Origin: Chloroflexota bacterium
Lineage (GTDB): Bacteria; Chloroflexota; Anaerolineae; UBA4142
Assembly (NCBI GenBank): GCA_016219275.1
Contig: JACRBM010000024.1
Span: forward strand, 62,001 to 126,000
Length of the DNA: 64,000 nucleotides
Reading direction: 5' to 3'
Shown here: positions 1 to 64,000 of the stretch, one piece after another
Numbering within the stretch: position 1 is the stretch's first letter
Layout: the number at the start of each line of letters is the position of its first letter
The notes under the pieces: model-generated
Seen by the model: the letters and a program-made list of their open reading frames with translations, nothing else
Told to the model about the DNA's origin: nothing
Database searches by the model: none
Translations under genes and position numbers: made by a program

Positions 1-1328
1 TGTTCCGCGCGCAGAGCGTCGGCGAATCCGTCGTTCATCGTCCCGCCCAGCACGAACGATTTGGTGCGTTGATCGGGACGATCAATCACCGGCAGAATCG
101 GCAGACCATAGTTCAGCGCGAAATCGAAATCGCGTTCATCGTGCGCGGGCACGCCCATGATCGCGCCGGTGCCGTACGTCGTCAGCACGTAATCCGCGAT
201 CCAGATCGGCACGCGGTCATTGTTCATCGGATTGATCGCGTACGCGCCGGTGAAAACGCCATCGCGCACTTTTTCGGTGGACAAGCGATCAATCTCCGTC
301 TCGCGTCGCGTCTTGACGACGTAGGTGTTCACCGCATCGCGTTGCGCGGGCGTCGTGATTTTTTCGACCAAGGCGTGTTCGGGCGCGAGCACCGCGAACG
401 TCATGCCGAACACCGTGTCCTGGCGCGTCGTGAACACGTCGAATTTCGCGTCGCTGTCCGCGACGCGCATCGTGAATTGCGCACCCTCGCTCCGCCCGAT
501 CCAATTCGTTTGCAAGGTCTTGACGCGTTCGGGCCATTCGATCTTGGAAAAATCCAACAGCTCGTCCGCGTACGCAGTGATCTTTAGGAACCACTGCTCC
601 AAATCTTTTTTGATAACGGGCGTGTCGCATCGCTCGCACCGGCGATCTTCGCCGATGACTTGTTCGCGCGCCAAAACGGTTTTGCAGTTGGGACACCAAT
701 CCACCGCCGCCATTTTTTTGTACGCCAAGCCGCGCTTGAACATTTGCGTAAAGAACCATTGGTTCCATTTGTAGTAGCGCGGGTCGCACGTCACGACTTC
801 GCGCTCCCAGTCGAACGACGCGCCCATCGAGCGCAACTGTCGCCGCATGTTCGCGATGTTGTTCATCGTCCAGGTATGCGGATGAATCTTGCGTTTGATC
901 GCCGCGTTCTCCGCCGGCAAACCGAACGCGTCAAAGCCGATGGGGAAGAAAACGTTGTACCCGTTCATCCGTAAAAAGCGCGCCTTGACATCGCTCGGAC
1001 CCATCGCGTACCAGTGACCGATGTGCAGATCGCCGCTGGGGTACGGATACATCGTCAAGAAAAAATATTTCTTGCGCGTATCGCCTAGATCCGTGTGCCA
1101 CAGTTTTTCATTCTCCCAGCGCGCTTGCCATTTCGATTCGATTTGTTTGGGAATATATTTGTTTAGTTCGATGGTTGGTTGGTGCGTTAGTTGTTTAGTT
1201 GATTTCGCGCGCGTGGTTGCCTTGCGCGTCGCCATCGTCTTTTTGCGCGGTGTGGCTTGCGTCTTTTTCGCGGCTTTCGTTTCTTTCGCGATTTTCGTGT
1301 TCGTTTTCGTGTTCTTTTTGGTAGCCAT
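1..1328 (-). CDS. leuS: Leucyl-tRNA synthetase, 5' part (gene runs off the left edge)
   Basis: Charges tRNA-Leu in the cytoplasm. About 442 codons are visible from the ATG at 1328. The class I HIGH motif is at residues 102-105 within PSGDLHIGHWYAMGPSD. A zinc-ribbon pair CPNC (212-215) and CERC (231-234) follows, then the start of the editing insertion (TGAIMGVPAHDERD). The first ~45 residues are an extra Lys/Thr/Ala-rich tail (starting MATKKNTKTNTK) absent from usual LeuS, whose core begins here near NKYIPKQIE. It is the third gene of a minus-strand unit led by a T-box at ~3.25-3.54 kb, 57 bp after the hydrolase gene. The family call is very secure. Confidence 0.97.
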   Translation of the reverse strand, partial: MATKKNTKTNTKIAKETKAAKKTQATPRKKTMATRKATTRAKSTKQLTHQPTIELNKYIPKQIESKWQARWENEKLWHTDLGDTRKKYFFLTMYPYPSGDLHIGHWYAMGPSDVKARFLRMNGYNVFFPIGFDAFGLPAENAAIKRKIHPHTWTMNNIANMRRQLRSMGASFDWEREVVTCDPRYYKWNQWFFTQMFKRGLAYKKMAAVDWCPNCKTVLAREQVIGEDRRCERCDTPVIKKDLEQWFLKITAYADELLDFSKIEWPERVKTLQTNWIGRSEGAQFTMRVADSDAKFDVFTTRQDTVFGMTFAVLAPEHALVEKITTPAQRDAVNTYVVKTRRETEIDRLSTEKVRDGVFTGAYAINPMNNDRVPIWIADYVLTTYGTGAIMGVPAHDERDFDFALNYGLPILPVIDRPDQRTKSFVLGGTMNDGFADALRAE

Positions 1329-1373
1329 GTTGACCTCCGTATTATTCCGATTCTTGTTTACGCTTTGCTCAGA

Positions 1374-1404
1374 CCCGAAAGGACATCAAAGCCCTTTCGG
1401 GTCG
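1374..1404. repeat. Inverted repeat at the hydrolase/leuS junction
   Basis: Arms GACCCGAAAGG and CCTTTCGGGTC surround a short loop and overlap the stop codon of the hydrolase gene. No U-tract follows on either strand, so this may be an RNA-processing or stability hairpin rather than a terminator. leuS lies just downstream on the minus strand. Confidence 0.6.
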
Positions 1405-2021
1405 CGGAGAAAGTCGGCGACCAGCCGATTCCACTCGCGCGAATGCGACACTTGCGACCAGTGCCGATTGTTCGGGTCGGCATCGGGATCGCGTTCCTCG
1501 CGTTTGAAAATGCGGACGCGTGCATTGGGAATCGCATCGCCGAGCACCTGCGCGCCCGCGACGGGAATTCGCGCATCGTCTTCGTCCCACACGATCAAGG
1601 TCGGGCACGCGAGTGTTTTCAAACGCGCGAGATTTTCCGGTTTGGCGCTGTACGTGCTATCAACGAGCACGAGTTTGCTCACGCGCGTCGGCGCGGTCGT
1701 CGCGATCATTTGCGCGATGCCACCGCCCCAGGACAAACCAACGATAGCCGCGCGTTCCAGGTTTTCCGCGTCGAGCAATTCGATGATCGCGTTCGCTTGT
1801 CGAGGCGCATCGAGCGCGGGTTCCGGTGTGTCCGATTCGCCATAGCCAAGCAGGTCGAGCGCGTACACGCGCGCCACCTCGGCGAGCGCCGCGATATTCT
1901 CGACCCAGGTTCGCCACGAGTTGCGGACACTGTAACCGTGAATCAAAATGACGGGCGCGCCTTCACCCGCGACAATCGCGTGAAATTTACCGGAGGGTGT
2001 GGAGATAAATTTGCTGTCCAT
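1386..2021 (-). CDS. Alpha/beta hydrolase, short form
   Basis: A 211-residue alpha/beta-hydrolase fold protein. The oxyanion region is HGYS (29-32), the nucleophile elbow is GLSWGG with Ser97, the acid is in DEDDARIP (around Asp149) and the probable catalytic His is 187 (HWSQ). The cap domain is almost absent, so it is shorter than typical 260-300 residue members. It sits between the tandem Nudix gene and leuS in the same orientation and is probably cotranscribed from the T-box promoter. Substrate unknown. Confidence 0.85.
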   Translation of the reverse strand: MDSKFISTPSGKFHAIVAGEGAPVILIHGYSVRNSWRTWVENIAALAEVARVYALDLLGYGESDTPEPALDAPRQANAIIELLDAENLERAAIVGLSWGGGIAQMIATTAPTRVSKLVLVDSTYSAKPENLARLKTLACPTLIVWDEDDARIPVAGAQVLGDAIPNARVRIFKREERDPDADPNNRHWSQVSHSREWNRLVADFLRDPKGL

Positions 2022-2025
2022 TTTT

Positions 2026-2058
2026 CAAAATCCGTGGGGCAAATTTCCAATTTGCCCG
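2026..2058. repeat. Dispersed hairpin repeat (GGCAAATT type)
   Basis: A short inverted repeat, GGCAAATT then TCC then AATTTGCCC, lies between the Nudix and hydrolase genes. It belongs to the same family as the 52-bp tandem array at 3.07 kb and the copies near 11.85, 19.71, 22.28 and 27.45 kb. Confidence 0.7.
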
Positions 2059-2059
2059 A

Positions 2060-3046
2060 CTATCGCACGAACGCCTCGCCGCGAAATACCCGCACATCGC
2101 GCGCTTTGACCGCGCAGCAATGTTGCATCGGCGGCAAATCGTCCAGATCGAACCAGCCCACGTCAAGCACTTCGTCCGCTTGCATGCGGATCGCGCCGCC
2201 AACCACCTGGCACTCGAAGAACGAGATGAACATTTGCACTTGGTCGCCATTCGGATACGTCTTGTCGAATTCGGACGCAGTGTAAATGCCGATCAATCGT
2301 TGCGGCTCGACATCGAGTCCCATCTCTTCGCATGTTTCGCGCCGCACGGCATCCGTCGCGCTCTCGCCCAATTCGATTGCGCCGCCGGGGAATCCCCACA
2401 ACGAATTGTCGCGGCGCTTTTGGAGTAACACGTGTCCGCGATCATCGCGAATCAACGCGGCAGTGCCAGAGATGATGAATTTTTGTCGCCCGATGGACTG
2501 GCGGATCCATTGTGCGTACGATTGTGTGTTATTGCCATTGCGATGCGGCACCTCGCGGTCTTCATCCAATTCGAAGAATGCTTGTCCGCGATATCGTTCG
2601 ACATCGCGTAACACGACTTGCGCGAACGACGTGAGCGGCGGCGTCTGCCCCAGGTCGAACCAACCGACGTTGAGTACTTCGCTCTCTTGCCTTTTCAATT
2701 CGCCGCCGGTGATCGCGCACTCGAAACACGGCACGACAATTTGCGACACGTCGCCGTTCGGGTAACTCACGTCGAGGCGTGGCGATGTGTACAGCCCGAT
2801 CAAATGTTTGACCGCGACCTCGACGCCCATCTCTTCGCGCACCTCGCGCCGATTGGTATCGAGTACGCTCTCACCCAGTTCGGTGCCGCCACCCGGCAAC
2901 GACCACAAGCCGTTATCGCGGCGTTGTTGCAACAGCACACGCCCGTGCTCGTCGCGAATCACCGCGGCGGTGCCGGTCAAGATCAGTTTTTGATTGCCAA
3001 CGTACTTTCTCAACCAACCCACATAGTTCGGACGTGTATCTATCAA
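2060..3046 (-). CDS. Tandem Nudix hydrolase (two Nudix domains)
   Basis: Encodes 328 residues with two complete Nudix boxes: GGGTELGES..RREVREEMG in the first half and GGAIELGES..RRETCEEMG in the second. Each keeps the G-x5-E-x7-RE-x2-EE-x-G pattern that binds the metal and pyrophosphate of nucleoside diphosphate derivatives. The halves are similar, indicating internal duplication. The frame stays open upstream to 3361, but that part only translates intergenic repeats; I chose the TTG at 3046 because AAAGGA lies 6-7 nt before it. First gene after the T-box leader. Substrate unknown. Confidence 0.85.
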   Translation of the reverse strand: MIDTRPNYVGWLRKYVGNQKLILTGTAAVIRDEHGRVLLQQRRDNGLWSLPGGGTELGESVLDTNRREVREEMGVEVAVKHLIGLYTSPRLDVSYPNGDVSQIVVPCFECAITGGELKRQESEVLNVGWFDLGQTPPLTSFAQVVLRDVERYRGQAFFELDEDREVPHRNGNNTQSYAQWIRQSIGRQKFIISGTAALIRDDRGHVLLQKRRDNSLWGFPGGAIELGESATDAVRRETCEEMGLDVEPQRLIGIYTASEFDKTYPNGDQVQMFISFFECQVVGGAIRMQADEVLDVGWFDLDDLPPMQHCCAVKARDVRVFRGEAFVR

Positions 3047-3068
3047 GTGACATCCTTTGCCAAAATTT

Positions 3069-3247
3069 GGCAAGTTGGAAACTTGCCCCACGCGTGGCGC
3101 ATATTTCTGATTTGCGATTCGGCAAGTTGGAAACTTGCCCCACGCGTGGCGCATATTCCTGATTTGCGATTCGGCAAGTTGGAAACTTGCCCCACGCGTG
3201 GCGCAAATTTCTAATTTGCGATTCGGCAAGTTGGAAACTTGCCCCAC
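3069..3247. repeat. 52-bp tandem array of hairpin repeats
   Basis: Units begin at 3069, 3121 and 3173, with a partial unit at 3225, giving an exact 52-bp period. Each unit carries GGCAAGTT-GGA-AACTTGCC followed by CCCACGCGTGGCGC and a second small palindrome around AATTTGCG. Units are contiguous, so this is not CRISPR. It lies between the T-box terminator and the Nudix start and would be transcribed into a hairpin-rich leader. Confidence 0.9.
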
Positions 3248-3252
3248 AACAA

Positions 3253-3540
3253 AAAAATCCTTGCCCTGCAAGGGACGAAGGATTCTCCGCGGTACCACCC
3301 TGGTTAGTGCGATAGTTCGATAGTTGAATAGTTCGATAGTTGCTCGACACGCGCGTCTCAACTATCGCACTATCTTACTAACACACTCACTCGAACGCTT
3401 AACGCGCGTGACACGGCGACGACTATTGCATTCATCGTCGCGGCTCCCGGGCGAGTTCGGTCTTGTGGCGTTCTCCCTTCACACCATCGTCGAGCTTGCA
3501 CCCTTTCTTTCTCGACTCGCTGAGGAGATGACCTACTACT
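3253..3540 (-). promoter_or_regulatory. T-box leader, candidate leucine specifier
   Basis: Read on the minus strand, the conserved T-box AGGGTGGTACCGCGG occupies 3301-3287. It is followed by an intrinsic terminator (AATCCTT..AAGGATT then a U-tract, 3284-3251). Upstream are stem I features: GGGTGCAAGC, then GAACTCGCCCGGGAGC near 3455-3440, where CUC (Leu) is a candidate specifier; UCG is an alternative reading. Uncharged tRNA would favour antitermination. A Leu specifier fits leuS as third gene downstream. The stretch 3300-3390 between stem I and the T-box holds repeats of the type CGATAGTT. Confidence 0.88.
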
Positions 3541-3542
3541 CC

Positions 3543-3606
3543 CGCTCATTGCCATTTTCGATTTATGATTTTCGATTTTCGACTTTGAAATCAAAAATCG
3601 AAAAAC
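3543..3606. repeat. AT-rich snap-back repeat (ATTTTCGATTT family)
   Basis: An imperfect inverted repeat built from ATTTTCGATTT units upstream of the T-box leader. The same units occur at 3697-3780, 17503-17530, 61008-61037 and 61996-62031, and inside the BTAD regulator gene near 25985. Confidence 0.75.
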
Positions 3607-3619
3607 AGAAATCTGCCAG

Positions 3620-3692
3620 TGGAGCTGATGGGATTCGAACCCACTGCCTCTTCAATGCCATTGAAGCGCTCTCCCAATTGAGCTACAGCCCC
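3620..3692 (-). tRNA. tRNA-Ala(GGC)
   Basis: A 73-nt cloverleaf on the minus strand. The acceptor is GGGGCTG/CAGCTCC with discriminator A, the D-arm is AGCTCAATTGGGAGAGC, the anticodon arm is CTTCA-ATGGCAT-TGAAG (anticodon GGC), and the T-arm contains GGGTTCGAATCCC. CCA is not encoded. Confidence 0.95.
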
Positions 3693-3696
3693 AAAA

Positions 3697-3780
3697 AGAA
3701 TTTTCGATTTTTGATTTATGATTTTCGATTTACCAGCAACCGAGTGAAATCATAAATCGAAAATCGAAAATCATAAATTA
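3697..3780. repeat. AT-rich inverted repeat between two tRNA genes
   Basis: Facing copies of ATTTTCGATTT and AAATCGAAAAT form a long imperfect hairpin filling the space between the two tRNA-Ala genes. Confidence 0.75.
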
Positions 3781-3784
3781 CTTG

Positions 3785-3857
3785 TGGAGCCGATGGGACT
3801 CGAACCCACTACCTCTTCAGTGCGATTGAAGCGCTCTCCCAGCTGAGCTACGGCCCC
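3785..3857 (-). tRNA. tRNA-Ala(CGC)
   Basis: A 73-nt cloverleaf. The acceptor is GGGGCCG/CGGCTCC with discriminator A, the anticodon arm is CTTCA-ATCGCAC-TGAAG (anticodon CGC), and the T-arm is GGGTTCGAGTCCC. It reads the GCG codon, which is frequent in these GC-rich genes. CCA is not encoded. Confidence 0.95.
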
Positions 3858-3920
3858 CCGAAGGTGAGGGCAGTATATGCGAATGGGGTTGGATTGTCAA
3901 ATTGAATTGGCGCGATTCCG

Positions 3921-3949
3921 TTGACCGAATTCTGGATTACGTGTAGAAT
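3921..3949 (+). promoter_or_regulatory. Sigma-70-type promoter for UPF0182 gene
   Basis: TTGACC at 3921-3926, 17 bp, then TAGAAT at 3944-3949. The downstream GTG start is at 3985. Confidence 0.7.
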
Positions 3950-3984
3950 GAAAACACTCGGCAATTCTCCTTGGGAGGTGTATA

Positions 3985-6756
3985 GTGGGATTTTACGGTG
4001 GCGGACGACGCATCAATCGCGATGACATGCCCCAAGTCAATTGGGACGAAATTTTCCGGCGGCAACCGCCGAACCTGACGCGCCCAATCTTGATTGGCGC
4101 GGCGCTGCTCTTGGTTTGGATTGTGCTCCAATTTATGCCGCGCCTCTACACCGATTTCAAATGGTTCGAGGAACTCGGGTACGCGAGCGTGTTCACGACC
4201 GAACTGCAAGCACGCGTCGCGATTTTCTTCAGCGCCGCGCTCGCGTTCTTTATCTTTTACGCGATCAACATCGCGATCGCGCGGCGCTTGACGCCGCGCG
4301 TCACCGACGAATCGTCGCGCCTCGCGCAGTTTGCCGCGTTCGCCGGCAAGTCCATCAACTTTCTCCTGCTCGCCGGCGGACTCGTGCTCGCCATTTTCGT
4401 CGGCTTGATCGCGCAGGGACAATGGCTCGTGCTTCTGCGGTACCTCAACGCGGTACCGTTCGGCGCGCTCGATCCTGTTTTCAATCAGGACGCGGCGTTC
4501 TACGTGTTCACACTCCCGGTGTACCAGTTCATCATCAGTTGGTTTAGCGGCGCGATCGTTCTCACCGCGCTGGGGGTCGCCGTCACGTACGTGATGGGGC
4601 TGGGTCACTTGCGCTGGATTGCGGCAGTCAAGGGGCATTTATCCGCGCTGGGTGTCGCATTCCTGGCGTTGAGCGCGTGGAACTATCAACTCGAAATCTA
4701 CAACCTGGTCTATTCGACGCGCGGCGTGGTGTTCGGCGCGAGTTACACCGACGTGAACGCGCAAATTCCGGCGTACAACATCCTCACCGCAATTACGCTG
4801 GCGCTCGCCGGGTTGTTGCTCGTCAACGTGTTCACGCGCGCGCTCAAAGCGATTGGCATCGCGGTCGCGCTGTGGATCGGCGCGTGGATCTTGCTGGGTC
4901 AAGCGTATCCGGATTTCGTGCAGAATTTCGAAGTCAAGCCCAACGAATTTACCAAAGAGCAACCGTACATCAAAAACAATATCGTCTTGACGCGTCAAGC
5001 GTACGCGCTCGACGGGATTCAGGACGCGCCCTACCCTGCCGAAGACGCGCCGACGCCGCAGGACATTCAACGTAGCGCGGACATTATCAACAACATTCGT
5101 CTCGCCGATTATCGCCCGCTCTTGCAAACATACGATCAGATTCAAACGATTCGCACGTACTATGATTTCAACGACGTGGACGTGGATCGGTACACGATCA
5201 ACGGCAAGTATCGGCAAACGATGATCAGCGCGCGCGAACTCGCGCTGAACAAGTTGCCGGAAAAAGCGCAGACCTGGGTCAACCTGCATTTGCTCTACAC
5301 GCACGGCTATGGCGTCGCGCTGTCACCCGTCAACGAATTCACCGCCGACGGCTTGCCGAGTTTACTCGTGAAAGATATTCCGCCGACCGGCACGATTCCG
5401 ATCACACGTCCGGAAATTTATTTCGGCGAGCAAACATCGTCCTATGTTTTCGTCAAGACGAAGGAAAAAGAATTCGATTATCCCAAAGGCGATGAGAACG
5501 CCTTCTCGACGTACACCGGCAAGGGCGGCGTGCCCATCGCGACGATTGGCGATCAATTGATGTTCGCGCTGCGCTTTGGCGATTTCAACATCATGCTCAC
5601 GGACGCACTCACCGCCGACAGTCGCGTGATGTTCAATCGCAACATTCAAACGCGCGTCACTCGCGTCGCGCCGTTCCTGCGCCTCGATCAAGACCCGTAC
5701 CTCGTCATCGCCGACGGGCAACTCTACTGGATTCAAGACGCGTACACGATTTCGGATCGCTATCCGATGAGCGAGCATTACGACGCACGCACGAACTATA
5801 TTCGCAACTCGGTCAAGATCGTGATTGACGCCTACCATGGCACGACGAATTTTTTTATCGCCGAGCCGGATGAGCCGATCCTGAAAGCGTACCGCGCGAT
5901 TTTCCCCGCGCTCTTCAAACCAATTGACCAGATGCCGGCATCTCTGCGCACGCACCTGCGTTATCCCGAAGACTTGTTCTCGATTCAAGCCAAGATGTAT
6001 CAGACGTATCACATGCAAGACGCGCAGGTGTTTTACAACAAGGAAGACTTGTGGGCGATTCCGAACGAGTCCGCCGATGGTACGCCGCAAGCGATGGAGC
6101 CGTACTATGTGATTATGCGATTGCCCGGTGAGACCAAAGAAGAATTCATGTTGATGCAACCATTCACCCCGGCGAAACGGCAGAACATGATCGCGTGGCT
6201 TTCCGTGAAATGCGATGGCGAGGACTATGGCAAGCGGCTCGTCTATCGTTTTCCAAAGGACAAACTGATTTACGGTCCCGAACAAATTCACGCGCGCTTG
6301 AATCAAGATCCAAAAATTTCATCCGAGCTGACCTTGCTCAATCAACGCGGCAGTCGGATTGTGTGGGGCAACTTGCTCGTGATCCCCATCGAGAGATCGG
6401 TGCTGTACGTGCAACCAATGTACCTGCTCGCGGAGCAATCCCAGATTCCACAACTCAAACGTATCGTCGTCGCGACGTCGAACAACATCGTGATGGAAGA
6501 CTCGCTCGCCAACGCGCTCGCGCGCGTGTTCGGCGCGAGCACCGCGCCAGTCGTCACCGCGCCCACGACGACCACGCAACCGACGACGACCACGCCGACG
6601 AACGCAACCGTCGCCGAGTTGGTCAAGCAAGCGAACGAGCGCTACACCAAAGCGCAGGACGCGCTCAAGACCGCGGACTGGGCAACGTACGGCAAAGAGA
6701 TGCAGGAACTGCAAAAGGTGTTGAATCAGTTGAGTCAGTTGACCGGGCAGAAATAA
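3985..6756 (+). CDS. UPF0182 family membrane protein
   Basis: A 923-residue member of the UPF0182 family, found in actinobacteria, cyanobacteria and Chloroflexota, with no established biochemical function. The N-terminal ~300 residues hold about seven hydrophobic helices. The rest is a large domain with family-typical stretches such as IKNNIVLTRQAYALD and VNEFTADGLP. A Thr/Pro-rich linker (around residues 853-868) precedes a helical C-terminal tail. GTG start with GGGAGGTG just upstream. Likely monocistronic from the promoter at 3921. Confidence 0.93.
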   Translation: MGFYGGGRRINRDDMPQVNWDEIFRRQPPNLTRPILIGAALLLVWIVLQFMPRLYTDFKWFEELGYASVFTTELQARVAIFFSAALAFFIFYAINIAIARRLTPRVTDESSRLAQFAAFAGKSINFLLLAGGLVLAIFVGLIAQGQWLVLLRYLNAVPFGALDPVFNQDAAFYVFTLPVYQFIISWFSGAIVLTALGVAVTYVMGLGHLRWIAAVKGHLSALGVAFLALSAWNYQLEIYNLVYSTRGVVFGASYTDVNAQIPAYNILTAITLALAGLLLVNVFTRALKAIGIAVALWIGAWILLGQAYPDFVQNFEVKPNEFTKEQPYIKNNIVLTRQAYALDGIQDAPYPAEDAPTPQDIQRSADIINNIRLADYRPLLQTYDQIQTIRTYYDFNDVDVDRYTINGKYRQTMISARELALNKLPEKAQTWVNLHLLYTHGYGVALSPVNEFTADGLPSLLVKDIPPTGTIPITRPEIYFGEQTSSYVFVKTKEKEFDYPKGDENAFSTYTGKGGVPIATIGDQLMFALRFGDFNIMLTDALTADSRVMFNRNIQTRVTRVAPFLRLDQDPYLVIADGQLYWIQDAYTISDRYPMSEHYDARTNYIRNSVKIVIDAYHGTTNFFIAEPDEPILKAYRAIFPALFKPIDQMPASLRTHLRYPEDLFSIQAKMYQTYHMQDAQVFYNKEDLWAIPNESADGTPQAMEPYYVIMRLPGETKEEFMLMQPFTPAKRQNMIAWLSVKCDGEDYGKRLVYRFPKDKLIYGPEQIHARLNQDPKISSELTLLNQRGSRIVWGNLLVIPIERSVLYVQPMYLLAEQSQIPQLKRIVVATSNNIVMEDSLANALARVFGASTAPVVTAPTTTTQPTTTTPTNATVAELVKQANERYTKAQDALKTADWATYGKEMQELQKVLNQLSQLTGQK

Positions 6757-6808
6757 TGAACAGTGAACAGTAGGGAACGCTCGCCGTAGTGTTAGTAATT
6801 TATTTTTT

Positions 6809-6869
6809 CCACGAAGGACACGAAGCACACAAAGAAAAAGAAATTTCGTGTCCTTTGTGTTCTTCGTGG
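6809..6869. repeat. Snap-back repeat (CACGAAGGACACGAAG type)
   Basis: Left arm CCACGAAGGACACGAAG and right arm GTGTTCTTCGTGG form a long imperfect hairpin just before the aldo/keto reductase gene. Related copies are at about 27.05, 52.05 and 54.91 kb. Confidence 0.75.
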
Positions 6870-6882
6870 ATGAAAGAGAATT

Positions 6883-7908
6883 ATGCGCTACAAACTGCTC
6901 GGCAAATCGGGACTGCGTGTTTCGGAACTGTGCCTCGGCACGATGACGTTTGGCGAAGACTGGGGCTGGGGCGCGTCGAAAGAAGAGAGCCGCAAAATTT
7001 TCGACGCGTTCGTGAACGTCGGCGGAAATTTCATTGACACGGCGTCGAACTATACGAATGGCGCGGCGGAAAAATTCGTCGGCGAGTTTGCCGCAAGCCA
7101 ACGCGATGCGTTTGTCGTCGCGACGAAATACACGTTGCGCCGACCTGGTTCGGATTTCAAGGATTTGAACGCGGGCGGCAATCATCGCAAGAATATGTTG
7201 CGCACGGTCGAGCAATCGCTCAAGCGACTCAACACCGATTACATTGATCTGCTCTACCTGCACATGTGGGATCGCACGACGCCGGTTGAAGAAGTCTTGC
7301 GCGCGTTCGACGATTTGGTGCGCGCGGGCAAGGTGTTGTACGTCGGCATCTCGAATACTCCGGCGTGGATTGTTTCGTACGCGCAAGCGATTGCCGAACT
7401 ACTCGGCTGGAATCGCTTGGTCGCGTACCAAGCCGAGTACAGTTTGAACGAACGCGGCGCGGAGCAAGATGTTCTGCCGATGACGCGCGCGATGGAGATG
7501 AGCGTGCTCGCGTTCGGATTGCTCGGCGGCGGCACACTCACCGGCAAGTTCAATCAACCGGGCGGACCCGGCGAATCCACGCGCGTCACAGAAGCCGAGG
7601 CGCAAGCCAAATCAATCGCGGAGATGGTCATGCAAGTCGCGAGCGAAATCGGACACACGCCGTCCCAGGTCGCGATCAACTGGGTGCGTCAGCAAGCGCC
7701 GAACATCATTCCGGTTCTCGGCGCGCGACGCGAAGCCCAAATACAGGACAACCTGGGTGTGCTCGATTTCGCGTTGAGCGACGAACAGTTGAAACGTCTT
7801 GCGGATGCGAACCCACTCCCGCCGTTGTATCCGCATACATTCTGGAACGATTTCGTGCGCCGCGATTTGATTTTCGGCGAGAATGTGGATAAATTAGAGA
7901 TGCCATAG
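6883..7908 (+). CDS. Aldo/keto reductase
   Basis: A 341-residue TIM-barrel NADPH-dependent oxidoreductase. The catalytic tetrad is visible: Asp52 and Tyr57 (IDTASNYTNG), Lys82 (TKYT) and His127 (YLHMWD). The C-terminal cofactor region contains IPVLGARREAQIQDNL. Family members reduce aldehydes and ketones; the physiological substrate cannot be read from sequence. No obvious operon partner. Confidence 0.93.
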   Translation: MRYKLLGKSGLRVSELCLGTMTFGEDWGWGASKEESRKIFDAFVNVGGNFIDTASNYTNGAAEKFVGEFAASQRDAFVVATKYTLRRPGSDFKDLNAGGNHRKNMLRTVEQSLKRLNTDYIDLLYLHMWDRTTPVEEVLRAFDDLVRAGKVLYVGISNTPAWIVSYAQAIAELLGWNRLVAYQAEYSLNERGAEQDVLPMTRAMEMSVLAFGLLGGGTLTGKFNQPGGPGESTRVTEAEAQAKSIAEMVMQVASEIGHTPSQVAINWVRQQAPNIIPVLGARREAQIQDNLGVLDFALSDEQLKRLADANPLPPLYPHTFWNDFVRRDLIFGENVDKLEMP

Positions 7909-8018
7909 CGCGACAGAACCGCAACCAAAAAATAATTGGGACGCGGATTTTCAAGGATCAGAAAAATATCCGCGTTGATCCGACACTGTAGCACCGTTAC
8001 TGATGCGTCAGAAATTTT

Positions 8019-8095
8019 ACCGCAGAGGCGCGGAGCACGCTGAGAACGCAGAGTTCTTTTGATTTTTCTCTGCGCCCTCTGCGTCTTGGCGGTAA
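8019..8095. repeat. Snap-back repeat (ACCGCAGAGGCGC type)
   Basis: Left arm ACCGCAGAGGCGCGGAG and right arm CTCTGCGTCTTGGCGGT flank an AT-rich centre. A related copy lies at 49540-49632. It sits in the ~310-bp gap between the aldo/keto reductase and PhzF genes, which also holds two copies of a TTTTCAAGGATCAGAAAA stretch and no credible gene. Confidence 0.7.
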
Positions 8096-8215
8096 ACACC
8101 AAATTCGCAGTAGCAATGCCACAGTCTCGGATTTTCAAGGATCAGAAAAGATATCCGCATTGATCCGCGTATATCCGCGTCCCAAACATCCTCGCTAAAT
8201 GGAGATGACACCAAG

Positions 8216-9010
8216 ATGAAAATCTATCAAGTAGATGCCTTCACCGACCAACCCTTTCGCGGTAATCCCGCGTGCGTCTGCGTGATGAACGAGAGCCAAC
8301 CCGATGACTGGATGCGATCACTCGCGCAAGAAATGAATTTGTCCGAGACCGCGTTTCTGCTCAAGCAGGAGAGCGATTTTAGTTTGCGCTGGTTCACGCC
8401 CAAGCGCGAAGTTAGTCTCTGCGGTCACGCGACGCTGGCGACCGCGCACATCTTGTACGAAGAACAGTATCTCAAGATTGAAGAGCCAGCCAGGTTTCAC
8501 ACGCAAAGCGGCTTACTCATCGCGAAGAAAAACGGCGCTCAAATCGAAATGGATTTCCCCGCGCGATTCACCGTCACCGTAGAAGCAAACCTCGACCTGA
8601 ATCACGCTTTGGGAACGACTCCGAAATTCACCCACAAAGCATCTGCGCGGAACGATGTCTACTTGATTGAAGTAGAATCGGAACAAATAGTCCGCGACCT
8701 TGCTCCCGATTTTGCGTTGTTGGCGAACAGCGGCATTCGCGCCGTCATCGTCACAAGCCGTTCACAAACGAGCGATTACGATTTTGTCTCGCGCTATTTC
8801 GCGCCGGGCGTTGGCGTCAACGAAGACCCGGTGACCGGCTCGGCGCATTGTTACCTCGCGCCCTACTGGGAAACCAGGTTGAGCAAGAAATCGCTGATCG
8901 GTTTTCAAGCATCCGCTAGAACCGGCATCATCGAATGCGAGTGGAATGGCGACCGCGTCATCTTGCGTGGCAAGGCGGTCACGATATTCAGGGGAGAGCT
9001 GGGAGTGTGA
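8216..9010 (+). CDS. PhzF family isomerase/epimerase
   Basis: A 264-residue PhzF/DapF-fold protein. The N-terminus MKIYQVDAFTDQPFRGNPA and the acid Glu44 in NLSETAFL are diagnostic, as are SLCGHATLA and NEDPVTGSAH. PhzF proper isomerises DHHA in phenazine synthesis; no phenazine genes are nearby, so this is an uncharacterised family member. ATG at 8216. Confidence 0.93.
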   Translation: MKIYQVDAFTDQPFRGNPACVCVMNESQPDDWMRSLAQEMNLSETAFLLKQESDFSLRWFTPKREVSLCGHATLATAHILYEEQYLKIEEPARFHTQSGLLIAKKNGAQIEMDFPARFTVTVEANLDLNHALGTTPKFTHKASARNDVYLIEVESEQIVRDLAPDFALLANSGIRAVIVTSRSQTSDYDFVSRYFAPGVGVNEDPVTGSAHCYLAPYWETRLSKKSLIGFQASARTGIIECEWNGDRVILRGKAVTIFRGELGV

Positions 9011-9088
9011 TTGGTTTCGCTTGACCGGCTGTAAAATCAATGTTATGCTACCAGCCGTAACAAAGAATGATCTTGCTGGGAGGTGAAG

Positions 9089-9553
9089 ATGGAATGGTCG
9101 CAGGTCATCAACAATCCTTTTTTTAGAAATCTGCCATTCAAGATCGAACAAAACGAATTCGGTCAACTACTGATGAGTCCGGCATCAAACAAACATGGCA
9201 AAATGGAATACCGCGTCGGCAAAGCGATTGAGAAGGGTCGGCAAGGCGGCGAGATTATCGTCGAGTGTTCGATTCAAACATCCGACGGCGTAAAGGTTGC
9301 CGATGTCGCGTGGGCAAGTGATGACTTCGCTGCCGAGTATGGTGACAATACACCCTACCCGCGCGCACCGGAAATTTGCGTCGAGATTGTTTCGACATCC
9401 AATTCAAACGAAGAGATTCGCCACAAAGTGGATTTGTATCTCGCCAAAGGCGCAACCGAAGTCTGGGTTGTGGACGAAGACGGTAAGATGCGGTTCTTTA
9501 ACGTCGTCAGCGAAATACCCAAATCCGAAATGGTCACCCCGGTAAAACTATAG
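9089..9553 (+). CDS. Uma2 family nuclease-like protein, copy 1
   Basis: A 154-residue Uma2 (DUF820) protein of the PD-(D/E)XK superfamily. Core motifs are [17 protein letters not shown] and HKVDLYLAKGATEVWVVD, which place the Asp, Glu-x-Val and Lys/Tyr positions of the fold. The start is ATG 9089 with GGGAGG 6 nt upstream; the in-frame GTG at 9083 overlaps that RBS. A tandem paralogue follows at 9671. Uma2 proteins often occur in many copies and their biological role is unsettled. Confidence 0.88.
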   Translation: MEWSQVINNPFFRNLPFKIEQNEFGQLLMSPASNKHGKMEYRVGKAIEKGRQGGEIIVECSIQTSDGVKVADVAWASDDFAAEYGDNTPYPRAPEICVEIVSTSNSNEEIRHKVDLYLAKGATEVWVVDEDGKMRFFNVVSEIPKSEMVTPVKL

Positions 9554-9557
9554 CCCA

Positions 9558-9659
9558 ATGTCCATCCAACTCATCCAACACTATCACGCCCAGGTCGAAA
9601 AAATCATTCGTTACGGCGGTTCGCGGAACGAAGCGACGCTCCGCACAACCGTAATGTGA
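9558..9659 (+). pseudogene. Remnant: N-terminus of a restriction-modification type enzyme
   Basis: A 33-residue open frame reads MSIQLIQHYHAQVEKIIRYG, then GSRNEATLR, and stops. This resembles the N-termini of type ISP or related fused restriction-methyltransferase proteins (pattern I-x-YGG-x-x-x-E-x-x-x-R). No continuation is present: the second Uma2 gene starts 11 bp later. Most likely the 5' scar of a lost gene. Recognition is from memory of the family, not from a search. Confidence 0.6.
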
Positions 9660-9670
9660 AGGAGGCAAGC

Positions 9671-10144
9671 ATGGAATGGTCTCAAGTCATCAACAATCCA
9701 CTCTTGCAGAATCTTCCCTTCAAAATTGAATTGAACAAGTTTGGGCAACTGTTAATGAGTCCAGCGTCCAATCGGCACGGCATGTTGCAGGTCGCCGTCG
9801 CACTCGCGCTGTCGAAGAAAAAACGCGATGGACGGATTATCAACGAATGCTCGATTCAAACCTCGGATGGCGTCAAGGTTGCCGATGTCGCGTGGGCAAG
9901 CGACGCGTTCATCGCCAAGTACGGCGACAAAACGCCCTACCCGCGCGCACCCGAACTCTGCATCGAAATCGTTTCGCCATCCAATTCCAACGCCGCCATC
10001 GAATTCAAGATCGAATTGTATCTGGCGCGCGGCGCGCAAGAAGTTTGGATCGTGGACGAAAAAGGCAATCTGAAATTCTTTACAAATGATGGCGCGATGA
10101 AATCGAGCAAACTAGCTCCGCGTTTCAAACTCAATCTCAAGTAA
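9671..10144 (+). CDS. Uma2 family nuclease-like protein, copy 2
   Basis: A 157-residue paralogue of the gene at 9089, starting with the same [10 protein letters not shown] and sharing [32 protein letters not shown] and the [18 protein letters not shown] core. ATG 9671 with AGGAGG 6 nt upstream. It is separated from copy 1 by the restriction-modification remnant, and the SDR gene begins 4 bp after its stop. Confidence 0.88.
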
Positions 10145-10148
10145 AACT

Positions 10149-10946
10149 ATGGTCACTCAACTCACCGGCAAATTCGCCGTCATCACCGGCGGCACGCAAG
10201 GACTGGGCGAAGCGACCGCGCGATTGTTCGCGGAACGCGGCGCGGCGGGCATCGTCATTTGCGGACGCAACGCCCAGCGCGGTCAAGCCATCGCGCAAGA
10301 ATTACCGTGCCAAACGATTTTCGTCCAAGCCGATTTGGCGCAGGTGAGCGATTGTCAAAACGTCATCGCACAAGCCGACCGCGCGTTTAGTCGCGTGGAT
10401 ATTCTTGTGAACGCGGCGGGCATCACCGATCGCGGCACCATCCTCGACACGTCACCCGAACTCTTCGACCGCATGTTTGCAATCAACACGCGCGCGCCAT
10501 TTATTTTGATGCAAGAAACAGCGAAGATCATGCGGCGCGAGAAAATCGCCGGAAGCATCGTCAACATTCTCAGCATGGCGAGTCACGGCGGGCAACCGTT
10601 TATTTTTGCGTACAGCGGCGCGAAAGCCGCGCTGTCCGCGCTGACCAAAAACGCGGCGTACTCCTTGATGCGCGACCAGATTCGCGTGAACGGATTGAAC
10701 ATCGGCTGGATGGATACGCCCGGCGAGGATCAAACGCAAAAGCAGTTTCACGGCGCGGACGATACCTGGCTCGCGCGCGCAGAAAGTTCACAGCCATTCA
10801 ACCGACTGCTCAAACCGCGCGAGGTCGCGCAAGCGATTGCGTTTCTCGCCAGCGATGAATCGGGACTGATGACCGGCTCGATCATTGATTTCGATCAATC
10901 GGTGAATGGGTGCTACGACTCGCCGCCGCATCCAAATCCGTTGTGA
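10149..10946 (+). CDS. SDR family oxidoreductase
   Basis: A 265-residue classical short-chain dehydrogenase. It has the cofactor loop TGGTQGLG (13-20), NAAG (88-91), and catalytic Ser142, Tyr155 and Lys159 (YSGAK). The C-terminal [11 protein letters not shown] matches the usual end of the fold. GRN near residue 39 suggests NADP preference, which is inference. Substrate unknown. Confidence 0.93.
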
Positions 10947-10957
10947 AAAATGCGAAT

Positions 10958-10980
10958 GGGGCGATGCAATGCATCGCCCC
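10958..10980. repeat. Near-perfect palindrome (GGGGCGATGCA)
   Basis: GGGGCGATGCA and TGCATCGCCCC abut around a single centre base just after the SDR gene. It may serve as a transcription stop, although no U-tract follows. Confidence 0.65.
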
Positions 10981-11009
10981 TACATGATTTCTGTGACGCG
11001 GAGGCGATG

Positions 11010-11813
11010 ATGAAGATTCCAAAGTACTGGGCACAGGGCAAGTACTCGCTGGACACCAATGAATCCTTCACCGCTTGGCGTTGGTCGGACACGAGTTACG
11101 AACAAGCCCAGCAACTCGCCAACGACAAGGCGCGCGAAATCGCGTTGAAATTTCAGAACGGTCAACAACTCGATCGATATTCCTACGGCAGAAATCCTCT
11201 GCGCGAAGAAATCGTCCAGTCCATCAAGAACGCGAACGGCAACGAGATCGGCATCGTCACACGAAATCTGTATGGCGCACTCGTGCTCAATGCCGCGCAA
11301 GCCATGTTCATTGATATTGATTTTTCGGACAAGGAGTCGCGCGCGGTATCCGCATCGGAACGCGTCTATCTCCAAACGATTGAACAATGGGCGCAGGCGC
11401 ATCGCGATTGGACCCTACGCGTCTATCGCACCTTTGGCGGAATGCGCTGTTTGATTACGAATGAAATCTTCGACCCGACCCAGGAAAGCAGTCTTGCCGT
11501 TTTGCGTGGACTCAAATCGGATCCCCTGTACGTTACGCTCTGTCGTCAACAGGAAAGTTTTCGCGCGCGCTTGACGCCCAAGCCCTGGCGCTGCGGCGCG
11601 AATCAGCCGCCCTCGCGCTATCCCTGGGAGAATGTGCGCCAAGAACGAAACTATCGCGAATGGGAACAGGCATACCAACGCGCCGCATCGCGATTCATCA
11701 CTTGCCGCTTGCTCAAGCAAATTGGCGATGCCACAACCCATCCCAACGTCGCGCCGATCTTGTCCACGCACGATGAGATGGCTTGCTCGACCAACAACCT
11801 CAACCTGGCGTAA
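11010..11813 (+). CDS. Conserved hypothetical protein
   Basis: Encodes 267 residues from ATG 11010, with GGAGG 5 nt upstream; an ATG directly before it is too close to the RBS. Visible elements include MFIDIDFSD (a hydrophobic-D-x-D motif), VYRTFGGMRCLITNE and a C-terminal half rich in Arg, Trp and Tyr (CGANQPPSRYPWEN). The D-x-D followed by a strand-rich VYRTxGGxR segment recalls archaeo-eukaryotic primase-like folds, but this is only a resemblance. No function assigned. Confidence 0.75.
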   Translation: MKIPKYWAQGKYSLDTNESFTAWRWSDTSYEQAQQLANDKAREIALKFQNGQQLDRYSYGRNPLREEIVQSIKNANGNEIGIVTRNLYGALVLNAAQAMFIDIDFSDKESRAVSASERVYLQTIEQWAQAHRDWTLRVYRTFGGMRCLITNEIFDPTQESSLAVLRGLKSDPLYVTLCRQQESFRARLTPKPWRCGANQPPSRYPWENVRQERNYREWEQAYQRAASRFITCRLLKQIGDATTHPNVAPILSTHDEMACSTNNLNLA

Positions 11814-11819
11814 CGCACC

Positions 11820-11922
11820 GCCCATTTCCAATTTGCGATCCGGCATGTGGGAAACTTGCCCTACCTGTGGCGCAAATTTCCAATTGGCGACCTGGCAAGT
11901 TGGAAACTTGCCCTACAAAAAG
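11820..11922. repeat. Dispersed hairpin repeat cluster (GGCAAGTTGG type)
   Basis: Three successive short palindromes: CAATTTGCGATCCGGCA, GCGCAAATTTCCAATTGGCG and GGCAAGTTGGAAACTTGCC. They belong to the family seen at 3.07 kb and occupy the whole leader of the D-aminoacylase gene. Confidence 0.8.
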
Positions 11923-11930
11923 CAAACTCC

Positions 11931-13538
11931 ATGCAACCAAACCTCGATCTCGTCTTGCGCGGCGGCACGATCATTGATGGCACAGGCGCGCCGATGCGTC
12001 GCGCCGACATTGGCATCGCCGGCAACACTATCGTTGCCATCGGCGATCTCGCGCACGCGTCCGCCGCGCGCGTGCTCGATGTGACCGGACGATACGTCAC
12101 ACCTGGTTTCATTGACATGCACGCACACACGGACGAAACGATTTTTCTCAATCCCAGGATGGAAAGCAAAATCCATCAAGGCGTCACGACCGAGGTGACC
12201 GGTAATTGCGGCGAGTCCGCCGCGCCGCTGCTCGGCTCCGCGCGCGATGAGATGATTCGCTCACTCGAACAGTACGACAATATCCAACTCGACTGGGAAA
12301 CGCTCGACGAGTATTTGCAGCGCGTCGAGCAGACCGGCATCGCGACGAATTACGTTACACTCGTCGGACAAGGCACGTTGCGCGCGAGCGTGATGGGCTA
12401 TGCCATGCGCGCGCCGACCGACGACGAAATGAAAGCGATGCAAAATTTGCTCGCGCGTTCAATCGAACAAGGCGCGTGGGGCATGTCCACCGGTTTGATT
12501 TATCCGCCGTCGTCGTATGCGACCCTGGATGAACTCGTCGCGCTCGCGCGCGTCGCCGCCGAACACGGCGCGATCTACACGAGCCACATTCGCAACGAGG
12601 GCGACCGCTTGCTCGAAGCGGTGGACGAGGCATTGACGATTGGCGAACGCGCGGGGATTCCGGTGCAACTGTCGCACCACAAAGCTGCGGGGAAACGCAA
12701 CTGGGGCAAGGTCAACGAGAGTCTCGCGCGCATCGCGCACGCACGCGAACGCGGTGTCGTCGCGTGTGCGGATCAATACCCGTACATCGCGTCGAGCACC
12801 GGACTGAGCACGGTCATTCCCGACTGGGCGCACGAGGGCGGCGCGGAGAAGATGGTCGTGCGATTGCGCGAAGCGACCACGCGCGCACGCATCGCGGACG
12901 AAGTGCGCGTCGCGCGACCGGGCTGGGAAAATCCGGCGGTGGATTCCGGCTGGCACAACATCATCATCGTCGGCGCGCGCAGTGATCGCGCCTTGCAAGG
13001 CAAATCGGTTTGGCAAATCGCAGAGATGTGGAGCAAAGACCCGGTTGAAACCGCGTGCGATTTGCTCATCGCGAATCAGGGCACTGTCCAGGTTGTCATT
13101 TTCAGCATGAACGAAGACGATGTGCGAACCGTGATGAAAACGCCCTGGGTCTTTATCGGTTCCGATTCAACCGCGCGCGCGCCGCAAGGACCGCTCTCCG
13201 AGGTGCAGTGTCACCCGCGCACGTATGGCACCTTCCCGCGCGTCCTCGCGCAGTACGTGCGCCAAGCCAAGGTGTTGACCTGGGAGCAAGCCATCGCGAA
13301 AATGACGAACGCTCCCGCGCAAATGCTAGGTCTGGATCGGCGCGGGCAACTGTGCGAAGGATTTTTCGCGGACGTCGTCGTGTTCGATCCCGCGACCATC
13401 GTGGACACCGCGTCGTTCACCGAGCCGCATCAATTTCCCCTCGGCATGGATTACGTTTTCGTCAACGGCACGCTCACGATTGATCACGGCACGCACACCG
13501 ATGCGCGCGCGGGACAGGTGTTGCGTAAATCGCGATGA
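11931..13538 (+). CDS. N-acyl-D-amino-acid deacylase (D-aminoacylase family)
   Basis: A 535-residue amidohydrolase. Metal and catalytic landmarks: DMHAHTD (His64, His66), VTGNCGESAAP with Cys93, SHIRNEGDRLLEAVDEA, SHHKAAGKRNW, IGSDSTA and HPRTYGTFPR. These are the signature of the D-aminoacylase branch, which removes acyl groups from N-acyl-D-amino acids. The frame is open upstream to 11847 but that part is repeat DNA; ATG 11931 starts the fold directly. The next gene overlaps by 4 bp (ATGA). Confidence 0.92.
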   Translation: MQPNLDLVLRGGTIIDGTGAPMRRADIGIAGNTIVAIGDLAHASAARVLDVTGRYVTPGFIDMHAHTDETIFLNPRMESKIHQGVTTEVTGNCGESAAPLLGSARDEMIRSLEQYDNIQLDWETLDEYLQRVEQTGIATNYVTLVGQGTLRASVMGYAMRAPTDDEMKAMQNLLARSIEQGAWGMSTGLIYPPSSYATLDELVALARVAAEHGAIYTSHIRNEGDRLLEAVDEALTIGERAGIPVQLSHHKAAGKRNWGKVNESLARIAHARERGVVACADQYPYIASSTGLSTVIPDWAHEGGAEKMVVRLREATTRARIADEVRVARPGWENPAVDSGWHNIIIVGARSDRALQGKSVWQIAEMWSKDPVETACDLLIANQGTVQVVIFSMNEDDVRTVMKTPWVFIGSDSTARAPQGPLSEVQCHPRTYGTFPRVLAQYVRQAKVLTWEQAIAKMTNAPAQMLGLDRRGQLCEGFFADVVVFDPATIVDTASFTEPHQFPLGMDYVFVNGTLTIDHGTHTDARAGQVLRKSR

Positions 13539-14071
13539 CAGACGAAACATTCGAACAGTGTCCCGGCTGTGACGTGCGTCTGCCCAAAGGCGCGGGTGCG
13601 ACGCATCGTTACATCGGCGCGTCGTCGAGTTGCTGGGAAATGTTCGCCGCGCTGTCGAACGGCGGCGAACCGCCTCTCGCGCCGGATCCCCTGAACGATT
13701 TATTGCGCGATGCGTACGCCGCGCAACATCCGGGCATACCCTCTGATCAAGCGATTCAATCGGTGGCGGTGCATCTGCTGACGTTGTACGGCGTCCTCGT
13801 GCGTGGCATCGCGCCGGAAAACGCGCTGTGGATTCGTTTGCGCGCGGTGCGCGAGGGCAAACCGCCCAAACACGCGCGGTTCGCGTGGCTCTCGCCGCCC
13901 TCCTTCGCCGGCAGTCTCACCATCGCGGACATTGTGCGCGCGCCTACTCTCGATGCGCGCACAGTGCGCGTGCGCGAGTACGTGCAGTTGGTCTGGAGGC
14001 GGTGGGCGCGAGATCATTCGAGTACGGTCGCCCAATGGTATGACCAGTTTATTTTGCCGCACAAGTTATAG
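13535..14071 (+). CDS. DUF5946 family protein
   Basis: A 178-residue protein whose N-terminus carries the CPGC motif and TH.Y.G..S.CW (GATHRYIGASSSCW) typical of DUF5946. AVHLLTLYGVLVRG follows. It overlaps the D-aminoacylase stop by ATGA, so it is translationally coupled. No catalytic role is known; Cys and His residues suggest a metal site. Confidence 0.82.
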   Translation: MTDETFEQCPGCDVRLPKGAGATHRYIGASSSCWEMFAALSNGGEPPLAPDPLNDLLRDAYAAQHPGIPSDQAIQSVAVHLLTLYGVLVRGIAPENALWIRLRAVREGKPPKHARFAWLSPPSFAGSLTIADIVRAPTLDARTVRVREYVQLVWRRWARDHSSTVAQWYDQFILPHKL

Positions 14072-14101
14072 ATTCGATCGCATCGCGTCTCTGATAATTT
14101 C

Positions 14102-14130
14102 TTGACACACACGCGGCGCGAGACTATGGT
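14102..14130 (+). promoter_or_regulatory. Sigma-70-type promoter of a short RNA/leader
   Basis: TTGACA at 14102-14107, 17 bp, TATGGT at 14125-14130. The predicted start near 14137 would give a ~125-nt transcript ending at the strong terminator at 14233. Confidence 0.7.
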
Positions 14131-14136
14131 ATAGTG

Positions 14137-14265
14137 TCGGTAATCTGCAGTAGTTGAAGTAGAATCGGTTGCCGGAGTTCCGCTGAGACTGCAGAAGGGA
14201 CAATGGTCGTCCCAACTTTGACATCAAGTCACGCCAATGTCCGATGCGGACATTGGCATTTTTGT
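14137..14265 (+). ncRNA. Unassigned structured RNA or attenuator leader
   Basis: Bounded by a good promoter (14102) and an intrinsic terminator. Inside, CTGCAG near 14146 pairs with CTGCAG near 14190 to enclose a GC-rich segment, and a hairpin GGGAC..GTCCC follows. The terminator is GCCAATGTCC-GATGC-GGACATTGGC plus T5. A secreted protein gene starts 90 bp later. It could be a free sRNA or a regulated leader; I could not match it to TPP, c-di-GMP or other common riboswitch consensus sequences. Confidence 0.55.
14233..14264 (+). terminator. Strong intrinsic terminator
   Basis: A perfect 10-bp stem GCCAATGTCC/GGACATTGGC with a 5-nt loop followed by ATTTTTG. Confidence 0.88.
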
Positions 14266-14354
14266 TTCTTTCCTTCAACGCGTTCCGGCACATTTGCTCT
14301 GGGCTGGTACGTCAACCGCCCACACGCACAACTAGAGGAAAAGGAGTGTGTGAC

Positions 14355-15563
14355 ATGCGCCAACTCACAATCACGCGCCGGCACATCGTTCGTGCGTCCA
14401 CGTTGCTGGCTGCCATACTGATCGTAGGCATCGCGGCGAGAGTAGAACCAATCCAGGTCGCTCACGCGCAGATTGATCTGGAGGCGCTTTCCAAGACCTG
14501 CGCCGCACGGATTGATCAAGAAGCAGTCACCGCGGTACTCTATCATTTCGAATCTCCCGTCGCTCCCCCGAATTGGAATGCCTACGGTGTATCTGATTCG
14601 GATCAGACAGATTGTCGGAATTGGGCGTACACCGAGATTGCCAACCCACTCGGCAAATCCTTTGCGATCATTCCCGCGACGACCTTCGTCCCAAATGCGA
14701 CCCAGCCGCCGGGTGGAAACTGCGAACATCACCACCTTAACTACAGCGTCTTTGGGAAACGAACCGACCAATCCAATTGGGAGTATATCGGCGGCGGCGG
14801 AATGGCGCCAGAGTACATTGAGTTTCCATCGCCGGCGTATTGCTCCGGCCCAACCGTCACGAGCGGGAGTCACAGCTATACTGGATTCCTCTGGGGTACC
14901 AACGAGGTCGTGATCCAGAATAGTCCCTACAAACGAGTGGTCGTCGCGTTGCAAGCGCCTTCGCACGGTGTCTCTGGATGCGGATTCTTTGGATGCTACC
15001 ATCAAGTGAAAATGACCGTCACGTTTTCACCCCTCGATGTGTTCAATCGGCAGGAAGGCGGACTAGGGAGCAATTGGATTGGTACCGGAAAGAGTGGCTA
15101 CCACATCGCAGATAATCGGATCGAGGTCAACAGCGGCGGTCCGGTCATTTGGAATCCCACCATCTTTGGCTCGAACCAAGGCGCCTCTTTCACATTCATC
15201 AATGTAGACCTGAATGGAGTCCATCAGAGTCTCTTGCTCAAAGTACAGGGAGGCGGGTGGCGGACTGGGGTTATCGCCGTCTTTTACAACGCAATCACCA
15301 AGCAAATTGGCATCGAGACCTTTGTGCCGACCAAGGGTTGGAACACGGTCCGAACTTTTTCGCGCACCTTGAACGATGGCGACCAACTGGGCGCGCGCGC
15401 CGGCAGAAACGGGATCGTGGATGTGTACGTCAACGGCAGAGGGATCGGCTTTGGGCGCGTAGATTCGTTCTTCGATAACAAGGGAGGACGGGTCGGACTC
15501 TGGTTCATTGACGCGGGCAATGCGCTTCTGGACGATTTCGCCGGCGCGACCATCGCGCCCTAA
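14355..15563 (+). CDS. Secreted protein with C-terminal concanavalin-like domain
   Basis: Encodes 402 residues. The signal peptide (RRHIVRASTLLAAILIVGIA) ends near AHAQ. The N-terminal half contains several Cys (CRNWAYTE, GNCEHHHLNY, YCSGP, CGFFGCYHQ) that may form disulfides. The C-terminal half, from about DVFNRQEGG, has the beta-sandwich layout of LamG/concanavalin-like modules (NRIEVNSGG, LLLKVQGGG, VGLWFIDAGNALLDDF). AAGGAG lies upstream of ATG 14355. Likely extracellular; ligand unknown. Confidence 0.8.
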   Translation: MRQLTITRRHIVRASTLLAAILIVGIAARVEPIQVAHAQIDLEALSKTCAARIDQEAVTAVLYHFESPVAPPNWNAYGVSDSDQTDCRNWAYTEIANPLGKSFAIIPATTFVPNATQPPGGNCEHHHLNYSVFGKRTDQSNWEYIGGGGMAPEYIEFPSPAYCSGPTVTSGSHSYTGFLWGTNEVVIQNSPYKRVVVALQAPSHGVSGCGFFGCYHQVKMTVTFSPLDVFNRQEGGLGSNWIGTGKSGYHIADNRIEVNSGGPVIWNPTIFGSNQGASFTFINVDLNGVHQSLLLKVQGGGWRTGVIAVFYNAITKQIGIETFVPTKGWNTVRTFSRTLNDGDQLGARAGRNGIVDVYVNGRGIGFGRVDSFFDNKGGRVGLWFIDAGNALLDDFAGATIAP

Positions 15564-15637
15564 GCCAACCATTCACGCGCCGCGGGCATTCTGCCGAAAC
15601 AATTGCGCCAAGTTAGAAAAATTTAACCCCAAAACTA

Positions 15638-15665
15638 TTGACGGTATCGGCAATCGTGATAAAAT
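15638..15665 (+). promoter_or_regulatory. Promoter for BI-1 family gene
   Basis: TTGACG at 15638-15643, 16 bp, TAAAAT at 15660-15665, about 45 bp before the ATG at 15710. Confidence 0.65.
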
Positions 15666-15709
15666 AGACGCAACGAAAATACCAAGCCGTTCACGCAAAG
15701 GAGAATTCC

Positions 15710-16417
15710 ATGAACACGAACGTGTCTTCCCAATCGTACACTCCCGAAATGATTGCCGAAGTTCAACGCGCCTTTGTGACCCGCGTCTATTTTTGGATGA
15801 TGCTGGGTCTGCTCGTGACCGCGGGTGCGGCGATGTTCACGCTGACGCAACAAAACTTGGTCATGGCATTGGTCACCAACCGCTTGCTTTTCTGGGGCTT
15901 GCTTCTGATCGAACTCGCGTTGGTCTGGTCGTTAAGCGGAATGATCGCGCGACTCTCTGTGACGACCGCGATGGTCGGCTTTATCGCGTACGCCGCGCTG
16001 AACGGCGTAACGCTCTCGCTCATCGTATTGGCGTACACCTTGTCGTCTATTGCGACGACCTTTTTCATCACGGCGGGCATGTTCGGCGCGATGAGCGCAT
16101 TCGGCTACGTCACCAAACGCGACCTCACCGCGTGGGGCAGTCTGTTGATGATGGCGCTCGTCGGGTTGATTCTCGCGTCGGTCATCAACATTTTTTTCGC
16201 CAACTCGGTTATCTACTGGGTCACGACGTTCGCCGGCATCGTCATCTTTGTCGGCTTGACCGCGTACGACACGCAAAAGATCAAGCAGATGAGTCTCATG
16301 GTCAACGACAACGGCGAGGTCGAACAAAAAGGCGCGATCATGGGCGCGCTCGCGCTGTACCTCGATTTCATCAACTTGTTCCTGTTACTGTTGCGCTTGT
16401 TCGGACGACGACGGTAA
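15710..16417 (+). CDS. Bax inhibitor-1 (BI-1/YccA) family membrane protein
   Basis: A 235-residue inner-membrane protein with about seven hydrophobic helices and the family hallmarks: FVTRVYFWMMLGLLVTAGA near the N-terminus, AALNGVTLS, FGYVTKRDLTAWG, and the C-terminal ALALYLDFINLFLLLLRLFG. Bacterial members are linked to pH-sensitive calcium leak and FtsH interaction. Monocistronic: own promoter and a strong terminator. Confidence 0.95.
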   Translation: MNTNVSSQSYTPEMIAEVQRAFVTRVYFWMMLGLLVTAGAAMFTLTQQNLVMALVTNRLLFWGLLLIELALVWSLSGMIARLSVTTAMVGFIAYAALNGVTLSLIVLAYTLSSIATTFFITAGMFGAMSAFGYVTKRDLTAWGSLLMMALVGLILASVINIFFANSVIYWVTTFAGIVIFVGLTAYDTQKIKQMSLMVNDNGEVEQKGAIMGALALYLDFINLFLLLLRLFGRRR

Positions 16418-16431
16418 TCGGTACACAAAGT

Positions 16432-16465
16432 GAGACCCGCTTTCATCAAGCGGGTCTCTTTTTTT
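16432..16465 (+). terminator. Intrinsic terminator between convergent genes
   Basis: Stem GAGACCCGCTT/AAGCGGGTCTC, loop TCATC, then T7. It serves the BI-1 gene and lies 13 bp before the end of the convergent oxidoreductase gene. Confidence 0.93.
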
Positions 16466-16477
16466 GCGCGAAGCGAA

Positions 16478-17482
16478 TTACAGTTGGACGGCTCGTCCAG
16501 TGCGCGCCGCTTCGTAGAGCGCGTCGATCACGCGCATATTGCCGCGATCCAATTCGGGCGGATACGCCAATGGCGCACCCGTCAACACCGCGTCGGCGAA
16601 ATGCTCGCACATCAATTGATAATGATTCGCAGCGGGTGTCGTGATCGTATTCACCGTCGCCAGATGATCCGATTTTTCGCCCTGGCGCAATATGATTTCA
16701 CCCGGATTCAACAACGGTTTGACCGGGCGCGATACGTCCAAACGTCCTTCCGTGCCTTGAACCTGCACCCACTCGACATAGTCCGTGCGAAAACTGCAAT
16801 CGAAGACGCCGACGACGTTATCGGGAAACTGCAAGAGCGCGGAGAATGAATCGTCCACACCGCCCGCGTGCGTGACCTGGCTCGCCTGAACCTGAGTCGG
16901 CTCCGCGCCGGCGAACAAGCGCGTCATGTTCACACAATAACACCCAACGTCCATCAGCGAACCGCCGCCGGTTTCTTTTTTCAATCGAATGTCCTCGGAA
17001 CGATTCAACGTAAAACAAAACGCGCTGCGAATCGTTTTGATTTTGCCGATCACGCCTTGGGCGAGTAATTCTTTTGCGCGTGCGACCTGCGGATGAAAGC
17101 GATACATGAACGCTTCCATCAGTTGGACACGATGTTGCTTTGCCGCCGCGATCATCGCGTCCACTTGGGCGGTGTTCAGCGCAAACGGCTTTTCGCACAG
17201 AATGTGCTTGCCGTGCTCCGCCGCGCGAATCGTCCACTCGCGATGCAGATGATTCGGCAGAGGATTGTAGATCGCATCCACCATGTCCGATTCGAGCAAC
17301 TGCTCGTACGAGCCGAACGCGTGCGGGATATTTGCCGCGCGCGCCGCGTCCTGCGCGGTCTTGGCATCGCGACTCGCTATCGCGGTGACGATGCCGTTGC
17401 GCGATTGTTGAATCGCCGGAATCACCGCGTTGACGCCGATTCTGGCTGTGCTCAAAACGCCCCAACGAAGTGTTTGGTTCAT
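16478..17482 (-). CDS. Gfo/Idh/MocA family oxidoreductase
   Basis: A 334-residue NAD(P)-dependent dehydrogenase. The Rossmann start is RWGVLSTARIG, then EKPFALN (the conserved EKP) and a C-terminal alpha/beta sheet domain with GGSLMDVGCYCVN, where D and the following polar residues line the active site. GGGGG lies 4 nt before the ATG at 17482; an ATG directly upstream is less well spaced. Substrate probably a sugar or cyclitol derivative. Confidence 0.92.
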   Translation of the reverse strand: MNQTLRWGVLSTARIGVNAVIPAIQQSRNGIVTAIASRDAKTAQDAARAANIPHAFGSYEQLLESDMVDAIYNPLPNHLHREWTIRAAEHGKHILCEKPFALNTAQVDAMIAAAKQHRVQLMEAFMYRFHPQVARAKELLAQGVIGKIKTIRSAFCFTLNRSEDIRLKKETGGGSLMDVGCYCVNMTRLFAGAEPTQVQASQVTHAGGVDDSFSALLQFPDNVVGVFDCSFRTDYVEWVQVQGTEGRLDVSRPVKPLLNPGEIILRQGEKSDHLATVNTITTPAANHYQLMCEHFADAVLTGAPLAYPPELDRGNMRVIDALYEAARTGRAVQL

Positions 17483-17502
17483 CATTGCCCCCAATCCTAA
17501 TT

Positions 17503-17530
17503 TTCGATTTTGGATTTTTGATTTTCGATT
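17503..17530. repeat. AT-rich repeat (ATTTTCGATTT family)
   Basis: A short copy upstream of the Gfo/Idh/MocA gene: AATTTTCGATTTTGGATT followed by a second ATTTTCGATT unit. Same family as 3543-3780 and 61.0/62.0 kb. Confidence 0.7.
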
Positions 17531-17663
17531 GAACGAACGTACTTGATTATCGGCAGATTACGCGATACGTCAATTGACAAATATCTGGTGTTTTCCTACA
17601 ACTTTTATAGAGGTCAAAGCGAAAAAACTCTATGCTCTCTATGACCTCTATGGCAGAGAAAAC

Positions 17664-17691
17664 TTGCATCGAACCCGGCTTGCGTTATAAT
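17664..17691 (+). promoter_or_regulatory. Promoter for multicopper oxidase gene
   Basis: TTGCAT at 17664-17669, 16 bp, TATAAT at 17686-17691. ATG is at 17722 after GGAGGAATC. Confidence 0.7.
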
Positions 17692-17721
17692 GCGCCCGCC
17701 AATACGAGTGACGGAGGAATC

Positions 17722-18714
17722 ATGCCATCGAAATTATCGCGCCGCCAATTTATCGCGCTCGCCGGCGCGAGCACCCTCGGCGCAGGACTCGCCGCGTGCG
17801 CGACGCGCGACACGCCAACCACGGCGACGCCGACGCCCGCCGCGCAAACCGCCGACGAAATGGATGCCGCCATCGAAAAAGCGGTGCGGTACTTTGTCGC
17901 CAACATCGAAGACCAGGTCAAGACATTTTTTCCGCGCCGTCTCACGCCGCGCGTCGAAGGTGACACGCGCGTCTTTGAACTGGCGACCCAGGAAATTTCG
18001 TGGGAAATCAAATTGCAAGAAAAAGTACCAATGTTCTCGTTCGGCAGCGCGTTGCCCGCGCCGGAGTTGCGCGTGACCGAGGGCGACAAGGTGCGCGTGA
18101 TCGTGCAAAACAATTTGAAGGAAAGCACAACGGTGCATTGGCACGGTCTGTTCACATCGAACGTGATGGACGGGGCGACGTACGTCGCGCAACCGCCGAT
18201 CAGACCGGGACAGCGATTTGCGTACGAGTTCGTCGCGAGACCGGCGGGCACGCATTTGTATCGCGCGCATCACAACGCCGCGGAACAAATCGCGAAAGGG
18301 CTTGCCGGCGCGATCATCGTCGAGCCGAAGGAAAAGAAAAGCGAACCGGCTTTCGATAGCGATTACACGCTGCTGTTGAACGATACGCGCGCGGGCGTGA
18401 CGCTCAATGGGCGAACCTTTCCGATGACCGCGCCGATCATCGCGAAACCGGGCGAGCGCGTGCGCGTGCGGTGGTTGAACGCGGGCTATCGCGCACACAC
18501 ACTTCACTTACACGGCATCGCGATGCAAGTGATCGCGACGAACGGCTGGATACTCTCCTCGCCGTACCCCACCGACACGCTCGACCTCGCGCCGGGCGCG
18601 CGCGTGGACGTGATCGTCCAAACCCAGGAATCGGGAATGTGGGTCGTGGATTGCGCGCCGAGCGACATCACGCGCGGCGCGGTCACGATGATCACCGCGT
18701 TGGTAGTACGCTAG
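17722..18714 (+). CDS. Two-domain multicopper oxidase-like protein, degenerate copper sites
   Basis: Encodes 330 residues. A twin-arginine signal SRRQFIALAGASTLG with lipobox LAAC (Cys26) predicts Tat export as a lipoprotein. The cupredoxin domains carry HWHG (139-142) and LHLHG (261-265), as in multicopper oxidases. The usual YH-x-H segment reads YRAHH (His to Arg at 181), and the C-terminal HCH-type segment reads VDCAPSDITRG, keeping Cys but losing flanking His residues. It may bind fewer coppers or act as a non-oxidase. Own promoter. Confidence 0.85.
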   Translation: MPSKLSRRQFIALAGASTLGAGLAACATRDTPTTATPTPAAQTADEMDAAIEKAVRYFVANIEDQVKTFFPRRLTPRVEGDTRVFELATQEISWEIKLQEKVPMFSFGSALPAPELRVTEGDKVRVIVQNNLKESTTVHWHGLFTSNVMDGATYVAQPPIRPGQRFAYEFVARPAGTHLYRAHHNAAEQIAKGLAGAIIVEPKEKKSEPAFDSDYTLLLNDTRAGVTLNGRTFPMTAPIIAKPGERVRVRWLNAGYRAHTLHLHGIAMQVIATNGWILSSPYPTDTLDLAPGARVDVIVQTQESGMWVVDCAPSDITRGAVTMITALVVR

Positions 18715-18832
18715 AGCAAGTTAAACAATCAACCGGCTCCCAGCCGCGCGACAATTTCGCCCACTTGTATCTGTGCTGCGCGCGGCGTTGCAATGCCGCG
18801 AGATAACGCGCGGCAGCGTACGCAAGTGCGAA

Positions 18833-19687
18833 CTAGGGAACGATGTACGCGTAGCCCAGTTTCCGAAAAACATCTGCGACAACTTTGGCGCCTTCGTCGT
18901 TCTCGTGAATTCCATCGGCGAGATAACCCTTGTCATTGGGGTCTTGGTCGTGATTGGGTCCGTTCAGCGCCAAACCTGTGTCAGCCACCAAAATACCTCG
19001 TTCCTTTCCGACCTGGAGAATTGCCGCGTCGAGAGCCGCTACACACCGCCGATATTCCTCGAACTGACCCGTGGCATGCCAAATGCGGTAAAACGGCATG
19101 AATCGAGTATAGGTTCGGATGATGGTTGGCTGTCCTTTGCGCAGTAACAAAATCTCGTCGGCAATCGCGCCCATTTCTGTTTTGTACTGTGCGACTGCTT
19201 GCGATGAGCAATCGTACTTGTCACTGGCGTTGCCGCTGGTAATGCGCGTGCCAATAAGATGCAATGGGTTGCCGTAAAAGGTCACTACTTGCGACTGACT
19301 AACCTCAAGCCGTTCCTGCTTGTCGCTACGCAATTGTTCCAACACGTTTGCGCTGGTAAGATTTCCGAACGCCCACACAAGCAGTTTGACTTTGACACCT
19401 AAATCCTCCTCAATGTATTTGGGAAAGACTCGCATAAAACCCCAGGATGAAGAATCACCCAGCACAGCGTAATTCCATTCCTTGCTACCCATCGCGGCGA
19501 TAACGGTTGGCGCTGTCAAGGGTACGCGCGTAGGAATTGGAAGTACAGTGGGTGCATGCGTCGGTGGAACAGACGAAGGTGTCGGCGGCACTGGCGTCGC
19601 GGTTGGCGTCGGCGCGGCGCACGCGACGAGTGCGATGACGCAGAGCGCGAGCACGAGCGCGCCTGCGTAAAACAGTTTCGTTTTCAT
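18833..19687 (-). CDS. SGNH/GDSL-type hydrolase lipoprotein
   Basis: Encodes 284 residues. The lipoprotein signal is MKTKLFYAGALVLALCVIAL then VAC (Cys23), followed by a Pro/Thr linker (TPTATPVPP) and an SGNH fold. GDSS holds nucleophile Ser79, FYGNP the Asn, and DGIH near the C-terminus the Asp258/His261 pair. Probably an esterase or O-acyl hydrolase at the outer face of the membrane. AAGGA lies 8 nt before ATG 19687. Its leader DNA is nearly duplicated in the lipoprotein gene at 20331-21245. Confidence 0.87.
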   Translation of the reverse strand: MKTKLFYAGALVLALCVIALVACAAPTPTATPVPPTPSSVPPTHAPTVLPIPTRVPLTAPTVIAAMGSKEWNYAVLGDSSSWGFMRVFPKYIEEDLGVKVKLLVWAFGNLTSANVLEQLRSDKQERLEVSQSQVVTFYGNPLHLIGTRITSGNASDKYDCSSQAVAQYKTEMGAIADEILLLRKGQPTIIRTYTRFMPFYRIWHATGQFEEYRRCVAALDAAILQVGKERGILVADTGLALNGPNHDQDPNDKGYLADGIHENDEGAKVVADVFRKLGYAYIVP

Positions 19688-19743
19688 TTTTGTCATCCTT
19701 GAACGGTTGGACAAATTTCCAAATTTGTCCAGCTCAAAAACAA

Positions 19744-19773
19744 AACCCGGCTCGCAACAGCACGAGTCGGGTT
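19744..19773 (-). terminator. Intrinsic terminator after the 19829-20206 gene
   Basis: Minus-strand stem AACCCGACTCG/CGAGCCGGGTT followed by TTGTTTTT. Confidence 0.8.
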
Positions 19774-19828
19774 CGACAACTCGAATGCAATTGCAATGCC
19801 TGCGTCAGCATCCCCCCCACATAATTGG

Positions 19829-20206
19829 CTATTCCTTTTTCGTGATGTAGAAATAGCCGTAGATACACACAAACACCGTCACCAGAATCACGTTGAACCA
19901 GGCAGACGGTTTATTGTTGCCATCAATGAGCGTGGTTTTCAGAAACACCACCAGATTCGTTAGCGCGTAAACGAGAATGGCAGTGACGATTTTCCGGCGC
20001 GCCGACGGGTCGGTGATGCTACGCGTGAGCCATGCCAGAACTGCCAATGCCAGACTGGCGCCTCCATACAACCGCGCCATAGCAACGTGCGCTGGGGTGG
20101 CGGTTTCTCCGTAACCAGCCAGTAGCATTTCAGGGACGAAGAAAAAGCCGAGCCCGAACAGCGCGACGATGATAGCCCAAACGAGCAATACGATATTGAG
20201 TTTCAT
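19829..20206 (-). CDS. Small four-helix membrane protein
   Basis: A 125-residue protein with four predicted transmembrane helices (IVLLVWAIIVALFGLGFFF, ARLYGGASLALAVLAW, VTAILVYALTNLVVFL, VILVTVFVCIYGYFY). The layout matches small DUF4345-like bacterial membrane proteins of unknown function. A good AAGGAG RBS precedes ATG 20206. Separated from the next gene by a terminator. Confidence 0.72.
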   Translation of the reverse strand: MKLNIVLLVWAIIVALFGLGFFFVPEMLLAGYGETATPAHVAMARLYGGASLALAVLAWLTRSITDPSARRKIVTAILVYALTNLVVFLKTTLIDGNNKPSAWFNVILVTVFVCIYGYFYITKKE

Positions 20207-20330
20207 ACAAGCATCTCCTTACGTGATTTGCGTGCGCCGCGCAAGCGCACGGCGGGTTGATGGTCAACGATTGACGATAGGAGTATTGACTTATAGCACT
20301 TGTCCTTTCTCCGTCTCAACGCGCTAGCGG

Positions 20331-21245
20331 CTATTGCTCAACGCGCGTCCACGGTCGGTAGGTCATCCGGGTAACGCGTTGCGTATACGCATCATCCACC
20401 ACCACAAAGCGAAGTTGAATGGCGTTTGCTCCTTGTTTCGTCACATAGACCCGGTATGTGCCGACCGCGGTGGAATTCGGCTCGCCAGTACTCTGCGGGT
20501 ATTGGATTTTGTACAGATCGCTCTCAAACCAGTACTTAGCAACTGTTTTGATTCCTTTCAGCGCACCGCTGATGGCGGTGGCATACCTTTCACCGTTTGC
20601 CGCATGTTCCCAATGACTCTCTCCAGAAGCAGAAATCACGAGCCAAACGCCGAGCACATCCTCGCTCTTACTTGCCTGAACTTCTGATCCAGCAACCGGC
20701 GCGGTGGTTGGCGCGGGCGCCGCCTTGGCTTGTGCCGCCGCCATCGCGGCTTGGATCTTCGCCAGCGACTCGGGCGTCACGGTTATTGTTTTAGACTTGA
20801 TCTTGCCTCCCTCAAACACAGCATCCTCCACCGCGACGATTGGAGCGACGCCCAGTTTCTTGTAGCTGTCCGTGGAAAATGTACAGGTGTAGGTGATCTT
20901 GTCGCCTGCCACCTTTACATTGCTCAACTCAACGCTAAAGTGGTCGGCGATCAAGCCCTGGAAAAAACCACGGATTTGCTCTTTGCCAGTCCAAACGCCC
21001 GATTGACCCGCGGGCGGGGGCTGCATGGTCTGAGTCGCGGCATCCGCGAAGAAAGCCATCACCGCATCCACGTTGCCGGCATTCAGTACGCCCACCAGAT
21101 CTTTGATCAGCGACGCTGGGTCGGGTGGCGGTACCGGTGTTGGTGGTGGCGGCACTGGCGTTGCGGTCGGTAGCGGCGCGGCGCATGCGACGAGCGCGAT
21201 GAAGCAGAGCGCGAGCACGCAAATCAAAAACAATTTCGTTTTCAT
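20331..21245 (-). CDS. Lipoprotein with SnoaL/NTF2-like domain
   Basis: Encodes 304 residues. The signal MKTKLFLICVLALCFIALVA ends in lipobox VAC, then TPTATPVPPPPTPVPPP. Residues ~45-150 form an NTF2-like domain (LVGVLNAGNVDAVMAFFADAA, GKEQIRGFFQGLI). An Ala/Pro linker precedes a second C-terminal domain (LGVWLVISASGESHW..YRVYVTKQGANAIQLRFVVVDD). Signal peptide and linker DNA are paralogous to the SGNH lipoprotein gene at 18833. Extracytoplasmic; ligand unknown. Confidence 0.78.
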   Translation of the reverse strand: MKTKLFLICVLALCFIALVACAAPLPTATPVPPPPTPVPPPDPASLIKDLVGVLNAGNVDAVMAFFADAATQTMQPPPAGQSGVWTGKEQIRGFFQGLIADHFSVELSNVKVAGDKITYTCTFSTDSYKKLGVAPIVAVEDAVFEGGKIKSKTITVTPESLAKIQAAMAAAQAKAAPAPTTAPVAGSEVQASKSEDVLGVWLVISASGESHWEHAANGERYATAISGALKGIKTVAKYWFESDLYKIQYPQSTGEPNSTAVGTYRVYVTKQGANAIQLRFVVVDDAYTQRVTRMTYRPWTRVEQ

Positions 21246-21285
21246 TTTCTCCTCCTTGATTTGGAAATTGGATGTTACGCATGCT

Positions 21286-21358
21286 TGTCATTTCGAGGAG
21301 CGGAGCGACGAGAAATCTACTTGCGACAACGAGATTTCTCGCTACGCTCGAAATGACA
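21286..21358. repeat. Snap-back repeat (TGTCATTTCGAG type)
   Basis: Left arm TGTCATTTCGAGGAGCGGAG and right arm CTACGCTCGAAATGACA surround AGAAATCT/AGATTTCT inner arms. It lies in the ~360-bp region between the lipoprotein and DUF6064 genes, which contains no credible gene. Confidence 0.8.
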
Positions 21359-21406
21359 CTGTTGGAAAACAGAAATTCGCATCTTCCTCCTTTCTGAAAA
21401 CCAAAA

Positions 21407-21432
21407 CCCGCCTCGCGTTTCCGCGAGCCGGG
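21407..21432 (-). terminator. Intrinsic terminator after the DUF6064 gene
   Basis: Minus-strand stem CCCGGCTCGCG/CGCGAGGCGGG, loop GAAA, then TTTTGGTTTT. Confidence 0.8.
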
Positions 21433-21606
21433 CTGGCAATCTTCAATACTATCCGATGCCTGCCTCCGGATCGCGCTCGCGCGCATGTCCGCGCTACAAG
21501 AGCCGGAGGTGGATCCCCCTCCGACTCAAGCCGGGAACTCTCGGACGGCAGGCACGCCGGAGAATTACCCGCACTCTTCTTTTTGCACGCTGGACGCGCG
21601 CGGCGG

Positions 21607-22257
21607 TCACGCCGGTCGCGGCGCGGTTCCGATCATCACTTTACGATCGCGATAGACGAGCATCGCGGTTGCCAGGATTCCGGCGATGACCAGCCCAACG
21701 TCCTCGACGATCCCCCGCGACGCCCATAGAATACCGAGCAGCGCGAACAAGAATGGGACCACGAGCAGGTACTTGGGCAACTTTTTTTCCGTGCATAGAA
21801 ACAGCCCGAACGTTAAGACCGTCGTGGGACAAGGGAACACGCCGACCAACATCGCGCGCGGGTAGATGTGCCCGACGGCATATCCGACCAGTGGATAAAA
21901 GATCGTCGCGTACATGACGAGCGCCAGCCCTGTGACTGAAAAGACATCCGTCCCGATTCGGTACGACATGCTGGGTCTAGCGATGCCAATCAGAAACAGG
22001 ACGCCTTGAATCACGCACAACGCGGCAAGGGCGTATGCCGGCGCGAACATCTGCGCGAAGGGCATCCAGAACATGATCCCCAACCAGAGCCAGAAAAACG
22101 CGAGGATCGCCGCGACGATTCGATCGGAATGCTTGACCTTCTTGGCAGCAACGAACAGCGCAGCGATGATAAGCACGTACGCGACCACTTGCAGGGGCCA
22201 AATCGTGAGGTTGTACTTGGCGAAGGCAGCCCATAGAACTTCCGGATTCAGTTGCAT
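21607..22257 (-). CDS. DUF6064 family membrane protein
   Basis: Encodes 216 residues starting MQLNPEVLWAAFAKYNLTIW, the typical N-terminus of DUF6064 proteins, with about six hydrophobic helices. Function unknown. I chose ATG 22257 because AAGGAG sits 8 nt upstream; the longer frame to 22314 covers a hairpin repeat. It follows the Tat-exported Cys protein with a structured leader between them. Confidence 0.82.
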   Translation of the reverse strand: MQLNPEVLWAAFAKYNLTIWPLQVVAYVLIIAALFVAAKKVKHSDRIVAAILAFFWLWLGIMFWMPFAQMFAPAYALAALCVIQGVLFLIGIARPSMSYRIGTDVFSVTGLALVMYATIFYPLVGYAVGHIYPRAMLVGVFPCPTTVLTFGLFLCTEKKLPKYLLVVPFLFALLGILWASRGIVEDVGLVIAGILATAMLVYRDRKVMIGTAPRPA

Positions 22258-22276
22258 GGTGACTCTCCTTTCCTTC

Positions 22277-22306
22277 GTAGGACAAATTTGCAAATTTGTC
22301 CTACGC
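22277..22306. repeat. Short palindrome (GTAGGACAAATTTG)
   Basis: GTAGGACAAATTTG and CAAATTTGTCCTAC form a near-perfect hairpin upstream of the DUF6064 gene. The copy at 19711-19733 is a close relative. Confidence 0.75.
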
Positions 22307-22314
22307 CATTTCAA

Positions 22315-22381
22315 AACATCGCGCGCTTTTCGTCCCCTCGCGACATTTGCCGCGAGTGCCTGCCGGACAATCGGCGCGACA
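22315..22381 (-). promoter_or_regulatory. Structured leader element, copy B
   Basis: On the minus strand: GCGCCGAT, TGTCC, GGCAGGCA, CTCGCG, loop, CGCGAG, GGGAC, then GCGCGC. Nested stems GTCC/GGAC and CTCGCG/CGCGAG leave GGCAGGCA as a bulge. The same arrangement is found 5' of the upstream gene (23142-23213). It begins right after the stop of that gene and precedes DUF6064. No known riboswitch class recognised. Confidence 0.5.
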
Positions 22382-23116
22382 TCACAGATTATTGAGCAAC
22401 GTCACCGCTTGCGCGGCAACGTCGCCAGTCAAACGATAACATCGTTCGTTGCGTTCAGATGAGCCGGAACTAAAACCGGACTCTTTGCACCAATTCGCGA
22501 TCGAATCTTTGCAGAGCAGGGAGTTTGCAACACTCGTCACCAGCACCTTGTCCGACCCAACCTGGAAAGCGCGATCCTTGGCGTACTGATTGCTCTGCTC
22601 GCTGGGGAAGGCGAATTTGGTGTACCAATCCGACAGCTCCTTGACCAGCCCGCCATACGCGTAGGTGACCAACGTGATCGCCGCCGATGCGCCATTCAGC
22701 GCGCCGCAAAAACTCCCCAACGCGACGACGCCGCCCTTGCCGTAATACAACAACTCGGTTGGGATTTGGGTGTACGGGAATCCCACTGTTTCGCGCAATG
22801 CTTCGATGATCGCCGCAAATGCGCCATAACCGCACCCGCCCCCAGCGCACCGGAGGTGTCCTTTTTTGCGGACAAGTTCGGGATCAAGTTTGGCGTAGTG
22901 CCAGGGCCATTTCGGCGTCTCTTTAACGATTTCCTTGACAACCTCCTTTGGCACTTCTTTGACGACCTCTTTGATGACTTCAACCGGTACTTCTTTGACA
23001 ATCTCTTTCGGCGCGCAAGAGGTGACGCCAACAATACTGACGCCGGTGACGAAACCGGTCGCGAGCGTTCCGGCATTAATCAAAAAGTGGCGGCGAGAAA
23101 TTGTTTGTTCGTCCAT
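22382..23116 (-). CDS. Tat-exported Cys-rich protein, C_GCAxxG_C_C family
   Basis: Encodes 244 residues. Twin-arginine motif SRRHFLINAGTLATG, a Cys in VTSCAPKE that may be lipidated, then a Val/Lys/Glu linker of about 30 residues (KEVPVEVIKEVVKEVPKEVV). The globular part has CAGGGCGYGAF, GSFCGALNGA, SLLCKDS, WCKESG and ERCYRLTG, matching the redox-active C-GCAxxG-C-C family. No CxxCH haem site is present. AGGAGG lies upstream of ATG 23116. Probably under control of the SARP-type site at 23257-23274. Confidence 0.82.
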   Translation of the reverse strand: MDEQTISRRHFLINAGTLATGFVTGVSIVGVTSCAPKEIVKEVPVEVIKEVVKEVPKEVVKEIVKETPKWPWHYAKLDPELVRKKGHLRCAGGGCGYGAFAAIIEALRETVGFPYTQIPTELLYYGKGGVVALGSFCGALNGASAAITLVTYAYGGLVKELSDWYTKFAFPSEQSNQYAKDRAFQVGSDKVLVTSVANSLLCKDSIANWCKESGFSSGSSERNERCYRLTGDVAAQAVTLLNNL

Positions 23117-23141
23117 CTTGATTTTCCTCCTGCAGAAGGAA

Positions 23142-23213
23142 CAATGCCGCGCGCTAGGTGTCCTCTCGCTAATTTTTTTTGCGAGTGCCTGCCGGACAAT
23201 GGGCGCGCCACAT
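23142..23213 (-). promoter_or_regulatory. Structured leader element, copy A
   Basis: Minus strand: GCGCGCCCAT, TGTCC, GGCAGGCA, CTCGC, A-rich loop, GCGAG, AGGACA, CCTA, GCGCGC. Three nested stems (GCGCGC/GCGCGC, TGTCC/GGACA, CTCGC/GCGAG) again leave GGCAGGCA unpaired. It lies in the 5' leader of the Tat-exported Cys protein gene. Same architecture as copy B at 22315. Confidence 0.5.
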
Positions 23214-23243
23214 CGTTGCCTGCTAGACCCGCTTTTGAACTTC

Positions 23244-23274
23244 ATCTTACAAGGTCACCGTGAAATTACCGTGA
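23244..23274 (-). promoter_or_regulatory. SARP-type direct repeat and -10 element
   Basis: On the minus strand TCACGGT occurs twice (23274-23268 and 23263-23257) with starts exactly 11 bp apart. TAAGAT (23249-23244) follows 7 bp later. SARP/BTAD activators are known to bind heptamer direct repeats at 11-bp pitch about 8 bp upstream of a -10 box. The SARP-type gene ends only ~60 bp upstream. Confidence 0.65.
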
Positions 23275-23288
23275 AATTGGAAAACAAA

Positions 23289-23325
23289 AAAGACCTTCCA
23301 GGTTTCTAAAACCTGGAAGGTCTTT
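23289..23325 (-). terminator. Strong intrinsic terminator after the BTAD regulator
   Basis: Minus-strand stem AAAGACCTTCCAGGT/ACCTGGAAGGTCTTT followed by TTTGTTTT. It separates the regulator from the promoter at 23244-23274. Confidence 0.93.
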
Positions 23326-23332
23326 GCGTTTC

Positions 23333-26300
23333 CTACACGTTTTTCGCATTCTCTAATGCGTACTCGACTGCTTGATCAAGCGAGAGCGCGCGCCCTTCGG
23401 ATCTCGCCTTCTCAAACACCGGGTCACCCAATTGTGCGCGGATGGCTCCCCACTCTTCATCGTAGGTGCCTTTGATGGTCATCGGGTATGCACGCTGAGT
23501 CTCCCAGTGAAAATCCAACGTGCCGAGGATTCGCGCCGCTGGCTCTGGTTTGCCGAGCGGACCGATGCAGAGCGCGATCATTTGCAGAGTCATCACAATG
23601 GCAGAGATATTTCCGGCTTGACGATACAACTGCAATGCTCTCATCGCGCAAGCCATTGCCCGATGTAATTCGCCTTTCCAAAAAACAGCCGCCGCTTGAA
23701 TCATCGCGGCAATCGAATGGTAGCCAACGTGCTGCAACTCTTCGCAGATCGTTATCGCTTCGAGGGTATACGGCTCCGCTCTGTAGACATCCCGCGCGTA
23801 GGTGAGAGCAATCCCCAAATAGATCGCGGTAGCGGCAACGCCAATTTGATTACCCAGCGCGCGATGTTTGTCCATCGCTTGTTGCATCAACAGCACACCG
23901 CGCGCCAGATCGTTTTCGTGATCTTTTTTGGCAAGGAAGAATCCCAGGAACGACATTACCCACGCCGCCATAGTTTCGTCGCCCAGGTCCTGGAATATCT
24001 TCAAACTGGCAGCGCAACAATCTGCGGGATTGCGCCCACCGGGAACCGCCATCGGCAAAAATCCGTACGCCCAGCCCAATTGTTCGAAGGCAAAAGCGCT
24101 TTTCCAACCGTCTTCCGCAGATTGCGCGATGGCGAGCCCCTCTTCGCAAAAACGAATCGCGCTCGCCGGATCAAAGTGCCTCGCCGCGAGAAAACCCGCA
24201 AGGTTAAGCGCATGCGCGTGCAACGCATCCTGCCCCCACGCTTCGGTCTTGGGCAATAGCCGTTCCAGCCACGCGCGTCCCTCTGGCACCAAACCGCGCC
24301 AGGAAAAGAAATTGCGTAAGCCCCACGCGATTCGCAGTGCGATCCGGGGATCCGTTTCAAGCGCGTGCTCGAATGCCGCGCGCAAATCCGCGTAATTCCA
24401 TTCGATCCGCGCTTTCCACTCCAGCGCATCCGCGCGTCCCAGATGCGGATACGCTTGCTCGATCCATTCGACGAAATAATCGCGATGCCGCGTTTGCGCC
24501 TGCTCTGCTTCGCCTGACTCCGCTTGCGCGAATTTTTCGCGCGCGTACTGCCGCACCGTTTCCAACAGCCGATAGCGCGTCTCACTGTCCTTGTGCTCGA
24601 CGACGACGAGGGACTTGTCTATGAGTGAGGTGAGCAAATCCAAGACCCTAGAAGGATAAAGGATGAGGAACGGAGGATGAAGCGCGTTCATTTCACTTTC
24701 ATCCTTCACGCGAAGCGTTCCGCTTTCATCTTTTTGTGCGCACACCGCCTCGACTGCTTTCAACGAAAACCCGCCGGCAAATACCGACAATCGCCGCAAC
24801 AACACGCGCTCGGCATCGGACAGCAAATCGTAGCTCCAATCCATCGCCGCGCGCAGGGTTCGATGACGCGGCAATGCGTCGCGACTACCCCGCGTCAGCA
24901 GATTGAAACAATCATCTAGCCGCGCCGCGATTTCTTGCGCCGACAAGACTTGAAGCCGCGCGGCGGCAAATTCGATGGCAAGCGGAATTCCATCCAAACG
25001 CGAACACACTTGTGCGGCAGGCGCGGCGTTTTCCACCAGCCGCCAGTTTGCCGCGACGGACATGGCGCGTTCAGTGAAAAGTTGAATCGCATCGTACTGG
25101 CGCAATTGGTCGAGCGGCGGCAGGTGTTCCGCGTCCGGCGATGCCAGCGACGGCACACGCCACGCGACTTCGCCGCTGATGTTCAGGATTTCGCGGCTCG
25201 TCGCCATTATTCGCAACTTGGGACACGCGCTTGACAGCGTTCCGATCAACTGTGCGCACGCGCCGAGCAAATGTTCGCAATTGTCAACGACGAGCAACAA
25301 TTCTTTCGCGCGCAAATAATTGGTGAGCACACTGATCAACGCCATCCCCGGCGATTCGCTCAGGTTAAACACCATCGCAACCGTTTGCGGCACGAGCGCG
25401 GGATCGCTCAAGGCGGCGAGATCAACCCACCACACCCCATCGCGGAAATGATTGGTCGCCGCGAGATCCGTCGCCACTTGGATCGCGAGACGCGTCTTGC
25501 CGCATCCACCCGCGCCGGAGAGAGTCAGCAACCGCGTTTTCCCCACCAATTTCTTCAGTTCCTTTTGTTCCCTTTCTCTTCCGACAAAACTGGTCAGCGG
25601 CATCGGTAGATTCCCTAACCAGACGGCATGCGACGGACGACCGGTTTCTTCGGCGCGAATCTTTTCGTACAACGCAATAGTGTCACGCGATGGCGCGACA
25701 TTCAACTCCGCGCGTAACATGCGCTCACACTCGGCGTACTGCTTGAGTGCAGCGGCGCGGTTGCCCATCGCGATATAACAGACGATCAAATGTTGATGCG
25801 CGGCTTCGTTCGCCGGATCGCGCGCGAGGAGTTTCTGTGCAAGCGCGATCGCGTCGGCATAGCGGCTCTGCGAACGCGCGTGTTGAATCAACTGTAACAG
25901 CGCCGCGTGATACTGCGCGCGCACGCATTCGCGTTCTGCAAGAACCCAGTCGTCGTAGAAATCGGGAAGCAGGTCGCCGCGATAATTTTCGATTTTCGAT
26001 TTTAGGTTTTCGCTTTGCGCTTGACTCGCTAAATCGAAAATTTCGCGCGCGTCCACCCAGAGTGGGAACCCAGGATTGATCTGCGCCGTCTCGCGATCCG
26101 CGACAAGAATATCATCGCCGAGATGTTTGCGAATCGTAGCAAGTGCCGTGCGGAGCGAGGAGCGCGCATGCTCGTCAAGCACGTCGCCCCAGAAAAGCGC
26201 CGCCAGTTTTTCGCGGGGATGTTCATCCGGGAAGAGTAAAAGATAGGCGAGGAGCGATTCGATTTTGCGCGTGGGGAGGCGAACGACCTCTCCGTTTCGC

Positions 26301-26371
26301 TGGATGCGAAACGCGCCGAGGAGAAAAAACTGGAGTGAAGGTACATTTGTGGGAGTACGTTGGCTTGCCAT
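23333..26371 (-). CDS. Large SARP-type regulator: BTAD, NB-ARC ATPase, TPR
   Basis: Encodes 1012 residues. The N-terminal ~95 residues form an OmpR-like winged helix (LGAFRIQRNGEVVRLPTRK, REKLAALFWGD), followed by the BTAD domain to ~250, an NB-ARC ATPase (Walker A GAGGCGKT near 300, LLLVVDNCEH, RLDGIPLAIEFAAARL) and a long TPR-like helical part. Such proteins are signal-integrating transcription activators. GGGAGG lies before ATG 26371. Two stretches look like repeat DNA captured in frame: NLKSKIEN (~25985) and KDESEMNALHPPFLILYPSR (~24650-24710). The likely target is the adjacent promoter at 23244-23274. Confidence 0.92.
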   Translation of the reverse strand: MASQRTPTNVPSLQFFLLGAFRIQRNGEVVRLPTRKIESLLAYLLLFPDEHPREKLAALFWGDVLDEHARSSLRTALATIRKHLGDDILVADRETAQINPGFPLWVDAREIFDLASQAQSENLKSKIENYRGDLLPDFYDDWVLAERECVRAQYHAALLQLIQHARSQSRYADAIALAQKLLARDPANEAAHQHLIVCYIAMGNRAAALKQYAECERMLRAELNVAPSRDTIALYEKIRAEETGRPSHAVWLGNLPMPLTSFVGREREQKELKKLVGKTRLLTLSGAGGCGKTRLAIQVATDLAATNHFRDGVWWVDLAALSDPALVPQTVAMVFNLSESPGMALISVLTNYLRAKELLLVVDNCEHLLGACAQLIGTLSSACPKLRIMATSREILNISGEVAWRVPSLASPDAEHLPPLDQLRQYDAIQLFTERAMSVAANWRLVENAAPAAQVCSRLDGIPLAIEFAAARLQVLSAQEIAARLDDCFNLLTRGSRDALPRHRTLRAAMDWSYDLLSDAERVLLRRLSVFAGGFSLKAVEAVCAQKDESGTLRVKDESEMNALHPPFLILYPSRVLDLLTSLIDKSLVVVEHKDSETRYRLLETVRQYAREKFAQAESGEAEQAQTRHRDYFVEWIEQAYPHLGRADALEWKARIEWNYADLRAAFEHALETDPRIALRIAWGLRNFFSWRGLVPEGRAWLERLLPKTEAWGQDALHAHALNLAGFLAARHFDPASAIRFCEEGLAIAQSAEDGWKSAFAFEQLGWAYGFLPMAVPGGRNPADCCAASLKIFQDLGDETMAAWVMSFLGFFLAKKDHENDLARGVLLMQQAMDKHRALGNQIGVAATAIYLGIALTYARDVYRAEPYTLEAITICEELQHVGYHSIAAMIQAAAVFWKGELHRAMACAMRALQLYRQAGNISAIVMTLQMIALCIGPLGKPEPAARILGTLDFHWETQRAYPMTIKGTYDEEWGAIRAQLGDPVFEKARSEGRALSLDQAVEYALENAKNV

Positions 26372-26453
26372 TTTTGCCTCCCGACAAAAAATGTCATCGT
26401 ACACCGAGTACCCAAATTGTACGACAGATGTTTGATCCTGTCAATGAAATGCA

Positions 26454-26484
26454 AACCCGGCGTCTCAATGAGAGACACCGGGTT
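26454..26484 (-). terminator. Hairpin after the DsrE-like gene
   Basis: AACCCGG..TCTC-AATGA-GAGA..CCGGGTT, placed just past the stop of the DsrE gene. The U-tract is weak (TTTGCATTT on the minus strand). Confidence 0.6.
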
Positions 26485-26505
26485 CATTTCTGTACGCGTC
26501 ACGCG

Positions 26506-27006
26506 TTAGATGAAAATGATCTGCGCGCCTTCGGTCATGTCCATGAAATCGCCGGCGGTGACGATGTCAAGCACGCCGTCAACGAAATCGTCCTTCGTCA
26601 GTCCGAACATGTCCACCGACATTTTGCACGCGTACATTTTTGCGCCCGCATCCACGAGCATTTGCAAATACTCGCGTACGGTCGGCACGCCGAGTTTTTT
26701 CATCTTGCTGTTCATCAAGGTTGTCGCAAACGCGGTCATCCCTGGAATCACGCCCGCGATTTGCGGAATGCCGATGTAACCCGGCACACCCATCATGTTC
26801 ATCTTCATGCTGGCGTTGCTAATCGGCGGGATTTCGAGATGGTCCACGCGATCCTTGTTAATCATGTCCAAGCCCCAGAACGTGAAAAAGATCGTCACGT
26901 CAATGCCATTGCCCAGCGCCGCCCAGCCCATCACGAGTGCGGGATACGCCATGTCCAAGTTGCCTTTCGAACAAATGAATGCGACCTTGCGATTCTCGTC
27001 TGCCAT
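26506..27006 (-). CDS. DsrE/DsrF-like (DsrE2-type) protein
   Basis: A 166-residue DsrE-fold protein: VAFICSKGNLDMAYPALVMG at the N-terminus and VDAGAKMYACKMSVDMFGL with the conserved active Cys. DsrE2 proteins act as sulfur carriers or persulfide handlers at membranes. It is the last gene of the ArsR-SQR-DUF1641-DsrC-DsrE unit. GGAG RBS before ATG 27006. Confidence 0.9.
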   Translation of the reverse strand: MADENRKVAFICSKGNLDMAYPALVMGWAALGNGIDVTIFFTFWGLDMINKDRVDHLEIPPISNASMKMNMMGVPGYIGIPQIAGVIPGMTAFATTLMNSKMKKLGVPTVREYLQMLVDAGAKMYACKMSVDMFGLTKDDFVDGVLDIVTAGDFMDMTEGAQIIFI

Positions 27007-27102
27007 TTCGATTTCTCCTTTGAAAATTCATTGCCCGCGAAGGGCGCCAAGGTTTTGGAGAGATTCTTCGTGACCGTGGTGTTCTTCGTGGGACAGTTTT
27101 TT

Positions 27103-27417
27103 TTACACGCAACCTTCGGGTTTGCCGAGACCGGAAATTTTCGCGACTTTTTTCGCGGGACCTTTGGGGAACCACGCGAACAAATCCTTGGTGGATACGC
27201 CAGCGCCGGTTGTGATTTGACGCAACGTCGGCGCTTTGCCGCTGCCCGCGCTCGCGCGACAAAAATCAATGATCTTCCAGTGATTCGCAGTTAATTCGGC
27301 GATGCCTTCTTCCTTCGCCATCTCTACCGCGATCTCTTTGCTCCACTCGCTCGGATTCGTCATGAATCCTTCGTCGTTCACTTGCACGGTCTTGCCCGCG
27401 ATTGTTTTCGTTGCCAT
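27103..27417 (-). CDS. DsrC/TusE family sulfur-carrier protein
   Basis: A 104-residue DsrC fold: EGFMTNPSEWSKEIA, AELTANHWKIIDFCR, LFAWFPKGPAKKVAKISG and the C-terminal KPEGCV. The penultimate Cys is kept. The second DsrC cysteine, about ten residues earlier, is absent (KKVAKISG), so it resembles single-Cys TusE-like carriers rather than the dissimilatory sulfite reductase partner. AAGGAGG before ATG 27417. Sulfur relay within this cluster is inferred. Confidence 0.92.
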   Translation of the reverse strand: MATKTIAGKTVQVNDEGFMTNPSEWSKEIAVEMAKEEGIAELTANHWKIIDFCRASAGSGKAPTLRQITTGAGVSTKDLFAWFPKGPAKKVAKISGLGKPEGCV

Positions 27418-27435
27418 CGTTTGCCTCCTTAAATG

Positions 27436-27474
27436 TATAACAAATTTCATGGCAAGTTGGAAACTTGCCCTACG
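27436..27474. repeat. Dispersed hairpin repeat (GGCAAGTTGG type)
   Basis: GGCAAGTTGGAAACTTGCC followed by CTAC between the DUF1641 and DsrC genes. Same family as the 52-bp array at 3.07 kb. Confidence 0.8.
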
Positions 27475-27475
27475 G

Positions 27476-28144
27476 TCACGCTTGCGACCCGACGACACTC
27501 AGCACGCGCATCGTCAGCGCCAAGCCGCGGCGCACCGCCGGATCGCGCATTTGATTCATCAGCGCGAACAGCGACGTGTCCACCGGCTTTTCGATTTCGC
27601 TTTGCGCGATCATCAACGTGTTACGCACGAACGTCATAATCTCCGGCTGGGTCATGTCTTTGACGACGTTCAGAATCAGGACGACATTCTCACCCAGCTT
27701 TTTCACATCGTCCTCGCTAAACGAGGTGACGATGTTGTCCATGATTTGGATGCCGCCCTGCGCGAAGGTGAAATAGCCCTTGCGTTCCATCACCTCGAGC
27801 GTGTCCACTGCTTTGCCGAATGCCTGGTCGGTGAGCGGACTCATCGTCTCGATTAGTTCCATCGCGCTTTCAAGTTGGTCGAGCATTTTTTCGAGATTGC
27901 GTCCGTTGCGTAGCAATCGTTTGAGCAAGCGCAGTAAATCATTGAGGTCAACGTACTCTTGCACCTCTTCCAACTGCTCGACGGTCAAGCGAAATGCGTC
28001 GTTTGCGATCGGCATCAGATCGCGCATCAATTCTTCGCGATCACGGCGACCGCGTTCGGCGGCTTGGGCTTGCTCGGTCAAGTACTGAATTTGCGTCGAG
28101 AGCGCGTCTACTTTTTGGTTGAGGTCAGCCATCGTCTGATCCAT
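27476..28144 (-). CDS. DUF1641 family protein
   Basis: A 222-residue mainly helical protein. It has an N-terminal coiled coil (LNQKVDALSTQIQYLTEQAQ) and the DUF1641 core (GYFTFAQGGIQIMDNIVTSF, MTQPEIMTFVRNTLMI). DUF1641 genes commonly sit next to sulfide:quinone oxidoreductase or formate dehydrogenase genes, as here. It starts at ATG 28144 after TAGGAGG, 8 bp after the SQR stop. Probably an accessory or membrane-docking subunit (inference). Confidence 0.88.
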   Translation of the reverse strand: MDQTMADLNQKVDALSTQIQYLTEQAQAAERGRRDREELMRDLMPIANDAFRLTVEQLEEVQEYVDLNDLLRLLKRLLRNGRNLEKMLDQLESAMELIETMSPLTDQAFGKAVDTLEVMERKGYFTFAQGGIQIMDNIVTSFSEDDVKKLGENVVLILNVVKDMTQPEIMTFVRNTLMIAQSEIEKPVDTSLFALMNQMRDPAVRRGLALTMRVLSVVGSQA

Positions 28145-28152
28145 TGCGCCTC

Positions 28153-29388
28153 CTATTTGCTCCACTTGCCCGCCATGCTCATTTTCGCCGGCAGCGGCAG
28201 TTCTTGTCCCTTGAGCAGAATGTTCCAGTACATCCAGCGGAACATCAACTTGCCCCAGTGATTCGCTTCCGATTCTTGCAACAACGAAAATGGTCCGACG
28301 CCGGGTAGCGGATAGTGACCGGGCAAGGGTTCGACATCATAATTGAAATCAATCAGCAACCCTTTGCCGAAACCCGATTCGATGAAACAATTTGCGTGAC
28401 CGTCGAACGTCGGCAACATGTCCAAGCCGTCAATGTAACGCGTAAAGTTCTCGCTGAAACAGTCCACCGCAAAGTGCGCGACCGAACCAGCTTTCGAGGT
28501 TGGCAATGACGCGGCATCGCCGAGCGCGAACACGTTCGAGTACTTGGGCGAGACGAACGTGTGCTTGTCCACTGCGACATAGTTGAGTTCGTCGCCCATC
28601 CCGGAACGAGCGATCGCTTCGTCGCCCATATTGACCGGCACGCTGACGAGCAAATCGTACTCGATCTCGCGTTCGTCATACGAGATGATTTTCTTGGCGT
28701 CGGGAGAAACTTCCATCAACATGAACTCGGGTTCGATCTTGACGCCTTTGCGATCCAGAATATCGCCGAGATGTTTGGACGCGGTCGGTTTGGTGAACGC
28801 GCCGGGGAGCGGCGTCGCGTAGATCAACTCGACACGGTCGCGCATGCCTTGCTCGTGAAAGAACCAATCGGCGAGCATGATGAATTCGAGCGGCGCGACC
28901 GGGCACTTGATCGGATTCTCGACGACGTTGAGCACCAAGCGTCCGCCTTGCCAGGTTCGCAAATGTTTGGCGAGCGCCAGCGCGCCTTCGACGGTGTAGA
29001 AATCGTAGATGGATTTGTACCACTCGTGTTCGTTCAAACCGGTCGTTTGCTCCGGGTGCGTGCGCGTGCCGGTCGCAATCACGAGGAAATCGTAATTGAG
29101 ATAGCGCCCGTCCTTCGCCAACTTGACGCGATTGTGTTCCGGTTCGATCACGTCAATCGCGGACGTGATGAACTCGACGCCGGGCGGAATGAAATCGCGC
29201 TTGGGTTTGATGACGTCGTTCTTGCTGTACATCCCAAACGGGATGAACAGAAAACCTGGCTGATAATAGTGCGTTTCGTGTTGGTCTACGATGGTGATGT
29301 GCCAGTCGTCCGAATCCAACAACCGGCTCAACCGATTCACAACCATCGTGCCAGCCGTGCCAGCGCCGAGGACTAACAGTTTTTTCAT
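28153..29388 (-). CDS. sqr: Sulfide:quinone oxidoreductase-like flavoprotein
   Basis: A 411-residue FAD enzyme. N-terminal dinucleotide fold LVLGAGTAGTMVVNRL, FAD/NAD motif VIATGTRTHP, and VFALGDAASLPTSKAGS near 287. Candidate redox cysteines are Cys162 (IKCPVAPLEF) and Cys334 (HANCFIESG), as in SQR. The C-terminal part is amphipathic with aromatic residues, fitting monotopic membrane binding. It would oxidise sulfide and reduce quinone; subtype not assigned. First structural gene after ArsR. Confidence 0.9.
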   Translation of the reverse strand: MKKLLVLGAGTAGTMVVNRLSRLLDSDDWHITIVDQHETHYYQPGFLFIPFGMYSKNDVIKPKRDFIPPGVEFITSAIDVIEPEHNRVKLAKDGRYLNYDFLVIATGTRTHPEQTTGLNEHEWYKSIYDFYTVEGALALAKHLRTWQGGRLVLNVVENPIKCPVAPLEFIMLADWFFHEQGMRDRVELIYATPLPGAFTKPTASKHLGDILDRKGVKIEPEFMLMEVSPDAKKIISYDEREIEYDLLVSVPVNMGDEAIARSGMGDELNYVAVDKHTFVSPKYSNVFALGDAASLPTSKAGSVAHFAVDCFSENFTRYIDGLDMLPTFDGHANCFIESGFGKGLLIDFNYDVEPLPGHYPLPGVGPFSLLQESEANHWGKLMFRWMYWNILLKGQELPLPAKMSMAGKWSK

Positions 29389-29487
29389 TGATATTCTCCA
29401 CTTGGGAATTGGGTTGTGTACAAAAAATTACCTCTTCGCGAATTTGTCGAAGAGGCAATCCTCACCTCAAAAATTGTTCCGCCCATT

Positions 29488-29820
29488 TTAGGCAATCGCG
29501 TCCGCGAGCGCGCTGCGTTTATTCAAATGATCGGCGAGCACCTCGCGCAGCAAATCGAGCGCCTTGATGATGCGTTTGTCGGCGAGCGTGTAGATGATGT
29601 TCGCTCCTTTGCGTTCGGCGATCACCATGCCGCGCTCGCGCAGAATCTTCAAGTGCCGCGACACCGTCGGTTGAGGCATCTCCAATAATTCGGCAAGTTC
29701 CATCACGTTTTGGGGATTTTCGAACAGGGCGTATAAAATCGCGATGCGTTTTGGATCGGACAGTCCTCCGCAGATTTCCGCGTGGAGATGATTAATCTCG
29801 CCGAGTAGTTTTTTATCCAT
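29488..29820 (-). CDS. ArsR family transcriptional regulator
   Basis: A 110-residue winged-helix repressor: LSDPKRIAILYAL, MELAELLEMPQPTVSRHLKILRERG and VIAERKGANIIYTL. No metal-site ELCVCDL motif is visible; a single Cys lies in EICGGL. GGAGAA precedes ATG 29820. A 20-bp palindrome sits 22 bp upstream of its start, suggesting autoregulation and control of the sqr cluster, perhaps by reactive sulfur (inference). Confidence 0.9.
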   Translation of the reverse strand: MDKKLLGEINHLHAEICGGLSDPKRIAILYALFENPQNVMELAELLEMPQPTVSRHLKILRERGMVIAERKGANIIYTLADKRIIKALDLLREVLADHLNKRSALADAIA

Positions 29821-29841
29821 CACGTTCTCCAGGATTGACAC

Positions 29842-29861
29842 ATATTCGTTAATGCGTATAT
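29842..29861. promoter_or_regulatory. Candidate ArsR operator
   Basis: ATATTCG-N6-CGTATAT, one mismatch in a 7+7 palindrome, just upstream of the arsR start. Confidence 0.6.
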
Positions 29862-30018
29862 CTAACTTCACGCACAATCATATAATCGCAAGGTCGGAAT
29901 CTGGTCAAAGCCGTGTACCCAGAAAAGTGAAAGTTTGGCGCGCGGCTTGGCGGCGTTATGTTATAATCGCGCCGGGCAAGTAGAGAAACCTGCCCGACAA
30001 TCTCAAGGAGCATTCGTT

Positions 30019-30192
30019 ATGAAATCGCTCGCGTATCATCTGCCGATCGCGCTCGTCGCGTTTCTGCTCGCGCTGTTGCTCGCCACCGACCTTGCCTTCA
30101 CGCGCGATGCGCGCGTGCTGGCGACCTTGCTCGCGCCAACGTTGTGGATCGGGTTGGATGTTTTATTCGGCAAAGCACCGGCGAGGCAATGA
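30019..30192 (+). CDS. Small two-helix membrane protein
   Basis: A 57-residue peptide MKSLAYHLPIALVAFLLALL.. with two hydrophobic segments. AAGGAG lies 8 nt before the ATG, and the stop overlaps the next start (ATGA), so the two are translationally coupled. Function unknown. Confidence 0.65.
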   Translation: MKSLAYHLPIALVAFLLALLLATDLAFTRDARVLATLLAPTLWIGLDVLFGKAPARQ

Positions 30193-30767
30193 TGTATACG
30201 AACATGCTCGAATTCGGCGCAATCGTTTTGTTGATCGGCTCGCTCTGGCACGCGGTCCACTACCTGGGTCGCGCGTGGGCGCAACAATGGTTCATCGCCG
30301 CGGCGATGTTCGCGGCGATCCGCGAGACGATCATCCAGGTCGTTTTGCAAACGTACATTTTCGAGGCGCGCATGTTGCGGCTCGGCATCGTGCCGCTCGC
30401 GATGATTCTGCTCTACCCGAGTGTGCTATATCTCGCGTACCATTTCGCGCGGCGATTGGTCACGCGCCCGGCATGGATCGCGGTCATCATGTTTGCCGTC
30501 GCGGCGAGCATCGGCTTGGCGTTAGAGGCGACCGCGGCGCAAGCCGAGTGGTGGGTGTACACTGGCGCGCCGCGCATGATGTTCGGCGGCGTGCCGCTGG
30601 GTGCCCCGTTCGTGTGGGGCGGCGCGGCGGCGATTTTCTACGCGATCTTTGATCGCATTAGCAAGGCGCGTCTGTCGGAGCAAGGCAAGTTGTATGCGCT
30701 CGTTACGCTTTCGCCGGTGATCGCGTTAGCGCATTTGTTGTGGATGGTGGTGGTGGGGATGGTGTAA
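30189..30767 (+). CDS. Multi-pass membrane protein
   Basis: Encodes 192 residues with about six transmembrane helices (LEFGAIVLLIGSLWHAVHYL, VPLAMILLYPSVLYLAYHF, IAVIMFAVAASIGLALEATA). PRMMFGGVPLGAPFVWGGAAAI recalls DUF422/carotenoid-biosynthesis-like membrane proteins, but the match is not strong. Two adjacent ATGs (30189, 30192). Paired with the small gene upstream. Confidence 0.7.
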   Translation: MMYTNMLEFGAIVLLIGSLWHAVHYLGRAWAQQWFIAAAMFAAIRETIIQVVLQTYIFEARMLRLGIVPLAMILLYPSVLYLAYHFARRLVTRPAWIAVIMFAVAASIGLALEATAAQAEWWVYTGAPRMMFGGVPLGAPFVWGGAAAIFYAIFDRISKARLSEQGKLYALVTLSPVIALAHLLWMVVVGMV

Positions 30768-30784
30768 ACAAATATGGGCAGGCG

Positions 30785-30826
30785 AAAAAAATCCGCTCCA
30801 CATTTTTCGTGGAACGGATTTTTTAT
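30785..30826. terminator. Bidirectional intrinsic terminator
   Basis: AAAATCCGCTCCAC and GTGGAACGGATTTTTT pair around a T-rich loop. A-tract and T-tract on opposite sides allow use by the membrane gene (plus) and by the tRNA-Gly transcript (minus). Confidence 0.88.
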
Positions 30827-30832
30827 TTCCAG

Positions 30833-30904
30833 AGCGGGAGATGGGATTTGAACCCACGGCATCCACCTTGGGAAGGTGGCGTTCTGCCACTGAACTACTC
30901 CCGC
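30833..30904 (-). tRNA. tRNA-Gly(CCC)
   Basis: A 72-nt cloverleaf. Acceptor GCGGGAG/CTCCCGC with discriminator T, D-arm AGTTCAGTGGCAGAAC, anticodon arm CCACC-TTCCCAA-GGTGG (anticodon CCC), T-arm GTGGGTTCAAATCCCAT. CCA is not encoded. Confidence 0.95.
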
Positions 30905-30941
30905 AATCTTGCCTGGATTATACGCGAGAACTCGCATCACG

Positions 30942-32075
30942 TCAAGACGAAATCGCGGACTCGGCGTGTCGCTCCAACGGCACATTCGGTCGCACGAGCA
31001 ACTCGCGGGCAACCTGCAGCAACGTCGGCGGATGCAACAACATATTCGCGTAACTCGCGTTCGCCATCGGGCACGCGCACTCGCCCGCCGCGATGCTCGC
31101 GCGCAAGTTCTTGAGTGCTCCGATTTTCTCAAACCAAATTGGACGCAAATCGTAATTGGTAATTCGTAAGTTGCCAACTGGCTCGGCGCGAATACAACAC
31201 GACCATACGTCGCCGTTCGGCGCAAGATGTCCGCTCGCCCAGCCGGCAAAGCAAGGAATGACCTGCCGTTGTTCGATCAATGTCTGTTTCGCCATCTGAT
31301 AATAACGCGCGCGAAACGATTGCGTGATGCGCGCAAAGCCGCGCGCGTGAGTCGCGCGTGCGCGCGCGCTGAGAAAATCCGCAATCGGCGCGTACTCGCG
31401 CGCGAGCGGCGTGATGCCCAGCCCGACCGTATCGAGTTCGACGCGTTCCTCGGCGACCTCGGTGATGTACGAATCGGGTGCGAGCGGTTGCAAGCCGGCG
31501 TAAATATCGCGAAAGCGTTGAACGTTGAATTGCGAAATGACCGAGTGAATGCTCAACACGAGATTGGAGTGCTGTTTCTGCAAATCCTTCAGCGCGCGCC
31601 ACGTCTCCATCGCCTTGTTCCAGTTTCCCGGCACCAGTCGAATATCGTCGTGCTCCGCGCCGATGCCATCGAGTGAAAGGTTGATGCCGATGCGCGAGCG
31701 CGGCGCGCCTGCGCAAATCTTCGCGACGCCTTCCGCAATGCGTTGCGTGAGAATGCCATTCGTCGGAATTGTGATGTACTCGGGGCGACAGAGTTGATAA
31801 CCGGCGAGCACCATCTCGGGCAAATCTTTGCGGAGAAAGGGTTCGCCGCCGGTGAACGTCAAGTAAATCGGACCATGTCCGATATTCTGGAAAACACGCG
31901 TCCATTCGTCGAGCGTGAGATCGTCGTTCGGTTTGCGCCACACGTCGCACGTCCGGCATTTCGAGTTACACCGGTACGACACGCTGACGACGATGCTGAA
32001 CGGCAACAATTTCGGAAAGCCGAAACGATAGAACGACCAGTAGAGTGGAATCTTGGGGAGAAGCGAGGCGAGCAT
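30942..32075 (-). CDS. Radical SAM/SPASM domain protein
   Basis: Encodes 377 residues. The [4Fe-4S] motif is CNSKCRTC (CxxxCxxC) near residue 36, then [12 protein letters not shown] and LSLDG, typical of SPASM-type radical SAM enzymes. Later cysteines CFAGW, WSCC and CACP form the SPASM auxiliary-cluster region. The stretch [15 protein letters not shown] contains an intergenic-type repeat (AATTACGA) read in frame. Such enzymes modify peptides or small molecules; target unknown. End of the minus-strand radical SAM cluster. Confidence 0.9.
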
Positions 32076-32093
32076 TGATCTAATTTCCGTGGG

Positions 32094-32735
32094 TCATTTT
32101 TTGTACGCGACAATCATACCATCACGGATCGGCACGAGCGATGCAATCCATCCTGGGTCAGTCGTAATCTGGCGCGTGAATTCACGAACACCTTGCGTGT
32201 CCGGCGAGTTATCTTTGGCATCAAAGATTCGACCATACCAAATCATGTTGTCAATAATAAGCACACCACCGGGTCTCAATTTCTCAGCAATGATCGGCAA
32301 TGCAGTTGGATAAGCATGTTTGTCAATGTCATTGAAAATCAAATCGAACGAATCCGACATGGTCTCAAGTTTTTGCACCGCCTCGCCAACATGGTATTGC
32401 ACAATGGCTTGCAAGCCCAGCACCGCCAAATGGCGCCTCGCACGTTGCGATAGTTCTTCATCCCACACGACATGGTGCACTTGACCGCCGCCATTTTCCT
32501 TGACCGCTTGCGCGAACCAAGCCGTCGAGTATCCAAAACCAGAACCCATTTCAAAAACACGTTGCGCGCGAATCATCCGCGCAATTTGATAACAAAGGTA
32601 TCCTGCCGCGGGACCAATGATTGGGAAATCGGTTTCTGCCGCGTATCGCTCCATCGCTTGCATTTCAACTGGGCGCGCTGGAACTAGCGCATCCAGATAG
32701 TCATGTAATTGAGATGAAATCAACCTGCACTCCAT
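32094..32735 (-). CDS. Class I SAM-dependent O-methyltransferase
   Basis: A 213-residue catechol-O-methyltransferase-like (Methyltransf_3) enzyme. Motif I VFEMGSGFGYSTAWFAQ, then DLIFNDIDKHAYP with the metal-binding Asp, and RPGGVLIIDNMIW. Start at ATG 32735, 4 bp after a radical SAM 3'-end stop, so it was probably once directly coupled to the radical SAM gene now separated by the Uma2 cassette. Confidence 0.92.
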   Translation of the reverse strand: MECRLISSQLHDYLDALVPARPVEMQAMERYAAETDFPIIGPAAGYLCYQIARMIRAQRVFEMGSGFGYSTAWFAQAVKENGGGQVHHVVWDEELSQRARRHLAVLGLQAIVQYHVGEAVQKLETMSDSFDLIFNDIDKHAYPTALPIIAEKLRPGGVLIIDNMIWYGRIFDAKDNSPDTQGVREFTRQITTDPGWIASLVPIRDGMIVAYKK

Positions 32736-32738
32736 CTA

Positions 32739-32842
32739 TCAATGTGCTTCAGCATTCGCACGCGCGCCGCGGAAAAAGCGCAACGCATCCTTGACGCGCT
32801 CTGGCGCGTCCAGCCACGTATCGCGCATCAACAAGCGCCGCG
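32739..32842 (-). pseudogene. Duplicated 3' end of the radical SAM gene (direct repeat, left copy)
   Basis: 104 bp matching the last 104 bp of the gene at 33462-34925 with about 7 differences. It encodes RRLLMRDTWLDAPERVKDAL and onward to RGARANAEAH-stop, against MNAPERV..NAQAH in the intact gene. It lies directly after the Uma2 stop and directly before the O-methyltransferase start. Together with the intact copy it brackets the Uma2 gene. Confidence 0.93.
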
Positions 32843-32844
32843 AT

Positions 32845-33438
32845 TTATCCGAAACTGTCGCTTTTCTCGCCCTGCCACTCGACCTTTTCGTAGATGGTCA
32901 TCAACGGAATCTGGATTTCCAACGAAGGCAGGTTCAAGATCGCGTCCATTTGTTCCAACGTTTCCAGAACCCAGAAATTTCCATCACGATGAAAATGTTC
33001 GATGTACGGTTTCGTCTGATCAATCATCACATATTCTTTCAAACTGGGAATGTGGCGATACATGGCAAATTTCGCGCCGCGATCGTACTCTTTGGTCGAA
33101 TCCGACCACACTTCGACCAGCACAATCGGATTGAGAACCGTATCATCGCGTCCCGGCACAAATTCGATTTTTCCACAGATCACCGTCACATCGGGATAGG
33201 TGTACAAACCGCTCTTCTGAACACGCAAACGGACATCCGTGCTAAACACCCGGCAGGGTTTGGAAGACAAAAACCAATCAAACGACTTGGCAACATTGAA
33301 GGTGATTTGATTGTGATTGACCGACCCGCCCGACATAGCAAAAATTTCACCATCGCAGTACTCACTCCGCTGATCGGATTTTTCTTCTAACAACAAATAC
33401 TCTTCGGGTGTGAACAATCGGTGACGCGGATTAATCAT
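32845..33438 (-). CDS. Uma2 family nuclease-like protein flanked by direct repeats
   Basis: Encodes 197 residues of the classical Uma2 layout: RLFTPEEYLLLEE, SEYCDGEIFAMSGGS, HNQITFNVAKSFDWFL, YTYPDVTVICG (Asp), PIVLVEVWSDSTKEYDRGAKF (Glu-x-Val and Lys) and HIPSLKEYVMID. A PD-(D/E)XK fold. Distinct from the shorter pair at 9.1 kb. The gene is the sole content of a ~620-bp segment bounded by 104-bp repeats of the neighbouring gene's end. Confidence 0.92.
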   Translation of the reverse strand: MINPRHRLFTPEEYLLLEEKSDQRSEYCDGEIFAMSGGSVNHNQITFNVAKSFDWFLSSKPCRVFSTDVRLRVQKSGLYTYPDVTVICGKIEFVPGRDDTVLNPIVLVEVWSDSTKEYDRGAKFAMYRHIPSLKEYVMIDQTKPYIEHFHRDGNFWVLETLEQMDAILNLPSLEIQIPLMTIYEKVEWQGEKSDSFG

Positions 33439-33461
33439 CAGTGTCCCCCTTGAGAGCCAAG

Positions 33462-34925
33462 TCAATGCGCTTGCGCATTCGCGCGTGCGCCGCGGAAAAA
33501 GCGCAACGCATCCTTGACGCGCTCTGGCGCGTTCATCCACGTATCGCGCATCAACAAGCGCCGCGCCAGTCGCGATGGACGAAAATAGAATCGCCGGTAC
33601 GCTTCGTGCCACTTGCGTTCGACGACCTCGGCGGTAAGATCGCCAACCTGGAAATGCGCCTTGTCCGCGTGAATTGCGTAATCGTCCCAGTTGTGCGAAA
33701 AGAGAATGCCTTCCTTCTCGACCAACTTCCACAACTCGGTGCCCGGGTACGGTGCGGCGATCATAAAGTTCGCGAGGTCGGGATCGAGTTCGAGCGCGAG
33801 TTGAATCGTCTTTTCCATTGTTTCTTCGGTCTCGTGCGGCATTCCGAAAATGAAAAAGCCCATCGTTTGCAACCCAGCCGCTTTGGCGTGCTTGAACGCG
33901 GCGCGCACCTGATCGAACGTTTGCGATTTCTTGACGACGCGTTTCAAAATAAACTCGTCACCGCTTTCGACGCCAAAGCCCACGCGCTTGCAACCGGCTT
34001 GCCGCATCAACTTGAACAATTCGAGATCGGTGTGATTCACCTTCATCCCGTGCACCGTCACCCAGGGTACGGTATTCAGCCCTTCCGCGATAATCGCGCG
34101 GCACAATTCTTTCGCGCGTTTCAAGTCGAGATTCCAAATGTCGTCGGTCACGCCGATTTCGGTCGCGCGCAAATCCTTGACGAGCATCCGCCATTCGCGC
34201 ATCACATTTTCGACGGAACGCGCGCGCCACGTGTCGCCGGTGATCGGCTTGGAGCAATACGTGCATTTGTACGGACAGCCGCGCGAGGTAACAATCGTAT
34301 ACGCGCGCGCATTCGGATCGAGTCCATCGGTGAGCGGATTCAAGTTGGTGTAGCGTTCGATCTTGAACAGGTGATACGCCGGCGTCGGGATGCTGTCGAG
34401 ATCGAGTGGCAGCGGGCGATCCAGGTTGTGCATCACGTTTCCCGTCGCATCGCGCCAGGACAAGCCGAGAATGTTTCGCAATCGTGAATCGTTGATTGCC
34501 GACCGCGAACCGCCCTGCGCGGTCGTTTCGAGCACGCGCAGAATTTCGACGAGCGTACTTTCCGCTTCGCCGCGCACGACCAGATCCACTTCGGGATGTT
34601 GCATGGATTCGTCCGGCTGAAGCGTGAGATGCGGTCCGCCGAGAATCGAAACCGCGCCGCGCGCTTGCGTCTCAGATGCGACCTTCCACGCTTCGTTGAT
34701 GAGCACCGTCGGCGCGGACACGCCGACGACATCGTACGGACGATTCTCCGCGCGCGCACGATCCAACACTTGCGCGACCGAGTCGTCCTCGACCGCGCCA
34801 TCGTGCAAGGTCACATCGGAATAGCCGTTCGCCAGAAGCGAACCGGCAAGATAGCCCAAGCCGTTATGAATATGGGCGCGCGAGTTCCACACTTTGGATT
34901 CGGGAGAAACGAGCAGAATACGCAT
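33462..34925 (-). CDS. B12-binding-type radical SAM protein 1
   Basis: Encodes 487 residues. N-terminal cobalamin-binding-like Rossmann domain (MRILLVSPES, DVVGVSAPTVLINEAW, SILGGPHLTLQPDE, VVRGEAESTL), then CPYKCTYC, TDDIWNLD, GVESGDEFILKRVVK and FFIFGMPHETEETMEKT. Closest in the window to protein 3 (37773), including the C-terminal EAYRRFYFRP segment. The last 104 bp are duplicated past the Uma2 gene. Substrate unknown; this family does methylations and rearrangements of unactivated carbons. Confidence 0.92.
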   Translation of the reverse strand: MRILLVSPESKVWNSRAHIHNGLGYLAGSLLANGYSDVTLHDGAVEDDSVAQVLDRARAENRPYDVVGVSAPTVLINEAWKVASETQARGAVSILGGPHLTLQPDESMQHPEVDLVVRGEAESTLVEILRVLETTAQGGSRSAINDSRLRNILGLSWRDATGNVMHNLDRPLPLDLDSIPTPAYHLFKIERYTNLNPLTDGLDPNARAYTIVTSRGCPYKCTYCSKPITGDTWRARSVENVMREWRMLVKDLRATEIGVTDDIWNLDLKRAKELCRAIIAEGLNTVPWVTVHGMKVNHTDLELFKLMRQAGCKRVGFGVESGDEFILKRVVKKSQTFDQVRAAFKHAKAAGLQTMGFFIFGMPHETEETMEKTIQLALELDPDLANFMIAAPYPGTELWKLVEKEGILFSHNWDDYAIHADKAHFQVGDLTAEVVERKWHEAYRRFYFRPSRLARRLLMRDTWMNAPERVKDALRFFRGARANAQAH

Positions 34926-34933
34926 ACTTTTTC

Positions 34934-35339
34934 TTACCCACTTTTCCAATTCTCAACCTGGAGACCCAGGTCGTCGAAATCTTTTTCGTTATCGGTCACG
35001 AGAATCGCGCCGAGTCGTTTTACTTGCGCGGCGATGAGAACATCCGCGTCGGCAATCGGTCTGCCATCAAGTTCGCGTTGCGACCACAGTTGGGCGGCGC
35101 GCGCCCAGTCTTGCGGCTCAACCTCATGCCAAACAAACTTGGGGATCAACCTTTCAAAAAAACGCCGATTGCTTTTGCGCATCGCGCTTGAGTAAACCGC
35201 GTTTGATTTCGAAATACACAATTGGCGAGAGCACAAGCACATCATTCGCAACAAACGAGTCTTCGGCACGTTGTTCAACCGATTGATTACGCCGCAACAG
35301 CAAGGAGATGATGTTGGTATCGAGAAGATATGTTGTCAT
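34934..35339 (-). pseudogene. VapC-type PIN toxin, frameshifted
   Basis: The first frame reads MTTYLLDTNIISLLLRRNQS and onward to KRDAQKQSAFF-stop. The rest continues in another frame as ERLIPKFVWHEVEPQDWARA and then ADADVLIAAQ and ILVTDNEKDFDDLGL. The break is at a run of seven T (35156-35162): six T would give one ~134-residue PIN RNase with Asp7, Glu and the C-terminal TDNEKDF site. It could be inactivation, slippage or a sequencing artefact. Coupled to the antitoxin by ATGA. Confidence 0.82.
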
Positions 35340-35707
35340 AGTTCAATGTCTCGGAAACGTAACCGCCGTGTACGGAGTTCTTGTTCAAATTCATCCCACT
35401 GCTCTGGAGTCCAATCATCCGGTTCTTGCATCCACTCACGGAGAATCCTGATCGCTTCAAGATTTTCCGGCTTGGTCTTTGGTTTGGCAAGTTTACTAAC
35501 TTGGTGTTTGCCATTCTTCGGTGCGACGCGTTGCTCGACTGGGACAATCAACAACCCCTTGCCGGTGTCTACCCAGCGCAAACGCGACTTGGAGGTCACG
35601 CGGTAGCGTTCGCGGAACTCACGCGGAATCTGGGTCGTGCCGCGCGCGGTAACGACCGTAATCGGTTCGGCGGAATAGGTTGCTTTCGTTTCTTTGAGTT
35701 TTGCCAT
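35336..35707 (-). CDS. AbrB/MazE-like antitoxin
   Basis: A 123-residue protein. TVVTARGTTQIPREFRERYRV followed by RLRWVDTGKGLLIVPVE is the SpoVT/AbrB swapped-hairpin DNA-binding domain. The acidic C-terminal helix (EWMQEPDDWTPEQWDEFEQE) would bind the toxin. AAGGAGG before ATG 35707; its stop overlaps the vapC start (ATGA). Confidence 0.87.
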   Translation of the reverse strand: MAKLKETKATYSAEPITVVTARGTTQIPREFRERYRVTSKSRLRWVDTGKGLLIVPVEQRVAPKNGKHQVSKLAKPKTKPENLEAIRILREWMQEPDDWTPEQWDEFEQELRTRRLRFRDIEL

Positions 35708-35820
35708 CGCGCACCTCCTTCGCGAAACGATTATACACCGCGCCGGAATCGCGGTCAACAAAAACAAAGGCGAGATCCTTCGAGTCTGCTCAGGACGCCT
35801 CGCCTCATTGTGACGATGAA

Positions 35821-36027
35821 TTAGCCGAGTTCGTGAACGTGCTTTTGCAGTTCGCGTTGCGGAAATTGAACGTACTGCTCCGGCATAATTTGCTCGATCT
35901 CTTTCGGCGTCAAACGGAGTTTGAGATTTTCGAACGCATCCTCTGCCGTCGTGCCGTATGCCAATTTCTTTTTGCCGTTCTTCATCGCGAACAGGAAAAA
36001 GTGGTGCGGATTATTGAAACTGCTCAT
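35821..36027 (-). CDS. Small hypothetical protein
   Basis: A 68-residue protein MSSFNNPHHFFLFAMKNGKK.. with YGTTAEDAFENLKLRLTPKE. GGAAGG lies before the ATG. It lies alone between the vapBC pair and the radical SAM genes. Not recognised. Confidence 0.55.
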   Translation of the reverse strand: MSSFNNPHHFFLFAMKNGKKKLAYGTTAEDAFENLKLRLTPKEIEQIMPEQYVQFPQRELQKHVHELG

Positions 36028-36029
36028 CG

Positions 36030-36098
36030 TTTCCTTCCAGAAATTTCCTTCCGTTCCCTCATTTCCTTCCGTTCCCTTTTTTCAAATGAAGGAAATCG
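36030..36098. repeat. Purine/pyrimidine-asymmetric repeat (TTTCCTTCCGTTCCC)
   Basis: Several copies of ATTTCCTTCCGTTCCC on the plus strand and one inverted GAAGGAAAT, upstream of the 35821 gene. Confidence 0.65.
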
Positions 36099-36101
36099 GA
36101 A

Positions 36102-37460
36102 TTACGCTTTAATCAGCGCGTCCTCGAACACGCCGGATTTGCCGCGCAAGAATTGCGGCAGTTCCGCGTTCACCTCGCGCTCGAACTTGCCCTTGAGCAA
36201 TTGCTTGTAGAACTTGTAGTCAATGCCCTTGACTTTTTCATCGTCGGGATAGCGATGATAGTTTTCTTTCGACATGCGGCTCTTGCCTTCGGCGATCAGT
36301 TGATAGCCAAGCGCCGACCCAGGATACGGCGCATAGTACGAAATCGAAGGGAGCACACGCTTCATACGCTTGAGCATCCGAATCGTGTCGAACGCGTCCT
36401 CCGGCGTTTCGCCGGGAATACCGAGCATGATGTTCGCCCAGAATTTCGGCGGGATGTAGCCGCGCGCTTCGACATCGTCGCCGATTTTGTTCAACAGATC
36501 ACTCGCGAAATAATTGTCCTCCGCAGTGCATTCCTTGTTCAGGATTTTCAATACGCGATCGCTGCCCGACTCGAAACCGATCGAGATGATATTCCAATTC
36601 GTTTCGCGCACGAGCGCCTCGAACAAATCGGGCCATTGCCGCACCGTATCGGAACGCCCCGCCGCCCAGTACGACCAACGCCGATGCGCCCGGCGCGGAT
36701 ATTTTTCGATCCATTCACGCAACCACGCCGGATGCTGAAAGAACATCGAATCGTGAATCACGAACGAGCCGAGCGGACCGAACTTGTCGTCGAGATAGTT
36801 CAGTTCGTCAATCACCTGGTCTACCGATTTGCGTCCCATGTTCGGAATGTACGACGACTCGTTGCAGAACACGCATTGCCACGGACACACGCGGCTCGTC
36901 AGGATCGTCGCGACCGGACCAGGACCCCAGCCGCATTCCGGTTCGAGGGGCCAGGGAAAATCCGGCAAATTCGGATTGGGCCACAAGGTGCGATCCATCA
37001 AGAGCCAGTCCGACATGGATTTCGCGCCGATGCCTTGCACGACGCGCGGAAACGCGCGCGGGTCTTTTAGCAAGTCCACGATGACGTTCTCGCCCGGACC
37101 TTGGCAGATGTGATCGAACTCGTGGACCGTTTGCATTTCATCCGGCGCAACCGTCGCGTGCATTCCGCCGGTGATGACGATGCCGTGCGGATTCACTTGC
37201 TTGAAAATTTTCGCGGCTTGGTACGCGAACGGGTACGTGTAACTGCGGACATTCATCACGAGCAAATCATAGTTCGCGACTATCTTGGGCAACTCATCCC
37301 AGGTTCGCAATGCGCGCGTCGAAACCAAATCGGTTTCGACGCCATTGCTTTTCAACACCGTTCGAAGCAGACCCAAGCCGTGATCCTGCCAGCGGTCGTG
37401 CGCGCCGGCGGGTCGCACGAACACACCCAGGTCACCCAGGTCGAGCCACAGTCGTTTCAT
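36102..37460 (-). CDS. B12-binding-type radical SAM protein 2
   Basis: Encodes 452 residues. The N-terminal B12-like domain is atypical (MKRLWLDLGDLGVFVRPAGA, IVITGGMHATVAPDEMQTVHEF), then ILTSRVCPWQCVFCNESSY with CxxxCxxC, GFESGSDRVLKILNK and IMLGIPGETPEDAF. GMHATVAP matches the usual GG-x-H-x-T-x-x-P cobalamin-domain segment. Its start overlaps the stop of the small membrane protein gene by ATGA. Diverged from the other three. Confidence 0.9.
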   Translation of the reverse strand: MKRLWLDLGDLGVFVRPAGAHDRWQDHGLGLLRTVLKSNGVETDLVSTRALRTWDELPKIVANYDLLVMNVRSYTYPFAYQAAKIFKQVNPHGIVITGGMHATVAPDEMQTVHEFDHICQGPGENVIVDLLKDPRAFPRVVQGIGAKSMSDWLLMDRTLWPNPNLPDFPWPLEPECGWGPGPVATILTSRVCPWQCVFCNESSYIPNMGRKSVDQVIDELNYLDDKFGPLGSFVIHDSMFFQHPAWLREWIEKYPRRAHRRWSYWAAGRSDTVRQWPDLFEALVRETNWNIISIGFESGSDRVLKILNKECTAEDNYFASDLLNKIGDDVEARGYIPPKFWANIMLGIPGETPEDAFDTIRMLKRMKRVLPSISYYAPYPGSALGYQLIAEGKSRMSKENYHRYPDDEKVKGIDYKFYKQLLKGKFEREVNAELPQFLRGKSGVFEDALIKA

Positions 37461-37783
37461 TTCCTTCGTGATAACCTCTGCGCCAAAATTTTCGGTTTTA
37501 GTTGTCGGCGGATCAGCTTCAATTCGGCCGGCAACAGAATGAGGAACGCCAGTAAGCCAGTCAGCGCACCGATCAACAGAACGATGGCGACGGTGATGAA
37601 TTTGGGAGACATCGGTAGCCCATCAACATCTTTGAAGAAAACAATGCCCCCGTACAGAACGACCGTCGCGACCGCGATCCCCAGAGTCAAACCGCCCACC
37701 ATGTAGTAGTTGAGCAGCTTGAGCAATTCGGTAAATTCACACTTGGCGATCCAGTCGCGATCGTCACCGCGCTTAACACGCAA
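37457..37783 (-). CDS. Small two-helix membrane protein between radical SAM genes
   Basis: A 108-residue protein with helices VGGLTLGIAVATVVLYGGIV and ITVAIVLLIGALTGLLAFLI. The cytoplasmic tail is basic (LIRRQLKPKILAQRLSRRK). It overlaps genes on both sides (4 bp and 11 bp), so it belongs to the operon. Function unknown. Confidence 0.75.
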   Translation of the reverse strand: MRVKRGDDRDWIAKCEFTELLKLLNYYMVGGLTLGIAVATVVLYGGIVFFKDVDGLPMSPKFITVAIVLLIGALTGLLAFLILLPAELKLIRRQLKPKILAQRLSRRK

Positions 37784-39269
37784 CTTGAGTCTCCTCGACC
37801 ATCGCTTTCACGTCGTCTTTGGTTTTTCTGGGGAACGCGACGTGCCATGCCATTCGCAACACACGCGGAAAATTCTGCCACGTGGATTTACGCATGAATG
37901 TCATCAAGATGCGATGCGGACGATAATAGAATCGGCGGTACGCTTCTTTCCACTTTTTCTCTTGCGCGCTCGCCGTAGTTTCGCCTAGTTCAAACCGCGC
38001 CTTGCCTTCAAAGAAAACATAGTCCTGCCAATCCTTGACGAGCATTCGTCCGCCGTTGCGATGCACCTGCTCCCAGACCTTGGTCCCTGGATACGGCGTC
38101 ATCATCGAAAAATTCGCGACGAGCGGATCGAGTTCGCACGCGAATTGAATCGTCTTTTCCATCGTTGCTTCGGTGTCGCCCGGCAAGCCGATGATGAAAA
38201 AGCCGACCGTTTCGAGTCCGACCTTTTTCGCGTTCTTGAACGCGGCGCGGATTTGATCGTGCGTCACGCGCTTGTCAATGGATTCGAGAATATCCTCGTC
38301 GCCGGTCTCGACGCCGAACGCGAGCCGCAACAATCCGGCATCTTTCATGTGCCTGAGCAATTCCTCGTCCGCAAGATTCGCGCGAATACCGTTGATGAGG
38401 ATCCACGGCACGTGATTGAGTTTTTCTTGGATGAGCAAATCGCACAACTCGTGCAAGCGTTTGCGATTGATGTTCGCCGAATCGTCGAGGATGCCGATTT
38501 CTTGGGCGCCCAATTCGACGACGAGATGTTTCCACTCTTTGACGACGCTCTCCGGCGAACGCGCGCGCCACTTTTCCGCCATCACGCTTTGCGAGCAGAA
38601 CGTGCAACGATACGGACAGCCACGCGAGGTCATAATGCTGAACGACTTGCCCATTTCAATCGCATCCATCGCCGGTTGCAGTGAGGTGTAGCGCTCCATC
38701 TTGAAATACCGGTACGCCGGATACGGCAGTGCGTCGAGATCGGCAATCGCGGGACGTTCGTGCATGTGGCGAATTTTGCCGTCGCGTGTTTGGTACGTAA
38801 TGCCGAGCACGCCGTCGAGCAATTTTTGCGCGGGGTCGTGCAGGTCTTGCGTTTTGAAATTCGGATTGCCGGCTTTGGCGCGTTCGACGACCTCGCACAA
38901 ATTGATCCAGGTATCTTCGCCTTCGCCGCGCGCAACAACGTCAATTTCCGGACGCGACGCGGATTCTTCCGGCAACGCGGAAACGTGCGGACCGCCCTGC
39001 ACAATCGTCACGTCGAGCGCCGATTTGATTTCGCGCGCAGCGAACCAGCCCTGCTTGACCTGCGGCGTGTTGCTCGTAATGCCGACGATGTCGGGCTGAT
39101 AGTCGCGCACGAAATCGGTCAGTTTGACTTCTTCGACGTCCATATCAAAGACGCGCACCTCGTCACCGCGCCGCTCGCTGACCGCGGCGAGATACGCCAG
39201 ACCCAGGTGCGGCGTCGTGCGAGTATCAATCGGAAGTTGAAAGCGTGGATTTATCAGTAGAACGCGCAA
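37773..39269 (-). CDS. B12-binding-type radical SAM protein 3
   Basis: Encodes 498 residues. MRVLLINPRF, TPHLGLAYLAAV, DIVGITSNTPQVKQGWFAA, GGPHVSALPEES and VVARGEGEDTW make up the N-terminal domain. TSRGCPYRCTFCSQ binds the cluster; FGVETGDEDILESIDK and FFIIGLPGDTEATMEKT follow. Paralogue of protein 1 over its whole length, including the AYRRFYYRPHRI C-terminus. Confidence 0.92.
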   Translation of the reverse strand: MRVLLINPRFQLPIDTRTTPHLGLAYLAAVSERRGDEVRVFDMDVEEVKLTDFVRDYQPDIVGITSNTPQVKQGWFAAREIKSALDVTIVQGGPHVSALPEESASRPEIDVVARGEGEDTWINLCEVVERAKAGNPNFKTQDLHDPAQKLLDGVLGITYQTRDGKIRHMHERPAIADLDALPYPAYRYFKMERYTSLQPAMDAIEMGKSFSIMTSRGCPYRCTFCSQSVMAEKWRARSPESVVKEWKHLVVELGAQEIGILDDSANINRKRLHELCDLLIQEKLNHVPWILINGIRANLADEELLRHMKDAGLLRLAFGVETGDEDILESIDKRVTHDQIRAAFKNAKKVGLETVGFFIIGLPGDTEATMEKTIQFACELDPLVANFSMMTPYPGTKVWEQVHRNGGRMLVKDWQDYVFFEGKARFELGETTASAQEKKWKEAYRRFYYRPHRILMTFMRKSTWQNFPRVLRMAWHVAFPRKTKDDVKAMVEETQVAC

Positions 39270-39440
39270 AGCGTGCCTCCTAGAACTGGAGATGGGAAAT
39301 TGGACGTTGGAAATTGGAAATTAGAGATTGGAGAGTAGCGATCAGAGTGATGACGCAGCCATTATAGCATCGTGGGCGAGATGCGTCAATTATTCGACTC
39401 GCGGCGCAGCGTGATTTTTATAAAAATTTTTATATTTATT

Positions 39441-40109
39441 CTACGCCGCCGCAAAGCGGTAGCGGATCAGCGCGGCGAGCGATTTGATGCCGTCGCGCAC
39501 GCGGCGCAGTTTCTTGTCGCGCCGGGGATGATACGCAATCCGTACTTGACCGAACGCGACGCGCCGCTTCGCCAGTTTCGCCGTGATCTCTGGCTCGATC
39601 TCGAATCCGCGCGAGCATAAATGCAACGCGCGCAGCAACGCGGTCGGCACGACCTTGTAACACGTTTCCATATCTGCAAGCCGCGTGCCGAGCAATAGAT
39701 TCGTCATCGCCGTGAGAAATGCGTTGCCGAGATGACCGATCAACGGTTGTGTGCTCAAATCGCGCACGCCGTACACCACCTGCGCTTCGCCGCGTTCGAG
39801 CGGCGCAAGCAAGCGCGCATAGTCGCGCGGGTCGTACTCCGTGTCGGCGTCTTGAATGATGCACACATCGCCCGTCGCGTGCTGCAAGGCGGTTTGAATC
39901 GCGCCGCCCTTGCCGCAATTCGCCGCGTGATGAATCACCTTGAGACGCGGATCATTGAAACGCTCAAGCAGGCGCGGCGTCGCATCGGTGGAGCAATCGT
40001 CCACCGCGATGATTTCGCAAGCCACCGGCGAGGCGAGGACGCGGTCGAGACACGCTTGCAGTTCGCGTTCCTCGTTGTAGATCGGCAGGAGCACAGTGAG
40101 ACGAGGCAA
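39441..40109 (-). CDS. Family 2 glycosyltransferase (DPM1-like)
   Basis: A 222-residue GT-A enzyme: LTVLLPIYNEERELQ, IIAVDDCSTDATPRLL, NCGKGGAIQTAL, DVCIIQDADTEYDP (the DxD-type metal motif) and ETCYKVVPTALLRAL. This is the dolichyl/polyprenyl-phosphate-mannose-synthase-like branch. It likely transfers a sugar from an NDP donor to a lipid or to the product of the radical SAM cluster. The ~170 bp downstream of protein 3's start region hold only GGAAATTGGA-type repeats. Confidence 0.93.
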   Translation of the reverse strand: MPRLTVLLPIYNEERELQACLDRVLASPVACEIIAVDDCSTDATPRLLERFNDPRLKVIHHAANCGKGGAIQTALQHATGDVCIIQDADTEYDPRDYARLLAPLERGEAQVVYGVRDLSTQPLIGHLGNAFLTAMTNLLLGTRLADMETCYKVVPTALLRALHLCSRGFEIEPEITAKLAKRRVAFGQVRIAYHPRRDKKLRRVRDGIKSLAALIRYRFAAA

Positions 40110-40113
40110 AATG

Positions 40114-41514
40114 CTAGTCCGTAAAAGTTGGGGTGGTGAGGTTCAAACGCGCGGGTGTGCGCCACTTGAAATCCGGCTCGCGGTCGCGATAACTGACCGT
40201 CTGCCGATAACCGACATCGGTACTGAAACTGGAAAACGCGCGGCGCTGATACTGATGAACTGGATGACGCCGCAACGCGCGGAACCCGCGCGTCGCAATC
40301 GAGAGCGGCGCGTACGCGCGGCGACAAATCCAATCGTACCCGCGTCGCAATTGTTCCACCGTCATCTGCTTCGGACGAAAGACGACGTGCGCGGTGTCGT
40401 ACTTGCTCCACGGTTCGTTCGACAAGAGGCGGTCTTGCTCGATGTACTCGCGGCGCAACTCCGTTCCCGGGTACGGCGTCATAATCGTGAAACTCACCGC
40501 GTCGAGTCCGCTCTCGCGCACAAAGTTCCAGGTATTCTCGAATACGTCCGGCGTGTCCCCGTCGAGACCCAGGACGAATAGACCGACGACGCCGATCCCG
40601 TGCGCGTGCACGGTTTCGATTACGCGCTTGTACTCCGCGACGTTGCCTTTGCTCTTGCCGCCCAGGTCGCGGCGATTGCCCGCATTGATGGACTCGAAGC
40701 CGATGAAGAATTTATCGAGATGGGCGCGGCGCGCCTGCGCGAGTAATTCCGGAAAATTGCCGACCATCATTTCGGCTTGCGCCGTCCAGCCGTTCAAATC
40801 CAATTTCGCGAGCGCGTCGAACAACTGCGTGATATAGTCAGGGCTGGTCCGAAAATTCAAACCGAAATTATCGTCGGTCAGGAAAAAGCGTTTGATCCGC
40901 CGCCGCGCGATTTCATCCACGATTTCATCAATCGGACGATGGCGCATCACCTTGCCGCTCACGCGAATTGCCGTGCAGAATGTACAATCGCGCGGACAGC
41001 CGCGCGTGATTTCCATGTACGGCGTCCAATAGTTGCGATGTTCGTCCACCATCTTGAGCACGCGGTCGGTAATCGGCGCGACGCCGGCAAGGTTTGCCCA
41101 GGTTTCGTCCACGTACAGTTTTTGGAGACGATCCTTCAGCGCGTCACCGATGATTTGGGGCCACGTGTGATAGCCCTCGCCGACCGCCGTCACGTCCGCC
41201 CATTGCACAACTTCGTCCGGGATCAACGTCGCGTGTGTGCCGCCGATCACGACGCGCGCGCCGCGCCGCCGCGCCTCAAGTGCAATGTCGCGCGCGCGCT
41301 CAATCGTCAACGTTTTGCTCGTGATGCCGACCAGGGTGTGTGCGTCAATGCGCGACATCGGCAGCGCGATCAAATCTTCATCCCAGATTTCAACCGGGAT
41401 TCCGTCGGGCACCAAACTCGCGAGACGCATCAACGTATAGGGCGAGCCGGGCGCTTTGCCCCACAAGCGACCTTCGCGTCCGGGCCAGATGAGCACAATT
41501 TTCTGTATGTCCAT
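40114..41514 (-). CDS. B12-binding-type radical SAM protein 4
   Basis: Encodes 466 residues. VVIGGTHATLIPDEVVQWAD and TAVGEGYHTWPQI give the cobalamin-like domain; TRGCPRDCTFCTA binds the [4Fe-4S] cluster. FFLTDDNFGLN, FIGFESINAGN and GLDGDTPDVFENTWNFV are standard for this group. The C-terminus is longer and basic (YQRRAFSSFSTDVGYRQT). It ends 4 bp before the GT2 start, indicating an operon. Confidence 0.92.
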   Translation of the reverse strand: MDIQKIVLIWPGREGRLWGKAPGSPYTLMRLASLVPDGIPVEIWDEDLIALPMSRIDAHTLVGITSKTLTIERARDIALEARRRGARVVIGGTHATLIPDEVVQWADVTAVGEGYHTWPQIIGDALKDRLQKLYVDETWANLAGVAPITDRVLKMVDEHRNYWTPYMEITRGCPRDCTFCTAIRVSGKVMRHRPIDEIVDEIARRRIKRFFLTDDNFGLNFRTSPDYITQLFDALAKLDLNGWTAQAEMMVGNFPELLAQARRAHLDKFFIGFESINAGNRRDLGGKSKGNVAEYKRVIETVHAHGIGVVGLFVLGLDGDTPDVFENTWNFVRESGLDAVSFTIMTPYPGTELRREYIEQDRLLSNEPWSKYDTAHVVFRPKQMTVEQLRRGYDWICRRAYAPLSIATRGFRALRRHPVHQYQRRAFSSFSTDVGYRQTVSYRDREPDFKWRTPARLNLTTPTFTD

Positions 41515-41610
41515 CGTTTATCCAATTCGTAATTCGTAATTCAAAATTCAAAATTCAAAACGGCAGGTCCTGAATTTCGAATTTCGAATTTAGAATTCAG
41601 AATTCAGAAT
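41515..41610. repeat. AT-rich inverted repeat (AATTCGTAATTC / GAATTTCGAATT)
   Basis: Left arm of AATTCGTAATTCAAAATTC units and right arm of GAATTTCGAATTTAGAATTC units around CGGCAGGTCCTG. It separates radical SAM protein 4 from the phosphoesterase gene. Confidence 0.75.
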
Positions 41611-42380
41611 TTCCTTCCTCGCTGAAACGTAAACGCACGGTCACTGACAAACGCATCCGCGCGTTCGTCGAATCGTCGCACAAAAACGCAAATCTCTTTG
41701 TCGTCGAACGTGATGAAATTGTAGCTATTCGAATTGCCGTGTCGCAGGCGATTACATGTCGCGGTGCCGGCGCGCGCAATGACGATGCCTTCCAGAGTTT
41801 GAGTTGCGTTCGGAATGTGGGTGTGTCCGTTCAACACCAACTCGACGCCGGCGTGTGCGAGCAAGTCGCGCGCGCGCGACGGGAACCAGATCCCTGCCGG
41901 TTTCCACTTGCCCGCCCAGTCGAGTTGATGATGCGTCGCGAGCACTTTGACTGCGGCGCGCGGCGCATTCGCGAATTCGCGCGTCAACCACGCGCGTTGC
42001 GCGCGCGACCAAAAACCGCCGGGCAGAATCGGACGATTATCGTTCAGCCCCGCGATAAACCAGCCGCGCGTCGCGAGCATTGCATCCGCGCCGTTGTGAA
42101 TGTACTTTTCATAGCGCGCCATTGGGCGCACCAATCGTTCGAACGGCGCAAAGAGCGGTTGATCGTGATTCCCAGGAATCGTCAAGGTCGGCGTCGTCAT
42201 TCGGTCGAGGTACGCGCGCGCGTGCGCGTACTCCGTGTGCCGCCCCCGCATCGTAAAATCGCCGGAAACGACGACCACATCCGGCTTGAGCATGGCAATC
42301 TCGGAGAGAATCAATTCGCCAAGATGCGGCACATACGCCGGACCAAAATGGAGATCGGAGAGATGGACGAGAGTAGGCAT
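41604..42380 (-). CDS. Calcineurin-like metallophosphoesterase
   Basis: A 258-residue two-metal phosphoesterase: HLSDLHFG, VVSGDFTMRG, IPGNHDQP, VLATHHQLDW and LNGHTHIPN cover the five family motifs. Resembles single-domain cyclic-nucleotide or nucleoside-phosphate hydrolases. It heads the minus-strand radical SAM/GT2 gene series. Substrate unknown. Confidence 0.93.
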   Translation of the reverse strand: MPTLVHLSDLHFGPAYVPHLGELILSEIAMLKPDVVVVSGDFTMRGRHTEYAHARAYLDRMTTPTLTIPGNHDQPLFAPFERLVRPMARYEKYIHNGADAMLATRGWFIAGLNDNRPILPGGFWSRAQRAWLTREFANAPRAAVKVLATHHQLDWAGKWKPAGIWFPSRARDLLAHAGVELVLNGHTHIPNATQTLEGIVIARAGTATCNRLRHGNSNSYNFITFDDKEICVFVRRFDERADAFVSDRAFTFQRGRKF

Positions 42381-42420
42381 AATTCAATCGGCAGTATTCA
42401 GTAGACATTATCGGGAATAA

Positions 42421-42512
42421 GACATCTCTCGCCAAGCCGCCAAGAACGCCAAGTTTTTTAAGATGATTCTTTGCGTGCCTTGCGTCTTGGCGAGAGGTAA
42501 AAGTTGTTTCCG
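42421..42512. repeat. Snap-back repeat (CTCTCGCCAAG type)
   Basis: Left arm ATCTCTCGCCAAGCCGCCAAG and right arm CTTGCGTCTTGGCGAGAGGT around a T-rich centre. Adjacent 42520-42580 holds AGTGTTCAGT-type repeats, also found at 46.4 kb. Confidence 0.75.
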
Positions 42513-42582
42513 ATAAAGTCTAGTATTCAGTGTTCAGTGTTCAGAAAACGCGCACGGAATACTGAACACTGTTGACTGAAAA

Positions 42583-44085
42583 CTAGATTTTCTTGACTAA
42601 CTCATCAGTATCAATCTGCGCGCGTTGCAAGCGCCCGCTGTAATCCACGTAGATTGTCTTCCATTCGCAAAATGTGTCAAGTACGACCGGACCTCCGCCT
42701 TCGCGATGACCATTGCCGGTGCCGCGCGTGCCGCCGAAAGGCAATTGCACTTCGGAGCCAATCGTCCCGGCGTTGATGTAGAGAATGCCGGTCGTCACAT
42801 CACGCATCGCTTCGAACGCGCGATTCACGTTCGACGTGTAGATGGAGGTCGAGAGACCAAAGTTTGTGCGATTGTTGATGGCGATGGCATCGTCGAGCGA
42901 TTGCGCTTCGATGATCGCGAGCGACGGTCCGAAAATTTCTTCTTGCGCGACGCGCATCGTCGGCGTCACATTGTCGAAAATCGTCGGCTGGTAAAACGAA
43001 CCGCGCGCAAGTTCACCCTGGGTTGCGATGTTGCCGCCAACCAACACTGCCGCGCCTTCCTGTTTCGCGATATCGGTGTACGCGTGAATTTTTTCGGCGG
43101 CGGGACGATTGATGACCGGACCGACATCCGTCGTCGCGAGCAAACCATCGCCAAGCCGCAAACGCGCGGTACGCGGCACAAGCCGATCGAGCAGTTGCTG
43201 TTTGATCGCGCGATGTGCAATGACGCGACTGCACGCGGTACACCGTTGTCCGCTCGTGCCGAACGCGCTCCACAAAATTCCTTCGACGGCGAGATCGAGA
43301 TCGGCGTCGTCCATCACGATGATCGCGTTCTTGCCGCCCATCTCCAACGACACGCGTTTCAAATGTTGCGCGGCTTGGATCGAAACCGTGCGTCCGATGT
43401 CGGTCGAGCCGGTAAAGGTGACGAGGCGCACCCTGGGATGCGCGACGAGCGCGTCGCCGACAACGCTGCCGCCACCCGTCACCAAGTTGACGACGCCCGG
43501 CGGAAAGCCCGCTTGTTCGTAAATCTCGATCATGCGCGCGGCGAGCACCGGCGTATCGCTCGCCGGTTTCCACACGACCGTGTTGCCGCAAACGAGCGCG
43601 GGAAACATTTTCCATGCTGGGATCGCGATCGGAAAATTCCAGGGTGTGATCGCGGCGACGACGCCGAGCGGATCACGGGTTGCCATCGCCCACTTGTTCG
43701 GCAGTTCGCTCGGCACGAGCAAACCGTTCAAGCGGCGACCTTCGCCCGCTATGTACAGCGCCATGTCAATCGCTTCTTGAACATCACCCAGCGCCTCGGG
43801 CATGACCTTGCCCATCTCGCGCGTGAGCAGTTCGCCGATCTCTTGTTTGCGCGCGCGCAAAATTTCCGCGACGCGATAGATCAACTCGGCGCGTTTCGGC
43901 GCGGGGTACTTGCGCCATTTCTCGAATGCCGTACTCGCCGCGTCCACTGCATCGTTCACATCGCGCGCATCCGATTTTTGTAAGACGCCGATCAGTTCCC
44001 CATTCGCCGGGTTGCGGCTCTCGAAGGTGTTGCCGCGGTGAGAGGGCACCCATTTGCCATTGATAAAATTGTTGAACTCGGTCAC
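42583..44085 (-). CDS. Aldehyde dehydrogenase (NAD(P)-dependent)
   Basis: A 500-residue [37 protein letters not shown]-equivalent [10 protein letters not shown], catalytic Cys in GQRCTACSR, and [10 protein letters not shown]. The end [44 protein letters not shown] resembles alpha-aminoadipate semialdehyde/ALDH7-like members, so lysine or aldehyde catabolism is possible (inference). Single gene. Confidence 0.93.
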
Positions 44086-44165
44086 GTTAAACCTCCTCTT
44101 TGAGGATTCCTTTCGCAGCTATTTTAACCGCTTCATTAAAAAATGGCAACGCGGTACGGCATTTC

Positions 44166-44184
44166 ATACGCAACTTTAAGTTGC
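44166..44184. repeat. Palindrome (CGCAACTTTAAGTTGCG)
   Basis: CGCAACTT and AAGTTGCG abut around TA or TT, upstream of a TATAAT (44201-44206) serving the 44234 gene. Confidence 0.65.
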
Positions 44185-44233
44185 GCTCTATCCAATTATG
44201 CTATAATCTTAGGGATATGAAGGACAAGCGCGT

Positions 44234-44575
44234 ATGCGACTGATCTCGGAATTCTTGTTTGCGCATTGGGCGGTGCCCGCGCTGCGTGATTTACGCGGCG
44301 CGCGTTGGCGCGACCTGGTCACGCGCGTCGCCGCGCTGCCCGCGACCGATCCCGACGCGCTCGCGTTCGCGCTGGCAATGGTACGGGTGAATGGCTGTGT
44401 GACGTGCGACATCAAACGCTACCGTGAACGCGGCGGCTGCGCCAGCTGTAGCAAATTCGTTTTGACGACACTCAACAAAGAAAACGAAGCCGATCTCTTG
44501 ACCCGATTTCGCGCCGCGCAAAAAGAAATCGCGCGCGCGTTCAAAGTATCAGCATCTCTCAAAAAGGCGGCTTGA
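44234..44575 (+). CDS. Small Cys-containing hypothetical protein
   Basis: A 113-residue protein with two cysteine pairs, VNGCVTCDIKRY and GGCASCSKF, likely a small zinc or Fe-S site. TATAAT lies about 30 bp upstream. The stop overlaps the ATG of the deacetylase gene by one base, so they are cotranscribed. Not recognised further. Confidence 0.65.
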   Translation: MRLISEFLFAHWAVPALRDLRGARWRDLVTRVAALPATDPDALAFALAMVRVNGCVTCDIKRYRERGGCASCSKFVLTTLNKENEADLLTRFRAAQKEIARAFKVSASLKKAA

Positions 44576-45390
44576 TGGCTCGCGCATTAGCAGATTTGAC
44601 GTTACGCGAACACACGTTGACAGGCGAGAAACTTTCTCTGCTCGCCGTCTTCGCGCACCCGGAAGACGAATCGTTTGGTCCGGCTGGCACACTGGCGAAA
44701 TACGCGAGCGAAGGCGTCCAGGTTTCGCTCGTCACGACGACGCGCAAAAATCTGCATCACGGCAAAACCGCGCCGGTCGCGCCGCTCGACGCGCTGAAAC
44801 ACGCGCGCGAGGCGCGTGATCGGTTGTGCTCGTGCCGCACGACCGGCATTCGGCGCGCGTGCTACTTTGACATTCTGCCGGGCGATCTCGACAAAATTGA
44901 CGAGTCGGTGATCGAAGATCAACTCGTGCGATTGGTGCGTGAACTGCAACCCCAGGTCATCGTCACATTCGGTCCCGATGGTTTGTCCGGCGACAAAGAA
45001 CATCAACTCATCAGCCGCGTGACCACCGCCGCATTTCGCTCGGCGGGCAATCCCGACAAGTTTCCGCATCACTTTCGCGAAGGGCTGGGCACGTACTCGC
45101 CGCAAAAATTGTACTATTGCGTTTTGCCGGCGAGTGTCGTGAGCCAGTGGGGCGCGCAGGGATTGTTCTCGGTGCCTGACGAAACGATTACGACGACGCT
45201 TGACGTTTCGGCATTCACCGGCTCGGTGACCAAGGCGCTCTATTGTCAACGGAGTGAAGCCACCGATTTCATTCGCTGGCTGACCAAGGAACGCCAGGTG
45301 CATTGGAACATGGAATACTACTTGCTCGTCGAATCGCGGCTGAACAAAAAGCCGCGGCGCGAAAAAGATTTGTTTGCGGGACTGCGTTAG
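44575..45390 (+). CDS. PIG-L/LmbE family deacetylase
   Basis: A 271-residue protein. AVFAHPEDESFGPAGTLAKYASEG is the zinc-binding motif (usually HPDDE, here HPEDE), and FGPDGLSGDKEHQLIS supplies the second H/D region. The family removes acetyl from N-acetylglucosaminyl or similar groups. ATG 44575 is preferred to a TTG three bases before it. Confidence 0.92.
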   Translation: MARALADLTLREHTLTGEKLSLLAVFAHPEDESFGPAGTLAKYASEGVQVSLVTTTRKNLHHGKTAPVAPLDALKHAREARDRLCSCRTTGIRRACYFDILPGDLDKIDESVIEDQLVRLVRELQPQVIVTFGPDGLSGDKEHQLISRVTTAAFRSAGNPDKFPHHFREGLGTYSPQKLYYCVLPASVVSQWGAQGLFSVPDETITTTLDVSAFTGSVTKALYCQRSEATDFIRWLTKERQVHWNMEYYLLVESRLNKKPRREKDLFAGLR

Positions 45391-45394
45391 AAGC

Positions 45395-45417
45395 GGGGCG
45401 ACTCACTGAGTCGCCCC
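45395..45417 (+). terminator. Hairpin after the LmbE gene
   Basis: GGGGCGACT-CACTG-AGTCGCCCC, with a modest T-rich tail (CTATTTTATT). Likely terminator. Confidence 0.65.
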
Positions 45418-45523
45418 GACTATTTTATTCGCCGCGTGAATGTGGTATAATTTGCATGAGAGGCAATGATGCCAACCATGCTTTCCCCAAATCTTCCCCA
45501 CGTTTTTTCATCGAGGTAATCCC

Positions 45524-46378
45524 ATGCGACGCATCGAATTCAAGTCTGACGATGCCACCACTCTGCGCGGCGTGCTGTTTGAACCGATGACACCTCGTCC
45601 ACATCCCGTCATTGTTTTCGCGCACGGCTTACTTTCCACCCACGACGAGTTTGGCGATTACCCCGCGCGTTTTTGCGAACGCGGCTACATGACACTCGCG
45701 TTCGACTTTCGCGGTCACGGCGCGAGCGATGGACTGCGCGGCTATATTTCCGAAGAACGCTGGGTGGCGGATTTGCGCCACGCGCTCGATTACATCGAAG
45801 CGAACCCAGCCGTGGACAATGACCGCATCGCATTGTTCGGTCATTCGTTCGGCGGCGGCGCGGTGATTTGCGCGACGGCGCGCGACGCGCGTGTGCGCGC
45901 GGTCGTCGCCGGCGCAACGGTCGGTCGTCTGCGCGATGAAATCGCGCCGAGCGAAATGTCGCTGTACAAAATCGTGGATTCGTTCAACCGTTTTCAAAAA
46001 TCGTTCACGCGCCATCCGCTCTATCTCCCCTACCGCGTCGGCTATAAGGATATTTTCGCGGACGATCACGCGCGCATCAACGCCGAACGCCAAGGATTTT
46101 TGCAGCGCTGGATTTGCGCCGATAGCATTCCGAATCTGTTCATGCAAGACGCGCTTGCGTGCGCGGCGAACGTGCGCGTGCCCGCGCTCATTGTCCAGAG
46201 CGAACTCGACCGCGTCGTGAACCCCGCGAGCACGCGCAAGCTTTTCGACGCGATCCCCAGCGAGAAAGCGTGGTACGTCGTTCCTGGGTCGGGACATTCG
46301 TTTGTGACCGACGCTCACGGTGCAGAGGCGTTCGAACATATCGCGGCATGGATGGATCGAAATCTCAGTAAACAGTGA
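45524..46378 (+). CDS. Alpha/beta hydrolase (serine hydrolase)
   Basis: A 284-residue protein: VIVFAHGLLSTHDEF oxyanion region, FDFRGHGASDG, nucleophile GHSFGGG, acid Asp in QSELDRVVN and catalytic His in GSGHSFVTD. Similar to the dienelactone-hydrolase/BAAT-like branch. TATAAT at about 45448-45453 lies upstream. Substrate unknown. Confidence 0.9.
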   Translation: MRRIEFKSDDATTLRGVLFEPMTPRPHPVIVFAHGLLSTHDEFGDYPARFCERGYMTLAFDFRGHGASDGLRGYISEERWVADLRHALDYIEANPAVDNDRIALFGHSFGGGAVICATARDARVRAVVAGATVGRLRDEIAPSEMSLYKIVDSFNRFQKSFTRHPLYLPYRVGYKDIFADDHARINAERQGFLQRWICADSIPNLFMQDALACAANVRVPALIVQSELDRVVNPASTRKLFDAIPSEKAWYVVPGSGHSFVTDAHGAEAFEHIAAWMDRNLSKQ

Positions 46379-46437
46379 ACAGTAAACAGTTGACTGTTCA
46401 CTGTTCACTGTTTACTGTTCACTGCTCACTGTTACTG
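46373..46437. repeat. Repeat of ACAGTGAACAGT / ACTGTTCACTGT units
   Basis: Three to five copies of a 7-9 bp unit in opposite orientation form a hairpin after the hydrolase gene. Related units are at 6757-6775 and 42525-42580. Confidence 0.75.
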
Positions 46438-46450
46438 CCAAGGAGGAACG

Positions 46451-47482
46451 ATGAAAGCGCTTGTCAAAAAACACGCGCGACCTGGGTTGTGGCTCGACGA
46501 TGCGCCGGTGCCGCAAATCGGCATTGACGATGTACTCATCAAGATTCACAAGACTTCGATTTGCGGCACGGACGTGCACATCTGGAACTGGGACGCGTGG
46601 TCGCAAAAAACGATTCCGGTGCCGATGACGATTGGGCACGAGTTCGTCGGCACGGTCGCGGCAATTGGCAGCAACGTGCGCGATCTCGCGATTGGCGATA
46701 TCGTTTCCGGCGAAGGACACATCGTTTGCGGCAAATGTCGCAACTGTTTAGCGGGACGCCGGCATCTTTGCAAAGACACGCAAGGCGTCGGCGTGAATCG
46801 CACCGGCGCGTTCGCCGAGTACCTCGCGATTCCCGCGTCGAACGTGTGGCATGCCGATCCCAGGATTCCGCTCGACATCCTCAGCATCTTCGATCCATTC
46901 GGTAACGCGATGCACACTGCGCTCACATTCCCGGTGCTCGGCGAAGATGTGCTCATCACCGGCGCGGGTCCCATCGGCACGATGGCGACTGCGATTGTGA
47001 AACATGCCGGCGCGCGTTACATCGTCACGACTGATGTGAATCCATATCGGCTCGATCTCGCAAAAAAGATGGGCGCTACCGTCGCGCTCAACGTGTGCGA
47101 GAAAAGGATCGCGCAGGTGCAAAAAGAATTGGGCATGAAAGAAGGGTTCGACATCGCGCTCGAAATGTCCGGCAACCCGGACGCGTTCAAGGAAATGATC
47201 GCGAACATGTGTCACGGCGGCAGAATCGCGATGCTGGGAATTCCGAACCAGGAAATCGCGATTGATTGGAACAAGGTCATCTTTAGCATGTTGACGATCA
47301 AGGGCATTTACGGGCGCGAGATGTACGAAACGTGGTACTTGATGCAATCCATGTTGAACAGCGGCTTGGACATTAGCCCGATCATCACGCATCGTTTTCA
47401 CTACACCGAGTTTGAAAAAGCGTTCGAGGTGATGCGGTCGGGAAATTCGGGCAAGGTGATTTTGAATTGGGTGGAGGAGTGA
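46451..47482 (+). CDS. tdh: L-threonine 3-dehydrogenase
   Basis: A 343-residue zinc medium-chain dehydrogenase. Catalytic zinc: [13 protein letters not shown] and GHEFVG. Structural zinc: [15 protein letters not shown]. The NAD site is [11 protein letters not shown], and [12 protein letters not shown] is typical of Tdh. It oxidises threonine to 2-amino-3-ketobutyrate, the substrate of the enzyme encoded next door, which makes the assignment firm. Confidence 0.95.
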
Positions 47483-47537
47483 CGGCAGACCGCTGACCGC
47501 AGAAATTTTACGGCGGTCGGCAGTCACGGAGGCAATG

Positions 47538-48728
47538 ATGTCAAACAAACTACAATGGATTTCCGACGAACTCGACGCGCTCAAGCAGCAAGGTCTTTTC
47601 AACACGATTCGCACAATCGGGTCGCCATGCGGCGCGTGGATGACCGTGGATGGTAAGCGCGTGCTGAATTTTTGCACGAACAATTACCTTGGTCTGGCGA
47701 ACGATCCGCGTTTGCGTGACGCTGCTAAAAAAGCGATTGACGATTGGGGCGTCGGTCCTGCCGCCGTGCGGAGCATCGCCGGCACACTCGAACTGCATCG
47801 CGAATTCGAGCGACGCATCGCCGCGTTCAAAGGCGTCGAGGATGCGTTGTACGTCCAATCCGGTTTTTGCGCGAATCAAGCCGCGATCCCGCCGATGGTC
47901 GGCAAGGACGACGTGATTTTCACCGACCGACTGAATCACGCGAGCATCATTGACGGTTGTCGTTTATCGTCCGCGAAAATTTTGATCTACGCGCATTGCG
48001 ATGTCGCGGACGCCGAGCGCGTCATTCGCGAGAACGTCGGCAACTATCGCCGCGCGTTGCTCGTCACCGACGGCGTGTTCTCGATGGATGGCGACATTGC
48101 GCCACTCGATAAATTGTACGAGGTGTGCGAACGGTACGGCGTCATCACGATGGTGGACGACGCGCACGGCGAAGGCGTAGTTGGACGCGGCGGGCGCGGC
48201 ATCGTGGATCATTTCGGTTTGCACGGCAAGTTCGATTTGGAGATCGGTACGCTCTCGAAAGCGTTCGGCGTAATGGGCGGCGTGATCGCAGGAAAGAAAA
48301 TCGTCGTGGATTGGATTCGCCAACGCGCGCGCCCATTTTTATTTTCTAGCGCGGTCACGCCGGCGGACACCGCCGCGTGTCTCGCCGCCGTGAACTTGCT
48401 CGAACAATCCACCGAACTGGTGGACAAACTCTGGGAGAACACGCGCTATTTCAAAACCGAAATCAAGCGGCTGGGTTTCGATACGGGCGTCAGCACAACG
48501 CCGATCACGCCAATCATGCTTGGCGAAGCGCCGCTCGCGCAACAATTTTCGCGCGCGCTGTTCGACGCGGAGCGCGGCGTGTTCGCGATGGCGATTGGTT
48601 TTCCGACCGTCGCCAAAGGCAAAGCGCGCATCCGCGTGATGATTTCCGCCGCGCATTCGCGTGACGATTTGAATCGCGGGTTGGACGTGTTTGCGAAGGT
48701 GGGGAAAGAGTTGGGGGTGATCAAATAA
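47538..48728 (+). CDS. kbl: 2-amino-3-ketobutyrate CoA ligase (glycine C-acetyltransferase)
   Basis: A 396-residue PLP alpha-oxoamine synthase. [50 protein letters not shown] and [12 protein letters not shown] with the PLP lysine. It cleaves 2-amino-3-ketobutyrate with CoA to glycine and acetyl-CoA, completing threonine degradation with tdh 55 bp upstream. GGAGG lies 5 nt before ATG 47538. Confidence 0.95.
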
Positions 48729-48743
48729 AAAATGGAGCAGGTG

Positions 48744-49163
48744 TCAGTTTAACACTTGCTCCACAAAATCGCGCGGCGCGAGAATTTCGACGCCGCGAGA
48801 ATGACCCAGTTCGAGAAGATGCTCGTCGCCGGAGACGATGTATCGGGCTTGACCTTCAACGGCACAGGCAATCAGAAAATCGTCGTCGGGATCGCTGGGA
48901 ACAACTCGCGCAATCTCATTTGTGAAAACGTGTAGCGCGTTCGTATCGAGATAAAATGATACCGATGCAACTCGATCACCTATCTCGAGGTAACGTTTGG
49001 TGATATGCGGACGCTGGATCACTTCAAGGTACTCCTCTATCAAAGTGGTCGAAACGACGAATTGGATCTGACCGGCAATTGCCGCGTCAATCACTCGCGC
49101 CGGGAATCCCTTATGTGCCAGAGTCCCACTAACAAGAACATTCGTATCAACCACGACGCGCAC
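48744..49163 (-). CDS. PIN-domain toxin (COG1569-type)
   Basis: A 139-residue putative RNase toxin: VRVVVDTNVLVSGTL (first Asp), STTLIEEYLEVIQRP (Glu), SDPDDDFLIACAVEGQARYIVSGDEHLLEL (Asp cluster). No ATG fits; GTG 49163, inside the end of the antitoxin gene, gives the standard N-terminus and a 17-bp overlap. Partner of 49147-49413. Confidence 0.87.
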   Translation of the reverse strand: MRVVVDTNVLVSGTLAHKGFPARVIDAAIAGQIQFVVSTTLIEEYLEVIQRPHITKRYLEIGDRVASVSFYLDTNALHVFTNEIARVVPSDPDDDFLIACAVEGQARYIVSGDEHLLELGHSRGVEILAPRDFVEQVLN

Positions 49164-49413
49164 GGCGTTCAGCCCGAACTTGCTTAACAACCGCCGTAAC
49201 ATCTGCCATAACTTCATCTTCGTTGACTCCTTCGTTGGCAGTACGGATAGATTCAACCGTTTTTGCAAACTCGTCGCGGGCTTGCCGACGGATCGCATTG
49301 CGATTTAGTTTTGCGTCTAACAATCGCCAAAGCTTGACTTGCTGGGCAACTGGCATTTTGCCAATAGCGGCAAGCAGTTGCTCGAACGTCAATTCGATAT
49401 TGGTGGTGGTCAT
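49147..49413 (-). CDS. Antitoxin of the PIN toxin
   Basis: An 88-residue helical protein with LTFEQLLAAIGKMPVAQQVKLWRLLD at the N-terminus and a basic tail VKQVRAERRARRG. Position, overlap with the toxin gene and size support the antitoxin role. GAGGTG 6 nt before ATG 49413. Confidence 0.78.
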   Translation of the reverse strand: MTTTNIELTFEQLLAAIGKMPVAQQVKLWRLLDAKLNRNAIRRQARDEFAKTVESIRTANEGVNEDEVMADVTAVVKQVRAERRARRG

Positions 49414-49539
49414 TTCATTCACCTCACGTCTAACTTTTTGTATCTCGGTTCGATTTGAATTATAACACGATTGAGGAATTTTGGGCAGTGCGGAAAAAAT
49501 GTACTTTTTGAGACTGTAGTATTGTTACCGGAGAGATCG

Positions 49540-49632
49540 AGATATTCACCGCAGAGGCGCAGAGAACACCGAGTTTTTTAGAAAAATTTCCCTCTGCGAT
49601 CTCGGCGTTCTCCGCGTCTCTGCGTTAAATCC
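49540..49632. repeat. Snap-back repeat (ACCGCAGAGGCGCAGAG type)
   Basis: Left arm TTCACCGCAGAGGCGCAGAG and right arm CCGCGTCTCTGCGTTAAA around an AT-rich centre. Same family as 8019-8095. It fills most of the ~295-bp gap before endonuclease IV. Confidence 0.75.
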
Positions 49633-49707
49633 GATTTACGGTCGCAATGCCACAGTGCCTACTTTTTGATGAAATACGGGCGAGCCGCCCGCACTACAGG
49701 AGGTCTC

Positions 49708-50568
49708 ATGCATCTCGGCGCACACATGTCTATCGCCGGTGGAGTGGAGAACGCGGTTCTGAGCGGACATCAAATCGGCTGTGACGCGATTGCGATGTTC
49801 ACCAAGAACAACAATCAGTGGAAAGCGAAACTGCTCACCCAGGAAGACGCGGACAGATTCAACGCCGCACTCGCCGAAACTGGGATTCGGCAGGTCGTCG
49901 CACACACATCGTACCTCATCAACCTCGCGTCGCCGGACGCGGCGCTCTGGAAAAAATCTATCGCGGGGATGGAAGACGAACTGAAACGCTGCAACTTGCT
50001 CGGCATTCCGTACCTCGTCCTGCATCCTGGGTCGCACATGGGCAAGGGCGTCGAGTGGGGCATCCAGCGCGTCGCCGACGCGTTCAATCGCATCCACGAG
50101 AAATTGCCGAACGTGCGCGTGATGACCTTGCTCGAACACACGGCGGGACAAGGCAATCACCTGGGTCACTTGTTCGAAGAACTCGCGCAAATGCGCGAAC
50201 TCATCGCGGAGAAAAAACGCATCGGCGTGTGTGTGGATTCGTGCCACCTGTTCGCGGCAGGATACGATCTCCGCAAGCCGGAGACGTACACAGATGTGTT
50301 CAAACGCTTTGACGATACGATTGGCATTCAGCACATCAAGGCGTGGCATCTCAACGATGCGAAAATGCCGCTCGGCTCGCGTGTGGATCGGCACGAGCAC
50401 ATCGGCAAGGGCAAACTGGGTCGCGGCGCATTCCGCAACATCGTGAACGATCCACGCTGGCGCGATTTGCCCGGCTTGCTCGAAACGGAAAAGGGACCGG
50501 AGTTGAAAGAAGACAAGATGAACTTGCGCGTGCTGCGGAGTTTACTGGACGCGGATAAACGCGGATAA
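49708..50568 (+). CDS. nfo: Endonuclease IV (AP endonuclease)
   Basis: A 286-residue TIM-barrel AP endonuclease: LGAHMSIAGGVENAV, YLINLASPD, VLHPGSH, LLEHTAGQGNHLG, VCVDSCHLFAAGYD, HLNDAKMPLGSRVDRHEHIGKG and LLETEKGPEL. All zinc-binding His/Glu/Asp positions are present. It cleaves abasic sites in base-excision repair. AGGAGG just before ATG 49708. Confidence 0.97.
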   Translation: MHLGAHMSIAGGVENAVLSGHQIGCDAIAMFTKNNNQWKAKLLTQEDADRFNAALAETGIRQVVAHTSYLINLASPDAALWKKSIAGMEDELKRCNLLGIPYLVLHPGSHMGKGVEWGIQRVADAFNRIHEKLPNVRVMTLLEHTAGQGNHLGHLFEELAQMRELIAEKKRIGVCVDSCHLFAAGYDLRKPETYTDVFKRFDDTIGIQHIKAWHLNDAKMPLGSRVDRHEHIGKGKLGRGAFRNIVNDPRWRDLPGLLETEKGPELKEDKMNLRVLRSLLDADKRG

Positions 50569-50588
50569 ACGCGGATTCTTTTTTACCG

Positions 50589-51200
50589 ATGATTCAACTC
50601 ACCACTACCGCTATCGAAAAGCAAATTGCAAATTACAAATTGCAATTCGATTCCGTCAAAGATGACGAGATCGAGTGGAAGTATCAACCGCCGCCGTTCG
50701 TCGCCGCGTTCGTCGCGTTCGTCGAGCAATGCAGACGCGTGCCATCGCAAACCGAGTTCGCCGATTATTATTTCGCGCGGCATCGCGAGGAATTGCATCA
50801 AGCGTTCGAAGAACGCTGGCGCGACCAAGTCGAACGCAATCGCAAGAAACGCGCACTCGTCGCGCGGCTCAAGCGCGCGTATCCCTCGTTCGTGCGCGAC
50901 CTGTACTTGTTCGCGCTGTTGCGCGAGCACGGCATCGCGGTCGAGTACGACGCGGTGCGCGACATTGAAAGCGGCGTGGATTTGCTCGTAACCCGCAATC
51001 GGCGTACAATTCAGGTGCATGTGTTTCTCGACAGTCCGCGCGCGCAGAAAGGACGCGCAAAAAAGAACACACGGCACGCGTTCGCGGGCGAACACCTCGA
51101 CGTGGTTCTGTGTCGCGAACACTGCAACGTCGTCGGCGCATTCTGGCTGCCCACGTTGCGACACGTCGAACAAATCAAAGCAGTCCTCAAGGAGGCATGA
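50589..51200 (+). CDS. Hypothetical protein, possible nuclease-fold
   Basis: A 203-residue protein. The N-terminus IEKQIANYKLQFDSV is encoded by AATTGCAAATTACAAATT repeat units. The middle is basic (RWRDQVERNRKKRALVARLKRAYPSFVRD). SGVDLLVTRNRRTIQVHVFLDS resembles the Asp..Gln-x-His region of restriction-endonuclease folds, with weak support. The stop is next to the following ATG. Confidence 0.65.
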   Translation: MIQLTTTAIEKQIANYKLQFDSVKDDEIEWKYQPPPFVAAFVAFVEQCRRVPSQTEFADYYFARHREELHQAFEERWRDQVERNRKKRALVARLKRAYPSFVRDLYLFALLREHGIAVEYDAVRDIESGVDLLVTRNRRTIQVHVFLDSPRAQKGRAKKNTRHAFAGEHLDVVLCREHCNVVGAFWLPTLRHVEQIKAVLKEA

Positions 51201-52040
51201 ATGAGCAAGTTAGCTAAAATCCTAGTTCCCCTTTTTGTCCTGGTTGCGCTTTTCGTTTTTGCGCTCCCCGTTCTTGCCGATCAGCCCGGCAACAACGAAG
51301 ACCCGTTTGGCGGATTTCCAATCATGGTCACGATTCCCGGCGACGAAGCGATGATCGCGCGTCTCGGTTTGATCGGTCCTTTGCCCGGCGGCTTGCCGAG
51401 CCGCAATAGCGGCGATGGCACGTCGCCGCGCCGCGCGATCAACATCGGCGGCATCTGGGGCGGGCAACCGTTCGTGGCAGGCGAGATGCCGCCGGAATTG
51501 CAGAATTGTTCCCTAGTCCGAATTCCCGCCGGCGCGTATCGGTGGTTCAAGCTCGAATCGTACGGCGACCGCCGCACGCGCATTTGGCTCGACGATGAAC
51601 TCAACTCCGCGACCAGACCATCGGGCAAGGCGGTCTTCGGCGCGGCGGATCGGTACATGCTGGGCACCGCGCCCGGCGATGTGTGGCAAACGAATTCGTT
51701 GAGCGGCAGAGGCGACCAGAGCGAAAACTTTTTGGAGGGATTCGTGATGGCGGTGTACGATCCGACGAACCTGCAACCGAACTGGGCGTATCAACCACCG
51801 AATGCCGCGTTGTTGAGCGTGAGTGTGGATGCGCGCGGAACATTGCTCCGCGGTTTCGACAATTTGTCGGTGAAGGACGTGACCGGCGCGGGCATTCACG
51901 GCTACGGCAGTTACAATGGTTATCAACCCAATCACCTCTTGTGGTACGAAGGACAATGGGCGGGCTGGGTGTACACCTCGATCTACAATCAAATGATCTG
52001 GGACGGCACCGCGACCGTGTGTAGTCAGCGCATGCCGTAG
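51201..52040 (+). CDS. Secreted hypothetical protein
   Basis: Encodes 279 residues with a clear signal peptide (AKILVPLFVLVALFVFALPV, cleavage near LADQ). The rest is beta-rich and Trp/Tyr/Gly-rich (LVRIPAGAYRWFKLESYGDRR, GYGSYNGYQPNHLLWYEGQW), with two Cys (QNCSL, VCSQ). No family recognised. It directly follows the 50589 gene with AAGGAGG upstream. Confidence 0.72.
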   Translation: MSKLAKILVPLFVLVALFVFALPVLADQPGNNEDPFGGFPIMVTIPGDEAMIARLGLIGPLPGGLPSRNSGDGTSPRRAINIGGIWGGQPFVAGEMPPELQNCSLVRIPAGAYRWFKLESYGDRRTRIWLDDELNSATRPSGKAVFGAADRYMLGTAPGDVWQTNSLSGRGDQSENFLEGFVMAVYDPTNLQPNWAYQPPNAALLSVSVDARGTLLRGFDNLSVKDVTGAGIHGYGSYNGYQPNHLLWYEGQWAGWVYTSIYNQMIWDGTATVCSQRMP

Positions 52041-52043
52041 CGC

Positions 52044-52107
52044 TTCATCCATCCACGAAGCACACGAAGAACACGAATTTTTCGCGTATCTTCGTGTGCT
52101 TGTTTTT
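52044..52107. repeat. Snap-back repeat (CACGAAGCACACGAAG type)
   Basis: Left arm CACGAAGCACACGAAGAACACG and right arm GTATCTTCGTGTGCTTG. Same family as 6809-6869. Confidence 0.7.
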
Positions 52108-52118
52108 TTACGCGATGC

Positions 52119-52147
52119 TTGACACTCGTTTTTTGTTTCGCTATAAT
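52119..52147 (+). promoter_or_regulatory. Consensus sigma-70 promoter before the HerA-like ATPase
   Basis: TTGACA at 52119-52124, 17 bp, TATAAT at 52142-52147: a perfect consensus. The leader to the ATG at 52259 contains CCCTCCCC and GGGGAGGG arms that could form a hairpin. Confidence 0.85.
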
Positions 52148-52258
52148 GCTCGCAGTAGAACGATTGTTCAGTCGAGTGACGCAACCCCCACCCTGCCCTC
52201 CCCGTACGCAACAACCGCAAACAGGGGAGGGAGAAACGTAACGACGACAGGAGTAGAA

Positions 52259-54052
52259 ATGGACACAGTCGGTTATATCGTCGGCGAAGTACGCACGGAT
52301 GAATTTACGTTTGTGACAAATCGCGAAATCGCGCCGCCGCGTCTCGAGTACATCGTCGTGCCGGTGGAAGAACCGACGCGGCACATTGACGTGCTCGCGC
52401 AAGTGACCTCGCTTAGTGTTTCATCGCGCTTGCTCGACACCTCGCTCTCGTACACCGAAGTCGAGTCCATCCTCAATCGTCTCAAATCCTCGCCGCCGAT
52501 AGTCGTCGGCACCGCGCAAGTGCTGGGTTATCTCGAAGGAAACAACGTCCGCTTTCCGCGCCACGCGGCAACGCCCGGCACCAGCGTCGTCAACGCGCCG
52601 GATGAATTGCTACGCAAATTTTTCTCCGCGGTCGAAAGCGGCATCGCGATCGGCACACTCATCAATCGTCCGAGCGTCCCCGTGTTGCTCAACCCGAACG
52701 GCTTGCGCCGCCATCTTGCGGTGATCGCGCAGACCGGCGCGGGCAAATCGTACACCGTCGGCGTCATCCTCGAAAAATTGTTGCAACTCGGTGGCACGGT
52801 CGTCGTGTTCGATCCGAACAGCGATTATGTGTTGATGCGCCGCGATACGCAACATCGCGCGACCTCGTTCGCGAATCACGTCGAAATTTTCCGCCTGCCG
52901 ACGACGCAAGCCGGGCGCATCCCCGACGAGGAAATCGGCGGCTCGAAAAAATTCACGCTGCAATTTTCCAAACTCGAACCGGACGAAATTTGCCAGATGA
53001 CCGGCATCGGCGAGACCTCGACGAACATTCGCAAAGCGATTCAAACCGTCTGGGAAAAATTGCAAGGGCAAGATTACACCGCCGCAACCTTTCTCGACGC
53101 GCTCGACCAACTGGCGAACGCGGGCGATGCCGGCGCGCCGCCGCAACCTGGGATGCCGCGCGGACCGCGCAACTTGAATCCCGCGATTGGCGACGAAGAT
53201 TCGTTTGATCGCGATTTCGCCCGACGCGTCGCGGAGAAAGCGAACCTCGGCGTATCCTGGGAAGATTTGGGCAAGCCAATACCCGATGAACCCACGCCAC
53301 GTGAAAAGAAATCGAACAACGCCAAGATGCCATCGTTCGATGCGATCACCGGCGCGCAAAAGGCGCTCAAGTACGTCGAGCGACTGACCAAGATTGACAT
53401 CTGGGGTTTTGAAGATGTGCCGATGGACGATTTGTTGCGCCCGATGAATCTGTCAGTGCTCGATGTTGCGGGTGTGGATCAATGGATCGCGGAATTTGTC
53501 GTGGACAAGGTGTTGCGCGAAACCTGGTCACGCGCGGTCAACGAAGGTTTAGCGCGCCCGGTCTTTTTCGTTTTGGAGGAGGCGCACAATTTTGTCCCAG
53601 GTGGCGCGGGCGCAAACTCGCAAGCCGCGTACATCATCAAGCGCATCGCGTCCGAGGGTCGCAAGTTCGGCTTGTTCCTCGTCCTCATCACGCAACGCCC
53701 GTACAAAGTTCACGGCGACACGCTCTCGCAGTGCAATTCGCAGATCATCATGCGACTCACGAATCCGCAAGACCAGCAAGCGATTCGTCTTTCATCGGAA
53801 AGCATCAGCGAAGGATTGCTCGGCGATCTGCCCGGCTTGAACATCGGCGAGGCGGTCGTCCTGGGTCCGCTCGTGCGCGTGCCGGTGATGGTCAAGGTCG
53901 GTCACCGCGAATCGAAAGAAGGCGGCAACGACATTGACGTGATCGGCGCGCTCGAACGCGCGCGGAGCGAAGTCATCACCGAAGTACGCGATCAAAAATC
54001 GAAAGAAGAAAAAAAGGCGCGCGGGCGAAGTGAGTGGAAGGAAGCGGTGTAG
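52259..54052 (+). CDS. HerA-like FtsK/HerA ATPase
   Basis: Encodes 597 residues. An N-terminal HAS-barrel-like beta domain (VGYIVGEVRTDEFTFVTNR) precedes a RecA-like motor with Walker A QTGAGKSYTVG (~160) and Walker B PVFFVLEEAHNF (~437), then ITQRPYKVH and SQCNSQIIMRLTNPQDQ. HerA translocases work with NurA and Mre11-Rad50 in DNA end processing, or with nucleases in defence. The C-terminal tail ALERARSEVIT..EEKK is repeated in diverged form at 59331-59420. AGGAG 6 nt before ATG 52259. Confidence 0.92.
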   Translation: MDTVGYIVGEVRTDEFTFVTNREIAPPRLEYIVVPVEEPTRHIDVLAQVTSLSVSSRLLDTSLSYTEVESILNRLKSSPPIVVGTAQVLGYLEGNNVRFPRHAATPGTSVVNAPDELLRKFFSAVESGIAIGTLINRPSVPVLLNPNGLRRHLAVIAQTGAGKSYTVGVILEKLLQLGGTVVVFDPNSDYVLMRRDTQHRATSFANHVEIFRLPTTQAGRIPDEEIGGSKKFTLQFSKLEPDEICQMTGIGETSTNIRKAIQTVWEKLQGQDYTAATFLDALDQLANAGDAGAPPQPGMPRGPRNLNPAIGDEDSFDRDFARRVAEKANLGVSWEDLGKPIPDEPTPREKKSNNAKMPSFDAITGAQKALKYVERLTKIDIWGFEDVPMDDLLRPMNLSVLDVAGVDQWIAEFVVDKVLRETWSRAVNEGLARPVFFVLEEAHNFVPGGAGANSQAAYIIKRIASEGRKFGLFLVLITQRPYKVHGDTLSQCNSQIIMRLTNPQDQQAIRLSSESISEGLLGDLPGLNIGEAVVLGPLVRVPVMVKVGHRESKEGGNDIDVIGALERARSEVITEVRDQKSKEEKKARGRSEWKEAV

Positions 54053-54053
54053 G

Positions 54054-54105
54054 AATTGACAATTGGCAATTGTCAATTACCAATTACCAATTGCAATCCG
54101 TTCGG
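54054..54105. repeat. AT-rich palindromic repeat (ATTGACAATTGGCAATTG)
   Basis: Stacked copies of CAATTG, CCAATTACCAATT and their inverse between the ATPase and hydrolase genes. Confidence 0.65.
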
Positions 54106-54111
54106 TGAATC

Positions 54112-54906
54112 ATGTCCATAATTCAAATCGGTTCACAAACAATTTTTTACGACGAGCACGGCGCGGGGCACTCGCTCTTGCTCATCACCGGGCTAGGTGG
54201 CTCGCGGCTCGGTTGGTGGAAGCAGATCGAACCGTTCGCGCAACGGTATCGCGTTTTTGCAATGGACAATCGCGATGCAGGTGACAGTGCGCGTGCCATC
54301 GCGCCGTACACGATTGACGATATGGCGAACGACGCCGCGGGCGTGACTCAAAACCTAGGCGTCGCGCCGGCATTCGTCCTCGGCTACTCGATGGGTGGTT
54401 TTATCGCGTTGCAGTTGGTCCTGCAACATCCAGAACTCGTGGACAAGTTGATTCTCGTTTCCACGTCCGCTGGCGGACCCGCGCACGTTAGACCATCGCC
54501 GGAAAACATGGCGCTGTTGGCGCGCGACCCGAACGAAGATGCCACAACGCGCATCCGTCGCACTCAGCATTTACTCACCGGCGCGAAATATATTCCACCC
54601 GAAGACCTGGCAGAACTGATTGACCACGCGCGGCGCGTGCCGATGTCGCTCGATGCGTATCAACGGCAAGCCGTCGCGGCGATGGCATTTCACACGAGCG
54701 GCGTACATAAACGCTTGCGCGAGATTCGCGTGCCCACGCTCGTCATTCACGGAGACGCCGACCCGCTCGTCCCATATCCAAACGGGCAGGCGCTCGCGTC
54801 TGCGATTCCGAACGCAAGATTGGTGACACTCGCCGGAGTTGGACATTTGCCGCGCATCGAAGCGACCCAGGAATTCAATCGCGCGGTGATCGAATTTTTG
54901 GGGTAG
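54112..54906 (+). CDS. Alpha/beta hydrolase
   Basis: A 264-residue protein: LLLITGLGGSRLGWW, MDNRDAGDSARA, nucleophile GYSMGGFIAL, acid in HGDADPLVPY and His in GVGHLPRIE. Similar to the 3-oxoadipate enol-lactonase-like branch. First cargo gene after the ATPase. Substrate unknown. Confidence 0.92.
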   Translation: MSIIQIGSQTIFYDEHGAGHSLLLITGLGGSRLGWWKQIEPFAQRYRVFAMDNRDAGDSARAIAPYTIDDMANDAAGVTQNLGVAPAFVLGYSMGGFIALQLVLQHPELVDKLILVSTSAGGPAHVRPSPENMALLARDPNEDATTRIRRTQHLLTGAKYIPPEDLAELIDHARRVPMSLDAYQRQAVAAMAFHTSGVHKRLREIRVPTLVIHGDADPLVPYPNGQALASAIPNARLVTLAGVGHLPRIEATQEFNRAVIEFLG

Positions 54907-54909
54907 TAT

Positions 54910-54990
54910 TTTTGCCCACCAAGCGCATAAAGGTCACAAAGAATTTCGGGTGAGATTTAGTGTCCTTGGTGTTCTTCGTGGGAGAAAAAA
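54910..54990. repeat. Snap-back repeat (CACCAAGCGCATAAAGG type)
   Basis: CCCACCAAGCGCATAAAGG and GTCCTTGGTGTTCTTCGTGG form imperfect arms. Related to the 6.8 and 52.0 kb copies. Confidence 0.6.
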
Positions 54991-55016
54991 ATGCTTCCTG
55001 CAAAGGAGTTGGCGGT

Positions 55017-55385
55017 ATGCCACAGTCCAGAGATTTCCAAGCCACGTTTACGCACTTGAAAACCGTCCTGCAAAAATACGCCGAGCATCTGACCGTTACG
55101 GCAGACACACCAAGCAACTATTCGCTCGACGCGGGATACTCGGAGAAATTCAAACGCACGATGTTTTTCGGCGCGGTGACGATCAAGAAGAACTACGTGA
55201 GTTTCTATTTGATGCCGGTGTATGTCTTTCCCGATTTGCTCAAAGGTATTTCGCCCGCGCTCAAGAAACGAATGCAAGGCAAATCGTGTTTCAACTTTAC
55301 GACGATTGACGATGCGATGCTAAAAGAACTCGCCGCGTTGACGAAACAAGGTTTCGCACGATTCAAGAAAGAGGGGTTCATCTAG
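55017..55385 (+). CDS. Conserved hypothetical, DUF1801-like
   Basis: Encodes 122 residues. FGAVTIKKNYVSFYLMPVYV and GISPALKKRMQGKSCFNFTT are features of a widespread small bacterial family close to DUF1801. Function unknown. AAGGAG lies 8 nt before ATG 55017; the upstream open frame translates a repeat. The last ~134 bp recur at 58333-58467. Confidence 0.8.
   Translation: MPQSRDFQATFTHLKTVLQKYAEHLTVTADTPSNYSLDAGYSEKFKRTMFFGAVTIKKNYVSFYLMPVYVFPDLLKGISPALKKRMQGKSCFNFTTIDDAMLKELAALTKQGFARFKKEGFI
55252..55385 (+). repeat. Direct repeat, left copy (3' end of the DUF1801-like gene)
   Basis: Matches 58333-58467 at roughly 84% by eye, encoding LKKRMQGKSCFNF-x-T-x-DDAMLKELAALTKQG in both places. Confidence 0.88.
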
Positions 55386-55550
55386 ATGAAAATCAACGCG
55401 ATCAATGCCAAGTCTGTAACTGATAATCTACTCCAAAGTCGAATTGGATAGTAACGTTTAGGTGAATCTGACAGCCAGTTTTCGCACAAGCATACTACAC
55501 CAATACAGGCGCCATCGTTGGCAATTGCAAGCACTCGGAGAGGAGGCGAA

Positions 55551-56963
55551 ATGGGTTTTCGAATTGAACAAGATTCGCTCGGCATTGTAAGTGTGGCGGA
55601 TGACGTATTGTGGGGCGCGCAGACCCAGCGCGCAATTCAAAATTTTCCTATTAGCGGACTGAAACCTTATCGCGCGTTTATCTGGTCGATGGCGATCATC
55701 AAGCGCGCCGCCGCCGAAGTGAACCGCGACCTAGGACTGCTCGACAAAAAGATCGCGGACGCGATTGTCGTCGCCGCACAAGAAGTGATTGACAACCGGT
55801 GGGAATCCCAGTTCTGCGTAGATCCATTCCAAGCGGGTGCCGGCACCTCGCACAATATGAACCTCAACGAAGTCATCGCGAATCGCGCCAATCAGATCCT
55901 GGGATTCAAAATTGACGATCCGAAAAAACCGGTCAACCCGAACGATCACGTGAACATGGCACAATCCACCAACGACACGATCCCAACCGCGATCCGTTTG
56001 GGCTGTCTATGGCGGCTCGATGAAATGTTGAAAACAATCGGCACGCTGGCAGACGCGCTGGACGCCAAAGCCACAGAATTTAGCGGCATTGTCAAATCGG
56101 GACGCACCCACTTGCAAGACGCTGTCCCCATCACCCTTGGGCAGGAATTTGGCGCATACGCTCAAGCCGTCCGAAATGATCGGGAGCGCATCGCGGCGGC
56201 TGGAGATCGTCTTCGGCGATTGGGAATCGGGGGCACGGCGACCGGGACAGGGCTGAATGCGCATCCGGAATATCAACCGCGCATGATAAATCGAATCAAC
56301 GAATTGACTGGACTGCATGTTCGTTCGAGCGGAAATCTCTTTGAATCCATGCAGTCGCAGGCGGACGCCGCCGATTTTTCCGCGACGATGAACACGCTCG
56401 CAATCACGCTCACGCGGATCGCGAATGATTTTCGTTTGCTCGCGTCGGGTCCGGCGACCGGACTGGACGAAATCCGATTGCCGGCGGTTCAACCTGGGTC
56501 GTCCATCATGCCGGGGAAGGCGAATCCCGTCTTGGCGGAGATGTTGAACATGGTGTGTTATCACGTCATGGGAAACAATCTGACAATCGCGCTGGCGTCC
56601 GCGGCGGGGCAGTTGGAATTGAACGTGATGATGCCGATCATCGCGTACAATCTGTTTCAAATGATGGACGTGCTGATCAGCGCGATCAACGCGTTCACGA
56701 CGAAATGTGTCGTCGGCATCATCGCGAATCGCGAAAAAGCGGAAGGATGGCTCGCCAAATCTACGGTGCTCGTCACCGCGCTAAACCCAGTGATCGGATA
56801 TATTAAAGCCGCGCAAGTGTCGCAAGAGGCAATGGCGCGCAACGTGACGATCAAGCAAGTCGTATTGGAAAAAGGTTATTTGAAAGAAGACGAGCTTGAC
56901 CAAGTACTGGACGTGCGTAAGATGACCGAAGGTGGAATCATGCAAGTCAATGGAGGAGGATAA
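55551..56963 (+). CDS. aspA: Aspartase/fumarase superfamily lyase, probably aspartate ammonia-lyase
   Basis: A 470-residue protein. The signature GSSIMPGKANPVLAEM carries the catalytic Ser loop. QAGAGTSHNMNLNEVIANRA, SGRTHLQDAVPITLGQEFGAY and STNDTIPTA are conserved. QAGAGTS and the PGKANPV form lean to aspartase over class II fumarase (which has QTGSGTQ and PGKVNPT), but this is not decisive. AGAGGAGG before ATG 55551. An unusual metabolic passenger among toxin-antitoxin genes. Confidence 0.87.
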   Translation: MGFRIEQDSLGIVSVADDVLWGAQTQRAIQNFPISGLKPYRAFIWSMAIIKRAAAEVNRDLGLLDKKIADAIVVAAQEVIDNRWESQFCVDPFQAGAGTSHNMNLNEVIANRANQILGFKIDDPKKPVNPNDHVNMAQSTNDTIPTAIRLGCLWRLDEMLKTIGTLADALDAKATEFSGIVKSGRTHLQDAVPITLGQEFGAYAQAVRNDRERIAAAGDRLRRLGIGGTATGTGLNAHPEYQPRMINRINELTGLHVRSSGNLFESMQSQADAADFSATMNTLAITLTRIANDFRLLASGPATGLDEIRLPAVQPGSSIMPGKANPVLAEMLNMVCYHVMGNNLTIALASAAGQLELNVMMPIIAYNLFQMMDVLISAINAFTTKCVVGIIANREKAEGWLAKSTVLVTALNPVIGYIKAAQVSQEAMARNVTIKQVVLEKGYLKEDELDQVLDVRKMTEGGIMQVNGGG

Positions 56964-57035
56964 GCCCGCGGGATGATTAAACTCGCAGAGATGCCATTGC
57001 TACGAGGATTTCGTCTAAATCTCATCAAAGCGTGC

Positions 57036-57485
57036 TTATATCTCGCCTGCATCCAGTTTTATGAGGAACTGTTGCACACTCAACACGGTAACGCCGTGCG
57101 CGTCAAGATGCTTGATGAGATCGAGGTCGCGCTTAATGTCGTCGTCGCGTGAGACGGCGTACTGCGCTTGCCCCAGAATCGCCGTTTCGAGAATGAGATC
57201 ATCGTCCGGATCGCGACACTCGCGCACTGAGCCGGTCGGCACGATAATGTGACTGCGGCGGATCATCAGTTGCAAAAGTTCTTCGACATCGCTGGCTTGA
57301 ATGGAGTACTTGCGCGTGATACGCGGGCGAGTCAAAACCTCGGAGAGTTCATCAAGCAGAGGTAACGAGACGACAACCTGAAACCGATTGTCCAGCCACG
57401 CGCGATGCAAGCGCGCCGGGAAACCCGCGGGGTTGATAAATGCCGAAACCCATACATTCGTGTCAACGAGAACGACGATGGGCAC
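57036..57485 (-). CDS. PIN-domain toxin, intact copy
   Basis: A 149-residue COG1569-type toxin: VLVDTNVWVSAFINPAGFPARLH, SLPLLDELSEVLTRPRITRKY, CRDPDDDLILETAILGQAQYAVSRDDDI. Acidic residues of the PIN site are all present. GTG 57485 start, overlapping the antitoxin end by 23 bp. A nearly identical but broken copy lies at 61189-61637. Confidence 0.9.
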   Translation of the reverse strand: MPIVVLVDTNVWVSAFINPAGFPARLHRAWLDNRFQVVVSLPLLDELSEVLTRPRITRKYSIQASDVEELLQLMIRRSHIIVPTGSVRECRDPDDDLILETAILGQAQYAVSRDDDIKRDLDLIKHLDAHGVTVLSVQQFLIKLDAGEI

Positions 57486-57735
57486 GGCGCTTTGCCTTTA
57501 CTTCGGAGGATGCGGCGGTAATGTCAGATTCAATTTCCTTCGGATCAAAGCGCGCCATCCGCGCGTGAACACGTGCGAGCAAATTATCGAACTGCTCGCG
57601 CCACGCTTGCTCATCCGCGTTCAAGCGTTCCGCCAACAAGCGTTCTGCCAGCGCGTTGGGGGACAAGCGGTTGCGTTTTGCCTCGCGATCAAGTTGCTTG
57701 AAAATAGTTTCTGAAATCGTGAGTGTCCGTATCAT
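57463..57735 (-). CDS. Ribbon-helix-helix-like antitoxin, intact copy
   Basis: A 90-residue protein. MIRTLTISETIFKQLDREAKRNRLSPNALAERLL has the ribbon-helix-helix pattern; the tail (KEIESDITAASSEVKAKRRAHR) would wrap the toxin. Partner of the PIN gene. The duplicated copy at 61615 carries a stop codon. Confidence 0.85.
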   Translation of the reverse strand: MIRTLTISETIFKQLDREAKRNRLSPNALAERLLAERLNADEQAWREQFDNLLARVHARMARFDPKEIESDITAASSEVKAKRRAHRRSR

Positions 57736-57883
57736 CTCTGCCTCACTTTAGTTTCTCGGTCAGGATATTACAACGGTTGGGCGATTTCGGCAAGCGGGAA
57801 CAGGCGTTTCGCAAGATTGTGATAGCGCATCATCGCGATTTCATGTATAATGTCACGCAGAAGAATGAGAGAGGTGATGCGCG

Positions 57884-58225
57884 ATGAAAAAGATCGGCAA
57901 GAAAATCCCAAGCCCAAGAGCGCGATCCAAAAACGCGCTTGCGCTGAAAAACCCAGTCCGCTCCACAAAACGCAACCGACTGATCCTGGGGCGCTATATC
58001 GTCGCCGACTCTGCAATCTGTCATGGCAAGCCCACCTTTCGCGGCACACGCATTATTGTATGGCAAGTGTTGGAAATGGTCGCGGAAGGAACAGATTGGG
58101 AAACCATCATTGCGCAATGGCATAGCAGCATCACGAAAGAAGCGATTGCCGAAGCCGTCCAATTATCCAGCGAAGCATTCTTCCGACACATAGACGAATT
58201 TGTTTTGGAGCCGACGCGCGCATGA
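57884..58225 (+). CDS. DUF433 protein (VapB45-like antitoxin)
   Basis: Encodes 113 residues. After a basic leader, GRYIVADSAICHGKPTFRGTRIIVWQVLEMVAEGTDWETII is the DUF433 winged-helix domain. DUF433 antitoxins usually precede a DUF5615 PIN-like toxin; none is present, so it appears orphaned. TATAAT at 57846-57851 upstream. Its 3' end and terminator are repeated at 59192-59322. Confidence 0.87.
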   Translation: MKKIGKKIPSPRARSKNALALKNPVRSTKRNRLILGRYIVADSAICHGKPTFRGTRIIVWQVLEMVAEGTDWETIIAQWHSSITKEAIAEAVQLSSEAFFRHIDEFVLEPTRA

Positions 58226-58328
58226 ACATCCTTGGTTGGTCGAGTAGTAATCCGCGTCACTCACGCGGTTTTTTTCTGTTTGGCGTCGAAATGCGCCGAA
58301 GGAAACGTACGTCAATTGGCAGATGCGC
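58197..58328 (+). repeat. Direct repeat, left copy (DUF433 3' end plus terminator)
   Basis: AATTTGTTTTGGAGCCGACG, then CGCGCATGAAC, the terminator, TTTGGCGTCGAAA and GTACGTCAATTGG match 59192-59322 in the same order, with scattered differences. Confidence 0.88.
58252..58275 (+). terminator. Intrinsic terminator after the DUF433 gene
   Basis: CCGCGT-CACTC-ACGCGG followed by T7. Its repeat copy lies at 59247-59269. Confidence 0.85.
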
Positions 58329-58332
58329 AGTA

Positions 58333-58489
58333 CGCGCCCACGCTCAAGAAACGAATGCAAGGTAAGTCGTGTTTCAACTTTGCGACGATGGACGACGCGA
58401 TGCTCAAGGAACTCGCCGCGTTGACGAAGCAGGGGTACGATAGATACAGGAAAGAGGGATTCGTATCACACGCGAGCAAAGCAGAGTAG
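58333..58489 (+). pseudogene. 3'-end fragment of a DUF1801-like gene (direct repeat, right copy)
   Basis: Encodes LKKRMQGKSCFNFATMDDAM, LKELAALTKQGYDRYRKEGF and a short extra tail. It has no start or N-terminal two thirds; homologous to the end of the gene at 55017. The repeats bracket aspartase, the PIN pair and DUF433. Confidence 0.88.
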
Positions 58490-58586
58490 GCAGCGGATGG
58501 TGAATGTTTGCCATTTTGCCTTTGCAACCCAAATAGGAAACGTGGTAAAATGGCAAGCAATAAGTTACGCTTGAGGAGGAAAGCCA

Positions 58587-58814
58587 ATGCCAGCAGTTGA
58601 GAGAATTCACCGATACGTCCAGCAATTGCCACAACCACTACAGGCAGAAGTACTTGATTTCGTAGAGTATCTTTTGTCAAAAGTGGAACGCGAGCAAAAC
58701 CAGCAAGACGAATCAGAGTGGTCGGGCTTGTCTCTCGCGTCGGCGATGCGCGGTATGGAAGACGAAGTGACACCGGTATACACTATCGCTGATTTAAAAG
58801 TGGTCTTTTCATGA
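58587..58814 (+). CDS. DUF2281-type antitoxin
   Basis: A 75-residue protein: RIHRYVQQLPQPLQAEVLDFVEYLLSK is the DUF2281 helix-turn-helix-like core; the tail ends IADLKVVFS. GAGGAAAGCC before the ATG. Overlaps the toxin start by ATGA. Confidence 0.87.
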   Translation: MPAVERIHRYVQQLPQPLQAEVLDFVEYLLSKVEREQNQQDESEWSGLSLASAMRGMEDEVTPVYTIADLKVVFS

Positions 58815-59164
58815 AACGCGCCGGACAAATCGTCCTATTCAAATTTCCGCAGACCGACCTCGCACAAGGAAAATTTCGCCCTGCGCTTTTGGTAGGCAAA
58901 TTACCCGGTCAATTCGACGATTGGTTGATTTGCATGATCTCATCTCAAACGCAACACGCTATCGTGGATTTTGATGAACTCATCGAACTTGACGACCTGG
59001 ACTTTGCAAAATCTGGTCTGAAAGTAACCAGCGTGATTCGGGTAGGACGGCTTGCGGTCGTCAATGGAGAAGCATTACTCGGCGCGATTGGTGAAATTGA
59101 TGAGGAGCGGTTGCGCCGCATCAAAACACACCTTGCAAAATGGTTAACGGAACCTGGCGATTGA
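58811..59164 (+). CDS. MazF/PemK-type toxin
   Basis: A 117-residue protein: AGQIVLFKFPQTDLAQGKFRPALLVGK is the MazF/PemK N-terminal strand and RP motif; ICMISSQ and LKVTSVIRVGRLAVVN follow. A probable mRNA interferase. Encoded with its DUF2281 partner, and the pair is bracketed by repeats of the DUF433 gene end. Confidence 0.88.
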   Translation: MKRAGQIVLFKFPQTDLAQGKFRPALLVGKLPGQFDDWLICMISSQTQHAIVDFDELIELDDLDFAKSGLKVTSVIRVGRLAVVNGEALLGAIGEIDEERLRRIKTHLAKWLTEPGD

Positions 59165-59191
59165 ACACGAGCAAATTCCAAGCAACGAACA

Positions 59192-59322
59192 AATTTGTTT
59201 TGGAGCCGACGCGCGCATGAACCTTCTCGATTCGTCGCGCAGTAGTCCGCGTTTCTCACGCGGGTTTTTCTTTTTGGCGTCGAAACGCGACAAAAGAAAC
59301 GTACATCAATTGGTAGATGAAT
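59192..59322 (+). repeat. Direct repeat, right copy (DUF433 3' end plus terminator)
   Basis: Repeats 58197-58328, including the hairpin CCGCGT-TTCTC-ACGCGG with T-tract (59247-59269), which now terminates the MazF transcript. Confidence 0.88.
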
Positions 59323-59330
59323 GACGCGCG

Positions 59331-59420
59331 CCGCCGCGCTCGAACGCGCGCGCAGTGAATCCATCACGTTCAAGCGCGAGGAGAAATCGAATGAGGAAAA
59401 GAAATGGAAAGAGATTTAGG
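59331..59420 (+). pseudogene. Fragment: C-terminus of a HerA-like ATPase gene
   Basis: In frame: AALERARSESITFKREEKSN, EEKKWKEI, stop. This parallels the ATPase end at 53943-54052 (GALERARSEVIT..R..KS.EEKK..WKEAV). The nucleotide core CTCGAACGCGCGCG is shared. No upstream ATPase sequence is present. The following gene starts inside it at 59404. Confidence 0.85.
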
Positions 59421-60990
59421 CGAGATGGCCCAAGCTACGCTCAAAACTTGGGCAGCTCAGATGACAATAACTGCTAATGCCTCAAACTCCGACCGTGAAG
59501 GTTGGGATTTCTTGTTACAGTTTCCGCCGACACTACCAGTGGCGGGAGTACCTCTCGACCTGCGCGCCACTAGAATTGAATGCTTTGTTCAGGTCAAAGG
59601 CATAGAGACAACGAGGCAAAGAAAATCCATTACTCTCAGCAATTGGGAGAAGCTAGTAGGCTCGCCTCTTCCCGCTTTCTTCCTCATTATTGAATTCGGA
59701 AAAGAGAATGATCCTCAACACGCCTATCTTGTCCATGTTAATGAAGAATGGATAGCCAAAGTATTAAAGCGGCTCCGCGAACTACCCGATACGGAAAAAG
59801 AATCACTGAATCAACATACGCTTGATCTAACTTGGTCCATGGCGGACAGGATAGATACACTCAATGGCAAAGGACTCAGTACTGCTATCCGTCGACATAT
59901 CGGGAACGATTTTGATAAATATGTCCAGAAAAAGAAAAATCTGCGCGAAAAAGTTGGGCATAATGCCGATGCTATTTTCAAGTTTACCTCGACCGGGTTC
60001 AAAAGCGTTTATGACATGCATGAACAATGGATGGATTTTGCTATTGGACTTCGCGATTCACTACCTGTGTCCACGTTTACAATCGAAAAGCAAGTTAGAT
60101 TTGGTATACCTGCAGAACATATCGAACACCAAGACGGTATGGTTTCAATCACTCCCCTTGGAAAATCCGTCACTTTGCTGATAAGCAACACCGAGAAATC
60201 CAAGGAGTCAAGGTTTCATGCGATGCTTTATACCCCCACTTCTTTTGATCCTAGCGGGATTATCCCCAAAGAACAGTTGAAAGTCCGGGTAGTATCTGAA
60301 ATAGGCAATTTCGTTTTCCGCCCTTTTGCCAATCCAATCACGTTTTCGACCACGTGGGATATTGAAGATGTTACCAAACCTCGAAAACTAGGCGAGCTAG
60401 CCAACCTATGGCGCGCAAGAGAAATATTCATGAACGCCCAATCAGAAGGGGTCATTCTGGAGATTCACGACGATGAGAATTCACCATGTCGACTAGAATC
60501 CAGAGGACACAAATTACTGGGCAACGAGGATCTCGCATCAATGGCAACGGCTGTAGACCGTGCTTGGTTTTTGGCTAGATTGTTTGATATATCCGCCGAT
60601 ACGGAAATGCCCTTGGCGCAAATACTGGGACAGGATTCCAACTTCAAGACTGTACGCGATTTGGGTGATCCCAATATTCGAATAGCATCAATTATGACGC
60701 GCGTCATCGATGGCGATTTCAACACAGAAAAAGAACACGCACTGATCTTCTCACGAGTATTGCACTTCGGGAAAGTCATACTAGCCGTCTTTATCGGCTT
60801 CGCAGGATATCCAACCATTGCCAATGGTGAATCTGGGGAAAAGATTCTTGAGATAAGAAAACCGAACCGAATTCTTCTCGACCACAAGAAACTCGAGAAA
60901 ATAGACCAGTCGGAGTACAAGCAACTAATACAGAGTGAATCAGAAAGAATGAAAAGTATGGGATACGAGGTATCTGATATTGCCGAGTAG
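59404..60990 (+). CDS. 528-residue protein with DUF4365/PD-(D/E)XK-like N-terminus
   Basis: Residues 1-115 look like a DUF4365-type nuclease domain: EMAQATLKTWA helix with Glu7, GWDFLLQF with Asp35, CFVQVKG with Gln63-x-Lys65, then NWEKLVGSPLPAFFLIIEF and AYLVHVNEEW. Residues ~130-528 are not recognised; they include a helical segment and beta-rich stretches (FGIPAEHIEHQDGMVSI, IGNFVFRPFANPITF). Base composition is clearly AT-richer than its neighbours. Start overlaps the ATPase fragment; MPE 5' fragment follows. Candidate defence effector (inference). Confidence 0.8.
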   Translation: MERDLGEMAQATLKTWAAQMTITANASNSDREGWDFLLQFPPTLPVAGVPLDLRATRIECFVQVKGIETTRQRKSITLSNWEKLVGSPLPAFFLIIEFGKENDPQHAYLVHVNEEWIAKVLKRLRELPDTEKESLNQHTLDLTWSMADRIDTLNGKGLSTAIRRHIGNDFDKYVQKKKNLREKVGHNADAIFKFTSTGFKSVYDMHEQWMDFAIGLRDSLPVSTFTIEKQVRFGIPAEHIEHQDGMVSITPLGKSVTLLISNTEKSKESRFHAMLYTPTSFDPSGIIPKEQLKVRVVSEIGNFVFRPFANPITFSTTWDIEDVTKPRKLGELANLWRAREIFMNAQSEGVILEIHDDENSPCRLESRGHKLLGNEDLASMATAVDRAWFLARLFDISADTEMPLAQILGQDSNFKTVRDLGDPNIRIASIMTRVIDGDFNTEKEHALIFSRVLHFGKVILAVFIGFAGYPTIANGESGEKILEIRKPNRILLDHKKLEKIDQSEYKQLIQSESERMKSMGYEVSDIAE

Positions 60991-60997
60991 GTCAAGA

Positions 60998-61126
60998 ACC
61001 ACCCAAATCCAAAATCACAAATCGAAAATCGAAAATCCACCATGATCAAACTCGTTTGCACAGCCGATAACCACCTCGGTCGCTTTTACGGCAAAATGAA
61101 CGCGAAACAACTCGCGGAACGGCGCG
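60998..61126 (+). pseudogene. Fragment: 5' end of the Mre11-like gene (direct repeat, left copy)
   Basis: From the AT-rich leader through ATG 61042 it encodes MIKLVCTADNHLGRFYGKMN and AKQLAERRA, then breaks into unrelated sequence. It matches 61988-62120 almost base for base. Right after the break, CAGTGAATCCATCACG (61131-61146) equals part of the ATPase fragment at 59352-59367. Confidence 0.93.
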
Positions 61127-61188
61127 CACACAGTGAATCCATCACGAGGTCCTTGGAGAATTCGGTAGAGGAAATTTCAGCAAGCGAG

Positions 61189-61637
61189 CTAGATCTCGCC
61201 CGCATCCAGTTTAGTGAGGAATTGTTGCACACTCAACACGGTAACGCCGTGCGCGTCAAGATGCTTGATGAGATCGAGGTCGCGTTTAATGTCGTCGTCG
61301 CGTGAGACGGCGTACTGCGCTTGCCCCAGAATCGCCGTTTCGAGAACGAGATCATCGTCCGGATTGCGACACTCGCGCACCGAGCCGGTCGGCACGACAA
61401 TTTGACTGCGGCGGATCAACAGTTGCAAGAGTTCTTCGACATCGCTGGATTGAATGGAGTACTTGCGCGTGATACGTGGGCGAGTCAAAACATCGGAGAA
61501 TCATCAAGCAGGGGTAACGAGACGACAACTTGAAACCGATTGTCCAGCCACGCGCGATGCAAGCGCGCCGGGAAACCCGCGGGGTTGATAAACGCCGAAA
61601 CCCAAACATTGGTATCAACGAGAACGACGGTTGGCAC
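61189..61637 (-). pseudogene. PIN toxin, dead copy (frameshift)
   Basis: Near-identical to the toxin at 57036-57485. One base is missing near 61500 (GGAGAATCATC against GGAGAGTTCATC), splitting the frame after NRFQVVVSLPLL. Beyond it the C-terminal part (LTRPRITRKYSIQSSDVEEL) is intact. Confidence 0.9.
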
Positions 61638-61887
61638 GGCGCTTTGCCTTTACTTCGGAGGATGCGGCGGTAATGTCAGATTCAATTTCCTTCGGATCAA
61701 AGCGTGCCATCCGCGCGTGAACACGTGCGAGCAAATTATCGAACTGCTCGCGCTAGGCTTGCTCATCCGCGCTCAAGCGTTCCGCCAACAAGCGTTCTGC
61801 CAGCGCGTTGGGCGACAAGCGGTTGCGTTTGGCTTCGCGATCAAGTTGCTTGAAGACGGATTCTGAAATCGTGAGTGTTCGTAACAT
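61615..61887 (-). pseudogene. Antitoxin, dead copy (nonsense)
   Basis: Matches the antitoxin at 57463-57735, starting MLRTLTISESVFKQLDREAK, but the codon for Trp in DEQAWREQ is TAG here (near 61753). Truncated after ~45 residues. Confidence 0.9.
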
Positions 61888-61987
61888 AATTTCTTCACCT
61901 GTATTTCCCTACGAGATATTACAACGGTTGGACGATTTCGGCAAGTGGGAATTTGTCGCTTATCGGTTGCTTTAGATCGTCCCGTGC

Positions 61988-62120
61988 TACCACACCAAAA
62001 TCCAAAATCAGAAGTCGAAAATCGAAAATCCACCATGATCAAACTCGTCTGCACCGCCGATAACCACCTCGGTCGCTTTTACGGCAAGATGAACGCGAAA
62101 CAACTCGCGGAACGTCGCGC
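61988..62120 (+). repeat. Direct repeat, right copy (5' end of the Mre11-like gene)
   Basis: Contains the ATCGAAAATCGAAAATCC leader, ATG 62035 and the first ~28 codons of the intact gene; matches 60998-61126. Confidence 0.93.
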
Positions 62121-63198
62121 GCGTTTGCGCCGCGCGTTCGCCCACGCAGTTGACCACGCGATTGAAAAACGCGCACATCTCTTTATGCAGTGCGGCGACC
62201 TCTTTGACCGCGAAGCGCCGCCACCCGCCGAACTCACCTTCGTCGCGCAACAATTTCAGAAATTGCGCGACGCGGGCATCCGCATCTACGCGATCAGCGG
62301 CAATCACGACATGCCGACATCGAGCGATGGCGCGACGCCGGTGCGAATCTACGACGCGCTCCGCGCCGCGCACGTGTTCAACAAACGCACCGAGATCGAA
62401 TTCGATTTCGTCAAAGTCGAAGGTGCGACGGTCGCGCTTGGCGGCATCGCGCCCGACCCGCGTCTCGATGCGCGCGCGGACCCGCTCGACGACGTGACGT
62501 GGACGCCGCCACAAGCCGATGTAACGCTGTTGCTGCTGCACTGCGGCTATGAAGCGTGCGTGCCGAAAGAATTCGCGGAAGCGATCCTGCCCAAATCACG
62601 CGTCGCCGAGATGCAAGCGATTGATTATTTCTTTCTCGGCGACATTCATCGTACGCACAAATCCACGCTCGACAAGGCGACGATCATCGTGCCCGGCGCA
62701 ACCGAGCGCATGACATTCGGCGAAATCGGTGAACGACCTGGGTTTTACTATGTCGAACTCGATGGCAAAACGCCGATCAAATTGTTGCATGAAGAAATCG
62801 AAGCGCAACCGATGCGCCGCGAAATCATTCGCACGACCGACCTGCCGAGCGACACACCAACCGAGTACATCGCCGAGCGATTGCAGGAATGGGCAGACAC
62901 GGAACAATTGATGCAACTGCGTCTCGAAGGTCCGGTCGCGCGTGACATGTACCATCGCTTGAAATTCTTCGACATCTGGCGGCTCGGCAACGAACTCAAT
63001 TTTTTCTTCGACCTGGATCGTGCGGCGGTCACGTTGCAAGGTGAAAACGACAGCAATGGTGGCGGCGAAATTGTCAGCATTCGCCACGAGCTCGAACGCG
63101 TTGCAGATGAACTTGCCGCCCCGCGCGAGGGCGACGACCGCGCGTTGTACGAGGAGGCGCGCGCGATGGTGATGGAACGAATGGGACGCGCGGAGTAG
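62035..63198 (+). CDS. Mre11/SbcD-like DNA repair phosphoesterase
   Basis: Encodes 387 residues. Two-metal phosphoesterase motifs: TADNHLGR (Asp9, His11), QCGDLFDRE (Asp55), SGNHDMP (Asn90-His91), LLLHCGYEA and FLGDIHRTHKS. A C-terminal capping region ends in a helical tail (EARAMVMERMGRAE). It probably acts as a nuclease in DNA end processing. No SbcC/Rad50 gene follows; the nearest motor is the HerA-like ATPase 8 kb upstream. Confidence 0.93.
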   Translation: MIKLVCTADNHLGRFYGKMNAKQLAERRARLRRAFAHAVDHAIEKRAHLFMQCGDLFDREAPPPAELTFVAQQFQKLRDAGIRIYAISGNHDMPTSSDGATPVRIYDALRAAHVFNKRTEIEFDFVKVEGATVALGGIAPDPRLDARADPLDDVTWTPPQADVTLLLLHCGYEACVPKEFAEAILPKSRVAEMQAIDYFFLGDIHRTHKSTLDKATIIVPGATERMTFGEIGERPGFYYVELDGKTPIKLLHEEIEAQPMRREIIRTTDLPSDTPTEYIAERLQEWADTEQLMQLRLEGPVARDMYHRLKFFDIWRLGNELNFFFDLDRAAVTLQGENDSNGGGEIVSIRHELERVADELAAPREGDDRALYEEARAMVMERMGRAE

Positions 63199-63203
63199 GC
63201 ACT

Positions 63204-63512
63204 ATGTCCAAAATCGCACTCGGTGTTCTTTGCGGCATCGTGTTCGGCATCGTTTCGGTCGCGACGATGATCCCGCTCGAAATGAAAGATAAACGCGTCG
63301 CGATGACCGGCGCGTTCGTCAATCGTTTTGGCATCGGCTTTGTTATTGGCGCGGCGAACCTGCCACTGCCAACCTGGATCAACGGATTGCTTTTTGGGCT
63401 ACTGCTCAGTCTGCCCGACGCGATCATTACCAAAGCGTGGATTCCAATTTTGACGATCGGCGCGATTGGCGGAATCGTCATCGGCATTGTGATCAGCGCG
63501 TGGGGAATGTGA
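63204..63512 (+). CDS. Small multi-helix membrane protein
   Basis: A 102-residue Gly/Ile-rich protein with about four hydrophobic segments (IALGVLCGIVFGIVSVATMI, FGIGFVIGAANLPLPTW, GLLFGLLLSLPDAII, ILTIGAIGGIVIGIVISAW). It starts 5 bp after the phosphoesterase stop. Function unknown. Confidence 0.75.
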   Translation: MSKIALGVLCGIVFGIVSVATMIPLEMKDKRVAMTGAFVNRFGIGFVIGAANLPLPTWINGLLFGLLLSLPDAIITKAWIPILTIGAIGGIVIGIVISAWGM

Positions 63513-63723
63513 GAAATGCTTATGGAGAGCATGCTCACTGCTATTACAAGTTTTTAAGACTCCCAATTCTGCATCTAGCGATTTGGGTCACATCCACCCC
63601 AACCGATTGGATTCGTTCGGAAGCATTCCGGCATCCAAGACACCTTGCAGAATTAGCGCGCCCAGTCACTGATGGCGATGGCTATTCGATTAGCATCGCG
63701 CGAAAATGTATCGCAATGTGCTA

Positions 63724-63751
63724 TTGCATTGTCTCCAAACCATGCTATAAT
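63724..63751 (+). promoter_or_regulatory. Promoter for the universal stress gene
   Basis: TTGCAT at 63724-63729, 16 bp, TATAAT at 63746-63751. The preceding 63513-63720 holds no gene I can support. Confidence 0.75.
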
Positions 63752-63755
63752 CACG

Positions 63756-63883
63756 TTCAGCAAAGTGCTCATAAGACAACGTTGCCCGGGTTGCAATTCT
63801 GAAAAAGAGTTCCTCGGCGCTGAACGATCATAATTGTCTCGTCACCCGCTCTGGTAAGCGCCAGGGCGGGTTTCTGTTTTTTT
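63756..63883 (+). ncRNA. Structured leader with internal terminator
   Basis: TTCAGC (63756) can pair with GCTGAA (near 63821). An intrinsic terminator ACCCGCTCTGG-TAAGCG-CCAGGGCGGGT plus T-tract (63844-63883) ends it, 39 bp before the uspA start. Either an attenuator or a short RNA. Class not recognised. Confidence 0.5.
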
Positions 63884-63921
63884 CCCAGACGACCCAGGTT
63901 TACGGTGCGATGGGAGGCGAG

Positions 63922-64000
63922 ATGTACAGAAAGATTCTTGTGCCGCTCGATGGATCCTCACTTGCCGAAGGCGTATTACCGCACGTTCGAATGCTTGCCG
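63922..64000 (+). CDS. Universal stress protein, 5' part (runs off the right edge)
   Basis: MYRKILVPLDGSSLAEGVLP, then HVRMLA: the UspA N-terminus with the beta-1 strand VPLDGS that forms part of the nucleotide site. GGGAGG before ATG 63922. Confidence 0.9.
   Translation, partial: MYRKILVPLDGSSLAEGVLPHVRMLA

Follow-up and report, generated by a model that had tools for sequence, protein, structure and literature searches.

The regulator gene and its neighbours

All features described here lie on the minus strand of the window, by which we mean the whole 64-kb stretch of DNA analysed. The regulator gene (23336–26371, stop codon 23333–23335) encodes a large SARP of 1012 aa in which an OmpR-like DNA-binding domain is combined with BTAD, NB-ARC and TPR regions. 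It is preceded by its own sigma70-like promoter (TTGACA-N17-TACAAT, 11/12, 26416–26444), which by eye is also found in front of the L118 orthologue, and by a 15-bp hairpin (26452–26486) that ends the preceding DsrE2 transcript. Genes for SQR, DsrE2, TusE and ArsR lie upstream of the regulator on the same strand; no matches to these sulfur genes were found around the three orthologous loci introduced below (0/3), and for this reason we do not assign the target unit to sulfide oxidation. Behind the regulator an intrinsic terminator with a 17-bp stem and a T tail (23289–23325) separates the stop codon from the direct repeat, just as the earlier note had placed it; L111 and L118 have 15-bp hairpins at this position, and an identical hairpin sequence is seen by eye in L007/L086.

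The gene beyond the repeat, the presumed target (22385–23116), encodes a 244-aa C_GCAxxG_C_C protein (PF09719, 35.6 bits against a gathering cut-off of 27) with a Tat signal and a lipobox-like motif. Assignment as a split-Soret cytochrome c was rejected (NF047622, 123.3 bits against a cut-off of 400; no CxxCH in the translation). Second in the unit is a gene for a DUF6064 membrane protein (21610–22257; PF19540, 140.7 bits), syntenic in L086, L111 and L118, and third is a gene for a SnoaL-like lipoprotein (20334–21245; PF12680, 40.9 bits), present in L086 and L111, which may have its own promoter given the 361-nt gap before it.

The regulator has the domain order of a large SARP, an OmpR-like winged helix and then BTAD (71.8 bits, Pfam cut-off 22.1), with NB-ARC at residues 273–515 (41.2 bits, cut-off 23.5). 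TPR_19 scores above cut-off at residues 167–211 and TPR_12 at the C-terminus below it (19.8 against 30.1 bits); the C-terminus of the orthologue part L086 is TPR. The AlphaFold model of residues 1–250 matches AfsR (8k60/8hvr) and EmbR over 230–234 residues, the AfsR match giving a Foldseek E of 8.9e-12 and a VIA Z of 19.9 over 233 residues. AfsR of Streptomyces coelicolor likewise joins a SARP domain to NB-ARC (NOD) and TPR and acts at a promoter with a poor −35, but the window regulator shares only about 24% identity with it and does not qualify as an AfsR equivalog (NF053617, 82 bits against a cut-off of 1430). EmbR of Mycobacterium tuberculosis shares the ODB-BTAD fold (Z 17.7 over 230 residues) but carries an FHA domain where the window regulator has NB-ARC/TPR. 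In the model the recognition helix spans residues 66–84 (26120–26176, DSSP), and T75 aligns with AfsR T88 (phmmer alignment, 8hvr_I). The AfsR contact residues R87, T88, R94 and K95 are kept as R74, T75, R81 and K82; R92, which in AfsR contacts T at −38, is T79 here and this position varies among regulators.

The direct repeat and its conservation

Between the terminator and the target gene an 11-nt unit, AATTTCACGGT, occurs twice head to tail without mismatch (23278–23257), the upstream copy at 23268–23278 (core TTTCACGGT, 23268–23276) and the downstream copy at 23257–23267 (core TTTCACGGT, 23257–23265). The −10 element TAAGAT (23244–23249) follows 7 nt past the repeat; a consensus −35 was not found, and there are no sigma70-like sites in 22250–23500. 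The earlier note had described TCACGGT repeats 11 bp apart and 7 bp before TAAGAT, and this geometry is exact (TCACGGT-N4-TCACGGT at 23274–23257, TAAGAT at 23249–23244), but the conserved half-site is TTTNACGRT, of which the heptamer is just the variant present in this genome. With position −12 assigned to the first T of TAAGAT, the half-sites fall at −39 to −31 and −28 to −20, a register that coincides with that of the AfsR–afsS cryo-EM complex (8k60, 8hvr). There, passages of PMC10936776 place the AfsR box at −40 to −19 with base contacts at −38 and −36, positions that translate into bases 2 and 4 of TTTNACGRT. The two promoters thus share two 11-bp direct repeats in the −40 to −19 region, bound at afsS by AfsR as a side-by-side dimer, and differ in half-site (TTTNACGRT here, CGTT(T/C)ATCGNN there) and in target, which here is the neighbouring C_GCAxxG_C_C protein gene and not afsS. 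Direct repeats at 11-bp pitch, the last 7–8 bp before the −10, are the SARP arrangement: in the same passages the 11-bp-pitch repeats of small and LAL-type SARPs overlap the −35 region, and about 8 bp separate the 3′ repeat from the −10. ActII-ORF4, DnrI and PimR, which have heptameric repeats, resemble the present case in direct-repeat pitch and promoter placement but have other half-sites; here the architecture is large and the downstream target is terminator-insulated.

Taken alone the repeat is weak evidence and not remarkable. The window contains 13 tandem duplications, counted over pitches 8–24, in which 11 or more bases match; this is the only one at pitch 11, and a motif scan of the window allowing up to three mismatches found four sites against 6.13 expected, which is chance level; TCACGGT-N4-TCACGGT without mismatch occurs once in the window. 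Across the 6.16-Mb genome TTTCACGGT-N2-TTTCACGGT gave one exact site and four others with three mismatches, about the chance number, all four lacking TANNNT at +7, so that a large regulon for the window regulator is unsupported; in having one exact genomic site and no visible regulon the system also differs from AfsR. What lifts the repeat above chance is that it is conserved and recurs beside other regulators of the family.

One layout is found at four orthologous loci, that of the window and three others (L007/L086, L008/L111 and L009/L118): the regulator is followed by a hairpin and a pair of 9-nt repeats whose pitch is 11 bp, and a gap of exactly 7 nt leads to TANNNT (4/4). Their half-site pairs are TTTCACGGT/TTTCACGGT (the window core), TTTAACGAT/TTTTACGAT, TTTAACGAT/TTTAACGAT and TTTAACGGT/TTTAACGAT; letters of the TTTNACGRT core have thus changed in both copies relative to the window while geometry and target are kept, the target gene and DUF6064 being syntenic in all four. 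Genes of the target family that do not lie beside the regulator have no such site in their upstream regions (0/9). In the far relative L304 a DUF6064-like protein, its N-terminus read by eye, lies behind a repeat of its own.

The site beside other BTAD regulators

An unbiased scan for self-repeats at 11-bp pitch followed by a TANNNT box was applied to the 300 nt behind regulator stop codons. The first selection consisted mainly of those listed matches that belong to the window's family, plus loci hit in a further search, the class selection took 80 loci in list order from outside that family, and an examined subset comprised 23 of 33 matches (three from the window's family and 20 from neither its family nor its order). 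Loci already seen (27/79 genome-contig and 11/80 class loci) and zones below 60 nt were dropped before counting. L086 was left out of the first group since its regulator frame is broken; its zone was placed by hand around the known site and excluded from the pitch/gap table. The site was present in 32/130 Chloroflexota regulator 3′ flanks (one duplicate zone merged), by group in 13/34, 1/16, 9/21 and 9/60 against shuffle means of 0.27, 0.02, 0.13 and 0.43, and by this criterion 98/130 flanks lack it. At 8/9 identity or better only pitch 11 rises, with 19 zones at gap 7 and at most one at any other combination of pitch (8–15) and gap. The opposite strand gave 3/130, flanks of regulators from other phyla 0/27, and control long ORFs 8/338 (the L086 site among them), four of these eight being the same site type.

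The geometry follows BTAD regulators over many families and in two arrangements, behind the gene or divergent, and half-site sequences vary between regulators inside one genome. Among more distant regulators the site is rarer (10/76). Some sites lack a clear downstream gene (7/32 without a target call by the ORF caller), and the trend towards exported proteins is modest (13/25 vs. 19/62 by a hydrophobicity cut). Pitch-11 matches before the regulator gene, which might have pointed to autoregulation, were found in 2/50 (first set), 1/24 and 3/67 cases and are taken as noise; that at L113 is an artefact, being the same downstream site with the gene cut by the contig end. Since half-site dialects differ from one regulator to the next and the site here is apparently single in the genome, the genome-wide search for TCACGGT-N4-TCACGGT proposed earlier as a check uses the wrong query. 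No sign of antibiotic genes was seen among the neighbours examined.

Residue 75 of the recognition helix (AfsR T88) was compared with base −36 (base 4 of the half-site). Where residue 75 is T the base is C or G, with A in one half in some cases; with V, F or Y it is A in 6/6 regulators, with one T half, and the tree needs three changes for the V/F/Y label. A prediction written before new regulators were fetched (hydrophobic to A, K/R to C, T to C/G) held for T in 5/5 unseen regulators, but their helices are closely similar, and it failed for K/R (0/2, both with weak 7/9 sites); the unseen set held no hydrophobic residue-75 case. The prediction did not cover four further cases: one regulator with N and one with H at residue 75 had A, and in two with D the half-sites are in another register. 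A mutual-information scan of 702 residue–base pairs, dominated as we read it by clade structure, left residue 75/base 4 outside the top 25. Because the K/R prediction failed and the unsupervised scan did not single out the pair, the code is kept as only suggestive.

A proposed local switch and its alternatives

At the level of sequence the parts of this system, their conservation and their association with the regulator class are established. On this basis the large SARP very probably switches on the adjacent Tat lipoprotein-like gene via the repeats, as one case of a widespread Anaerolineae layout. The sigma70-type promoter of the regulator gene would give constitutive expression, and the NB-ARC/TPR part would restrain the protein until a signal arrives. 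Two molecules would then bind side by side on both repeats, where a −35 box would lie, and region 4 of the housekeeping sigma factor would dock there, switching on a promoter whose only core element is the −10 box. The product would be the mRNA of the target gene, probably together with DUF6064, and the order of regulator, terminator, private site and target gene probably recurs widely in the Anaerolineae. Activation by a SARP/BTAD protein through the repeat next to its gene, as the earlier note had proposed, remains the best explanation given the published SARP geometry, its recurrence beside Chloroflexota BTAD regulators and the AfsR/EmbR fold; the motif should be read as TTTNACG(RT).

Direct repeats at 11 bp are common to the OmpR fold, and another winged-helix protein such as a PhoB-type response regulator might bind the box, leaving the SARP as bystander or competitor. 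There is a precedent at afsS, where, according to passages of PMC10972967, PhoP binds on the AfsR box and the two share the site. We consider this improbable: in both arrangements the geometry goes with BTAD regulators across many families, and half-sites differ within one genome, whereas the sites of one response regulator would all read alike. Less probable still is that the repeat represses, the SARP acting as a promoter roadblock released by a signal; the direction of regulation is not readable from sequence and Atr32 is described in part of PMC10972967 as a SARP with negative function, but the promoter should be weak without help since it has no consensus −35 and its register equals that of the AfsR activator complex. 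That the repeat is a functionless chance or slippage-derived duplication, one more among the tandem duplications of a window in which a plain count of the motif matches chance, has a negligible probability and appears refuted as far as comparison can do so, as position, pitch, 7-nt gap and −10 are conserved in orthologues despite changed letters and shuffles predict less than one site in place of 32/130.

The best reading of the activator model for the group as a whole is that the large SARPs of the Anaerolineae act locally, each dedicated to activating the gene beside it, often one for an exported protein, with half-site dialects that differ between regulators. We put forward more tentatively, as a possibility that falls somewhat short of an even chance, a portable AfsR-type cassette, a terminator-insulated private switch for a neighbouring and often exported protein in which residue 75 and base −36 co-vary so that the site could be read from the protein. 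BTAD-regulator domains are matched at E ≤ 1e-15 in 306/396 genomes of this class, often several to many in each, and we found no paper giving a target for any of the BTAD regulators of this class. Because related bacteria repeat the layout beside many family members, targets of this poorly studied class become predictable: a sequence-only rule would name the promoter, and with it the regulated gene, so that regulators can be tested one by one. The AfsR promoter geometry would thereby be extended beyond the Actinobacteria, and the variation among half-sites would serve as natural data on the DNA selection of SARPs.

The site in the window and its orthologues

The regulator (1012 aa, minus strand, 23336–26371; BTAD, NB-ARC and TPR domains) has a near-perfect sigma70 promoter (TTGACA-N17-TACAAT, minus strand, 26444–26416) and ends at a terminator with a 17 bp hairpin (minus strand, 23325–23289). 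The earlier note had claimed a repeat site just past this terminator, and two copies of AATTTCACGGT do lie directly behind the hairpin, followed by 7 nt and TAAGAT; written as half-sites, the arrangement is TTTCACGGT-AA-TTTCACGGT-N7-TAAGAT. No sigma70-like box pair was found in 22250–23500. The first gene behind the site belongs to Pfam family C_GCAxxG_C_C and is followed by a DUF6064 gene and a SnoaL-like lipoprotein gene. The target protein has a twin-arginine motif, SRRHFL, and the end of its signal, VTSC, is lipobox-like.

Taken alone the repeat would not convince, as the window contains 13 tandem duplications, at pitches of 8–24, in which 11 or more bases match and the count of degenerate motif matches in it is at the shuffled level. 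Relatives were therefore compared. The window comes from a 6.16 Mb draft genome; its nearest relatives, named through contigs that match, are MAGs of Chloroflexota, of which many come from groundwater and several bear the label Anaerolineales. With the target protein and the regulator as queries, searches in 60 related genomes gave three loci (genomes G001, G011 and G012) with the regulator ahead of the same target, and in all three the two are separated by a hairpin and a similarly built box: TTTAACGAT-TA-TTTTACGAT-N7-TAAACT, TTTAACGAT-GA-TTTAACGAT-N7-TATGTT and TTTAACGGT-AA-TTTAACGAT-N7-TATGCT. Across these boxes and that of the window the pitch, gap and −10 are retained and the letters vary in both copies. 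DUF6064 comes next in all three loci and the SnoaL gene in two; no such site was found upstream of related target-family genes located elsewhere (0/9).

The window's DUF6064 (21610–22257) is 97.7% identical to that of another genus (L111 in G011, 5839–6486) whereas the adjoining target protein is only 87.7% identical; part of the unit has probably been exchanged or gene-converted recently. The window terminator (23289–23325, GACCTTCCAGGTTT...AAACCTGGAAGGTC) has an almost identical counterpart at the equivalent position of L007 (G001, another genus), as if it were a dispersed terminator repeat. At L086 (G001:C48) the reading frame of the orthologous regulator is interrupted (it stays open as far as 651 aa, with the TPR part in another frame), through either real decay or assembly error, and the site is intact. 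Directly upstream of the regulator in the window is a type III sulfide:quinone reductase gene (28156–29388; 632 bits to the ‘selenoprotein subtype’ model, cut-off 525) accompanied by DUF1641, TusE/DsrC, DsrE2 and ArsR-type regulator genes (26509–28147, 29491–29817). This group is not syntenic with the regulator elsewhere, and the window's upstream sulfur genes had no match around the three orthologous loci.

Recurrence behind other regulators

In the 60 genomes TTTNACGRT-N2-TTTNACGRT with at most one mismatch occurs at 25 places; the seven exact matches are all in the window's family, and several lie behind other regulators of the family. A consensus-free scan took the 300 nt behind each regulator stop and required a 9-mer repeated at a given pitch with at least 7/9 identity and TANNNT 6–8 nt further on. 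In the first set, pitch 11 gave a site behind 13 of the 34 close regulators and 1 of the 16 distant ones, and every other pitch from 9 to 14 gave 0–2 of 50 overall; control long ORFs gave 8/338, four of which (L085, L086, L106 and L122) are sites of the same type. The second set was drawn from named genome contigs, 27 of its 79 loci being left out as already seen; it gave 9/21 at pitch 11 for Chloroflexota, with 0 or 1 at other pitches, and 0/27 for other phyla, chiefly Proteobacteria with Mesorhizobium prominent among them. For more distant regulators of the class (third set; 11 of 80 left out likewise) the result was 9/60, again with 0 or 1 at other pitches. Pooled, 32 of 130 distinct zones have a site, against 3 of 130 when the same zones are read backwards; shuffled zones averaged 0.27, 0.02, 0.13 and 0.43 hits in the four groups, respectively. 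The sites lie 1–258 nt from the regulator stop (median 71.5), with a stem of at least 8 bp in between in 17 of the 32.

In 396 genomes of the class the pattern including the −10, with bases 4 and 5 left free, gave 33 matches in 24 genomes and the reversed pattern 10. Twenty of the matches lie outside the family and order of the window, and for eight of these a regulator match is found no more than 1.5 kb away; among the eight, five are placed divergently and one is weak (L150). On one contig of the window's genome (G000:C44, L079–L081) there are several paralogues of BTAD-NB-ARC-TPR and NB-ARC-TPR type, together with two paralogous small secreted proteins that each follow a repeat box. The box ahead of an OpgC-like gene follows a RelA/SpoT gene at L085 (G000:C105:35146) of the window's genome, but SARP fragments at L106/L159 (G010:C160); it is perhaps an orphan site whose regulator was lost or moved.

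Among the products of the genes behind the sites are lipoproteins and further exported proteins, a peptide-binding SBP_bac_5 protein, beta-helix and SnoaL-like proteins, cupins, an OpgC-like membrane protein and an NmrA-like protein, and by eye a DUF6064-like N-terminus again follows a site at the distant locus L304. Because a simple test found a hydrophobic N-terminus in 13/25 genes with a site versus 19/62 without, and misses the three Tat proteins, export of the targets is a tendency and not a rule.

Half-site dialects and the AfsR model

The half-sites vary by regulator (TTTAACG, TTTGACG, TTTGTCG, TGTCACG, TTTGATG, TTTTGCG, TTGGACG and others), the halves of a site being mostly alike. Where residue 75 in the recognition helix (T88 in AfsR) is V, F or Y, base 4 of TTTNACGRT is A in 6/6 (one half has T), a label for which the tree requires three changes; with K or R it is C in 3/3, and with T it is C or G in most. 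A prediction set beforehand for unseen regulators held for T (5/5, with closely similar helices) and failed for K/R (0/2, with weak sites), and in an unsupervised residue–base scan residue 75 and base 4 did not stand out as a pair. The pairing of residue 75 with base 4, chemically sensible, is thus put forward as a lead.

An AlphaFold model of residues 1–250 (mean pLDDT 86.2) has structural matches in EmbR (Z 17.7) and in AfsR as it stands in the transcription complex (Foldseek E 8.9e-12; VIA Z 19.9 with an rmsd of 3.3 across 233 residues). According to PMC10936776, the AfsR box spans −40 to −19 with two 11-bp repeats and a poor −35, AfsR binds as a side-by-side dimer engaging sigma region 4, and R92 and T88 contact the bases at T-38 and −36 respectively. 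Provided that TAAGAT begins at −12, the window half-sites occupy −39 to −31 and −28 to −20, and T-38 and the variable base at −36 then coincide exactly with bases 2 and 4 of TTTNACGRT. As both fold match and promoter register coincide with AfsR, the mechanism was transferred from it: the regulator would work by sigma adaptation, activating a promoter that has only a −10, and its NB-ARC and TPR parts would probably act as a gate. We infer this gating, the signal and the direction of regulation alike.

This kind of regulator and promoter geometry is already known from Streptomyces; no paper on target sites of such regulators in Chloroflexota was found in the open-access full-text literature searched. 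What is new is a predicted target site for this regulator class in Chloroflexota, which on sequence comparison recurs as a putative regulator–terminator–target cassette with apparent half-site dialects.
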